From a virus: a stretch of DNA of 33,585 nucleotides. Positions 1-33,585 of the stretch are shown here, piece by piece. The translations under genes and the position numbers were made by a program. The DNA lies in IMG/VR virus record IMGVR_UViG_3300025840_000126, positions 1 through 33,585 of that record, one strand, 5' to 3'. Within the stretch, counting starts at the first letter, position 1; the number at the start of each line of letters is the position of its first letter. The notes beneath the pieces are model-generated. The model saw only the letters and a program-made list of their open reading frames with translations. It was not told the DNA's origin and searched no databases.

Positions 1-15
1 CTTTTAAAAAAAATA
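1..15. repeat. 15-bp terminal direct repeat, left copy
   Basis: CTTTTAAAAAAAATA at 1-15 is identical to 33571-33585. Because one methyltransferase gene is split between the two window ends, the repeat is best read as the overlap of a circular or circularly permuted assembly. It is too short to be a typical phage direct terminal repeat. Confidence 0.8.
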
Positions 16-142
16 CAAAGGTAAACAGTCTAAAGACAAGATAGCTAGAAACTTAGTTGATTATGAAGCAGGTAAAACTATATTAGATACTGCTATGGGA
101 ATAATACATAAACAAGATATAAAACAAACAGAACTATTTTAA
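1..142 (+). CDS. C5 cytosine DNA methyltransferase, C-terminal part (gene continues from 33058)
   Basis: In frame 2 this stretch encodes the tail of the methyltransferase whose head lies at the other end of the window. Readable residues begin after an in-frame TAA at 5-7 and include KDKIARNLVDYEAGKTIL, a segment I recognise from the C-terminus of short phage C5 methyltransferases of the ACLGGNRYKWG type; the stop is at 140-142. Joining the window ends through the shared 15 bases gives a continuous protein of about 217 residues only if the A8 run at 6-13 is read as A7; with A8 the head would end two codons after the join. It is followed two bases later by the next ORF. Confidence 0.75.
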
Positions 143-144
143 CT

Positions 145-591
145 ATGACAACGATAATAATAACCCTCTTGCTTATTTCTATTTTATATCTTATATTCGC
201 AATCAAAGATTTAAAAGATGATGTTAGTGATATTGAGTTTCGAATGGATATTCTTAAAGAGATATGTGCTGACTACGAGAAAAGAATCAAAGAACTAGAG
301 AATGTCAGACAAACCGAAGTTAAGCGAAGAAAGGGTGCAGATAGCTATCGTAGAATATGTAAAGATGCAATATCCAAATACTCTGCTTACTGCTACAATG
401 GGTGGTCAATTTCAAAGGCACTACTCACAAAGGCTCAAGGCAAAGCGTACAGGCTATTTGAGGGGAGTATCAGACCTGCTTATATTCGAGCCAAACGAAA
501 CGTACAATGGCTTGTTTATAGAGCTAAAAAAGGACAAGAAGTGTTATCCCTCAAAGGAGCAAAAGTTATTCATTCAGAACGCTTTAGATAG
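145..591 (+). CDS. Small membrane-anchored coiled-coil protein, heavily overlapping the next gene
   Basis: The first 20 or so residues (MTTIIITLLLISILYLIFAI) form a clear hydrophobic helix, followed to about residue 52 by a charged, heptad-like stretch suggesting a coiled coil. The start lies two bases after the methyltransferase stop, the usual spacing here. From position 302 the frame runs through the VRR-NUC gene in another phase; that K/R-rich second half may be only an open shadow. Possibilities are a genuinely overprinted 148-residue protein, or a roughly 50-residue membrane protein that has lost its own stop. No family recognised. Confidence 0.45.
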   Translation: MTTIIITLLLISILYLIFAIKDLKDDVSDIEFRMDILKEICADYEKRIKELENVRQTEVKRRKGADSYRRICKDAISKYSAYCYNGWSISKALLTKAQGKAYRLFEGSIRPAYIRAKRNVQWLVYRAKKGQEVLSLKGAKVIHSERFR

Positions 592-670
592 AGGTTACTA
601 CGCTATCTGTTGCAAAGGCTTTGACCACACAAAAGATACGATAGATAAATACTTTAACAACGAATTATGA
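302..670 (+). CDS. VRR-NUC domain nuclease
   Basis: A 122-residue single-domain protein with the VRR-NUC (PD-(D/E)xK superfamily) signature: a basic helical N-terminus, GVSDLLIF with the metal-binding Asp near residue 58, then GLFIELKKDKK carrying the E-x-K pair near residues 74-76, and a C-terminal EQKLFIQNALDRGYYA helix. Stand-alone phage VRR-NUC proteins are structure-selective nucleases thought to act on replication or recombination intermediates. ATG 302 gives the expected compact N-terminus even though it lies inside the preceding ORF. The stop overlaps the next start (ATGA at 667), so the genes are translationally coupled. Confidence 0.88.
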   Translation: MSDKPKLSEERVQIAIVEYVKMQYPNTLLTATMGGQFQRHYSQRLKAKRTGYLRGVSDLLIFEPNETYNGLFIELKKDKKCYPSKEQKLFIQNALDRGYYAICCKGFDHTKDTIDKYFNNEL

Positions 671-999
671 AGTCAAAATATTATTACGAATACACAAGGA
701 ATATGGATACCACGAACAAAAGTGAATTAGAGAGAATAAACAATAAGCTGTTCAATGAAACTGCTAAGGAAAGAAACATACCAAGCTATTACATTGGCTC
801 TGTGTATGGATATGAAGCTCGTAAGGTGGTAGAGGATTGGAATCTATCCTACAACATAGGTACTGCTGTTACATATCTTCTTCGTGCAGGTAAGAAGGTA
901 GAGCAGGGTATGGATAACAAGGCAAAACATATTGAGGATATTAAAAAGACTATTAACCATCTCAAGTTTGAGATAGAAAGATTAGAAAATGAGCATTAA
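667..999 (+). CDS. DUF3310 protein
   Basis: A 110-residue protein with the DUF3310 pattern: YGYEARKVVEDWNLSYNIGTAV, LLRAGKK, then a long helical EDIKKTINHLKFEIERLE tail. The family is common in early regions of phages and its biochemical role is not established; it resembles small all-helical nucleotide-handling folds, but that is only suggestive. The start overlaps the VRR-NUC stop by four bases. A second Met at residue 13 is a possible alternative start. The gene overlaps the following HTH gene by 11 bases, so it sits in the same operon. Confidence 0.8.
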   Translation: MKSKYYYEYTRNMDTTNKSELERINNKLFNETAKERNIPSYYIGSVYGYEARKVVEDWNLSYNIGTAVTYLLRAGKKVEQGMDNKAKHIEDIKKTINHLKFEIERLENEH

Positions 1000-1186
1000 T
1001 ATATACGACAGGAAAGACCGTAGAGGTGGGGGCTATGCCAAGCGCAAGTTTACCCTTGAAGAAGCAGAATGGATAAGAGAAGAATACAAAGCAGGGGGTA
1101 TAAGTCAGACCAAACTCGCTAAGAAGTATGGTGTATCTCAACCCATCATCAATATGATTTTACGAGGGAAAACCTATAATAAGTAA
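989..1186 (+). CDS. Small helix-turn-helix protein
   Basis: 65 residues: a basic, glycine-rich N-terminus, then FTLEEAEWIREEYKAGGISQTKLAKKYGVSQPIINMILRGKTY, a homeodomain-like helix-turn-helix with the turn around YGVSQ and the recognition helix PIINMILRG. It is probably a DNA-binding regulator or a DNA-recruiting factor for the neighbouring nuclease; no partner domain is present. It is the last gene of the operon and is followed by a promoter for the next unit. Confidence 0.75.
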   Translation: MSINIYDRKDRRGGGYAKRKFTLEEAEWIREEYKAGGISQTKLAKKYGVSQPIINMILRGKTYNK

Positions 1187-1205
1187 AATAAATTAAATTA
1201 TTTTG

Positions 1206-1235
1206 TTGTTTATTAAAAAAATTAGTTTATCTTTG
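1206..1235 (+). promoter_or_regulatory. Bacteroidetes-type promoter, leadered class
   Basis: TTG at 1206-1208, a 19-bp spacer, and TATCTTTG at 1228-1235 match the TTG / TAnnTTTG signature. A 24-nt A-rich leader follows before ATG 1260. The last 17 bases through the start, AAACTAAAACATTATGA, recur exactly before the gene at 31585. Confidence 0.75.
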
Positions 1236-1259
1236 TAAGGAATTTAAAACTAAAACATT

Positions 1260-1469
1260 ATGAAAGACAACGTAAATATAAAAGATTCTTACTACATAGA
1301 GCAAGACAATTACACGCTAGAGGTGTTCTACCACTACTATTCAGAGAGAGATACCAACTACGAAGAATTAGAAATAGAAAAGGTTATACTCAATGGAGGT
1401 ATTGATATAACAGATTTGTATTGGGATTACATTGATTTAGAAGATGTTATTATAGAATCATTAAAATAA
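1260..1469 (+). CDS. Small acidic phage protein, unknown function
   Basis: 69 residues, strongly acidic and Tyr-rich (YHYYSERDTNYEELEIEKV, then LNGGIDITDLYWDYIDLEDVI). No domain recognised. It is the first gene behind the promoter at 1206-1235 and is followed directly by TAAATG coupling into the next gene. The acidic composition and early-type promoter fit a host-takeover or DNA-mimic-like role, but nothing in the sequence proves that. Confidence 0.6.
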   Translation: MKDNVNIKDSYYIEQDNYTLEVFYHYYSERDTNYEELEIEKVILNGGIDITDLYWDYIDLEDVIIESLK

Positions 1470-1832
1470 ATGGGGGATATAGGGGGTATAGGGGGGTACT
1501 TCGATACTCCAATGATAAACAAACTAAACGATAACGAATTTAATTACATTATTATGATTACTAAAAAAGAAGCAAAGCATTTACTAAACAAGATGAGAAA
1601 CGATAACAGAATGTTCTCACTTGAATTTATTAAAAAAGATGGAACTAAAAGAGTTATGTTGGCTAGGTTCAATGTAACAAAGGGTCTTACAGGAAAGGGT
1701 CAACGATACAATCCTGCTGACTACGATTTAATCAATGTGTACGATATGAATAAGAGTGCATACAGAAGTGTGCCACTAAATACATTACTTTGGATTAGAA
1801 CCAAAGGTAAAAGATATTATGTTAGTGCATAG
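1470..1832 (+). CDS. SH3-barrel WYL_2 (DUF2693) protein
   Basis: The C-terminal 90 residues, from MITKKEAKHLLNKM through FSLEFIKKDGTKRVMLARF to VPLNTLLWIRTKGKRYYV, match the small Sm/SH3-like WYL_2 (DUF2693) family found in phages and mobile elements; function unknown, possibly nucleic-acid or ligand sensing. The 28 residues before that Met are encoded by a G-rich tract and are not family-like, so ATG 1554 may be the true start; ATG 1470 abuts the previous stop and gives 120 residues. The gene ends just before a terminator at 1861. Confidence 0.75.
   Translation: MGDIGGIGGYFDTPMINKLNDNEFNYIIMITKKEAKHLLNKMRNDNRMFSLEFIKKDGTKRVMLARFNVTKGLTGKGQRYNPADYDLINVYDMNKSAYRSVPLNTLLWIRTKGKRYYVSA
1471..1510 (+). 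other. G-tract repeats plus hairpin in the leader of the WYL_2 gene
   Basis: Three runs of five to six G at 1472-1476, 1482-1486 and 1491-1496 are separated by ATATA and TATA. The last run also forms a hairpin GGGGTA / TACTCC (1493-1498 with 1505-1510, loop CTTCGA). In such an AT-rich genome this is a strong local anomaly. It could form a two-layer quadruplex or a translational control hairpin before ATG 1554. Confidence 0.45.
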
Positions 1833-1860
1833 TACTTGTTTTTTTGAATTTTGTTTTGGA

Positions 1861-1897
1861 ATGGGAGGTAGTATTGAAACTGCTTCCCATTTTTTTT
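1861..1897 (+). terminator. Intrinsic terminator
   Basis: An 11-bp stem ATGGGAGGTAG / CTGCTTCCCAT (1861-1871 with 1880-1890, two G-U pairs), an 8-nt loop and an eight-T run at 1890-1897. It closes the 1260-1832 operon. Confidence 0.8.
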
Positions 1898-1956
1898 ACC
1901 TGTTGAAACTGCCATTGACCTCAGCGAAACTGCTCTGAAACTGCCCTGAAACTGCC
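1876..1956 (+). repeat. Five copies of GAAACTGC
   Basis: GAAACTGC begins at 1876, 1905, 1926, 1937 and 1948; the last three are spaced exactly 11 bp (GAAACTGCTCT, GAAACTGCCCT, GAAACTGCCAT). The first copy lies in the loop and right arm of the terminator. The same octamer occurs eleven more times on the + strand elsewhere. Iteron-like binding sites are one reading. Confidence 0.7.
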
Positions 1957-1998
1957 ATTAGTCTGCCGAATTTTTTATAATGACCACCTCCTCTCCTC

Positions 1999-2088
1999 TT
2001 AGTGTCGTTTGTACACTTACTTAGTGTATTTTCTACACTAACCTCTTGGTGTACTTTTTACACTAACTTTGTGTCGTTTGTACACTAA
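1999..2088. repeat. Array of four 21-bp dyads, TTaGTGT-N7-ACACTAA
   Basis: Units lie at 1999-2019, 2021-2041, 2046-2066 and 2068-2088, starting 22, 25 and 22 bp apart, so they present similar faces of the helix. Arms are TTAGTGT/ACACTTA, TTAGTGT/ACACTAA, TTGGTGT/ACACTAA and TTTGTGT/ACACTAA; units 1 and 4 share the same centre CGTTTGT. They lie 50-100 bp upstream of tandem promoters. Operators for a dimeric regulator, or origin binding sites, are the likely roles. Confidence 0.75.
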
Positions 2089-2136
2089 GGTAACAAATTA
2101 ATATTTTTGTTCTTTTTATTTGTTTATTAAATATTT

Positions 2137-2190
2137 TTGTTGTATGGGTTGAAAGTTTTTTATTTTTGTATTAAAAAATTTGTATATTTG
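2137..2190 (+). promoter_or_regulatory. Two overlapping Bacteroidetes-type promoters
   Basis: The first -7 box, TATTTTTG at 2161-2168, has TTG candidates at 2137-2139 (21-bp spacer) and 2140-2142 (18-bp spacer). A second box, TATATTTG at 2183-2190, gives a 23-nt leader to ATG 2214 but has a poor upstream partner. Both lie just downstream of the four-dyad array, which could control them. Confidence 0.6.
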
Positions 2191-2213
2191 CTGAAACAAA
2201 ACTCAATAAAACG

Positions 2214-2315
2214 ATGAAACAAAAAAAACATTTTACACTTGATAATTTAGTTTTTCACTTATGGAAAGTTATTATTGTTACAGTACTATTAATTAACATT
2301 TTAAATTTATACTAA
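2214..2315 (+). CDS. 33-residue putative membrane peptide
   Basis: The ORF begins MKQKKHFTLDNLVFHLWKV and continues IIVTVLLINILNLY: a basic N-terminus followed by one hydrophobic segment of about 15-17 residues. It starts at the position expected for the promoter box at 2183-2190 and stops one base before the GP88 gene. It could be a leader peptide for that gene or a small membrane protein. No family recognised. Confidence 0.4.
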   Translation: MKQKKHFTLDNLVFHLWKVIIVTVLLINILNLY

Positions 2316-2316
2316 T

Positions 2317-2952
2317 ATGAAAACTAGAATAAAACTATATAACGGGCTAAAAATTAGTCAAATTTTAACACAAAATAGTAAACTAAAAAAGACTAGCAAA
2401 GAAAATAATAAAAGAGTTTTTAACTTTGGTATATCGGCTTATAAAACTAGTACGGGAAAAATTGTTTGTCCCTTTGCTAAAGACTGTATAAAGTTTTGTT
2501 ATGCTCAGAAAGGGGCTTATAATTTTGGCAATGTTAAGCCATTATTTGAGCAAAGATATAATTTGACTAAAAGTAATATTTTTATTGAAGCAATAAACGA
2601 CAGTATAAAAGCTAAAAAAGTAGATGTTTTACGTATTCACGATAGTGGAGATTTTTACAGTAATGAATACATAAACAAATGGTTAACAATAGCAAAACAA
2701 AATAAAGATGTTATTTTTTATGCATACACTAAAAGTATACCATTATTTGAAAAAATAAATTTACCTGAAAATTTTATTGTTATTTATTCATACGGATCAA
2801 AAGTAGATAATTTAATTGATCCGAATAAACATAGACATTCAAAAATATTTGACGATGAAAAACAATTGATAAACGAAGGATATATAAACGCTAGTAAAAA
2901 TGATTTAAACGCTATTAAAAGCAATAAAAAAGTCGGCTTAATATTCCACTAA
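2317..2952 (+). CDS. GP88-family phage protein
   Basis: 211 residues with the pattern I associate with the Gene product 88 (GP88) family: CPFAKDCIKFCYAQKGAY with Cys51, Cys57 and Cys61, then RIHDSGDFYS at about 106-115 and FYAYTKS at 134-140. The clustered cysteines could bind metal or an iron-sulphur cluster, and the His/Asp motif could be catalytic; the family has no firm function. The gene is distinctly A/T-richer than the structural genes and has its own promoters and dyad array, suggesting an independently acquired unit. It follows the small ORF at 2214 by one base. Confidence 0.75.
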   Translation: MKTRIKLYNGLKISQILTQNSKLKKTSKENNKRVFNFGISAYKTSTGKIVCPFAKDCIKFCYAQKGAYNFGNVKPLFEQRYNLTKSNIFIEAINDSIKAKKVDVLRIHDSGDFYSNEYINKWLTIAKQNKDVIFYAYTKSIPLFEKINLPENFIVIYSYGSKVDNLIDPNKHRHSKIFDDEKQLINEGYINASKNDLNAIKSNKKVGLIFH

Positions 2953-2978
2953 AAAAAACAATTAAAAACTATAAACAA

Positions 2979-3134
2979 ATGATACTATATAAATTCACAT
3001 TAAATTACAGTAATGGACAAATAAAAATATATAACAAGTTTTGTGTACACTACAAAAAAACTAGTATTTATAAACAATGTATAAAACTTTTAGAAAATGA
3101 TACTTTAACAAGTTTTTCAGTAAGTAATAATTAA
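2979..3134 (+). CDS. Small ORF, 51 residues, unknown
   Basis: It opens MILYKFTLNYSNGQIKIYNK and ends in FSVSNN, filling the space between the GP88 gene and the ORF at 3147. It is basic, Tyr- and Asn-rich and has no recognised motif. Support comes from the A-rich upstream stretch (AACTATAAACAA) like other starts here and from spacing of 26 and 12 bases to its neighbours; coding status is otherwise unproven. Confidence 0.4.
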   Translation: MILYKFTLNYSNGQIKIYNKFCVHYKKTSIYKQCIKLLENDTLTSFSVSNN

Positions 3135-3146
3135 AATAATAAAACT

Positions 3147-3335
3147 ATGAACGATATAAACAATATAAATAGATATAAAATAAATACTAAAATTTCTTTT
3201 GGTTCTAGGTTCTACTTTGCATCTTGGTGTTATGCTAAGAGCTTTAGAGGGGCAAGACAAACGAAGGTATTTAAACACTATAAGAACGAGTTAGAAAATT
3301 CTAGGATAGTCGGTTTACAAATAGAAAAATTTTAA
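3147..3335 (+). CDS. Small basic protein, 62 residues, unknown
   Basis: A basic protein with an aromatic centre (FGSRFYFASWCYAKSFRGARQT) followed by a Lys/Arg-rich helix. The aromatic plus K/R pattern suggests nucleic-acid or membrane contact but no family is recognised. It is preceded by AATAATAAAACT, a leader like those of other genes in the window, and followed four bases later by a 29-residue membrane peptide. Confidence 0.5.
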   Translation: MNDINNINRYKINTKISFGSRFYFASWCYAKSFRGARQTKVFKHYKNELENSRIVGLQIEKF

Positions 3336-3339
3336 GGAT

Positions 3340-3429
3340 ATGAGTAATAAAAAACGACTAGAAGACACGAATTTATCTACTTTTTGGCTAATTATTGTAT
3401 TTATTTGCGCTTTATTCGGTGGGTGTTAG
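3340..3429 (+). CDS. 29-residue putative membrane peptide
   Basis: MSNKKRLEDTNLSTF precedes a single hydrophobic helix WLIIVFICALFGGC that ends the protein. The basic N-terminus predicts the C-terminus outside or in the membrane. Its start sits four bases after the preceding stop, within TAAGGATATG. It resembles other tiny phage membrane peptides of unknown role. Confidence 0.4.
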   Translation: MSNKKRLEDTNLSTFWLIIVFICALFGGC

Positions 3430-3494
3430 CCGATTAAATTACTAGATTAAGAAAGTACAACTATTAAATTATTTGTACTTTTTTTTATTTTTTG

Positions 3495-3525
3495 TTGTGT
3501 ATATAAAAAATATGTTTTATATTTG
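3495..3525 (+). promoter_or_regulatory. Bacteroidetes-type promoter, leadered class
   Basis: TTG at 3495-3497, a 20-bp spacer and TATATTTG at 3518-3525. The 27-nt leader ends CAACTAAAACA before ATG 3553, similar to the leaders at 1236-1259 and 31557-31584. Confidence 0.75.
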
Positions 3526-3552
3526 TATCATATTAATTAAACAACTAAAACA

Positions 3553-3795
3553 ATGACAAAATTAGTTTACATATTAAGAAGCAACCATGACGGTATCTTA
3601 GGAGTGTTTACAAATAAAAAGTTAGCATATAATGATGCTCTTGATTATCTTAAAGACACAAGTAGCACAATAGAAAAAAGCTATTCACAAATTTGCGCCG
3701 AGTTTAAAAATACTTATAGAAAGGATATTGAAGTAGTTTACAATAATAGTTTAATATTAGAAATTGAACAAATCCCACTAAACAATAAGTATTAA
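3553..3795 (+). CDS. Small protein, 80 residues, unknown
   Basis: It begins MTKLVYILRSNHDGILGVFT and contains a helical NKKLAYNDALDYL segment, the layout of small phage proteins that report a short beta-hairpin then a helix; no functional family is recognised. It is transcribed alone: promoter at 3495-3525 and terminator at 3818-3845, making it a self-contained moron-like unit. Confidence 0.6.
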   Translation: MTKLVYILRSNHDGILGVFTNKKLAYNDALDYLKDTSSTIEKSYSQICAEFKNTYRKDIEVVYNNSLILEIEQIPLNNKY

Positions 3796-3817
3796 ACACC
3801 AACAAATAACACTAATT

Positions 3818-3845
3818 AAAGACTCTTCATTGAGTCTTTTTTTTT
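3818..3845 (+). terminator. Intrinsic terminator
   Basis: A perfect 8-bp stem AAAGACTC / GAGTCTTT (3818-3825 with 3832-3839), loop TTCATT, followed by an unbroken T run to 3845. Confidence 0.88.
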
Positions 3846-4303
3846 GCTTAAAATTACAGTAATTTTTTTTTATTAATGTTAGCAAAATCTTTGCAAAGAT
3901 AAGCATTTTTTTTTAATAACCTAATCCCACATTCAATAAGTTATAAACATTTGTTAAAATACTTTGTTAATAACTTGTGCAAATTAGTATTAAATTATTT
4001 GTATATGTAATAAATTTGTTGTATCTTTATAATACCGTCAAATTTTGGCGCCGCCCTACTTCTGCATTAGTACATAACCACAACAAAATGAAGTTCAATT
4101 TTATAAGTAGATAATATTTAGGAGTTATTATTGAAGTACGTTTATTCAGCGTTGCAAGAAACCTTCGCAAGTTAGTAAAAATAAAAGATAATCTTTCGCA
4201 AAAGTAGTGCGAAATGGTAAAAAATATATAGAAAAGTGTTTTTAGAGGGCAAAAAAATTATAAAAAAATTTTAAAGTCCTATTTTATAGATTAAAGGGTT
4301 AAT
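3846..4303. other. Long non-coding region upstream of the terminase (candidate packaging site or structured RNA)
   Basis: No ORF of credible length is present. The stretch holds a possible promoter (TTTG 3998-4001, 20-bp spacer, TATCTTTA 4022-4029), a lone GC-rich island TTGGCGCCGCCC near 4046-4057, and a perfect 7-bp hairpin TTTCGCA / TGCGAAA (4194-4200 with 4208-4214). The position immediately before the terminase small subunit is where phage cos/pac sites often lie; that role is inference. Confidence 0.45.
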
Positions 4304-4370
4304 GAAGGGTACGTGAAGGGTATAACATACCCTACATAATAAAGCTAAAGATAAAGCTAAGGTTAAAGCT
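4304..4370 (+). repeat. Composite AGGGT repeat, copy 1
   Basis: GAAGGGTACGTGAAGGGT at 4304-4321, inverted repeat AGGGTA-TAACA-TACCCT at 4317-4333, then an A-rich run of AAAGCTA/AAAGATA units to 4370. Closely similar composites occur at 27191-27275 and inside the initiator gene at 32114-32206. It ends directly at the terminase promoter. Confidence 0.75.
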
Positions 4371-4371
4371 A

Positions 4372-4403
4372 TTTGTATATTACTATTATTTTGTTTAGCT
4401 TTG
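4372..4403 (+). promoter_or_regulatory. Terminase promoter, leaderless class
   Basis: TTTG 4372-4375, a 20-bp spacer, TAGCTTTG 4396-4403. ATG 4408 begins only four bases after the -7 box, so transcription should start at or beside the start codon. Confidence 0.75.
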
Positions 4404-4407
4404 TATT

Positions 4408-4818
4408 ATGAGTGACGAAAAAGAAAAGTTACCTGACACGGAAAACTATGCGCCAAAAAGAACCTTTGGTCATCACAATGGCACGGGTAGAAAGAAGGGT
4501 AGTATAACCAAAACCACAAAGATAACAAGGGAGATACTTGCCAATGCTCTTAGTGGGCAGGAGGTAAATATTATGGATGCCCTTGAAAAGCTGTCGGCTA
4601 AGAACCCTGAAGCATATATCAATGCCATAGCTAAATTGCTAAACTACGCAATGCCAAAGCTACAATCAACAGAGATTAAAGCAGAGAACAGCAGAAAGAT
4701 TGAGATTAAGCTAGATGACAATGTTAGCTTAGATGAACTAAAAGCTAAGATGGAGAATCTCGAAAGAGATGACGATGACGATGATGACTTGGCAGACTAT
4801 ATCGAGATAGATGGATAA
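4408..4818 (+). CDS. terS: Terminase small subunit
   Basis: 136 residues. A basic N-terminal segment with FGHHNGTGRKKGSITKTTK, typical of phage small terminase/DUF5681-type proteins, is followed by helices (ITREILANALSGQEVNIMDAL, PEAYINAIAKLLNYAMPKL) that would mediate DNA binding and oligomerisation, and by a very acidic tail with a seven-Asp run (about 123-129). It overlaps the large subunit by eight bases. It would recognise viral DNA and recruit the large subunit; the preceding repeat and non-coding region are candidate binding sites. The leaderless promoter leaves no 5' UTR. Family assignment rests on motif, size and position. Confidence 0.8.
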   Translation: MSDEKEKLPDTENYAPKRTFGHHNGTGRKKGSITKTTKITREILANALSGQEVNIMDALEKLSAKNPEAYINAIAKLLNYAMPKLQSTEIKAENSRKIEIKLDDNVSLDELKAKMENLERDDDDDDDLADYIEIDG

Positions 4819-6238
4819 ACAACAGAAAAAGCAGTTGCTTCAGGCAATGGAGAAAGCCATATGCGAGAAATCGTTTTATGAGTTCTTCATCAGAGCCTTT
4901 GAGATTGCTGAACCCTCTGTTCCCATATCAGTAAACTTTCACCATAAATATCTTTGCGATTTACTACAAGCCGAAGCCGAAAGGATAAAAGAGAATCGAC
5001 CAAAGGATAAGGATATAATTATTAATATTCCATTCCGTAGTAGTAAGTCACTACTCGTTACGGTATTGTTTCCCGCTTGGTGTTGGGCAGTATATCCTAA
5101 GATGAGGTTCATCACAGCATCATACTCAGCAGAGATTAGTATAGAACACGCAACCAAGTCAAGGGATATAATCAATAGCGAATGGTATCAGAAACATTGG
5201 GGTGAAACCTATCAGATTAAGAAAGACCAAAACCTAAAGGCAAGATACGAGAATACTTTTCTAGGAGTTAGAAGGGCAACATCTGTTGGAGGTTCGGTAA
5301 CAGGGCAAGGTGGCGATATAATTCTAGTCGATGACCCTACCTCTCCGAAAAATGCAGCTTCGCAGATAGAAAGAGAAAATGCTAACGAATGGTATAAGTC
5401 AACATTGTATTCACGACTTAACAATCCAACAACGGGAGTTAGGATAATTATTATGCAAAGAGTACACGAAGATGACCTAAGTGGCTATCTTCTATTCAAC
5501 TCACCCGACAAACATAAGCATATATGTATTCCCGCAGAACTTTCTAGCGACTTAAAGCCTTCACACCTAGCTGACCAATATCAAGATGGTCTGTTTTGGA
5601 AAGAAAGGTTTTCACAAGAGGTTTTAGATGATTACAAGTCGGCACTTGGCTCTTATGGCTATGCAGGACAACTACAACAGCGACCAACACCTGCAAATAG
5701 CGGGATGATTAAGAAATCGTGGTTCAAGGTAGAAGAAAAACAAAAAGAAGGGGTAGTCAATTTTATAATCGACCCTGCATACACCGCAAGTGAGAAAAAT
5801 GACCCTTCAGCACTACTAGCCTATGTATTTGCTGACAATACTTGGCAAATAACATCAGTACAGAATGTAAGGTTGGAATTTCCCGACCTAGTAAAGCATA
5901 TAGTCAAGTTCGTAGAGAAGAATGGCTATACTACGCAGTCTAAAATATTTGTAGAGCCTAAAGCAAGTGGTAAATCCATTGTGCAGACACTTATGAGAGA
6001 AACAGGACTGAACGTAAGAGAAGATAAACCGCCTACCAAAGATAAGGTGGCTAGAGTGCAGGACATAAGTCCAACATTGGAAACAGGTAGAGTTACTCTA
6101 CTAAAGGGTGCTTGGAACGAGGAGTTCCTAATGCAATGCCAACAATTTCCTGCTGCAAGGCACGATGATATGGTGGATTGCCTAGTAATGACCGTAAATC
6201 AGCACTTTAAAGGTAAAAAAGTAGTATTTTTTGGATAA
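4811..6238 (+). CDS. terL: Terminase large subunit
   Basis: 475 residues with the two-domain terminase layout. ATPase: Walker A variant IPFRSSKS at 73-80, Walker B ILVDDP at 171-176. RNase H-like nuclease: FIIDPAY with Asp321, VEPKASGKS with Glu382, and AARHDDMVD with the acidic pair near 452-456. The C-terminal half follows the phage terminase C-terminal family (TIGR01630-like). It cuts concatemers and pumps DNA into the prohead through the portal, which here lies nearly 15 kb downstream. Normal length, no missing catalytic residue seen. Confidence 0.95.
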   Translation: MDKQQKKQLLQAMEKAICEKSFYEFFIRAFEIAEPSVPISVNFHHKYLCDLLQAEAERIKENRPKDKDIIINIPFRSSKSLLVTVLFPAWCWAVYPKMRFITASYSAEISIEHATKSRDIINSEWYQKHWGETYQIKKDQNLKARYENTFLGVRRATSVGGSVTGQGGDIILVDDPTSPKNAASQIERENANEWYKSTLYSRLNNPTTGVRIIIMQRVHEDDLSGYLLFNSPDKHKHICIPAELSSDLKPSHLADQYQDGLFWKERFSQEVLDDYKSALGSYGYAGQLQQRPTPANSGMIKKSWFKVEEKQKEGVVNFIIDPAYTASEKNDPSALLAYVFADNTWQITSVQNVRLEFPDLVKHIVKFVEKNGYTTQSKIFVEPKASGKSIVQTLMRETGLNVREDKPPTKDKVARVQDISPTLETGRVTLLKGAWNEEFLMQCQQFPAARHDDMVDCLVMTVNQHFKGKKVVFFG

Positions 6239-6296
6239 ATACCTTATAAAATTGAAATTTGCACAAAAACTGCGACAGATAACAGATACTAATAAT

Positions 6297-6304
6297 TAAT
6301 TTTG
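6297..6304 (+). promoter_or_regulatory. -7 element, leaderless class
   Basis: TAATTTTG at 6297-6304 with ATG 6310 five bases on. No convincing upstream TTG is seen. The decamer TTTGCACAAA occurs at 6259 and again at 6301, so the downstream half of the box region is duplicated 42 bp apart in this 71-bp gap. Confidence 0.5.
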
Positions 6305-6309
6305 CACAA

Positions 6310-6702
6310 ATGAATACATTTAAGCATATAAACAGCAAACACAACACTTTGGTAAGCAAATACCTTACTTACATACAAAAGCAGGTATATAACGCTACCG
6401 AAACTGCTAATGATGGTAAATACGATGATTTTCAGGACTTACTTGAAGATATTGTAATGTATCACAATGATTTTGCTGATACAGGCTTAAACAAGGATAA
6501 TTTAGAGGAATGGGCATTTGCTATCCCTAATTTAACAATGTTTACAGCATTAGGCTTCTTTGCAGGATTAAGAAATGAAGAAAACGATGATGTTATTGAG
6601 GATTGCGTGAGAAACGTATATAGTTCTACAATGGATGTCGTAGGAAATTTATCTGACCTAATGAAAGACGAAGAAGAAATAAAAGAAATGGAACAATGTT
6701 AA
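6310..6702 (+). CDS. Hypothetical tail-module protein
   Basis: 130 residues, mostly helical and acidic (EETA/DDFQDLLEDIV, RNEENDDVIEDCV, KDEEEIKEMEQC). No family recognised. It overlaps the tail chaperone gene by seven bases, starts from its own promoter box and begins the long late operon, so a role in tail assembly is likely. Its length and acidity would fit an assembly chaperone or adaptor. Confidence 0.7.
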   Translation: MNTFKHINSKHNTLVSKYLTYIQKQVYNATETANDGKYDDFQDLLEDIVMYHNDFADTGLNKDNLEEWAFAIPNLTMFTALGFFAGLRNEENDDVIEDCVRNVYSSTMDVVGNLSDLMKDEEEIKEMEQC

Positions 6703-7340
6703 ATATAGAAATAAATAGCAAAGAGTACAATATTCCTAACAAGTGGGAAGAAATGACTGTTGATTACTATTGCGGAGTGTATGAGATAATAAAAAAGTAT
6801 CAAATCACAGAAGAAGAAGCAAATAGTGACAATGATTTGACAAAATACCACATAATGCAGGAAAATAAGATGTATAAGGAATTATTCATCTATATGACAG
6901 GCATTAGTGACAAAGTAATGGCAAATGTGCCAATGGAAGATGTTATGGCAGTAATTGAGTGCCTTAACGAGATTATGGAAGAATACAAGCCAAAAGGAAT
7001 GGACTATTTTGAATTTGAGGGCGATATATACTATTTCCCTATGGATTTCCTTAGAACAGGCACTTTTGGTGATTACATAGAGAGTCAGCAGCTTGAAATG
7101 AATACACAATACCTAAAAAACGGTAGATTTGATATTTTACCCGAACAAATGGCAATATTGTGTAAACAAGTTGATGAGGAGGTTGACCTCGACAATATTG
7201 ATGAAAAGGCGAAAGCATTTCGTAGATTGACAATGGACATCGTATGGGAGTTCAGTTTTTTTTTGAACAAACGAACTTTGGCATCAATCAACGTTATAAA
7301 AACCTTTTCAGAGATGGCGGAACAAAAAGTATCGCAGTAG
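6696..7340 (+). CDS. Tail assembly chaperone (G-type)
   Basis: 214 residues; N-terminal KEYNIPNKWEEMTVDYY layout followed by acidic helices, as in tail assembly chaperones of Bacteroidetes phages. Near the end, the codons AGT TTT TTT TTG run through nine T at 7256-7264, and a -1 slip there moves ribosomes into the ORF that ends at 7552. This matches the lambda G/GT strategy: an abundant short product and a rare fusion that loads on the tape measure. Unusually, four or five genes lie between this pair and the tape measure gene. Confidence 0.75.
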   Translation: MLNIEINSKEYNIPNKWEEMTVDYYCGVYEIIKKYQITEEEANSDNDLTKYHIMQENKMYKELFIYMTGISDKVMANVPMEDVMAVIECLNEIMEEYKPKGMDYFEFEGDIYYFPMDFLRTGTFGDYIESQQLEMNTQYLKNGRFDILPEQMAILCKQVDEEVDLDNIDEKAKAFRRLTMDIVWEFSFFLNKRTLASINVIKTFSEMAEQKVSQ

Positions 7341-7552
7341 CGAAGGCAAGTAAGATAATGAAGCCATTTGGTTGGCTGAACACCTTATACGACCTAGCAC
7401 TTGATGGAGTATTTACAAGAGATGGTAAAGATGCTATGCAAAGTGTAAAAGATGAAAAGTTGTATAAAGTTTTAACATACCTGTCTTGGAAAACTGCAAA
7501 AGGAGATTATGAACTAGCTGTTAATGAAGAACAGAGGAAACAAATAAAATAA
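7244..7552 (+). CDS. Tail assembly chaperone T-part, probably made by -1 frameshift
   Basis: The frame open from 7244 encodes, after the T9 run, EQTNFGINQRYKNLF and PFGWLNTLYDLALDGVF to the stop at 7552. It is exactly in the -1 frame of the upstream gene and overlaps it by 97 bases, the typical GT layout. The fusion would have about 285 residues (189 from the first frame, 96 from the second). An ATG at 7244 is the formal ORF start, but it lies only 12 bases before the slippery run and codes a short shadow, so independent initiation is less likely. Confidence 0.75.
   Translation: MGVQFFFEQTNFGINQRYKNLFRDGGTKSIAVAKASKIMKPFGWLNTLYDLALDGVFTRDGKDAMQSVKDEKLYKVLTYLSWKTAKGDYELAVNEEQRKQIK
7256..7264 (+). 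promoter_or_regulatory. T9 slippery site for -1 frameshift
   Basis: Nine consecutive T in the codons agT TTT TTT TTg. T_TTT_TTT is a classic slippery heptamer, and both reading frames stay open across it. No strong downstream stem-loop is apparent. Confidence 0.7.
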
Positions 7553-8727
7553 TGGGTTTTACTAAACTTAGAGAATTAAGAGATAGGTTTGAGCAACAAT
7601 GGATAAATGGTGGCTTCATCTTTGGTTACGAGAATGAAATCAATGAGAATCACAACAATGACTATCCATTACTTGTTGTTTTACCACCAACATCTGAACT
7701 TCCTGCTACGGAAGGCGATGTGCAAGAGGAATACACTTTCGAGTGCCTAGTCGTTAAGCCATACTATCAAAACCAAGCAGGTTCGCTTGATGTGGTGTTT
7801 AGCTTATTGGAACAAGAAGCATTGACTTGGCTACAAAGGGTGTTGGATAGCTACGCAAACAAAGAGGTAATTTTAAGTCCTGACAGTATATCTGTTGAAC
7901 GAGAAAAAGAACTATATAACGACAAGTTGATACAGGTCAGGCTTACTTTTACTTTAAATGCGTTCTCTCACGACTTTACAAGGCTTGATGAAGCATTTGT
8001 TAAGGGATTGACACCTTTGCTTTGGTTAAAGGCTGATATGGGTGTTAAAACGGAGTTCTTTGGCGGTAATGAGGTTGTAAACAAATGGATTGACCAAAGT
8101 GGTAATGCAAATCACTTTGAACAAACAACATCAGCTAAGAAGCCTCTGTATAAGTACGAGATGTCATCCAACAGCTATCCTTATGTATTCTTTGATGGAA
8201 CAAATGACTTCTTGGATTGTGTTAACGACTCCCTTGATGGAACTGCTGATGGTTTGAATAATGGACTATCTGTATTCTATGTAGCTAAGGGATATGATGG
8301 TTATAGTGGATATATGTTAGGTAAAAATTTAGACAACGCAGCAAAAGCAAACTTCGCTGTTAGAATATCAACACAGGGCGGTAATCTTAATTGGAGAACT
8401 CAAGTGCAAGATAGCGATGACGATTTGTTGGACTACATATATACATCAAACTCAGCAAATCAGGTTTCCGCTAATGCATTTACAAAACACAACACCAATC
8501 ACAGCGTAAAGTCTTTTGAGAATGGCTCTTTGGTTGATGTTGAAACAAATCCCGACTTTGATGCAGAAGCATTACAAGACCTATACCCACTAAGACTAGG
8601 TGCAGCTAGAGATACTATTGGACACCTAAAAGTTGACATACAAGAGATTCTTATATTTGAAAAAGAACTTACTGTCGAAGAAGTTACAAAATTATCAGAT
8701 TACTTAAAACATAAATACAACATATAA
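7552..8727 (+). CDS. Tail protein fused to a LamG-like lectin domain
   Basis: 391 residues. The first ~150 (LRELRDRFEQQWINGGFIF, then a beta-rich region ending RLTFTLNAFSHDF) have the size and layout of a small tail-terminator or connector protein. From about 157 (PLLWLKADMG, WIDQSGNANHF, PYVFFDGTNDFLDC, LIFEKELTVEEV) the protein has the concanavalin/LamG fold signature seen in glycan-binding domains. The stop abuts the next start (TAATG). A virion-exposed lectin domain on a tail core protein would aid adsorption. The split between domains is by eye. Confidence 0.75.
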   Translation: MGFTKLRELRDRFEQQWINGGFIFGYENEINENHNNDYPLLVVLPPTSELPATEGDVQEEYTFECLVVKPYYQNQAGSLDVVFSLLEQEALTWLQRVLDSYANKEVILSPDSISVEREKELYNDKLIQVRLTFTLNAFSHDFTRLDEAFVKGLTPLLWLKADMGVKTEFFGGNEVVNKWIDQSGNANHFEQTTSAKKPLYKYEMSSNSYPYVFFDGTNDFLDCVNDSLDGTADGLNNGLSVFYVAKGYDGYSGYMLGKNLDNAAKANFAVRISTQGGNLNWRTQVQDSDDDLLDYIYTSNSANQVSANAFTKHNTNHSVKSFENGSLVDVETNPDFDAEALQDLYPLRLGAARDTIGHLKVDIQEILIFEKELTVEEVTKLSDYLKHKYNI

Positions 8728-10910
8728 TGCCAACATATCAAATAGTAGACGAGCCATTAGGTCACTTTCAAAGTGTGTATAGTCCAATAAAATATTCAGC
8801 TAGAGCTACTACAACAAATAGAGATGCTTATGTAAGTTCAAAAGTTACTATAACTCCTTACGATAATATTACGGATGCTGCTTTGACAGACCAAAAAGTT
8901 TCTATTAGAGTTCAGCCTAGTATAGACATACCTAATTTTAACTCATCAGGAAACATTCCTAACAATAGTAGATTATATTATACAATAGATGTATCGTCTA
9001 TTTGTCGTGACTTCTTGTCTTATAGCCTAAGACCTTGTACTCACGACACAGGAAGTTTAGTAAAAAGAGATATAACACTAGCTGAAATATCAAACAATGT
9101 ATATCAAAAGTTTGAGGTTAAGTTTGAGTTAGAAGTTATATCAAGCGGTGCTTTAGTTCTTTCAGGAGAAAGTGAAACATCAACTTTTTACGCAACAAAT
9201 ACAGCTTTACTACACGAAGAAGAACACTATCTTAATATAGCAGAACACCTTTATGATGGCTCAACAGGAAACATAGATTATGGCGGTGAATTAGTTTATC
9301 AATACGTTCATACAGGATATACTAATTATCTAAAAAATAGACAAAAGTATCTTACTACAAAGCCAACTAATTATAGACTTATAGGTCACGATGAGTGTGA
9401 ATACCTGTCATTCTTACATAAAGACGATGGAACTAATGATGTTAGGGTTTTAGCTAGGTTTTATGATAAAAACGGAAGCGAAATAGCAAATGGAACAGGA
9501 AATAATTATGTTTTAGTTATAAACAAAACCGTAGATGGTAACGGTAATACAGGAAGTAATCTTAATTCTTGGGCAGATAGCGGTAGCACAGCAGAAGATT
9601 ATTCTGTTTGTCAAGTAGGTATAGGAACAAGAAATATAAAAGAAAGTCCTGATAGTACATTTAACGGAAGTTGTGCTGTTACTGATTTTTCAAATGTAGG
9701 TTATTACGAAGTTTATACTGAATATAGCGGTAGTGATAAGATAGGTGAAACTGTTAGGTATTACATTGACCACACAAGAGAAAGAGTTAATGGTGTTAGA
9801 TTTCATTGGCAAAACAGATTAGGTGGTATTGACAGCTACACTTTTGATGGTGCTTTTACGGAAGGAATAAACATATCGTCTAAATCATACGAGCAAAGCA
9901 TATACCCTGACTTTAGAAGTCAGTTAGGAGCTTCGGCAGGTGGCAGAAATGTGATTCAAGGAGATAATCCATTGTATGCAGAGGATTACGGAGCTTTAGT
10001 ACCTAGAGTTGCAGGTCTTACTGATGACAAATATCCATCGGTTAGAAAGTCAAAGGTAAAGGCTGTTAAAGAAGGAACTGCTATATCAAGACCTTACGGA
10101 ATTGCAGAGAAAGATATGTTTGAGGATTTATTAGCTTCACCAAATGTATGGATAGAAAAGGGTTGGATAGGTAAAGAAGTATTTAGAGAGGATTGGAGTG
10201 GTTATTCTGCTGTATCTAACATTACTGATAATTGGAATCAAGTAGAAGGGTCTTTTACAACTGATGTTGCTTTCTCAACTTCTGATGGTCATATTACGGG
10301 AACAAGAACTTACAAAAAGGGTGATAACTCAGGTAATGACACAATTTGGGCATCAAGCAAAAAATTCATTAAGTACAATCCAAAAAGCATATATGAAATA
10401 GAGGTAAGAATAAAAAGTAGTGGTAATGGTAGTGGAAATGACCTTGTTGGGTTTACAGGTTATGCTGCCGACAAAACAACTAAGATAAGCACAGGTGGTT
10501 CTGATACTTTTTCTTCAGCACACTACATTACTCTGAAGCTTTACAACCAAACTGCTAATGATAAGTGGGAAACATTTAGAGGTTATGTAACGGGTCATTC
10601 TACAACTGCTGCTGTTCAATCTAATAATATAAACGACCCATCAACAGCTTATAATGGCATTGAATATATATCTCCAATGTTTTTGCTTCATCACGATGAT
10701 GTAGAGGGAATAACACAAATAGACTACATTGTTGTAAGAGAGTATCAAACAGACATACCTAACTCTAAGGGTTGGTATTCTACGCTCAATAGAAACTATT
10801 ATGTTCCTGTTGTTATTAAAGATGCTAGTGTTACTACATTTGACAATGAGAACTTACAGAGATGTACTTTAAATTATATAGAAAGCAAAGCTAAAAGAAC
10901 AATAGAATAA
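8727..10910 (+). CDS. Large tail protein with inserted carbohydrate-binding-like domain
   Basis: 727 residues, beta-rich. N-terminal part starts YQIVDEPLGHFQSVYSPIKY, a form common in large distal tail proteins of Bacteroidetes phages. Residues about 490-680 (REDWSGYSAVSNITDNW, YEIEVRIKSSG, WETFRGYVTG, IDYIVVREYQ) look like a jelly-roll carbohydrate-binding insertion of the kind found in fibres. The final ~40 residues return to the core fold. Stop and start of adjacent genes overlap by one base. A baseplate or distal-tail role is inferred from size and order. Confidence 0.7.
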   Translation: MPTYQIVDEPLGHFQSVYSPIKYSARATTTNRDAYVSSKVTITPYDNITDAALTDQKVSIRVQPSIDIPNFNSSGNIPNNSRLYYTIDVSSICRDFLSYSLRPCTHDTGSLVKRDITLAEISNNVYQKFEVKFELEVISSGALVLSGESETSTFYATNTALLHEEEHYLNIAEHLYDGSTGNIDYGGELVYQYVHTGYTNYLKNRQKYLTTKPTNYRLIGHDECEYLSFLHKDDGTNDVRVLARFYDKNGSEIANGTGNNYVLVINKTVDGNGNTGSNLNSWADSGSTAEDYSVCQVGIGTRNIKESPDSTFNGSCAVTDFSNVGYYEVYTEYSGSDKIGETVRYYIDHTRERVNGVRFHWQNRLGGIDSYTFDGAFTEGINISSKSYEQSIYPDFRSQLGASAGGRNVIQGDNPLYAEDYGALVPRVAGLTDDKYPSVRKSKVKAVKEGTAISRPYGIAEKDMFEDLLASPNVWIEKGWIGKEVFREDWSGYSAVSNITDNWNQVEGSFTTDVAFSTSDGHITGTRTYKKGDNSGNDTIWASSKKFIKYNPKSIYEIEVRIKSSGNGSGNDLVGFTGYAADKTTKISTGGSDTFSSAHYITLKLYNQTANDKWETFRGYVTGHSTTAAVQSNNINDPSTAYNGIEYISPMFLLHHDDVEGITQIDYIVVREYQTDIPNSKGWYSTLNRNYYVPVVIKDASVTTFDNENLQRCTLNYIESKAKRTIE

Positions 10911-13540
10911 TGGCAGAAATAAGAGTTGAGCTAAGAGATTTTACTGACAGCATATTAGGCAACCTTGATATTACATCGAGTGATGACTTTCCTTTGTCAC
11001 TTAACTTTCAAAACTTTGACGTAAGAGATTTTAATTCTCGTAATGGTAGTTTTAGTAAGACTTTCAAAGTTCCTGCTACAAGGAACAACAACAAGTTGTT
11101 TAATCATATGTATCAAGATGGTAACATTGACATCAAAAACGTAAGAAAAGATTTGCCTTCTACAATATATTCAGATAACTTACCAATCATAAATGGTGTT
11201 TTGAGATTCTATAAGATTACAAAAGACACTAAGGTATTAGAATATGAGTGTACTTTTCTTGGAGATAATATGGATTGGGCATCTAAGATTAAAAACCTTG
11301 ACCTCAACGAGTTAAGATTTAGCAAGACTGCCTACACCTCTTACCCGCCTGTTTCTGAAGGAAATTATACATTTGATAACATTATACCTTTAGCGGGAAA
11401 CCCAAGAGATTTTGCAACATATTCATCTCAAACAGATAAATTTCACTATCCATTAATGTCTTTTGGTGAGGGGTTAAGTTCAAGACCACAGGTTACCGAA
11501 GCAGATTTTGCACCTGCGTTTTATTTGAAAGATATTTGGGATAAAATATTTATAGCTCAAGGATATACTGTTGAAAGTGAATTTTGCAATAGCGACTATT
11601 TTAAATCCTTAATTGTTCCTTGTGATTTTGAAATAAAGGGTGAGCAATCAAACTTTAAATACGGAAAAATAGAAAAGTCTGATGGATATACTCAGTTAGC
11701 TTCTCTTTTTGCAAGTGGAACATCTGCAACGCTAAACCCTTATTCAATAGGAAATATTGATATTATAAGACGAACAGGTAAAATAGGTTCAGGTACTTAC
11801 ACAGGTCAACTAGCTAAGTTTGCATTTTCAGGAAACTCTGTATTGGATGATGCAGAAACCAACACACCTGCCGCTTCTGATGGTAATGTTCAGCAAGGAA
11901 CAAGTGGACTAAACACATTGCTTGTAAAGAACTTAGGAGGTAATCATACAATAAGATGGGATATAACAGCTAGGTTTTTTGCAGATAGTGGTGATGATGG
12001 TGGTGAGTTTGATGTATGGGGTCAGGTTTGGAGATGTCAAGATGATGATAGTGAAGATATTTACGCTGCTGAAGCTGCATCAGGTGATAGTTTAAACAAT
12101 TATTACTCTAAAATATGGGAGCAAAAATATTCTAGGGATTTCTCAAACAACTACGATGTTGATATAAATTGGAACGACACATACGTTGATGCTACTAGCG
12201 GAACATCTAAGTATTTGTTTTGTATTGAAGTACAAAGAAAAGGTAATCTTAGTTCGGGTAGAACAGTAACTTTTGGATATAAAAGTGGAACTTTTGAAAT
12301 AGCAGGTTCAACAGAAATATCTGTTGGTGATGACCTAAATGACGTACACTACTTTGTTCCTGATGGAAAGCAGTCTGATTTTGTTTCGGGTGTTGCTCAA
12401 ATGTTTAACCTACAATTCCAAACAGATGCAGGTAGTAAGATTATTAAGATAGAGCCATTTGACTACTTTTACAAAGGAACTTCAGATGCGGTAAATTGGA
12501 CTGATAAAATAGATTACTCAAAACAAATACAAGATGAGTTCATATATGATATAAAATCAGAGTTGATATTCAAATACAAAGATGCTTCAAACGATGCTAT
12601 GTTAGAAAGATATAACAAAAAAAGCAATACAGATTGGGGTGCATATAGAGAGGTTGATGATGGCAATATATTTACAGATGGAAGCTATGTGGTTGAGAAT
12701 AAATATTTTGCAGCTACATTTAACTACCAAGAACCTGACTATATAGATAGGGATGCGGGTTCTGCTCATAACATAAATAGAAGTCCTGTTATACCTATGT
12801 ATTTTTCAGAATTTTCAAACCTTGAGTTCCCTAGATTTGTAGATAGAGGTAAGAAAGATTTTGGCATTGGAGCAAGAGTTCTAATAACAATTCCTATTGA
12901 TAGTGGTAACACTCAATATATGTCAACAGGTCTTACTAATAATTTAACATCAGGATATTCTTACCATACAAACGGTGAAATTGAAACTTCAAACGCCTTC
13001 AACGATAAGTTTTGTAGAGCTTGTTTCATACATTACAATTTCTGCACCATACCTAAATCATCTGTGCCTGACGATACGGATTGGTCATCTTTATCTTCAT
13101 CAGACATAGACACCATATACAATAGTAGAGTTAAGCTAAGTGCAGGAACATATAATGGAACTGAAGTTTTTTTAGACCCTAATTTATCTTTTAATGATGT
13201 TTATTTAAGTCAGGCAAACATAGATGATGGTCACGATAGTAAGATTGATTTTAGAGGGTTATATCATTCTTTCTACAACAAGATGGTTAATCAGTTAAAA
13301 CAGAAGCCTAGAATAAGACATATATATCTAAATTTAAGTCAAAAAGATGTTGCCACTTTAGATTACAGAAATCTAGTTTTTTTAGATGGAGTATATTATA
13401 GGTTAAACAAAATTGTTGATTACAAACCTCATCTAAAGCAATCTACAAAGGTGGAATTGGTAGAGTATTTTGACTTAGGAAAAGAAAGTGTATTATCAGG
13501 AGATAAATTTAATTGGGAAACAGTAAACGATAAGTTCTAA
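10910..13540 (+). CDS. Large tail/baseplate hub-like protein
   Basis: 876 residues. The N-terminus (FPLSLNFQNFDVRDFNSRNG, SFSKTFKVPATRNNNKLFNH) and the segment LPIINGVLRFYKITKD are recognisable from conserved tail proteins of Bacteroidetes siphophages; near the C-terminus, VFLDGVYYRLNKIVDYKP closes the core. The middle includes a ~200-residue beta-rich section that may face the host. It overlaps both neighbours by one base. Most likely part of the tail tip complex; no enzymatic motif is visible. Confidence 0.75.
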   Translation: MAEIRVELRDFTDSILGNLDITSSDDFPLSLNFQNFDVRDFNSRNGSFSKTFKVPATRNNNKLFNHMYQDGNIDIKNVRKDLPSTIYSDNLPIINGVLRFYKITKDTKVLEYECTFLGDNMDWASKIKNLDLNELRFSKTAYTSYPPVSEGNYTFDNIIPLAGNPRDFATYSSQTDKFHYPLMSFGEGLSSRPQVTEADFAPAFYLKDIWDKIFIAQGYTVESEFCNSDYFKSLIVPCDFEIKGEQSNFKYGKIEKSDGYTQLASLFASGTSATLNPYSIGNIDIIRRTGKIGSGTYTGQLAKFAFSGNSVLDDAETNTPAASDGNVQQGTSGLNTLLVKNLGGNHTIRWDITARFFADSGDDGGEFDVWGQVWRCQDDDSEDIYAAEAASGDSLNNYYSKIWEQKYSRDFSNNYDVDINWNDTYVDATSGTSKYLFCIEVQRKGNLSSGRTVTFGYKSGTFEIAGSTEISVGDDLNDVHYFVPDGKQSDFVSGVAQMFNLQFQTDAGSKIIKIEPFDYFYKGTSDAVNWTDKIDYSKQIQDEFIYDIKSELIFKYKDASNDAMLERYNKKSNTDWGAYREVDDGNIFTDGSYVVENKYFAATFNYQEPDYIDRDAGSAHNINRSPVIPMYFSEFSNLEFPRFVDRGKKDFGIGARVLITIPIDSGNTQYMSTGLTNNLTSGYSYHTNGEIETSNAFNDKFCRACFIHYNFCTIPKSSVPDDTDWSSLSSSDIDTIYNSRVKLSAGTYNGTEVFLDPNLSFNDVYLSQANIDDGHDSKIDFRGLYHSFYNKMVNQLKQKPRIRHIYLNLSQKDVATLDYRNLVFLDGVYYRLNKIVDYKPHLKQSTKVELVEYFDLGKESVLSGDKFNWETVNDKF

Positions 13541-14451
13541 TGATAGGAAAAAAGTTTAATATAGATAAGGATAAGGAGCTATACAATAGGGTTTATTGCA
13601 CAATAGATGGTGTATTAACACCTGTTATTTACAAAGCATCAGAAAGGGATTATATAACATATACAGACCTTTATGTAACTAACGAAAAAAGACTTTCACA
13701 GCAAACTGCCTTAACAAAAAGCATATCTTTATCAAGACGATTTAAAGAAGTAGAAAACTCAACAGAGGTTAGTGTTAGTCCTTTGTGTGTATTTGATTTT
13801 CATAGCAATATTAAGTCAGACAACTCTAATGTTGTTGCTTGGGGAAGCTCTTATAGCTCTGTGCAGCTATCTCAATCAACCATAGCTAATCAACCAATAT
13901 TGGGTGAGTTTGGAAAAGGTGTAAACGGATTTTCTCCAATACACTTTAGCATATACAACAGCAGCTTTATGTCGTTAAACTCAGCATTAACACTATCGGG
14001 TGACTTCACAATATTCTTTTATGTAAAAATAATAGGTCATCCTGTAAATAAGTATATGAGGTTTTTAGGAAAAAGTGATGATAATAATATGTTTTTCTCA
14101 GCAGGAGATGCAAGTAACAAGAGCTATATAATGAAGTTTGACTCATCTAACACCGTTCAATTTGATTCATCTACATATTACTACAAGCCTACCACTAATC
14201 CTGTTTTAATAACAGTTAGAAGGAACTCTGATAATTTAGAGATAAGAGAAAATGGTGTTAGAATAGGCTCAGCAACTTGCCCAACAACAGACTTTACGTT
14301 TGACCAATTTGGAAGAACGGGTAATGTTGATTTGTCTTTTAATGGTGGATTGTATCATTTCTCTGCATATGATGGATATTTAGACAGCAATCTTGAAACT
14401 GTTGAAAGCGCTATACTTAAATCAGTAAAACAAGCTAAAGCATTAATATGA
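13540..14451 (+). CDS. LamG-like domain tail protein
   Basis: 303 residues. About 85 N-terminal residues form an attachment domain (MIGKKFNIDKDKELYNRVYC, then YTDLYVTNEKRLSQQ). From about 85 a concanavalin/LamG-type jelly roll follows: CVFDFHSNI, LSGDFTIFFYVKI, LITVRRNSDNLEIRENG, GGLYHFSAYDG. This is the second such domain in the tail module and suggests a receptor-binding or accessory fibre. It overlaps the next gene by four bases (ATGA). Confidence 0.7.
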   Translation: MIGKKFNIDKDKELYNRVYCTIDGVLTPVIYKASERDYITYTDLYVTNEKRLSQQTALTKSISLSRRFKEVENSTEVSVSPLCVFDFHSNIKSDNSNVVAWGSSYSSVQLSQSTIANQPILGEFGKGVNGFSPIHFSIYNSSFMSLNSALTLSGDFTIFFYVKIIGHPVNKYMRFLGKSDDNNMFFSAGDASNKSYIMKFDSSNTVQFDSSTYYYKPTTNPVLITVRRNSDNLEIRENGVRIGSATCPTTDFTFDQFGRTGNVDLSFNGGLYHFSAYDGYLDSNLETVESAILKSVKQAKALI

Positions 14452-14951
14452 AGAATATACTAAAGACATTTGATAGAACAATCAATGAGATTGGAAAGAA
14501 GTTTGTTACTAGGTTTAGAGAAGAACTTAAACAACAAGACCATATTGCAACAGGTAATCTTTCTGATACAATGCACTACGACTTAGTAGAGAGTAAAGAT
14601 TCTATTGATTTAGTTGTTCAGACAAGAGCTAAATATGTAGACGCTGTTAATGAAGGTCAAAAGGCAGGTACTTATCCAAATCTTGATGCTATTATGAATT
14701 GGATGGATGCTAAGAAAATACCTTATGGCAGTCAAGGCGAAAAGGTTTCCATAGCAAGTAGAATAGCAAAAAGAATACAAATGGAAGGTACTCCAACAAA
14801 AGGAAGTAAGCAATTTTCATTTAACGGATTTAGAACAGGATTTATTAATAGAGTAGTAGGGAGTAATGAAAGACACTTTCTTAACGACATTGATAAATCA
14901 ATATCAACAGATATAAATAACATATTTAAGCAATTACCAAAACAAGTATAA
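14448..14951 (+). CDS. HK97-gp10-like tail completion protein
   Basis: 167 residues. Long N-terminal helix (FDRTINEIGKKFVTRFREEL), ATGNLSDTMHYDLVES, a beta region with RAKYVDAVNEGQKAGTYP, then GFRTGFINRVV: the outline of HK97 gp10-like/virion morphogenesis proteins that act at the head-tail joint or tail terminator. In Bacteroidetes phages such genes often sit just before the tape measure, as here. One-base overlap with the tape measure gene. Confidence 0.7.
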   Translation: MKNILKTFDRTINEIGKKFVTRFREELKQQDHIATGNLSDTMHYDLVESKDSIDLVVQTRAKYVDAVNEGQKAGTYPNLDAIMNWMDAKKIPYGSQGEKVSIASRIAKRIQMEGTPTKGSKQFSFNGFRTGFINRVVGSNERHFLNDIDKSISTDINNIFKQLPKQV

Positions 14952-17683
14952 TGGCGAAGAAGCAACAAACAGTACATCAGATTAAAATACTAGGTCTTAA
15001 TGATATTAAGGCTTTAAATGTTGAGATAAGCAAGTTAGCGGGTAACTATGATAAGCTAGGTAAGGAGGGTAAAGAAACTTCCGAATCAACCAAAAAAGTT
15101 GGTAAAGCATCTAAAGATTCTTCAGGAGGCATTTCAAAGATGGCTAAAGGTGCTGCTGCTGCTGCTGCTGCTTTAGTGGCTTTTAATAAAGTATCAAAAC
15201 TTATGACACAACAGATGAAACAAGCTGTTGAAGTTTTCAAGGGTTTTGAATTTGAAATGACTAAGGTAAAGGCAATCTCAGGAGCTAACGATGCTGAGTT
15301 TAAAAAACTAAACAAATCAGCACAAGAGTTAGGTCGTTCTACATTCTTTACAGCACAACAGGTTGCAGCTTTACAGCTTAACTTTTCTAAACTTGGATTT
15401 ACAGCATCAGAGGTTTTGGAAGTGCAAGAAGCAGCTTTACTTGGTGCAACAGCAACAGGTGAGGACTTAGCAAGAACAGCAACAGTAATTGGTTCTACTG
15501 TTAGAGGTTTTGGTTTAGATGCTACTGAGGGTGCTAGAGTAGCTGATGTTATGGCAGCTTCATTTACAAGTTCAGCATTAACTCTTGAAAAGTTCCAAAC
15601 ATCAATGACAAAGGTTTCTCCTGTTGCGAAACTGCTAGGTATGGACTTGGAGGAAACTACTGCTGTTATGGGTGTGCTTACAGATGCGGGTATTGAAGCA
15701 TCTATTGCAGGTACATCACTTCGTAATATATTCCTAAAACTTGGTGACCCATCATCTGACTTAGCTAAGTCTATTGGATTTACTGTAAACTCAGGAGAAG
15801 ATATGGTTCGTGAGTTTAGAAGAATGAGGGATGAAGGTATTAATGTAGAAAAGATGCTTGAGGTTGTAGATGTAAGACAGGTAGCTGCAATATCTACAAT
15901 GATAGAACATATTGATAAGATTGAAAAACAAACCGAAGCATTTAGAAACTCTGAGGGTGCTGCGGGGGATATGGCAGGTGTTATTGGCGACTCTTTGCAA
16001 GGTGCTACCCTTCGTTTTCAATCAGCACTCGATGGTTTAAGAATCGTTATTGTAGAAAAGTTTGCTCCTGCACTTACAGGTATGTTGGATAGACTTGCTA
16101 GACTATTTAATCTATATGCAGAATCTATATCTCCAATGCAAACCAATATTGAGCTGATGCAAGAGCAACAAAGACTTTTTGATTCTCAAATTAAGCTGCT
16201 TACAGATGCAAACTTATCTGAAGATGCTAGAAGAATTATTATTAAAGAGATAAATAAAGAGTTTAAAGATTACCTACCAAACCTTATATCAGAAAAAGAT
16301 GGTCTTGATGAAATAACAAAGGCAAGTGATTTAGCTGTTACAGCTATGACCAAAAGAGTTGTTGCTATGAAGTTTGAGCAAGAACAAAAAGAGATATTGG
16401 ATAAAAGGAGAGCTGCTTCTGAGCATTTAGCAAATATGCAGATAGCAGAATCAAGAGGTGAATTATCATCTCAACAAGAAGGGTTATCAGCAGAAGCAGA
16501 AGCAACATTGAAAGGTTTTGAGGACTTAGCCATAGGACTTTCTAAATCTACCTTAGAATCTACTGAAGGCTCTATTGAGGAGCTTACTAAGAAATATAGA
16601 TTGATGGCACAGGAATTAGGATTTGCTTTTGAAGATTTATTTCCTGATGCTCCAAAAACCGATGAAAATAACGATAATGGGAATGGAGGTGATGGAGAAG
16701 GTATAACTCAACTTGAAATACAAGAGGAAATATTACAACGAGCATTACTTGACATTAAAAAAGATTACTTAGTTCAAGAAGAACAAGATAAAAATGACTT
16801 AAACGCAAGACTTTTAGCATCTGAAATAATACATTTAGAGCAAACCATTGGATTACTAGAAGATGGTTCTGATGCTAAATTCCAAATAGAAAAAAGATTA
16901 ACAGACGCTAAAATAAAACTTAAAGAGCAAGAAGCTAATGCTCATATAAAATCGGAAGAAGATAAGAGGAAGGCGACAGAAAAGAATATTGCCACAATGA
17001 AAGAAACAGGTAAACTGTTAATGCAAATTGGTGAGCAAGAAGGTGAAAATAGTAAGATAAGAGCAATAGGTATTAAGATAACTCAAGCTGCTGCGGTAGC
17101 AGAGGGTATTCACGGACTAACGAAAAGTTTTAGCGCAATATCAGAGCAAGGTTTAGGCGGTGACCCATTTACCGCAATATTAAGAGTAGCTGCTATGGCA
17201 GCGCAACTAGCATCTGTTATATCTAATTTAAAAGCGTTAACAGGCAGTAGTGGTGGCGGAGGTGGCTCATCTGATGGTGAAGCTACATTCTTACAAGATA
17301 GTCAGGGTAATCAGTTTGCTAATGGTGGACTAACAAGAGGTGGTATGTTTCAAGGTAACTCACACGCTAATGGTGGTGTTAAATTTAGAGTTGGTGGTAG
17401 AATACACGAAGCTGAAGGTGGTGAAGCAATTATCAACAAAAAATCAACAAGTATGTTTAGACCTGTACTATCAGCTATCAATAGCTACAATGGTAATGGT
17501 GTAAAGTTTGCTGATGGTGGTTTACTCAATAGCGGAGAGAAGTTTGCTATGGGCGGTGAGCTAAGGTCAGCACAACAATTAATAAGTGGAGGAATGGGAA
17601 GTTCTAAGGTTGTAATCGTTGAAAGTGATATGACAGAAGTGCAGAATAGAATATCTGCTATTGAAAGTCAGGCTACTTTTTAG
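14951..17683 (+). CDS. Tape measure protein (TP901 family)
   Basis: 910 residues. A Lys/Ser-rich N-terminus and an Ala run (about 69-75) precede the TP901-type core at about 90-330 (FEFEMTKVKAISGANDAEF, GRSTFFTAQQVA, LGFTASEVLEVQEAALLG, AGIEASIAGTSLRNIFLKLGDP). A helical region to about 750 follows, then a Gly-rich C-terminal part with repeated ANGGL, FADGGL and MGGEL motifs. It sets tail length and helps DNA ejection. The length is modest for the family, predicting a tail of roughly 130-140 nm by the usual 0.15 nm per residue rule. The next promoter's -33 lies within its 3' end. Confidence 0.93.
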   Translation: MAKKQQTVHQIKILGLNDIKALNVEISKLAGNYDKLGKEGKETSESTKKVGKASKDSSGGISKMAKGAAAAAAALVAFNKVSKLMTQQMKQAVEVFKGFEFEMTKVKAISGANDAEFKKLNKSAQELGRSTFFTAQQVAALQLNFSKLGFTASEVLEVQEAALLGATATGEDLARTATVIGSTVRGFGLDATEGARVADVMAASFTSSALTLEKFQTSMTKVSPVAKLLGMDLEETTAVMGVLTDAGIEASIAGTSLRNIFLKLGDPSSDLAKSIGFTVNSGEDMVREFRRMRDEGINVEKMLEVVDVRQVAAISTMIEHIDKIEKQTEAFRNSEGAAGDMAGVIGDSLQGATLRFQSALDGLRIVIVEKFAPALTGMLDRLARLFNLYAESISPMQTNIELMQEQQRLFDSQIKLLTDANLSEDARRIIIKEINKEFKDYLPNLISEKDGLDEITKASDLAVTAMTKRVVAMKFEQEQKEILDKRRAASEHLANMQIAESRGELSSQQEGLSAEAEATLKGFEDLAIGLSKSTLESTEGSIEELTKKYRLMAQELGFAFEDLFPDAPKTDENNDNGNGGDGEGITQLEIQEEILQRALLDIKKDYLVQEEQDKNDLNARLLASEIIHLEQTIGLLEDGSDAKFQIEKRLTDAKIKLKEQEANAHIKSEEDKRKATEKNIATMKETGKLLMQIGEQEGENSKIRAIGIKITQAAAVAEGIHGLTKSFSAISEQGLGGDPFTAILRVAAMAAQLASVISNLKALTGSSGGGGGSSDGEATFLQDSQGNQFANGGLTRGGMFQGNSHANGGVKFRVGGRIHEAEGGEAIINKKSTSMFRPVLSAINSYNGNGVKFADGGLLNSGEKFAMGGELRSAQQLISGGMGSSKVVIVESDMTEVQNRISAIESQATF

Positions 17684-17691
17684 TATATTTG
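17661..17691 (+). promoter_or_regulatory. Promoter inside the tape measure 3' end, leaderless class
   Basis: TTG 17661-17663, a 20-bp spacer, TATATTTG 17684-17691. The stop of the tape measure is at 17681-17683, and ATG 17695 starts three bases after the box. Confidence 0.7.
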
Positions 17692-17694
17692 CGT

Positions 17695-18012
17695 ATGATA
17701 AGACAGAATAGTGCCGATATTGTTAATGAGTTCATAGAGCTTATATACAATGAAGTCAAGGTGCGATACTCTGAGGAAGCAGGAATAAAGAATGTCCTAA
17801 ACCATCTATCAGAGAAAGGTCTTATCGAGCCAAGAAAGCTAAGAGATTATATGATAATAAGAGATTTTGACAAGGTCTTGGAATCTAATGATGGTAACTA
17901 CACATTTACATATATGGACATATCCATAAAGTACGATGTGTCAGAAAGAACCATTCAGAATATTATGTATAAGCACAAGCGTAAATTCAACAAAGACTAC
18001 AATATTAGATGA
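17695..18012 (+). CDS. HTH protein between tail and head modules
   Basis: 105 residues from ATG 17695; a TTG two codons upstream lies inside the -7 promoter box and is not a sensible start. The C-terminal half, YMDISIKYDVSERTIQNIMYKHKRKF, is a helix-turn-helix with SERTIQNIMYKHKR as recognition helix. The N-terminal helices (ADIVNEFIELIYNEVKVRY) may dimerise. Alone behind its own promoter and upstream of the head genes, it is a candidate late regulator. No named family. Confidence 0.7.
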   Translation: MIRQNSADIVNEFIELIYNEVKVRYSEEAGIKNVLNHLSEKGLIEPRKLRDYMIIRDFDKVLESNDGNYTFTYMDISIKYDVSERTIQNIMYKHKRKFNKDYNIR

Positions 18013-18050
18013 TTACCCCATTTCTGCGAAAGATATAATACATTAATTAT

Positions 18051-18058
18051 TAAATTTG
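18051..18058 (+). promoter_or_regulatory. -7 element before the head protease, leaderless class
   Basis: TAAATTTG 18051-18058 with ATG 18063 four bases on. The upstream element is weak (TTTCTG at 18021 with a long spacer). Confidence 0.5.
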
Positions 18059-18062
18059 CAAA

Positions 18063-19067
18063 ATGAACAAATGGTATTCAATAGAAAACAAAGCAGATAA
18101 TAGCGTAGAAATATCTATCTATGATGAGATAGGTGACTACGGAACATCTGCTAAGAACTTTATAGAGGAAGTAAAAGCTGTTGGAACTGCTGACATCACA
18201 TTGCGTATCAACTCTGTTGGTGGTAGTGTGTTTGATGGTTTAGCTATTTACAATACTTTACGTTCTCACAATGGATATGTAAACATTAAGATTGAAGGTT
18301 TAGCTGCATCTATATCAACTGTTATTGCGATGGCGGGAGATAATATTGAGATGTCAGAAAACGGATTCTTTATGATTCACAATCCTTTCGGACAATCGGC
18401 AGGTGAAGCAGGTGATATGCGTAAGACTGCTGATTTACTTGACAAGATAAAAGAGGAGATTATGGAAATCTATTCTAAGAAAACAAACCTTTCGTTTGAA
18501 ACTCTTTCGGATATGATGGATAAAGAAACTTGGTTGTCTAGTCAAGAAGCAATGGAATATGGCTTTATAGATACTATTACAGAGCCTATGAAAGTTGCTG
18601 CATCTTTTGACCTTTCTAAATTTACTAACGTGAACGAGAAAGAGGTCAATGATAAATTGAAATTAAATAATAATAATAAATCAATTAAAATGACTGAAGA
18701 ATTAAAAACTTGGTTCAACGGTGTTAAAGAGGAAATCTTAAACGCTGTAAAAGGAGAGAATGTTTCTACTCCTGCTGAAGAAGTTTCTGTTTCTATTTCT
18801 GACAATGAGGTTATCGTTAATAAGCTAGAAGAACTAGAAGAAAACGCTAACTCTTTGCGTGAAGAAAAAGAAGAATTAGCAGGTCTTGTTGGTGAGAAAG
18901 AAGGCACTATTGCTGACTTAACTAACAAAGTTGCTGATATGGAAGCTAAATTAGCTAAATTAGAAGCTACTGAAACTAATGTAGAAGTAGAAAGCGACCC
19001 TGCAATCAACGAAAGTGATGTTGTAGTTAACGCTTGGGATGCTTTTGCTAAATCAATTTTAAAATAA
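18063..19067 (+). CDS. ClpP-type prohead protease fused to scaffold
   Basis: 334 residues. Residues 1-175 are an S14/ClpP-like protease: INSVGGSVFDGLAIYNTL, nucleophile Ser83 in GLAASIS, His106 in MIHNPFG, and probable Asp153 in MMDKETW. Residues ~210-334 are acidic and coiled coil (LEELEENANSLREEKEELAGL, TIADLTNKVADMEAKLAKLE), a scaffold-like domain ending WDAFAKSILK. The protease would remove scaffold and trim capsid during maturation. An AT-rich leader-like stretch and ATG at 18690 inside the gene suggest that the scaffold is also made separately, as with lambda C/Nu3. Confidence 0.9.
   Translation: MNKWYSIENKADNSVEISIYDEIGDYGTSAKNFIEEVKAVGTADITLRINSVGGSVFDGLAIYNTLRSHNGYVNIKIEGLAASISTVIAMAGDNIEMSENGFFMIHNPFGQSAGEAGDMRKTADLLDKIKEEIMEIYSKKTNLSFETLSDMMDKETWLSSQEAMEYGFIDTITEPMKVAASFDLSKFTNVNEKEVNDKLKLNNNNKSIKMTEELKTWFNGVKEEILNAVKGENVSTPAEEVSVSISDNEVIVNKLEELEENANSLREEKEELAGLVGEKEGTIADLTNKVADMEAKLAKLEATETNVEVESDPAINESDVVVNAWDAFAKSILK
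18690..19067 (+). CDS. Nested scaffold protein (internal start)
   Basis: In the same frame as the protease, ATG 18690 would give a 125-residue protein starting MTEELKTWFNGVKEEIL, comprising only the coiled-coil scaffold region. It is preceded by about 30 bases of low-complexity AT sequence (AATAATAATAATAAATC, then AATTAAA) exactly like the leaders before real start codons in this phage. That stretch codes only a KLNNNNKSI linker. Inference by analogy with nested protease/scaffold genes. Confidence 0.6.
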   Translation: MTEELKTWFNGVKEEILNAVKGENVSTPAEEVSVSISDNEVIVNKLEELEENANSLREEKEELAGLVGEKEGTIADLTNKVADMEAKLAKLEATETNVEVESDPAINESDVVVNAWDAFAKSILK

Positions 19068-19084
19068 TTAATAAATAATATAAT

Positions 19085-20104
19085 ATGGCTTTACAATTAA
19101 CAAGTTTACCAACTGTTGAGCAGTATGATGTAAACAGAGCAATCATCCAACCTATCTTTATGGGTCAGGATTATATGCAATATATGGAAGTATTACCTAA
19201 CATTAAAGGTACTACTGTGATTGACAAGTTCAATCAATTAGGAAAGATTACAAAGGCTTTCACAAACGATGCTTTCTCTGCTGAATCTGATGTAGATAAA
19301 GGTGCTACAATTACAATCACTCCTTCTCGTGTAGAAGCTGAGATTGAGTTTAGAGCAAACGAGCTTTTCAATAAGATGAAAGGTCAATTGATGCGTGACG
19401 GACACGAGTTTGATAATGTTGAAGGCTCTGTTGTTAAGAATATTCTTCTTGACTTAATTGGACAAGGCGTAAAAGCTGACTTTAATCGTCAACTATGGTT
19501 GTCAGATGTTGCTGAAGCTGATGCTGACTACGGTATCTATGATGGTATCTTCCAAGTAGCTAAAGAAGCAGGTGCAACTGCATTAACAAGAGAATATAGT
19601 GGTTTAACTACACAGGCTGACGATGCTGCTTTAGTAGCGGGTAATGGTCTTAAAATTATGCAAGGTCTTTATGATTCTGCTGCTCCTGAATTATTAGAAG
19701 CAGGAAATCACGTATTCTTTGTATCAGGTGATATCGCTGATGACTATATGGCTTCAACTTTAGAATCTTCTAGCTTTGCTGCTGCGGGTTACGGTGCTAT
19801 GGTTAACGGTGTTCCTAACTTAACTTACAGAGGTATTCCTATCATTGTACGTAGAGATTGGGATGTAGCAATCGCTGCTGATGTTGCAGAAATCAACGGT
19901 TGTACTGCTGCTGCTGAAACTCACAGAGCTTTACTAACTACAAAAGATGCTTTTGTTGTAGGTACTGACTTCGATGAGAACTCTGTTGAGCAATGGTATT
20001 CTATGGATCACAAAGCGTATCGTTTTAGAGTTGCTTATATGGTTGGTGTAGCGTTGAAAGACCCTAAACTAGCTGTATATTATACTCCTAATGCAATATC
20101 GTAA
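19085..20104 (+). CDS. Major capsid protein
   Basis: 339 residues, starting 17 bases after the protease/scaffold. HK97-type features: N-terminal helix region (VNRAIIQPIFMGQDYMQYM), a beta-rich centre with TPSRVEAEIEFRANELF, an A-domain-like PNLTYRGIPIIVRRDWD, and AYRFRVAYMVGVALKDPKLAVYY at the end, a very common capsid C-terminus. Codons shift to GCT/ACT/GGT-rich forms as expected for the most abundant protein. A terminator-like hairpin follows. Confidence 0.85.
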   Translation: MALQLTSLPTVEQYDVNRAIIQPIFMGQDYMQYMEVLPNIKGTTVIDKFNQLGKITKAFTNDAFSAESDVDKGATITITPSRVEAEIEFRANELFNKMKGQLMRDGHEFDNVEGSVVKNILLDLIGQGVKADFNRQLWLSDVAEADADYGIYDGIFQVAKEAGATALTREYSGLTTQADDAALVAGNGLKIMQGLYDSAAPELLEAGNHVFFVSGDIADDYMASTLESSSFAAAGYGAMVNGVPNLTYRGIPIIVRRDWDVAIAADVAEINGCTAAAETHRALLTTKDAFVVGTDFDENSVEQWYSMDHKAYRFRVAYMVGVALKDPKLAVYYTPNAIS

Positions 20105-20118
20105 TTAATTTAATTAAT

Positions 20119-20147
20119 GGGGGATGAAATACTCCCCCTTAATTTTT
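20119..20147 (+). terminator. Hairpin with T run after the capsid gene
   Basis: Perfect 6-bp stem GGGGGA / TCCCCC (20119-20124 with 20133-20138), 8-nt loop TGAAATAC, then TTAATTTTT. No promoter is visible before the next gene, so it probably attenuates rather than stops transcription or protects the 3' end. Confidence 0.7.
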
Positions 20148-20168
20148 AACTATTAAAAAAATAATAAA

Positions 20169-20735
20169 ATGGCAATAGAAAATTTAGTTGTAGTCAACTC
20201 TGATATTGAAAAAAGAGGTGGTCTAAGACACATTGCACTTTGTGAGTTGGATAAGTTAACTCCTACATTTAGTAATACTACTGATGTTCACGGTGTTGCT
20301 TTAGCACAATCTGAGGATTTAGCTAACTTTGACCTTAAACAAGGTACAGGTTCTTTATCTACAAGTGGCTCTAAAGAAAATGGTGTTGTTATGTTTGAGC
20401 ATACTATATCTTTTTATGTTCCTAACTGCTCAACTGAGCATTTTAGCAACCTACAAGATTTGCTAGGTAAAAGACTTGCAGCAGTAGTAGTTGACCATAA
20501 TGACAACAAATACTGTGTAGGTATTAGTGAGGCTTACGGACACGAAACAGGAGATAATGCTTTTGCTTCACAAATGTATGCTACATTGACTTCTATCGAA
20601 GGTGGAACAGGTGCAGCACTTGGTGAAGAAAACGGTGTTACTGTAACAATTTCTTGTAGTTCAGGTGAGCTTCCAAGAATTGTAACAAGTACAGTTACTG
20701 TTAATCAATCATCAGGAACAGTTACCTTATCATAA
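20169..20735 (+). CDS. Major tail tube protein
   Basis: 188 residues, beta-rich: LRHIALCELDKLTPTF, VVMFEHTISFYVPNC, LLGKRLAAVVVDHNDNKYCVGISEAYG, then an Ala/Gly-rich YATLTSIEGGTGAAL and a Thr/Ser-rich C-terminal strand region. This is the outline of tail tube proteins of Bacteroidetes siphophages (G-K-R-hydrophobic-VVxDxNxxYxxG). Its place directly after the capsid, not with the tail genes, is unusual. Leader is AT-rich (TATTAAAAAAATAATAAA). Confidence 0.75.
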   Translation: MAIENLVVVNSDIEKRGGLRHIALCELDKLTPTFSNTTDVHGVALAQSEDLANFDLKQGTGSLSTSGSKENGVVMFEHTISFYVPNCSTEHFSNLQDLLGKRLAAVVVDHNDNKYCVGISEAYGHETGDNAFASQMYATLTSIEGGTGAALGEENGVTVTISCSSGELPRIVTSTVTVNQSSGTVTLS

Positions 20736-20754
20736 TAATTAACTAAAAAGTAAT

Positions 20755-20787
20755 GGATTGGGCAATTTGCCCTTTCCTTCTTTTTTT
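20755..20787 (+). terminator. Hairpin terminator overlapping the next promoter
   Basis: GGGCA / TGCCC stem (20760-20764 with 20768-20772), outer GGA / TCC pairs, and a T run at 20781-20787. The right arm contains the TTTG that serves as -33 for the next promoter. Confidence 0.65.
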
Positions 20788-20797
20788 ATTATACTTG
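20766..20797 (+). promoter_or_regulatory. Portal-operon promoter, leaderless class
   Basis: TTTG 20766-20769, a 20-bp spacer, TATACTTG 20790-20797 (one change from TAnnTTTG). ATG 20802 begins four bases later. Confidence 0.6.
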
Positions 20798-20801
20798 CAA
20801 T

Positions 20802-21002
20802 ATGTATAAATCAACATTAAAAGAAGGTCTTACCGTTTTTAACGGATTTAAAGTTATGTGGGCAAATGCAACTCAAGATGAACTAAAGAAGGTTTATGAC
20901 TTGGGATTTACTAACCTTGTAAGCAAAGAAGATGCAAAACCGAAGAAAACCAAATCAAAAGCAAAAGAAGAATCAAGTAAAGACAACTCCGACAAAGAGT
21001 AG
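20802..21002 (+). CDS. Small protein preceding the portal
   Basis: 66 residues: a compact N-terminal part (VFNGFKVMWANATQDELKKVYDLG) and a strongly charged Lys/Glu/Ser tail (KPKKTKSKAKEESSKDNSDK). The pattern resembles small capsid-region proteins next to tail tube and portal genes in Bacteroidetes phages; no function known. The 3' 71 bases overlap the start of the portal gene in a different frame. Confidence 0.65.
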   Translation: MYKSTLKEGLTVFNGFKVMWANATQDELKKVYDLGFTNLVSKEDAKPKKTKSKAKEESSKDNSDKE

Positions 21003-22224
21003 TTTTAATACTAAGTATGCTTTTGTAAATCTATCTACTCCTACGGTAGATACTGAGGTTAAGGATTTAGACAGACTAAGAGAGGACTTTATTCCTTTTG
21101 GTAAGGATAACTTATTTCCTCAATACTTAGCTGAACTAAAAAGACAATCTTCTACACACAGGTCTGTATTAGCACAGAAAACTACATTCACTACGGGTGG
21201 TGGTTTTATTACTGACAATGAAGCTCTAAGTGGTTTTATTGAAGATGTAAACGCTAATGGAGAAAGTTTAAAGGACTGCTTTAAAAAACTAGCTGACGAC
21301 TATTATACTTATGGTAATGCTTTCTTAGAAGGTGTTGTATATGATGGCGGTGTAAACTTCTATCATAAAGATGCTTCAACAGCTAGGGTTTCTAAAAATA
21401 AGAAGTACGTTTACTTCAACTCTGATTGGTCTAATTACAGAAAGAACAAAGAGAAAACTCAAAGAATACCTGTTTACCCACAGATTTCTAACAGCAGTTT
21501 TATTATACATTACAAGGATTACGAAAGTACATTTAACTTTTATGGTTTACCTGACTATGTAGCTGCATTGGAACACATAGCAATAGACTATGAGATTGGT
21601 AAATTTAACCATACATCATTTAAGAATGGATTTAGTCCTTCCGCTATTGTTACCGTTAATGGCGATTTTGGCGAATCAGAAGCCGAAAAGTTTGTTGAAA
21701 CTGCTAAAGAAACGCTAACAGGTAGTGGTAACAACTCAAAGATATTATTCCTTGTAAAGAATGGAGAGGATAGTCGAGGAACTGATGTTCAGATTATATC
21801 CAACAAGGAAGATGGTGACTTCTTAGACTTACAGAAGTTAACCGACCAAAACATAATTACCGCTCACAGATGGCAACCTGCCTTGAGTGGTATCGTATCA
21901 TCGGGTAAGATGAACAATACGGGTAGTGAGATTAGAATAGCTTATGACTTAGCTATGTCAACTGTTATTAGAGATACTACTAACATCTTGCTAGAGCCGA
22001 TTAAAAGGGTTATCAATGCAGAGATGGGTATTGACACAAGTGACCTTACGGTAGCTTACGAACCGCCTATCTCATTCCTTGCAGATATTGACCCTAAACA
22101 AGTATTGACTATCAATGAGCAAAGAGCAATGCTTAATAAAGACTTGCCTAACATTCCTGATGGTGAATTACTTATATCAGATAGACAAACAATAACCGTA
22201 CAAAGACAACAAGAGAATGGCTAA
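20932..22224 (+). CDS. Portal protein
   Basis: 430 residues. After a basic 24-residue start, the protein shows portal features: FIPFGKDNLFPQYLAELK, TTGGGFITDN, LADDYYTYGNAFLEGV, a helical centre with HTSFKNGFSPSAIVTVNG, and QNIITAHRWQPALSGIVSSG plus NNTGSEIRIAYDLAM, typical of Bacteroidetes phage portals. ATG 20932 lies within the preceding gene; no other in-frame ATG occurs before the conserved part, so this start is chosen, though the K/Q-rich beginning is a frame shadow of the neighbour's Lys-rich tail. Confidence 0.85.
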   Translation: MQNRRKPNQKQKKNQVKTTPTKSSFNTKYAFVNLSTPTVDTEVKDLDRLREDFIPFGKDNLFPQYLAELKRQSSTHRSVLAQKTTFTTGGGFITDNEALSGFIEDVNANGESLKDCFKKLADDYYTYGNAFLEGVVYDGGVNFYHKDASTARVSKNKKYVYFNSDWSNYRKNKEKTQRIPVYPQISNSSFIIHYKDYESTFNFYGLPDYVAALEHIAIDYEIGKFNHTSFKNGFSPSAIVTVNGDFGESEAEKFVETAKETLTGSGNNSKILFLVKNGEDSRGTDVQIISNKEDGDFLDLQKLTDQNIITAHRWQPALSGIVSSGKMNNTGSEIRIAYDLAMSTVIRDTTNILLEPIKRVINAEMGIDTSDLTVAYEPPISFLADIDPKQVLTINEQRAMLNKDLPNIPDGELLISDRQTITVQRQQENG

Positions 22225-22747
22225 TGTAAGACAATATGATAAGTTTGTAACACCTTCAGAGGTTATATCTACTGCGTTTACTAATCAAGCAACAGATACA
22301 GCTTTGATTAGCGATGCTATCCTTGAAATTGCTGAACTTGCACACATTAAGCCTGAGCTTGGTTTGGATATGTATGAGGAGCTAAAGATACAGAACGATA
22401 GCACAGGAACTCTTACAGCAGCCAACTCAATGCTTTTACAATACTACCTTAGACCTGCATTATGTTGGTTTGTTAGATTTGAGGTTATGAATGAGATTCA
22501 GTACAACACAACATCGGCAGGATTAGTTGTTAACGTTTCCGATTTTAGCACTCCTGCAAATGTAGAGCAATTTAATCAAATGAAAAGTGATACATTTAGA
22601 AAGGCACAAGTTTTACTTGACGATATGATTGCTTACATTACACATCAAGACCAAGTAAATAACTATCCTTTGTATGGTAAAGATGGAGATAGCTCTATGC
22701 CTGATACGGATATAGCTAGTAAGATGAACGGAATAATATTCTACTAA
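22217..22747 (+). CDS. Head-tail connector/adaptor
   Basis: 176 residues, overlapping the portal gene by eight bases. Helical, with DKFVTPSEVISTAF, DAILEIAELAHIKPELGLDMYEEL and YLRPALCWFVRFEVMNEI, the layout of head completion proteins (DUF6712-like) that sit on the portal ring in Bacteroidetes phages. Position directly after the portal supports an adaptor role. Stop and next start share one base. Confidence 0.7.
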   Translation: MANVRQYDKFVTPSEVISTAFTNQATDTALISDAILEIAELAHIKPELGLDMYEELKIQNDSTGTLTAANSMLLQYYLRPALCWFVRFEVMNEIQYNTTSAGLVVNVSDFSTPANVEQFNQMKSDTFRKAQVLLDDMIAYITHQDQVNNYPLYGKDGDSSMPDTDIASKMNGIIFY

Positions 22748-23274
22748 TGAAGGAAGAAGAAAACGTATTTAGAGAGAACAAGGAATGTCCTGATGGATAT
22801 GAACACCAAATGCCTGATGGCTCTTGGATGTGCGGTAAAGAACACGATGGTGGTGCTTACGATGAGTTTGACGAAAACCAACTTGACCTTATGGATTTAA
22901 TCAACGAGATGATGAGTGATTTGATTTCTGAAGTTAAGTCTGCTAAAAATGCTTTCTCTCAAGAGGAGATTGATGAAACATATACAGAGTACAAGAAGTC
23001 TGTGAATATGAGTTACTCAGAACTAAAGAGATGGTCTGAGAATAAATGTAGTAAAAAGGCTAGTTTAGGTAGAGATGCTATAAACAGAAACCTAAAACTA
23101 CTTTCTAAGAAAAAAGCTGATTGGACATCTAACGATGCTACTGAAGCTAGAAAAGCTATTGCTTATATTGCAAGAGCAATAAAACAACCACAAGGCAAAG
23201 ATGTGAGTAAAGAATGCCCTTACTCCAAAAACTATATTGCTTTAAAAAATTGGGCATACGATAGAAACAAATAA
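22747..23274 (+). CDS. Conserved phage virion-region protein with Cys-containing N-terminus
   Basis: 175 residues in two parts. N-terminal: ECPDGYEHQMPDGSWMCGKEH, with two Cys and two His that could bind a metal. C-terminal (about 90-175): MSYSELKRWSENKCSKKASL, RNLKLLSKKKADW, AIAYIARAIKQ, CPYSKNYIALKNWAYD, a motif set I recognise from phage head-region proteins without a firm function. An acidic linker (DEFDENQLDLMDLINEMM) joins them. Likely a structural or maturation factor. Confidence 0.65.
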   Translation: MKEEENVFRENKECPDGYEHQMPDGSWMCGKEHDGGAYDEFDENQLDLMDLINEMMSDLISEVKSAKNAFSQEEIDETYTEYKKSVNMSYSELKRWSENKCSKKASLGRDAINRNLKLLSKKKADWTSNDATEARKAIAYIARAIKQPQGKDVSKECPYSKNYIALKNWAYDRNK

Positions 23275-23285
23275 AATAAGATAAA

Positions 23286-23561
23286 ATGGCAACAGGATTT
23301 TTAGATGATAATGAATCGTTGATGAGAATGGTAGGACACACCGTTGGTGATGTTGAGGTATTTACTACTGCTGCTCAAACAAGCAAAAGTTTTTACTGCA
23401 TACATTTCCCTGTGGAAAGTGTAGTATCAAGCATTGCTGTTGATGGTTGTACGGGTGAAACTGCTCTACAAACTACTTTACCTGCGGGAACTACATTGTT
23501 CTTGGGTAAAGTAACAGCGATTACATTAACAAGCGGTATTTGCATAGGATATACAAGATAA
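23286..23561 (+). CDS. Small structural protein
   Basis: 91 residues, beta-rich and uncharged (FPVESVVSSIAVDGCTG, LPAGTTLFLGKVTAITLTSG). It looks like a decoration or fibre-trimer component (the pattern G-T-T-L-x-L-G-K-hydrophobic-T is common in such proteins). The start follows an AT-rich gap (AATAAAATAAGATAAA). No family recognised. Confidence 0.6.
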   Translation: MATGFLDDNESLMRMVGHTVGDVEVFTTAAQTSKSFYCIHFPVESVVSSIAVDGCTGETALQTTLPAGTTLFLGKVTAITLTSGICIGYTR

Positions 23562-23562
23562 T

Positions 23563-24171
23563 ATGGCTAGTAACGAACATAGTAGTTTAGATAACTCACA
23601 GCTTCACGTTCCAAAGGACTTTAGCACAGCATCGGCTAATACTGTTCTTACTAAGAATGGTAGCAATGCTTTGACTTGGGCAGATGATAACCTTAGACGA
23701 ACTCACTTCGTTAGGGTTAATGGTTTCTTTAGTCAAAGCACAACTGACGAGTATGCACCTACATATTCAGGTAACTCTACTCACGTTTGGGATACAATAG
23801 TAACTGATGCTACTGCTGATGCACAAGATGCTGTTGCACAAGCACAACTATATTGCCTTAGAGATGGATACATCAATGCTTTTGGCGGTGTTGTGGCAGC
23901 TACAAGCGGTAAAACTGTAAACTTTAAGATTTACAAAGGAACTCCTGTTGATGAAAGTGCAGCAGCTATTGACCTTACTCAATTAGGTAGTACAGCTAGT
24001 GAAGTTGGTGGTGGTAATACTACAACAGATGTATTCTCGGCAGGTGGATTGGGTAGCACTCAAACATTCTCAGCAGGAGATATTATTATAGTTACTATAT
24101 CAGCAGGTGCAGCAGAAGCAACAACAGCAAGGTTTAACGCTACTATGGAAGTAGTATATACAGAAGATTAA
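23563..24171 (+). CDS. Fibre-like virion protein
   Basis: 202 residues. N-terminal LHVPKDFSTASANTVLTKNG is a fibre/head-binding-type opening, then a beta-sandwich-like region rich in Ala/Thr/Gly (WDTIVTDATADAQDA, FKIYKGTPVDESAAAID, FSAGDIIIVTISAGAAEATT). Probably a trimeric fibre or decoration protein. One base separates it from each neighbour, so it is within the structural operon. Confidence 0.6.
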   Translation: MASNEHSSLDNSQLHVPKDFSTASANTVLTKNGSNALTWADDNLRRTHFVRVNGFFSQSTTDEYAPTYSGNSTHVWDTIVTDATADAQDAVAQAQLYCLRDGYINAFGGVVAATSGKTVNFKIYKGTPVDESAAAIDLTQLGSTASEVGGGNTTTDVFSAGGLGSTQTFSAGDIIIVTISAGAAEATTARFNATMEVVYTED

Positions 24172-24172
24172 T

Positions 24173-25798
24173 ATGTTAGGATTAAGAATAGCTTTAAGTG
24201 TAGCAAAAGGAGTTATTGACGAAATAGGTGGCTTATTATCAAAATTAGCAAGAAGGTCAACGTATAGTGAGAATCTTGCTGATTCAAGAGCTATTGTTTC
24301 TGATATAGATAGTTATGATTTATTAGACAAAGCTACTATACTACTTACTCCTACTGCAACAAGTGATGCAAGGGTACACTCTGTAAAGACTTATACAGGT
24401 GATGAACTTTTGGACGTATCAAGTTTAAGTGGTACTAATTGGACTGCTGATGGTAGTGGTGGATTTACAAATAATGGTTCAGGTGAAGGCTTAAACGGAA
24501 GCCTTAATGAAAATACAATAATAGGGGCAACGTATAAGTTTACTTTTGACGTTACTATTAGTGGAATTGCTAACGCTACGTTTGGAGGAGTTACAATACC
24601 TGTCTTTACTACATCAGGTTCTAAGGAATACTATGTTATTGCTACAAGTTCTTCTACAAGTTTTAGTTTTTATTTAGCTCCATCAGGTAGCCCATCTATG
24701 TTTGTTAACAACATATCAATAGTAGATGTATCATCAGACTTTGACTTCGATAGAGCAAGTAGTGCTACAAGAATAAACTCTGATGCTAATGTAGAAGATA
24801 TTACAAGTGATTTAGCTAGAATAAACTATGATAGTAATGGAGATAATGGTCATATATTGTTAGAGCCTACTTCTACTAATCTTGTTCCTTATAGTGAAAA
24901 CTTTGAAGGTGGCTCTTGGACTAATGAAAGTATTGGAACAACACCAACTTTAGAAGGTGGTTATACTGCACCTGATGGTAGCAATAGTGCATATAAAATA
25001 TCTAATGCTAATCAAGATAGCTTTTGGTATTATCCAAGCGTTGCTGATTCTGATGATTCTAGAACGATATGGGCAAGAACTGTAAGTGGAACGGGAACTG
25101 CTCAATTAACATCACATAACTCTAATACTAACAATACTTTCAACTTAACAGAAACTTGGCAGAGATTTGAAGTTAATGGAACAACTTCAGGAACAGGCTC
25201 AACTAGCTTTTACGCAGTAGATTTTAGAGGTAGTGGAACTCTTACAGAGTTGTTAGTATGGGGCGCACAACTAGAAGCCTTAAGCTACGCTACATCGTAC
25301 ATACCAACACTAACGGGTAGTACAGTTACAAGAGCAACAGAAACACTAACAGGTAGTGGTAATAGTACATTAATAAACTCAACAGAGGGTGTGTTATATG
25401 CAGAGATAGCTGCTTTGGCTGATGATGGAACATATAGAGAATTAGGTCTATCTGATGGAACCACATCTAATAGAGTTTTAATTAGCTTTATAAATTCTAC
25501 AAATCAAATTAGAGCCAACTTTAATGGTACAGGTGGTGATAATTTATTTTATACTGTAACAGATATTAAAGATTTTCATAAAGTAGCAGTAAAATGGAAA
25601 GCAAATGATTTTGCTTTGTGGGTAGATGGTGTAGAAAGAGATACTGATACAAGTGGCTCTAGTTTTAGCTCTAACACCTTAAATAGTTTAAAGTTTAATA
25701 GTGGTGTAAGTGGAGATAAATTCTACGGTAAATGCAAAGCACTAGCAGTATTTAATGAGGCTTTAAGTGATACAGAACTTACAAATTTAACAAGCTAA
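24173..25798 (+). CDS. Receptor-binding/spike-like protein with LamG domain
   Basis: 541 residues in modules: an N-terminal anchor (~1-60, with DLLDKATILLTPTATSDAR), a beta domain (~85-190), the linker FDFDRASSATRINSDANVED, then a carbohydrate-binding fibre module (~235-385; STNLVPYSENFEGGSWTNES, VWGAQLEALSYATSYIPT, VTRATETLTG), and a LamG-like C-terminal domain (~395-541; FHKVAVKWKANDFALWVDGV, ALAVFNEALSDTEL). This arrangement is known from phage head-spike or fibre proteins of marine Bacteroidetes. Likely binds host polysaccharide; the third LamG-like domain in the genome. Confidence 0.75.
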   Translation: MLGLRIALSVAKGVIDEIGGLLSKLARRSTYSENLADSRAIVSDIDSYDLLDKATILLTPTATSDARVHSVKTYTGDELLDVSSLSGTNWTADGSGGFTNNGSGEGLNGSLNENTIIGATYKFTFDVTISGIANATFGGVTIPVFTTSGSKEYYVIATSSSTSFSFYLAPSGSPSMFVNNISIVDVSSDFDFDRASSATRINSDANVEDITSDLARINYDSNGDNGHILLEPTSTNLVPYSENFEGGSWTNESIGTTPTLEGGYTAPDGSNSAYKISNANQDSFWYYPSVADSDDSRTIWARTVSGTGTAQLTSHNSNTNNTFNLTETWQRFEVNGTTSGTGSTSFYAVDFRGSGTLTELLVWGAQLEALSYATSYIPTLTGSTVTRATETLTGSGNSTLINSTEGVLYAEIAALADDGTYRELGLSDGTTSNRVLISFINSTNQIRANFNGTGGDNLFYTVTDIKDFHKVAVKWKANDFALWVDGVERDTDTSGSSFSSNTLNSLKFNSGVSGDKFYGKCKALAVFNEALSDTELTNLTS

Positions 25799-26163
25799 TG
25801 AATAAGATAGGTAAATACGAGTTTGATGATAGCGTACAAGCAGAAAGCAAAATAAACGCTTTAGGTACAACAACAACAGAATTAGGTGATGTAGTACCAT
25901 CGCACAATCATATTATCGTAAGACTAGGCTATATCGTTTTAGAGCAAGGCGAGTATAACGAAAGTGGTGAACAAACAAAAGCACCTGTATTATCTGATAA
26001 ATACCACGTAGATGTATTGTGGAAAGGCTTAGAGCCTGTTGATGCAGAAGCAGAGGTTTTATCTTATGTAGAGCCTAGTGGTTGGGAATCAAATAGAATA
26101 GAGTTAGACAATAACGGGGTACACTCATTTATGGGATTAGATTACCAAGAATACAAGTTCTAA
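25798..26163 (+). CDS. Small protein following the spike gene
   Basis: 121 residues (EFDDSVQAESKINALG, HIIVRLGYIVLEQGEYNES, YHVDVLWKGLEPVDAEAEVL). This resembles short proteins that accompany spike/fibre genes in Bacteroidetes phages and may be a spike chaperone or attachment subunit. It overlaps both neighbours by one base. Function inferred only from position. Confidence 0.6.
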   Translation: MNKIGKYEFDDSVQAESKINALGTTTTELGDVVPSHNHIIVRLGYIVLEQGEYNESGEQTKAPVLSDKYHVDVLWKGLEPVDAEAEVLSYVEPSGWESNRIELDNNGVHSFMGLDYQEYKF

Positions 26164-26414
26164 TGGCACGAACATCAGCAGCACAAGAGATAGCACTTAT
26201 GAAACAAAGAATGGACTCTATGGAGGATAAATTAGATAAGATGGATGACAAGTTAGATATGCTAACTAAGAATCTTCTTGACCCTGATAAAGGGGTTGTT
26301 TCTCGTGTAAACAAAAATACTGCTGCTAGAGTTACTATGCAGAAAGCATTATGGGGATTGTGGACTATTGTAATTGGCTCATTGGTGGCATTTTTCTTTA
26401 CTAAGAATGGCTAA
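26163..26414 (+). CDS. XhlA-like coiled-coil plus TM protein (lysis cassette)
   Basis: 83 residues: a heptad-patterned coiled coil (MKQRMDSMEDKLDKMDDKLDM at about 14-34), a short linker and one C-terminal TM helix (LWGLWTIVIGSLVAFFF at about 62-79). This is the layout of haemolysin XhlA/phage lysis accessory proteins, acting with the holin in the inner membrane. It opens the lysis region. Confidence 0.65.
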   Translation: MARTSAAQEIALMKQRMDSMEDKLDKMDDKLDMLTKNLLDPDKGVVSRVNKNTAARVTMQKALWGLWTIVIGSLVAFFFTKNG

Positions 26415-26538
26415 GGGTATATCATTTACATTTAGAGCATCTCCTAAAGTAAAAAGAAAGGGAATACACGCTAAGACAAAAAGCAGAACAAAAAGTGGTA
26501 AACAATATAAAAAAAAATACAATGGGCAAGGAAGATAA
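26407..26538 (+). CDS. 43-residue strongly basic protein
   Basis: Starts MAKGISFTFRASPKVKRKGI and ends KYNGQGR, with about 15 Lys/Arg. It overlaps the previous gene by eight bases and the next by 17. A conserved-looking KRKGIHAKTKSRTKSG motif similar to small basic proteins in many phages near lysis genes supports reality. Likely binds nucleic acid or acidic partner; function unknown. Confidence 0.6.
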   Translation: MAKGISFTFRASPKVKRKGIHAKTKSRTKSGKQYKKKYNGQGR

Positions 26539-26710
26539 AGAATACTGTAAATGTTTTAAGTGGGAATCTTGTAAATGCTGTGAAACTGCTGAAACTGCTG
26601 AAACTGCTGAACATATAGGTTTTGATTCTTGGGTAGAAGATATGGAAGAACAAGAACAACCTACCTGCAACATTGATAATCAAGAGGACTGCGAGAATTG
26701 TGGTAGCTGA
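26522..26710 (+). CDS. Cysteine-rich acidic protein with ETA repeats
   Basis: 62 residues from ATG 26522 (a GTG nine codons upstream would add VNNIKKNT and is less likely). Eight Cys occur in CKCFKWESCKCC and CNIDNQEDCENC contexts, compatible with metal binding or disulphides. The centre is an exact triple repeat GAAACTGCT at 26582-26608 giving ETAETAETA. No family recognised. It overlaps the endolysin start by one base, so it is in the lysis operon. Confidence 0.55.
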   Translation: MGKEDKEYCKCFKWESCKCCETAETAETAEHIGFDSWVEDMEEQEQPTCNIDNQEDCENCGS

Positions 26711-27192
26711 TGAAACTGCTGTGCTTACGATATAACCTTGCCTTAGATAGTACTAATGGTATGTTATTCTACGAAGGCTTTGCAGGATATGACTTTCTTT
26801 GCTATACACTAGAAGATGAGTACAGGAGAGATAAGGTCAAAGGAGAAACAATGATACCTTATGGAGTCTACGAAATCAAGTATAGAAAAGAGGGTGGCTT
26901 TCATAATAGATATACTGAAAGATTTGGCGATTTACATCGTGGTATGTTGCATATCACTAATGTTCCTAACTTTGAGCATATTCTCATACATTGCGGTAAT
27001 ACTGATGAACATACTAGCGGGTGTTTACTCGTTGGCGATTCGCAAGAAAACAACAACTTAGTTTCTGATGGATTTATAGGTAAATCTACACAAGCATACA
27101 AAAGACTTTACAAAATGGTTGCTGATGAACTTGATTTAGGTCATAGAGTAATTATTGAATATAAACACATTAATGATTTAATGGAAGTTTAA
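26710..27192 (+). CDS. DUF5675 endolysin-like peptidase
   Basis: 160 residues. Matches DUF5675, a phage family related to L,D-transpeptidase/peptidoglycan-cleaving folds: IPYGVYEIKYRKEGG, LHRGMLHITNVPNFEHILIHCGN at about 75-97, and EHTSGCLLVGD with Cys105 as presumed nucleophile together with His94. Placement between an XhlA-like protein and a holin supports a lysis enzyme. No signal peptide, so release depends on the holin. Confidence 0.8.
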   Translation: MKLLCLRYNLALDSTNGMLFYEGFAGYDFLCYTLEDEYRRDKVKGETMIPYGVYEIKYRKEGGFHNRYTERFGDLHRGMLHITNVPNFEHILIHCGNTDEHTSGCLLVGDSQENNNLVSDGFIGKSTQAYKRLYKMVADELDLGHRVIIEYKHINDLMEV

Positions 27193-27275
27193 CCCTTGCC
27201 AAAGGGTTCACAAAGGGTACTTTATACCCTATATAATAAAGCTAAAGCTATAAATAAAGATAAAGATAAAGTTAA
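27191..27275 (+). repeat. Composite AGGGT repeat, copy 2
   Basis: Two perfect hairpins, AACCCTT / AAGGGTT (27191-27197 with 27202-27208) and AGGGTA-CTTTA-TACCCT (27214-27230), followed by an A-rich run of AAAGCTA and AAAGATA units to 27275. The block AAGGGTTCACAA (27202-27213) is also in copy 3. It fills the gap between the endolysin and holin genes. Confidence 0.75.
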
Positions 27276-27279
27276 GGAT

Positions 27280-27669
27280 ATGAGTATATTGAGAAAAATA
27301 TTTAGTAGTGGAGCAAAGGATTTAGTAGATAGTGTTGGAACTGCTATTGATAAGATACATACCTCAGCAGAAGAAAAAGAACTTGTAAAAAATGAGATAA
27401 ACAAAGCCATCTATGAGTTTGAAAAGAATATTCAGGTAGAGGTAACTAAGCGTTGGGAAGCTGATATGAATGGTAATTGGCTTACCAAATCTATAAGACC
27501 ATTGTCACTAGCCTTCCTGTTGTTTGTGCTTACCATATTTACACTAATTGACTTTGGATATGTAGATATGGACATCAAAGATTCTTGGATTGACCTATGG
27601 CAACTATTAGCCATCACAGCCTTTGGTGCGTACTTCGGAGGAAGGTCGTACGAAAAAATTAAGAAATAA
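27280..27669 (+). CDS. Holin, 3TM_holin-like
   Basis: 129 residues from ATG 27280; an in-frame ATG 28 codons upstream would translate the repeat (KGSQRVLYTLYNKAK) and is unlikely. Amphipathic N-terminal half, then IRPLSLAFLLFVLTIFTLI (about 72-90) and WIDLWQLLAITAFGAYFGG (about 103-121) as membrane segments, ending RSYEKIKK. WLTKSIRPLSL and FGxYFGGRSYEK agree with the phage holin family 3TM_holin. It would form the inner-membrane lesion that frees the endolysin. Confidence 0.8.
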   Translation: MSILRKIFSSGAKDLVDSVGTAIDKIHTSAEEKELVKNEINKAIYEFEKNIQVEVTKRWEADMNGNWLTKSIRPLSLAFLLFVLTIFTLIDFGYVDMDIKDSWIDLWQLLAITAFGAYFGGRSYEKIKK

Positions 27670-27692
27670 CTTTTAACTTACTTCTTTTTTAC

Positions 27693-27700
27693 TATATTTG
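27693..27700 (+). promoter_or_regulatory. -7 element for a short transcript
   Basis: TATATTTG at 27693-27700; no clear TTG upstream. Only about 70 bp lie between it and a strong terminator, with no ORF. Confidence 0.5.
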
Positions 27701-27704
27701 CACA

Positions 27705-27776
27705 TACGTCTGTATGATGTGATTAAGTTTTGTTTTAGTTTTCAAGTGGGGTGCTTCGGCACTCCATTTGTTTTTT
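27705..27776 (+). ncRNA. Candidate ~70-nt small RNA
   Basis: Bounded by the -7 box at 27693-27700 and the terminator at 27747-27776. The 5' end would carry the hairpin CATAC-GTCT-GTATG (27703-27716). The only ATG codons, at 27714 and 27717, run straight into TGA. It may instead be a simple attenuator between holin and phosphoesterase. Confidence 0.35.
27747..27776 (+). terminator. Strong intrinsic terminator with UUCG tetraloop
   Basis: 8-bp stem TGGGGTGC / GCACTCCA (one G-U pair) closing the stable loop TTCG, followed by TTTGTTTTTT to 27776. It ends the late transcript and separates it from the next promoter. Confidence 0.85.
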
Positions 27777-27798
27777 ATATATTTTTTTTGTATAATTG
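27767..27798 (+). promoter_or_regulatory. Promoter for the phosphoesterase gene
   Basis: TTTG 27767-27770 in the terminator's T tract, 20-bp spacer, TATAATTG 27791-27798 (one change from TAnnTTTG). ATG 27814 is 15 bases downstream. Confidence 0.5.
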
Positions 27799-27813
27799 CA
27801 AAAACATACATAT

Positions 27814-28578
27814 ATGAAACAATACAGACCTAGACTATCCGAATCAGAGTACGAAATCATACAAAAGATGAGAGAGAAAGAAACTCGTAACGTACTCGTT
27901 GTAGGAGATTTACACGCACCATTTATCAAAGGACAATGCAATGATGGTGGCTCATACCTAGAGCATTGCTTAGAGGTCTATGAAAAGAATAATTGTAACG
28001 ATGTAATCTTCATCGGAGATTTAATTGACTCACATTTTTCCTCATTCCACGAAACACACCCTGATGGATTTGGTGCAGGAGAAGAACTAGATAGAGCTAT
28101 TAGTCAGTTACAACCTTGGCACGAAGCATTCCCTAATGCAAGGGTGTGTATTGGTAACCACGATGCTATAATATCTCGTAAGGCGGTAGCTATGGGAATA
28201 TCACAAAGATGGCTTAAAGACCTTTCAGAAGCCTTACAAGTGCCTACTTGGACATTTGACGATAGCTTTGAGCAAGATGGTGTTATCTATACACACGGAA
28301 CAGGTAGTAGTGGAGCAAGAGGTGCGCATAACCGAATGGTAAATTGGGGTAAATCAGTAGTACAGGGTCATATACATACGGAATGTTCTGTATCTTGGCA
28401 TTGCACTAAGACTGCTAGACATTTTGCTATGCAGGTAGGTTGTGGTGTAACTAACACAAATCAATATGCACTAGCATACGCAAAGAACTTTACTAAGCGT
28501 TCTATAATTGCTTGTGGTGTTGTTTTAGACAACGGAACACTACCGATTACTTACCCAATGCACTTGGGAGAAGAATAA
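27814..28578 (+). CDS. Calcineurin-like metallophosphoesterase
   Basis: 254 residues from ATG 27814; the TTG at 27796 lies in the promoter box. All five blocks of the metallophosphoesterase fold are present: GDLH (31-34), GDLID (68-72), GNHD (114-117), a His in IYTHG near 161, and GHIHTE (185-190), so two metal ions can be bound. Phage members act on phosphodiesters, including 2',3'-cyclic or nucleotide signals; the substrate here is unknown. It is preceded by its own promoter and followed by a promoter for the recombination cluster. Confidence 0.88.
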   Translation: MKQYRPRLSESEYEIIQKMREKETRNVLVVGDLHAPFIKGQCNDGGSYLEHCLEVYEKNNCNDVIFIGDLIDSHFSSFHETHPDGFGAGEELDRAISQLQPWHEAFPNARVCIGNHDAIISRKAVAMGISQRWLKDLSEALQVPTWTFDDSFEQDGVIYTHGTGSSGARGAHNRMVNWGKSVVQGHIHTECSVSWHCTKTARHFAMQVGCGVTNTNQYALAYAKNFTKRSIIACGVVLDNGTLPITYPMHLGEE

Positions 28579-28627
28579 TCTTCACTCTAGTAAAGTAAAC
28601 TTTTTTTATATTTTTATTAAATTATTT

Positions 28628-28657
28628 TTGGTAGTTTGAATTTATTTACTAACTTTG
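28628..28657 (+). promoter_or_regulatory. Promoter of the recombination/replication operon, leadered class
   Basis: TTG 28628-28630, a 19-bp spacer, TAACTTTG 28650-28657. A 29-nt leader ends AAAACAAAACTATT before ATG 28687. Confidence 0.75.
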
Positions 28658-28686
28658 CCGAAGTTATTAATTAAAACAAAACTATT

Positions 28687-28911
28687 ATGTCACAAGAATT
28701 AAAAGTAGAAATGGTAAAAAAAGGCGATGTGCTTTTTTATTTAGAAAGTAAAATATCATTATTTGAAACTTTATTATCTAACGATGAGAAGTCACAGGTT
28801 GACTTTATGGACAACAACATTCTAAAAGAATGGTATGACGGCAGAATATGTGCAAGAGTATCAGCCCTAAGTAGCTTAAAAGAATTAAGAACACTAATCA
28901 ATAACCTTTAA
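28687..28911 (+). CDS. Small helical protein, unknown
   Basis: 74 residues, first gene of the replication/recombination operon. Helical and charged, with KGDVLFYLESKISLFETLL, LKEWYDGRICARVSALSSLKEL. No family recognised. Its position directly ahead of the putative annealing protein suggests an early regulatory or DNA-metabolism accessory role. Confidence 0.6.
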   Translation: MSQELKVEMVKKGDVLFYLESKISLFETLLSNDEKSQVDFMDNNILKEWYDGRICARVSALSSLKELRTLINNL

Positions 28912-28922
28912 TAAATATTATT

Positions 28923-29321
28923 ATGTCAGTAGAAATTAAAACAGAAACTAAGAAAGAAAGTTTACGCAGACTATTCACAGAGAATGGTCTAGTACAAGAA
29001 GATGTGTATAAAGATAAACGAGGGTTTGTTATTATCACACGAACAGGAATTGATAAAATTATCAGCAACAGAGGAATCAAAGTTTCCTATGAGCCAATCA
29101 TTATGGAAAGAGAGTGGGTTGTACTTAGATGTGTTGCAGAGATGTCAGAGAATCAAAGCAGAGTAGAATCTTTTGGAGAATGTTCTAGTGAAAACACTAT
29201 GGGTCTTGCAGGTAAGTTTCCTGTGGCTATGGCAGAGAAACGTGCTAAGTCAAGAGCAGTACTAATGCTTACAGGATTCTATGAGCAGGGAGTTTATGGT
29301 CAAGATGAAATGGCTGACTAA
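28923..29321 (+). CDS. Rad52-like/single-strand annealing candidate
   Basis: 132 residues. The first half is beta-rich (GFVIITRTGIDKIISNRGI, VVLRCVAEMSENQSRVESFGE). The second half has the helix FPVAMAEKRAKSRAVLMLTGF then YGQDEMAD. This AEKRAKxRAVL-hydrophobic-G and Y-x-x-(D/E)-E-x-x-D ending occurs in a widespread phage and halovirus protein family that I associate, by pattern only, with Rad52/ERF-like annealing proteins. Context supports recombination: SSB-like and nuclease genes follow. Function is inferred. Confidence 0.5.
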   Translation: MSVEIKTETKKESLRRLFTENGLVQEDVYKDKRGFVIITRTGIDKIISNRGIKVSYEPIIMEREWVVLRCVAEMSENQSRVESFGECSSENTMGLAGKFPVAMAEKRAKSRAVLMLTGFYEQGVYGQDEMAD

Positions 29322-29557
29322 TGGATTGGATAGATGAAATACTTGCTAGTGAGCCTATCAGTAACACGCAGATAGCTGTTATTGAGGGTTTGCTAACAAG
29401 CGTTCCCTACGAACAAGATGACATTAGAGATATAGAAAACGGTCTTTTACATTTAACGTATCAAGAAGCATACGAGTTAATCAGTAAGCTAAAAGAAGAT
29501 TACATACCAAAAGACCCTAGAGAACAATTTAATAAAATAACAAAGAGATGGCAATAA
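29321..29557 (+). CDS. Small acidic protein after the annealing candidate
   Basis: 78 residues: MDWIDEILASEPISNTQIAV then NGLLHLTYQEAYELISKLK and KDPREQFNKITKRWQ. The pattern QxxxIExLLxxxPYExxD with a YQEAxELIxxLK helix resembles a short helical DNA-metabolism accessory protein seen next to annealing proteins, but no function is known. One-base overlap with its upstream neighbour and ten-base overlap with the next. Confidence 0.55.
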   Translation: MDWIDEILASEPISNTQIAVIEGLLTSVPYEQDDIRDIENGLLHLTYQEAYELISKLKEDYIPKDPREQFNKITKRWQ

Positions 29558-29754
29558 AAAAACACGCAATGACTAAAGAGGGTGCAATACTCTCAATCAC
29601 AAGAAATCAGATAGGTAAACTTTCTGATGGCAAGAGGCCAATAGGAATATTAAAATCTTTCATAGATATGTATATGAAGGAAGATAATGACAGAATAAAA
29701 GAAACCTACAAAGTAGAGTTTGGAATAGAATTAGAAATCGTAGAATATAAATAA
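29548..29754 (+). CDS. Small basic protein, unknown
   Basis: 68 residues, basic (KKHAMTKEGAILSITRNQIG, FIDMYMKEDNDRIKETYKVE). No motif recognised. The tight coupling (ATG within the previous gene's end) indicates operon membership. Confidence 0.5.
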   Translation: MAIKKHAMTKEGAILSITRNQIGKLSDGKRPIGILKSFIDMYMKEDNDRIKETYKVEFGIELEIVEYK

Positions 29755-29756
29755 TT

Positions 29757-29987
29757 ATGACAAAGATAGCAAATAACGAGTTTGAGAAATTCGTAAGAAT
29801 CACAGGAATGACTAAGCGTAGATTTAGTGAAGTAACAGGATTAAAAGGTACTAGCGTAACTAAATACCTAGAGAACCCTACAATGCTAAGGCTCAAGCAC
29901 TTACAACTATTGGCTGATGCCGATGAGTTTAAAGAACAAGAGGTTGGCGATGTTGAACTTTTAAATATGATAAACTATGTTAAATAG
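29757..29987 (+). CDS. Small HTH protein
   Basis: 76 residues, with FVRITGMTKRRFSEVTGLKG then TSVTKYLENPTMLRLKHLQLLA, matching an HTH of the lambda-repressor (XRE) type in which the second helix is RRFSEVTG and the recognition helix TSVTKYLENP. It would bind DNA, probably as a dimer, and could regulate early genes; candidate ligand of the dyad array at 1999-2088. It overlaps the next gene by 11 bases. Confidence 0.65.
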   Translation: MTKIANNEFEKFVRITGMTKRRFSEVTGLKGTSVTKYLENPTMLRLKHLQLLADADEFKEQEVGDVELLNMINYVK

Positions 29988-30390
29988 TATTGAGAGGAGG
30001 GAAGCATTAAATAAAGCAGTATGCTCTATTTATGGTGTGAATGAGAATGAACTATTTAGCGTAAGCAGAAAGCGAGAAATCATAAGTGCAAGGCGAATGG
30101 TGTTGTATTTTCTTCGCAAACACTATGGCGAAACCTATATGAGCATAGCTAAAACATTTAGTATGAATCACGCCACAGTAATACATCACATAACACAAAT
30201 GAAAAACTTTTTGGAGTTTGATAAGATGGAAGTTATAAACTATATCAAAGTTAGAGATTATGTGTTTGAGCAAAATAGTGAAGTAACACTATCAGAGGAA
30301 CTTGACCTCTTAAAAAAAGAGAAGTCTTTATTAGACGATAGATTAGAACAAATAGAAAATGAATTAAAATTATTAGACAATGGAAATTAA
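29977..30390 (+). CDS. DnaA domain IV-like protein
   Basis: 137 residues. Region 33-73 (EIISARRMVLYFLRKHYGET, MSIAKTFSMNHATVIHHITQM) fits the DNA-binding domain IV of DnaA, whose signature is an AR-x5-Y-x-LR helix, then an Ig-like HTH ending HTTVxHAI; here NHATVIHHI. The ATPase domain is absent. The C-terminal part is a coiled coil (LDLLKKEKSLLDDRLEQIENEL). It could recognise DnaA boxes of the phage or host and steer replication; Bacteroidetes phages often carry such domain-only proteins. Confidence 0.75.
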   Translation: MLNSIERREALNKAVCSIYGVNENELFSVSRKREIISARRMVLYFLRKHYGETYMSIAKTFSMNHATVIHHITQMKNFLEFDKMEVINYIKVRDYVFEQNSEVTLSEELDLLKKEKSLLDDRLEQIENELKLLDNGN

Positions 30391-30691
30391 TGGAACGTTA
30401 GAAGCAATCTTTGATACAAAAGAATTTAAGAGTGGCTTCAAGAAAAGAGAATTTGTAGTTAATACAGGTGGAGATTATCCTCAATCAATTAAGATGGAAG
30501 TGGTAAAAGACAATATTGATAAGCTAGGAACTATCAAGGTTGGAACTGAAGTTACCTGTAAGATAGACATCAGAGGTCGCCTGTATGAAGGTAACTACTA
30601 CAATAACATATTAGCTTGGGCAATCAATGTCGGTGGTGCAAAGACAGAGAAACCTGCTGAAACTGTTAACGAGTCAGACTTACCCTTTTAA
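30380..30691 (+). CDS. SSB-like DUF3127 protein
   Basis: 103 residues with the DUF3127 OB-fold pattern: EINGTLEAIFDTKEFKSGFK, KREFVVNTGGDYPQSIKMEV, then TEVTCKIDIRGRLYEGNYYN and a variable linker ending ESDLPF. The acidic, hydrophobic tip DLPF mimics the protein-interaction tail of single-strand DNA-binding proteins (DIPF), so it could recruit host DNA-repair or replication partners to phage single-stranded DNA. Overlaps its upstream gene by 11 bases. Confidence 0.82.
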   Translation: MEINGTLEAIFDTKEFKSGFKKREFVVNTGGDYPQSIKMEVVKDNIDKLGTIKVGTEVTCKIDIRGRLYEGNYYNNILAWAINVGGAKTEKPAETVNESDLPF

Positions 30692-30714
30692 GGTAAGAAT
30701 GTTAATCAAAGCAT

Positions 30715-30936
30715 TTGATTGTGAAATCGAATACTAAAAGAAAGTATGTGTCGAGGGTGGATAAGCTATTAGAAGCCAATGCTGCCCTCAACGCATCTCT
30801 CGGCATAGATAGCACCAAAACCGAGATTGAGTCGATTAGAAAGGAGATAAGAGCCAATATACGCAGGATTAAGGACTTATGTCCATACACACATTCTATT
30901 ATTGATATAGATGATAATCACAAGACAACAAAATGA
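30715..30936 (+). CDS. Small coiled-coil protein, non-ATG start
   Basis: 73 residues read from TTG 30715; GTG 30721 two codons later is an equal candidate, and no ATG is available. Helical: VSRVDKLLEANAALNASLGI, then ESIRKEIRANIRRIKDL, then a Tyr/His stretch CPYTHSIIDID. Probable coiled coil, function unknown. The 23-base gap before it contains only a 12-codon ORF in another frame. Confidence 0.6.
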   Translation: MIVKSNTKRKYVSRVDKLLEANAALNASLGIDSTKTEIESIRKEIRANIRRIKDLCPYTHSIIDIDDNHKTTK

Positions 30937-31118
30937 ATTGGAATAGTAAACAAAAAGAACATACAAAGTTAGTCAAGATAGAAACCATTGCAACTGCTGA
31001 ACATTGTAAGCACTTAAAAAACGAGGGTTACTCTGTTGTTGAAATTGCCAACAAATTGAATCTAAGCAAGGCAAGGATTTATGAGTACTTAAAGTATAAG
31101 GAGTCTGATGAAGTATGA
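30933..31118 (+). CDS. Small HTH protein
   Basis: 61 residues with HCKHLKNEGYSVVEIANKLNLS followed by KARIYEYLKYKES, a compact helix-turn-helix of the type used to bind DNA or to recruit enzymes. No partner domain. It overlaps both neighbours (four and 11 bases). Confidence 0.65.
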   Translation: MNWNSKQKEHTKLVKIETIATAEHCKHLKNEGYSVVEIANKLNLSKARIYEYLKYKESDEV

Positions 31119-31533
31119 AACTGCTAAAGATAGAGAAAGGCAGAAGAAAGCAAGTGACTTATTTTGCCACGCATTTGACCTTATATCTATTGACAGGGGC
31201 GATTTTGCTTCTGTTGATTATGACTTAAAGAATAAGAAGGGATTTGTTGTAGGATCATTGGAAGTTAAAGGTTGTCCTAATAGAAACATAGATGACAACT
31301 TAACTGTGCAGGTGGCTATACGCAAACTTGTAGATTTGCAGAAACATCAAAAGAAAACCAACAAACCTGTGGCAATCTGTTGGGCATTTGAAGATGGCAT
31401 TGTGTATGAGAGAATTGAGAACCTTGAGGGTAGTTTTAGTCTTGGAGGTCGTAAGCCAAGAGCAGGAAGTTACAATGATATTGAGATAATGGCTAGAGTA
31501 GAGATAAAAAAACTTAAAAAAGTTTGTTATTAA
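31108..31533 (+). CDS. PD-(D/E)xK nuclease-like protein
   Basis: 141 residues. The core resembles a PD-(D/E)xK endonuclease: FASVDYDLKNKKGFVVGSLEVKG, with Asp near 38 (VDYDL) as metal ligand and E-V-K at about 52-54 as the catalytic pair, then RKLVDLQKHQKKTNKPVAICWAFEDG as the helix and closing strand. Residues beyond 100 look like an extra basic element (LGGRKPRAGSYND). A Holliday-junction or structure-specific role is suggested by the neighbouring recombination genes; not proved. Confidence 0.6.
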   Translation: MKYETAKDRERQKKASDLFCHAFDLISIDRGDFASVDYDLKNKKGFVVGSLEVKGCPNRNIDDNLTVQVAIRKLVDLQKHQKKTNKPVAICWAFEDGIVYERIENLEGSFSLGGRKPRAGSYNDIEIMARVEIKKLKKVCY

Positions 31534-31556
31534 TTAAAAAAGTTTACTTATCTTTG
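31523..31556 (+). promoter_or_regulatory. Promoter of the initiator operon, leadered class
   Basis: TTTG 31523-31526, a 22-bp spacer, TATCTTTG 31549-31556. The 28-nt leader ends in the 17-base AAACTAAAACATTATGA also found at the 1260 start. Confidence 0.75.
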
Positions 31557-31584
31557 CTGTGTTAAACAATTAAACTAAAACATT

Positions 31585-31782
31585 ATGACAAGCAAATTTG
31601 ATTACAAACTATTTACCGATGTAACTTTTGAGGGTGTCGACCACAGAGACCATCCCGACTACTGCAATGCTTTCATTGCAAGTGCAGAGTACGATGGTAG
31701 ATATTTATCTGATGAGGAGTTAGATGAACTAAACGAGGATACGGATTTATTATACGAATTATTAATTGATAATTTATACTAA
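31585..31782 (+). CDS. Small acidic protein, first gene of the initiator operon
   Basis: 65 residues, strongly acidic, with VDHRDHPDYCNAFIASAEYD and YLSDEELDELNEDTDLLYEL. I recognise the pattern from small acidic phage proteins that lack a defined function; a DNA mimic or inhibitor is conceivable. It is followed five bases later by the initiator gene. Confidence 0.6.
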   Translation: MTSKFDYKLFTDVTFEGVDHRDHPDYCNAFIASAEYDGRYLSDEELDELNEDTDLLYELLIDNLY

Positions 31783-31786
31783 GACA

Positions 31787-32455
31787 ATGGCAAAACGAAT
31801 GACAGATACAGACAAATGGAAAAAAAGATTTGTTAGAGAATTATCACCACAACATAAGTTACTATGGTTCTACATATTAGATGACTGCAATCACGCAGGA
31901 ATATGGGACGTAGATTTAGAGGTAGCTTCTATCAGAGTAGGGTTTGACTTATCTTACGACAACCTGCCATCATCATTTGGCGAAAAAGTTATATCTTTTG
32001 ACAATGGCGATAAGTGGTTTATTCCTGAATTTATTGACTTTCAATATGGAGAATTAAACCCAACATCTAACGTGCATAAGTCAGTAATTGCACTTCTTGA
32101 GAAATATAAACTTGAAGGGTATGTGAAGGGTTCACAAGGGGTACAAAGTACCCTTAATAATAAAGATAAGGATAAAGATAAAGATATAGTTAAAGCTAAG
32201 GTTAAGAGGTTTGTTAAGCCAACAATCGAAGATATTTTTAACTATTGTTCTGAAAGAGAAAACAATGTAGATATTAGAAGGTTTTTTGATTATTATGAAA
32301 GTAATGGTTGGAAGGTAGGTAAAAATCCTATGAAAGATTGGAAAGCATCTGTAAGAACTTGGGAAAAGAATACTACCCAACAACAAAAAGTATCACAACC
32401 TAAACAAGTATTAACCGCTTGGGAACAAGCTAGAACACAAATCAACAATGGATAA
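31787..32455 (+). CDS. Replication initiator (O/DnaD-like)
   Basis: 222 residues from ATG 31787; the upstream TTG 31766 lies in the preceding ORF and is rejected. N-terminal winged-helix-type part (KKRFVRELSPQHKLLWFYI, WDVDLEVASIRVGFDL), a Lys/Asp-rich linker with a KDKDKDKD run, and a C-terminal FFDYYESNGWKVG, WKASVRTWEKN motif typical of phage replisome organisers that open an origin and load the host helicase. The linker is encoded by an iteron-like DNA segment (32114-32206), as in lambda O, whose gene contains the origin. No helicase or polymerase is encoded, so host recruitment is implied. Confidence 0.75.
   Translation: MAKRMTDTDKWKKRFVRELSPQHKLLWFYILDDCNHAGIWDVDLEVASIRVGFDLSYDNLPSSFGEKVISFDNGDKWFIPEFIDFQYGELNPTSNVHKSVIALLEKYKLEGYVKGSQGVQSTLNNKDKDKDKDIVKAKVKRFVKPTIEDIFNYCSERENNVDIRRFFDYYESNGWKVGKNPMKDWKASVRTWEKNTTQQQKVSQPKQVLTAWEQARTQINNG
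32114..32206 (+). repeat. Composite AGGGT repeat, copy 3 (inside the initiator gene)
   Basis: GAAGGGTATGTGAAGGGT (32114-32131), then TCACAAG, then the hairpin GGGTAC-AAA-GTACCC (32139-32153), then A-rich units AAAGATA/AAGGATA and AAAGCTAAGGTTAA to about 32206. Copy 1 differs from its opening by one base in 18 (GTACGTG versus GTATGTG). It codes the Lys/Asp-rich linker. Confidence 0.75.
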
Positions 32456-32666
32456 GTACACAAAAGAATTTTGGAACGAGCATAATAAGAACAAGAGTAG
32501 GTCAAGTGAATACACAAAGAACTTTCTTAAACAAATGAGGAACAACGGAACTCTAAGGTCAAGAAAAATCAATGAGTATAATATGCACTATATGATTACA
32601 GGATTTGTCTGCCACGATAAGGCTGATATGAGAAGAATGCAAACACGAGATAATATTGTAATGTAA
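32448..32666 (+). CDS. Small basic protein, unknown
   Basis: 72 residues, Lys/Arg/Asn-rich (EYTKNFLKQMRNNGTLRSRK), overlapping the initiator by eight bases and the next gene by one. It is probably a DNA-associated accessory factor in the replication operon; no family recognised. Confidence 0.55.
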   Translation: MDKYTKEFWNEHNKNKSRSSEYTKNFLKQMRNNGTLRSRKINEYNMHYMITGFVCHDKADMRRMQTRDNIVM

Positions 32667-33061
32667 TGGATAAGACTAAACAAATATGGTATAGGTTTAC
32701 CAACGATAGAGAGCAATTAAATATTGATTGTGTAGATGTATTGAGCAAGTGTTATCTAATGCTAGGTCAGAAACCTGATACAGAACAAATTGTGATGATG
32801 TCGAAACTGCTAGTAGATGACCTATCAAGATTCTACCCATCAATGGAGATGGCTGAGGTTATGTTTGCATTTGAGCAGGGTATAAGGCACTCTGATAGTG
32901 GCGGGTTTGTCAATGTCCGTAATTGGAATATTTGGCTAAAGGAGTACAAAGCTAAGGCAAACCTTAAAAGGCAACAACACCAACTGACTGACTATCAGAG
33001 AGATAGAGATAGTCAGAAGATGATTGGAGATACTATTAACAAAGCTAAACGATTGAAATGA
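32666..33061 (+). CDS. Replication-region protein (helicase-loader candidate)
   Basis: 131 residues, helical. VMMSKLLVDDLSRFYPSMEM, AEVMFAFEQGIRHSDSGGFV and NVRNWNIWLKEYK follow a pattern often found in a small gene next to phage replication initiators (helical, F-x-x-G-x-R, ending W-L-x-x-Y), compatible with a helicase loader or primosomal accessory protein. Basic C-terminus. Overlaps the methyltransferase gene by four bases. Confidence 0.55.
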   Translation: MDKTKQIWYRFTNDREQLNIDCVDVLSKCYLMLGQKPDTEQIVMMSKLLVDDLSRFYPSMEMAEVMFAFEQGIRHSDSGGFVNVRNWNIWLKEYKAKANLKRQQHQLTDYQRDRDSQKMIGDTINKAKRLK

Positions 33062-33585
33062 AGATATTAAATTTATACGCTTGTCTAGGTGGTAACCGAT
33101 ACAAGTGGGGAGATGAACACGAGATAACAGCAGTAGAATGGGATGAGGAATTAGCTAGGTTATATCAAGAGAGGTTTCCTAATGATACAGTAATAGTAGG
33201 AGATGCACATCAATATCTGCTAGACCACTATCAAGAGTTTGATTTCATTTGGAGTAGTCCACCTTGCCCAACACATTCAACAACAAATTGGTTTTTAAAC
33301 GCACAAGGTGTTATACGCTATCCTAATATGGAACTATATCAAGAAATAATACTTTTAGATTCTTTTTTTAAAGGCAAGTATGTTATTGAAAATGTTATAC
33401 CATATTATGAACCATTAATACCTGCTAAAAAAAGAGGTAGGCATTTATATTGGACTAACTTTCCTTTACCCAATGTTTTAAGCCATAGGCAACCACCAAA
33501 AATGAATTGTAATAAAAACATAACTAAAAAAGTTGCTTTAGCTTTTGCTGAATATCATTTTATAGACAAGCTTTTAAAAAAAATA
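33058..33585 (+). CDS. C5 cytosine DNA methyltransferase, N-terminal part
   Basis: The first 176 codons of a small Dcm-type enzyme: SAM-binding motif NLYACLGGNRYKWG (5-18), acidic motif II (AVEWD), PPCPTHS (68-74) with the catalytic Cys70, and VIENVIPYY (109-117) containing ENV. The target-recognition domain is very short, as in a class of Bacteroidetes phage methyltransferases. The window ends inside it; the remainder is at 1-142. It would methylate phage DNA at a fixed sequence, probably to escape host restriction. Confidence 0.9.
   Translation, partial: MKILNLYACLGGNRYKWGDEHEITAVEWDEELARLYQERFPNDTVIVGDAHQYLLDHYQEFDFIWSSPPCPTHSTTNWFLNAQGVIRYPNMELYQEIILLDSFFKGKYVIENVIPYYEPLIPAKKRGRHLYWTNFPLPNVLSHRQPPKMNCNKNITKKVALAFAEYHFIDKLLKKI
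33571..33585. repeat. 15-bp terminal direct repeat, right copy
   Basis: CTTTTAAAAAAAATA, identical to 1-15; the preceding bases complete the methyltransferase codons GAC AAG CTT TTA. Confidence 0.8.

What the first reader, a model, noticed from the sequence alone, without database searches (positions are those of the whole stretch)
1999..2088. Array of four regularly spaced 21-bp dyads before an isolated GP88 unit
Four near-identical inverted repeats (TTaGTGT-N7-ACACTAA) with 22/25/22-bp spacing lie between a terminator and tandem promoters. Regular spacing near two helical turns suggests cooperative binding of a dimer. The phage encodes several orphan HTH proteins (989, 17695, 29757, 30933) that could be the ligand. 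Such an array may be a control switch or an origin.
Basis: partly seen in the sequence, partly recalled or inferred. Interest (0 to 1): 0.7.

Follow-up and report, generated by a model that had tools for sequence, protein, structure and literature searches.

The report
Phage promoter wired to host metabolic repressor
A bacterial virus carries four copies of what looks like the landing site of a bacterial metabolism-sensing repressor (the NrtR family), set over a likely promoter of swappable extra genes, so that the state of the infected cell could decide when those genes are used.

Summary
The array is real: four 21-bp dyads (TTAGTGT-N7-ACACTAA) at 1999-2088; 40 shuffles gave none as good. It is tied neither to GP88 nor clearly to a phage HTH protein. 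The same dyad pair in bacterial genomes lies within 1.5 kb of an nrtR-type gene (NUDIX plus NrtR_WHD) at 22 of 50 places, where the flanking TTA/TAA, not in the pattern, reappears. NrtR loci found by protein carry 18 GTGT-N7-ACAC cores, 0.9 expected. BtAraR, an NrtR-family protein, binds tandem sites with this core (PMC4666351). Hence NrtR-type operators. None of 31 viral records searched, many of them fragments, shows an NrtR domain, so the ligand is probably the host's. Dyad 4 overlaps a predicted promoter, suggesting repression; this overlap was seen in 7 of 36 records. In 4 of 16 related contigs a Fur-like box replaces the dyads; in Bacteroidia it precedes feoAB and heme oxygenase genes at 2 of 13 places read. 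Arrays occur in 28 viral contigs; control patterns gave 0 and 2. No binding was tested; host and effector are unknown.

The parts
1860..1897 (+). Terminator-like hairpin AATGGGAGGTAG...CTGCTTCCCATT plus T run, end of the upstream operon
   Evidence: sequence; its part GAAACTGCTTCCCATTTTTT found in 17 viral contigs
1876..1955 (+). Five GAAACTGC direct repeats (1876, 1905, 1926, 1937, 1948), function unknown, present in dyad-bearing and Fur-type relatives
1999..2019 (.). NrtR-type dyad 1 TTAGTGT-CGTTTGT-ACACTTA
2021..2041 (.). NrtR-type dyad 2 TTAGTGT-ATTTTCT-ACACTAA (no counterpart in L002, L003, L005, L006)
2046..2066 (.). NrtR-type dyad 3 TTGGTGT-ACTTTTT-ACACTAA (no counterpart in L002, L003, L005, L006)
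2068..2088 (.). NrtR-type dyad 4 TTTGTGT-CGTTTGT-ACACTAA, overlaps the TTTG element of predicted promoter P1
2077..2109 (+). Predicted promoter P1: TTTG 2077-2080, N21, TATTTTTG 2102-2109
   Evidence: -7 box TAnnTTTG from PMC9723704 (passages); the TTTG -33 element is recalled
2106..2190 (+). Further predicted promoters P2 (2106/2132), P3 (2136/2161) and TATATTTG at 2183
2214..2315 (+). 33-aa ORF MKQKKHFTLDNLVFHLWKVIIVTVLLINILNLY with hydrophobic tail; the like in 8 of 13 operator loci read, this one included
2317..2952 (+). GP88 (PF17338), the exchangeable accessory gene in this phage

Best explanation
The array is a run of four operators of the NrtR family of repressors (NUDIX domain plus winged helix), matched to a bacterial host. 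Host NrtR-family dimers bind the dyads; the one on dyad 4 covers the TTTG (-33) element of promoter P1 and blocks RNA polymerase, and the others strengthen occupancy. A ligand that rises during infection (ADP-ribose for NAD-type NrtR, a sugar or glycolytic signal for other branches), or dilution of the repressor by replicating phage DNA, lifts the block and turns on the accessory operon (33-aa peptide, then GP88 or another cassette). Shown by sequence: the dyads, their identity with sites at nrtR genes, overlap with a predicted promoter, a Fur-like box in their place in relatives, no NrtR domain found in the phage. Inferred: binding, repression, effector, timing, host.
For: (1) The dyad-pair pattern gave 50 loci in bacterial and archaeal genomes; an NrtR-type protein lies within 1.5 kb in 22 of 50 and somewhere in the fetched DNA in 26 of 50, the L111 hit being much weaker (the HMM was built from 21 of these proteins; NrtR_WHD was confirmed by Pfam at the three genome loci tested, L076, L083, L099). 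(2) At flank positions not fixed by the pattern these loci give TTA (38, 37, 33 of 50) and TAA (30, 34, 29 of 50), the phage consensus. (3) 38 NrtR loci found by protein hold 18 GTGT-N7-ACAC cores in 15 loci against 0.9 expected from order-1 resampling; 15 cores remain after dropping one counted twice and two that are the array by which that genome was chosen. (4) BtAraR: 21-bp motif, tandem sites 3 bp apart, oligos with GTGT-N7-ACAC, GTGT read in the crystal (PMC4666351, passages and section 11). (5) Spacer and half-site controls: N7 28 viral contigs, N8 0, TGTG/CACA 2. (6) Overlap of the last dyad with a TTG-N18-23-TAnnTTTG promoter in the window, L003, L005, L006, L007, L037 and L044, 7 of 36 records. 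(7) Fur-like box in the same place in L028 (the contig of L008), L029, L033, L036; 8 such boxes within 150 bp of dyads, in 6 of 46 array loci, against 0.05 expected. (8) No NrtR_WHD in 31 and no FUR in 23 viral records.
Against: No binding or expression data. Host unknown; NrtR_WHD was found in only 23 of 60 genomes of the class sampled, and the strict tandem array in 0 of 295, so such hosts do not commonly use such arrays. 24 of 50 genome loci showed no NrtR in the fetched DNA. The promoter overlap was not seen in 29 of 36 records, among them the close relatives L002, L027, L031, L032 and L035. The Fur reading of the alternative box rests on its recalled 7-1-7 shape and on 2 of 13 host places. 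Streptococcus phage 9873 has GTGT-N7-ACAC repeats inside its replication initiator gene, so other proteins may read this dyad. Small HTH ORF 30933 goes with the dyads in close relatives. Absence of NrtR from fragments says little.
Confidence: 0.65

Rival explanations
1. Repressor sponge: the arrays titrate the host regulator, so that replicating phage DNA derepresses the host's own NAD or sugar genes; control of the phage promoter is secondary. Not exclusive of the best explanation.
For: Seven dyads in a row in L062, more than the one to three cores per NrtR locus seen; two extra dyads in the window compared with L002, L003, L005, L006; no promoter overlap seen in 29 of 36 records.
Against: In the window and six other records the last dyad overlaps a predicted promoter, and the alternative Fur-like element is a single or double box, a poor sponge.
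Confidence: 0.15
2. Operators of a phage-encoded small HTH protein, best candidate ORF 30933 (resolvase-type HTH, 61 aa).
For: ORF 30933 is found in the window, G001, G003, G007, G008, G009 (all with at least one dyad) at 81-100% identity, and weakly (37%) in G017; it is missing at its place in the Fur-type records G006 and G028.
Against: 7 of 31 records match; not found in the 34-kb array-bearing records G010 and G014, and missing at its place in L034, which has one dyad. It does not explain the same dyad at bacterial nrtR genes.
Confidence: 0.12
3. Replication origin with iterons bound by the phage initiator (candidate ORF 31766) or by the DnaA domain IV protein (ORF 29977).
For: GTGT-N7-ACAC repeats lie inside the replication initiator gene of Streptococcus phage 9873; the window encodes a DnaA domain IV protein.
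Against: L008 and L033 lack the dyads but keep ORF 31766 at 85% and 83% identity, like dyad-bearing L002 and L005 at 84%; ORF 29977 is 97% identical in L033. The array lies outside ORF 31766, at a predicted promoter.
Confidence: 0.08
4. RNA element: hairpins in a leader transcript.
For: The transcript would fold strongly (-32.7 kcal/mol, z -6.1).
Against: Any set of dyads folds. T-T mismatches in the arms of dyads 1 and 4 are kept in L002, L003, L005, L006, and the array lies upstream of the predicted starts and downstream of a terminator-like hairpin.
Confidence: 0.04

Closest known systems
NrtR-family operators, e.g. BtAraR sites of Bacteroides thetaiotaomicron (PMC4666351, passages and section 11)
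   Same: 21-bp semipalindrome, GTGT-N7-ACAC core, tandem sites
   Different: Here in a phage, two to seven sites, no nrtR or NAD gene found next to them; outer bases TTA/TAA as at the nrtR genes, not those of the AraR oligos
Phage GIL01 promoter P1 with host LexA boxes (PMC4551915, abstract start and passages)
   Same: Host repressor sites in a phage promoter let the state of the cell gate phage genes
   Different: LexA and SOS rather than NrtR; temperate phage; controls lysogeny rather than an accessory cassette
Fur-regulated phage gene (the stx1 promoter; recalled, not looked up)
   Same: An iron repressor of the host controls an accessory gene on a phage
   Different: Here a Fur-like box replaces an NrtR-type array at the same place in related phages
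Repeats in the replication initiator gene of Streptococcus phage 9873 (NC_047763)
   Same: GTGT-N7-ACAC dyads in tandem in a phage
   Different: Inside a replication gene; flanks differ; no promoter link

Membership tests
NrtR-family operator | 21-bp dyad with GTGT-N7-ACAC core and TTA/TAA outer bases | tested here: met
NrtR-family operator | Tandem sites 22-26 bp apart | tested here: met
   window 22/25/22; bacterial pairs 22-26 with mode 23, the pattern allowing only 22-26
NrtR-family operator | Overlaps or abuts the promoter of a regulated gene | tested here: inconclusive
   dyad 4 overlaps TTTG of a predicted P1; the promoter is a prediction, and the overlap was seen in 7 of 36 records
NrtR-family operator | Neighbour of nrtR or of a known regulon gene | tested here: not met
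   no NrtR_WHD in the window or in 30 other viral records; no NAPRTase family in 23 viral records, window included
NrtR-family operator | Bound by an NrtR-family protein and released by its ligand | not testable with these tools
   needs gel shift with ADP-ribose or sugars
Phage replication origin (initiator iterons) | Kept in relatives with the same initiator | tested here: not met
   dyads absent in L008 and L033 while ORF 31766, the candidate initiator, is kept
Operator of a phage immunity repressor | Repressor gene near the operator, changing with it | tested here: not met
   the nearest HTH ORF, 989, is 88-100% identical in 17 close relatives across operator types
Tyrosine-recombinase core site (7-7-7 layout, recalled) | Phage integrase encoded | tested here: not met
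   no PF00589 in the window; other recombinase families not searched
Fur box (alternative element in relatives) | 7-1-7 palindrome upstream of iron genes in hosts | tested here: inconclusive
   ATTTAGAATNATTCTAAAT at 14 places in 12 of 99 genomes, reversed control 0; of 13 places read, 2 lie about 25 bp before FeoAB and heme oxygenase genes, 4 beside cytochrome c genes (2 of these by eye), 7 by other genes

The most novel reading that the evidence does not exclude
Phages, many of them probably of Bacteroidota, share a gate at accessory-gene promoters: interchangeable operator modules for host metabolic repressors (NrtR-type arrays, Fur-type boxes, sometimes both). The phage thereby reads NAD/ADP-ribose or sugar and iron state, for instance ADP-ribose released by NAD-destroying defences, before spending counter-defence genes.
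Probability: 0.3. Interest if true: 0.85.

Novelty: new variant of a known kind. Interest (0 to 1): 0.62.

Why it matters
If host NrtR and Fur proteins control phage accessory genes, infection outcome would depend on the metabolic state of the cell through operators readable from sequence. It gives a direct test of whether phages sense NAD loss, an effect of several anti-phage defences, and a marker for finding phage genes used only under such conditions.

Tried and rejected
Link to GP88: rejected, cassettes and operator types are mixed among relatives. Phage HTH ligand, origin, RNA hairpin: see rivals. Recombination core site: no phage integrase (PF00589) in the window. Phage-encoded NrtR or Fur, or a gene of the NAPRTase family: none found in 31, 23 and 23 viral records, many of them fragments. 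Third palindrome TTTACAGCTGTAAA of L026, L030, L034: searched as ATTTACAGCTGTAAA, 0 of 99 genomes, regulator unknown. GP88 structure: AlphaFold model of mean pLDDT 74.7, no Foldseek match at E <= 0.001, function not resolved; the pattern C-x5-C-x3-C hints at a metal cluster only. blastn of two arrays against phage records gave only weak hits. Cultured relatives: window 1200-8000 has no DNA match; the terminase is 44% identical in Croceibacter phage P2559Y and in a sewage phage, ORF 28923 40-43% in Flavobacterium and Tenacibaculum phages; Tenacibaculum phage JQ has neither the dyad core nor the Fur-like box. One search used a pattern with one base too many between the dyads; several of its 27 contigs have other outer bases (e.g. 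TAGGTGT in L040) and it misses the window's own spacing, so one search is the count used. In checking this report I lowered the best explanation from 0.7 to 0.65, because the promoter overlap proved to be in 7 of 36 records, and the novel case from 0.35 to 0.3, because only 2 of 13 host places of the Fur-like box are iron or heme genes.

Full report
Observation. The window holds four dyads at 1999-2088 with spacing 22/25/22. With at most two mismatches to the palindrome TTAGTGT-N7-ACACTAA the window has exactly these four; 40 shuffles gave none with one mismatch or fewer and a mean of 0.6 with two or fewer. With three mismatches to a looser pattern there is no excess, 41 against 36.6. A terminator-like hairpin lies upstream, five GAAACTGC repeats overlap and follow it, and TAnnTTTG boxes follow the array at 2102, 2132, 2161 and 2183. 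The first 15 and last 15 bases of the window are the same, so the record may be a complete circular genome (sequence ends).

Relatives. Exact pattern scans gave five viral contigs with a dyad pair and 17 contigs with the upstream terminator sequence. In 16 of these 17 the operator region can be read; L025 ends before it. Of the 16, 7 have two to four exact GTGT-N7-ACAC dyads (L002, L003, L004, L005, L006, L031, L035), 2 have one exact and one degenerate dyad (L027, L032), 3 have one dyad plus the palindrome TTTACAGCTGTAAA (L026, L030, L034), and 4 have no dyad but a box TTTAGAATNATTCTAAA or a close variant (L028, L029, L033, L036) (L004 was read only). L004 is nearly the window itself, and L033/L036, L026/L030 and L027/L032 look like near-duplicates, so these are not 16 independent cases. 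L002, L003, L005 and L006 have only the counterparts of dyads 1 and 4. The downstream cassette is GP88 in the window, L008 and L026, a DUF7178-like gene in L002, L003, L027, L034, L035 and L036, and others elsewhere; Pfam confirmed GP88 for the window and L026 and DUF7178 for L002, BLAST showed GP88 in L008 (91%), the rest is by eye. Operator type and cassette are mixed.

What the dyad is. A scan of the genome collection (84,980 species) with the pair pattern gave 50 loci. Many lie just upstream of genes for NUDIX-NrtR regulators: within 1.5 kb in 22 of 50, anywhere in the fetched DNA in 26 of 50, one of them (L111) a much weaker hit; 24 of 50 show none. L078 lies beside a NAMPT gene with NrtR 1.7 kb away, L083 beside NrtR and a NadM-like gene. 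Bases next to the core that the pattern did not fix are TTA and TAA in most loci. In the class of a Chitinophagales genome (Bacteroidia in GTDB, by recall), NrtR_WHD is found in 23 of 60 genomes, and a strict tandem array in 0 of 295. The 38 NrtR loci, 28 from that class sample and 10 from the four genomes behind loci L077, L092/L112, L118 and L119 (the phylum of L118 is not named), held 18 GTGT-N7-ACAC cores against 0.9 expected from order-1 resampling. Of the 18, one is counted twice (L137/L161), two are the array by which its genome was chosen (L133), and two look coding (L144 at 2082, L157). Neighbouring genes, by eye except as stated, include phosphofructokinase, glyceraldehyde-phosphate dehydrogenase, glucose-6-phosphate dehydrogenase and isocitrate dehydrogenase genes, and in L144 a PRPP-synthase-like and a NADAR gene confirmed by Pfam. 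L144 has TTTGTGTCATAATTACACTAAG, close to dyad 4 of the phage. The effector cannot be told from the site: NAD-type and sugar-type branches use like sites.

Published basis. PMC4666351 (passages and section 11 read): BtAraR, an NrtR-family regulator, has a 21-bp motif, tandem sites 3 bp apart, gel-shift oligos with GTGT-N7-ACAC and a crystal in which contacts define GTGT. PMC6800001 (passages): M. smegmatis NrtR binds an N7-spaced palindrome of another sequence, and a section title says that ADP-ribose disrupts its interplay with DNA. PMC9723704 (passages): TAnnTTTG is the flavobacterial -7 box; the upstream TTTG/TTG element is recalled. PMC4551915 (abstract start and passages): phage GIL01 with host LexA. 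A library search for NrtR with phage listed 16 papers, none with a title or abstract start about NrtR sites in phages; passages of PMC9503650 discuss NrtR as a sensor in bacterial conflict systems. The original NrtR regulon paper is not held, so I cannot say what it lists, and I cannot exclude unheld papers.

Arrays elsewhere. The N7 pair pattern hits 28 viral contigs, the same pattern with N8 none, and a scrambled half-site two. L062 has seven dyads in a row, two of them degenerate. Eight Fur-like boxes (at most 2 mismatches) lie within 150 bp of dyads, in 6 of 46 array loci, against 0.05 boxes expected from the rest of the same loci, where the rate rests on one hit in 382 kb; L042/L047 and L052/L057/L059/L061 look related, so this is two to three independent cases. 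No viral record tested shows NrtR_WHD (0 of 31: 28 of these carry at least one dyad, 3 are Fur-type relatives, many are fragments) or FUR (0 of 23). Elsewhere a few large or unannotated phage records do encode NrtR-like proteins. The hosts of the array contigs are not told by the records; Bacteroidota is my inference from relatives and promoter style.

The Fur-like box. ATTTAGAATNATTCTAAAT occurs at 14 places in 12 of 99 genomes of the class, the reversed control nowhere. Of 13 places read, two lie about 25 bp before FeoAB and heme oxygenase genes (Pfam), four beside cytochrome c genes (L168 and L172 by Pfam, L170 and L173 by eye), seven by other genes. So the name Fur is likely but not secured.

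Mechanism. In the window and in L003, L005, L006, L007, L037 and L044, the last dyad's spacer carries the TTG of a TTG-N21-22-TAnnTTTG promoter; in the other 29 of the 36 records examined it does not, among them L002, L027, L031, L032 and L035. A dimer there would cover the -33 element. BtAraR covers 25 bp (PMC4666351), so dimers 22 bp apart would touch on nearly the same face of the helix; cooperativity is inferred. P1 is thus not universal, and the sponge reading stays open.

Against phage ligands. ORF 989 is 88-100% identical in 17 close relatives of every operator type; ORF 29757 is 95-100% (68% in L031) and 29977 is 88-98% (86% in L031), with one Fur-type relative covering them; ORF 30933 is present in six records with dyads, weakly in G017, absent at its place in two Fur-type ones, but also absent at its place in L034, which has one dyad, and not found in two 34-kb array records.

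Verdict. The best reading is an array of NrtR-type host-repressor operators on a phage accessory-gene promoter, confidence 0.65. The wider reading of exchangeable host-sensor modules across such phages is the most novel one not excluded, probability 0.3.

Noticed in passing
window 1876-1955: Five GAAACTGC direct repeats between terminator and dyads, present in relatives of every operator type; similar repeats by eye near arrays in L038 and L053.
   Followed up: partly
window 29977-30390: Protein with a DnaA domain IV (PF08299, E 1.3e-15) and no DnaA ATPase domain reported by Pfam.
   Followed up: partly
L099 5609-5647 and L123 4210-4248: NrtR-type dyad pairs in bacteria near TIR-domain genes (TIR plus WD40 in L099), which may tie NrtR control to defence.
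   Followed up: partly
L093, L108, L113, L080, L115, L124: Dyad pairs beside PP2C phosphatase or kinase-like genes resembling TerY-P type triads (by eye and recall; PP2C confirmed for L093 only).
   Followed up: partly
L112, L168, L170, L172, L173: Similar cytochrome c genes lie beside a dyad pair (L112) or a Fur-like box (the others), so the two operator kinds may share host targets too.
   Followed up: partly
L178 201-261: Streptococcus phage 9873 replication initiator gene contains tandem GTGT-N7-ACAC repeats.
   Followed up: partly
L026, L030, L034: Third operator type: one dyad plus TTTACAGCTGTAAA; the regulator is unknown.
   Followed up: partly
window 2317-2952: The 16 aligned GP88 proteins share invariant C-x5-C-x3-C and HDSGD; L026 carries a distant GP88 member at the same place.
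   Followed up: partly
window 1-15 and 33571-33585: Identical 15-bp ends, suggesting a circular assembly.
   Followed up: no

Follow-up and report, generated by a model that had tools for sequence, protein, structure and literature searches.

A replication initiator gene that carries within its coding sequence a repeat module also found before terS and before the holin gene raises the question of what this module does at three such different places. The window, which is the whole stretch of 33,585 nucleotides analysed here (IMG/VR record IMGVR_UViG_3300025840_000126), shares 15 bp between its two ends, and it is therefore probably a circular, near-complete phage genome. The phage is marine and of a Bacteroidota-type host, and dozens of relatives have the same origin-like module at three fixed places. 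We consider it likely that the phage's own initiator binds all three copies as origin-type modules, with the in-gene copy being ancestral and the two non-coding copies serving as extra sites. The features on which this reading depends are as follows.

4294 to 4371, plus strand: copy 1, before terS; GGGT at 4296, 4307 and 4318, inverted ACCC at 4329, A-rich tract 4336-4371
4372 to 4403, plus strand: Bacteroidota-type promoter, TTTG-N20-TAGCTTTG, immediately downstream of copy 1, a few bases ahead of the terS ATG at 4408
4408 to 4818, plus strand: terS, first gene after copy 1, assigned by its position before TerL (4811-6238); no named family
27192 to 27279, plus strand: copy 2, before the holin gene; ACCC at 27192, GGGT at 27204 and 27215, ACCC at 27226, A-rich tract 27233-27279
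27280 to 27669, plus strand: holin, first gene after copy 2 (PHROG 3427 holin, E 1.1e-22)
31787 to 32455, plus strand: replication initiator, 222 aa; N-terminal domain at about 7-110, disordered linker 114-140, C-terminal domain 147-195
32115 to 32206, plus strand: copy 3, in the initiator gene; GGGT at 32117, 32128 and 32139, ACCC at 32150, A-rich tract 32157-32206

The module consists of AAGGGT iterons spaced by 11 bp, followed by an inverted GGGTA..TACCC pair and an (AAAG[AC]T)n tract of 35-50 bp, and the window contains exactly three copies of it. In copy 3 the four GGGT/ACCC starts are exactly 11 bp apart. A first-pass annotation of this DNA had described a three-copy composite repeat at 4304-4370, 27191-27275 and 32114-32206. 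The repeat is real and its copies are closely similar, with refined limits of 4294-4371, 27192-27279 and 32115-32206; copy 1 has an additional iteron at 4294, and copy 2 opens with the inverted ACCC at 27192. The opening blocks of copy 1 (GAAGGGTACGTGAAGGGT) and copy 3 (GAAGGGTATGTGAAGGGT) match at 17 of 18 bases, as had been noted, and the stretch said to be common to copies 2 and 3, AAGGGTTCACAA, occurs in the window only at 27202 and 32126. A repeat search ranks the three copies as the window's largest family (83 nt), with 80% identity between copies 2 and 3 and 65% between copies 1 and 2. Clusters of at least three GGGT/ACCC words are likewise confined to these three places, and among 300 dinucleotide shuffles of the window 299 contained no composite element and one contained a single element. 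The placement originally proposed also holds: copy 3 encodes the disordered linker of the initiator, copy 1 is non-coding and upstream of the terS ATG, and copy 2 lies in non-coding DNA between the stop of a DUF5675 gene and the holin (27193-27279), its A-rich tract directly abutting the holin ATG at 27280. GC skew, suggested earlier as a means of mapping the replication start, is positive along the whole genome and mapped no origin.

The identification of the 222-aa protein as the replication initiator is well supported but not proven. Judging from relatives, its start is likely the ATG at 31787 rather than the TTG at 31766. AlphaFold predicts confident N-terminal (7-110) and C-terminal (147-195) domains joined by a linker (114-140) with pLDDT of about 28-41. 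In profile searches the C-terminal part has hits to unnamed PHROGs and a weak one to the family phrog_8489 (E 0.006 with the window protein; of 30 members 13 match, the best at 1.6e-4), which hints at a resemblance of this domain to DnaD-like helicase loaders. Some distant relatives of the initiator match O-like and other replication-initiation families. Searches of the PDB by profile and by predicted fold returned zero matches, and a viral fold library gave matches with low TM-scores, a few of which bear the names replication initiator or replisome organizer. The genes upstream of the initiator include those of an SSB and of a DnaA-domain-IV protein. The latter is a stand-alone DnaA domain IV protein (29977-30390; Bac_DnaA_C, E 1.3e-15) that lacks the ATPase domain and is kept in most relatives.

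To follow the element across related phages, relatives of the initiator were taken from IMG/VR, of which 18 long contigs were read from end to end, giving 19 with the window. All 19 contigs carry the element in the initiator gene. Upstream of the holin it is found at a distance of 57-100 bp in all 17 contigs that hold a holin, and upstream of terS in 15 of the 17 that hold terS, being missing in G010 and G015. In every one of the 19 it lies on the coding strand. Same-strand GGGT words are spaced by 11 bp in 31 of 32 pairs in the initiator gene and in 17 of 18 before the holin, while the terS copies contribute 18 eleven-bp pairs; this spacing suggests recognition of double-stranded DNA on one helix face. 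Beyond these contigs, the element precedes the holin in 44 of 79 readable holin relatives. An independent scan of 2.9 million viral contigs, using the non-coding form of the element as the search pattern, yielded 81 classified sites, of which 51 lie before a holin and 28 before terS; the other two are cut by contig ends, and no site was found elsewhere. The non-coding copies are thus kept in position, strand and composition, and the shared function proposed earlier, against which a lack of conservation in relatives was to count, survives this check. A search for DNA matches to copy 2 in cultured phages found none.

The element also occurs together with the initiator. Among the informative members of the holin set, 29 have both element and initiator, none has the element without the initiator, one has the initiator without the element, and 18 have neither (Fisher p = 2.6e-12, uncorrected for kinship). 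It should be noted that this co-occurrence could in part reflect shared ancestry. All 29 informative element-bearing holin relatives thus have the initiator, although two of them, whose contigs run for less than 4.6 kb rightward of the holin, were untypable as GGGT in the linker. Conversely, 18 of 19 informative element-less holin relatives have no initiator, also when whole records are considered, and no 11-bp GGGT doublets. The search was extended to seven element-less TerS relatives (L320-L326) and yielded five initiators, whose similarity is confined to the C-terminal part or its vicinity. In the two that were read (L325:4379-5030 and L321), the same C-terminal part is combined with a different N-terminal domain, and the linker contains GGGGGTATTAAAGAAAAC repeats instead, which would be another type of in-gene origin.

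Within the initiator gene, the sequence appears to be constrained beyond what the protein demands. Counting residues from the TTG at 31766, the Gly118 codon is GGG in all 67 distinct initiator genes, compared with 19 of 515 glycine codons outside the linker, and Lys121 (AAG) and Gly122 (GGT) are invariant across the same 67 genes. Moreover, two alternative linker peptides, of the KGSQGVQSTL and KGSQTLPEGV types, both retain the GGGT/ACCC layout. From these codons, the in-gene copy is kept at the DNA level, with selection at synonymous sites. The co-occurrence of element and initiator, together with this DNA-level selection in the linker, leads us to infer that the initiator binds all three copies.

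According to the explanation that we favor, two to five iterons with the core AAGGGT would be displayed on one helix face by their 11-bp period and closed by the inverted pair, and the A/purine-rich tract that follows would be the part that melts easily. The copy within the initiator gene would be the ancestral origin, of the lambda/SPP1 type. Those before terS and the holin would be extra initiator sites acting as further origins, as fork barriers like SPP1 oriR, or as both; as barriers with initiator bound, they would stall forks and favor a switch to concatemers, which are the substrate of packaging. Initiator bound at terS may in addition influence the adjacent late promoter. No promoter was found between copy 2 and the holin start, and any transcriptional role of this copy would therefore be that of a roadblock at most. 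Which copies would fire, and with what effect on the late genes, is something that we infer. The location of the copies and, at terS, also a promoter at a conserved distance make the coupling of origin firing to packaging and lysis a hypothesis. Its extended form, in which the initiator is a temporal switch that uses the in-gene origin early and the terS and holin sites to time concatemer formation, packaging-gene expression and lysis, is put forward tentatively and is in our judgment doubtful.

The Bacillus phage SPP1 is the best-known case for multiple phage origins and for the switch from theta replication to concatemers. Its oriL lies inside gene 38, and about 13 kb separate it from oriR, which is in the late region; each contains direct repeats and an AT-rich unwinding region and is bound by gp38, and it has been proposed that oriR-bound gp38 stalls forks and so turns replication to concatemers (PMC6316719, PMC3485210). 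The same arrangement is found here, in that an origin module lies inside the initiator coding sequence (copy 3, in 19 of 19 contigs and under codon constraint), a second module of the same organisation lies in non-coding DNA near late genes (copies 1 and 2), and direct repeats and an AT-rich region are present as 11-bp iterons and A-rich tracts. One initiator serves both origins in SPP1, and here a single initiator is putative, from its co-occurrence with the element. The present phages differ from SPP1 in having two extra sites, fixed before terS and the holin, and in their 11-bp GGGT iterons, inverted pair and hexameric A-rich tract, and they are Bacteroidota-type phages. Origins of the SPP1 and lambda type are known already; the clade-specific three-site layout beside packaging and lysis genes is new.

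In lambda, gene O contains iterons followed by an AT-rich region, placed between the parts that encode the DNA-binding and partner-binding domains. The lambda ori lies within gene O (PMC6022878). The parallel with lambda drawn in the first-pass annotation is borne out as far as iterons and AT-rich DNA inside the initiator gene are concerned; it does not extend to homology with lambda O, since the window initiator has no match to the lambda O-like PHROG 678 at E 0.01 and three of 30 relatives, all distant, do. Lambda also differs in its single ori and in its iterons. A further in-gene origin has been postulated for phage P1, with oriL placed within repL and an AT-rich part that is sensitive to synonymous change (PMC9948254); the protein is a different one, and the abstract of that paper does not mention extra copies. 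Ectopic copies of the lambda ori block lambda (PMC4488673). Because extra origin copies can titrate the initiator, the number of sites may, by analogy, be tuned.

Several other explanations were weighed against initiator binding at origin-type modules. The non-coding copies might be operators rather than origins, with the initiator on all three copies switching the late packaging and lysis genes as an activator or roadblock. Both copies are indeed directly upstream of late genes, and the terS copy stands at a near-constant distance before a promoter of the Bacteroidota type (consensus TTTG/TANNTTTG; PMC6847099), with TAnnTTTG located 53-73 bp past the hairpin ACCC in the relatives where this was measurable; G010 and G015, without the terS copy, are also without a recognisable promoter at that place. 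However, the full module has been copied, including an A-rich tract of 35-50 bp that an operator would not need, and the missing promoter before the holin also weighs against operators, which we therefore regard as unlikely. Less probable still is that a different DNA-binding protein of phage or host uses the element as its regulatory site, and that the element is in the initiator gene by chance. Further DNA-binding proteins are encoded nearby, the DnaA domain IV protein among them, but the presence of the element goes with that of the initiator type that has this N-terminal domain. The DnaA-like protein itself is disfavoured as the binder, since tblastn did not find it in four relatives (G010, G014, G015 and G017) that all keep the element.

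An action as RNA, for example as a leader hairpin or antitermination site, or as a translation signal would agree with an element strand that is always that of transcription, and with the position of copy 2 against the holin ATG, given that A-rich upstream sequences aid translation initiation in Flavobacterium (PMC6847099). Such an action is very improbable in view of the 11-bp helical phasing, the variation in iteron number and orientation (including a triple ACCC lacking the hairpin in the L129 clade), RNA folding little or moderately better than that of shuffles (z of -0.5, -1.5 and -2.3), the zero matches of the element in an Rfam search and the mid-gene position of copy 3; a role solely as translation enhancer was rejected for copies 1 and 3. 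The idea to which we give the least credence is that of a dispersed repeat, or homology at module boundaries used for recombination, acting without a binding protein. The copies do lie where modules meet, and relatives have exchanged element-bearing lysis modules and element-less ones, but the collection-wide scan never found the element elsewhere, its position is kept through deep divergence and synonymous sites in the linker are under selection. A pac site at all three copies was rejected, one copy being in a gene and one before the holin.

The favored reading, that of origin-type modules bound by the initiator, can also be considered in more distant clades. Iterons at 11-bp spacing, followed by an A-rich tract, are present in nearly every linker of the wider family with this N-terminal domain, and the iteron word differs: it is AAGCCCCTTNN in many members and TCCCCCATTTA or TGGGG in Pan5 and L125. 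Further copies outside the initiator gene were not seen in the stretches read of genomes with these words, and the extra copies are limited to the window's clade and the L129 clade. The GCCCC types have the in-gene copy only, in the stretches read, so that an origin of this kind can do without extra copies. In Pan5, which has the same N-terminal domain, the linker iterons are TGGGG/CCCCC words with an 11-bp period, and the whole genome of this phage contains no convincing second iteron copy. This record (ON968456.1, Pseudanabaena phage Pan5, 35854-36660) is that of a cyanophage with a member of an otherwise Bacteroidota-type initiator family, and it may be worth re-examining the host given for it. 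Only the C-terminal part of the initiator is matched in Vibrio phages, Seahorse and a gut phage, and the GGGT element was not seen in them.

The L129 clade (about 45 loci), sister to that of the window, has an initiator linker with neither iterons nor an A-rich tract, and ACCC/GGGT elements with AAAGNT remain in many of its loci. One element follows a metallophosphoesterase gene and precedes the TAnnTTTG promoter of the replication operon, the other precedes the gene cluster leading to terS, and some members have three ACCC in a row with the hairpin absent. A tree of the N-terminal domain groups the window and L129 clades apart from the GCCCC types (98/96), which have linker iterons, making loss of the linker copy in the L129 clade the simpler history. 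This arrangement indicates that non-coding copies can suffice. Several origins per genome would be in keeping with oriL and oriR of SPP1 (PMC6316719) and with a sister clade that has lost its in-gene copy.

This uncultured marine group offers a comparative system in which natural variants make the roles of extra sites testable: genomes with three sites, with two (the terS copy absent, or the holin copy, as in L064), with non-coding copies only, and with a single in-gene origin of other iterons. It bears on why some phages have more than one origin and on the switch from theta replication to concatemers, and it provides a rule for locating origins in many Bacteroidota phages, namely 11-bp iterons with a GC core and an A-rich tract in the initiator linker.

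Other repeats and conserved blocks were observed in the same genomes. At 1998-2086, four direct repeats of about 20 bp (CTTAGTGTCGTTTGTACACT) with inner GTGT..ACAC dyads and 22-25 bp spacing lie in an AT-rich stretch upstream of a gp88-like gene and look like an operator array. The non-coding block ACGTTTATTCAGCGT at 4138-4152, before copy 1, has 90% mean pairwise identity in 14 genomes and is possibly a packaging or regulatory site. Finally, in many relatives G-rich repeats of the GGGGGTAC type follow the initiator at a distance of 1.5-3 kb downstream (for example, L024:2884, L044:11654 and L075:5720), apparently inside coding sequence and with unusually many GGG runs.
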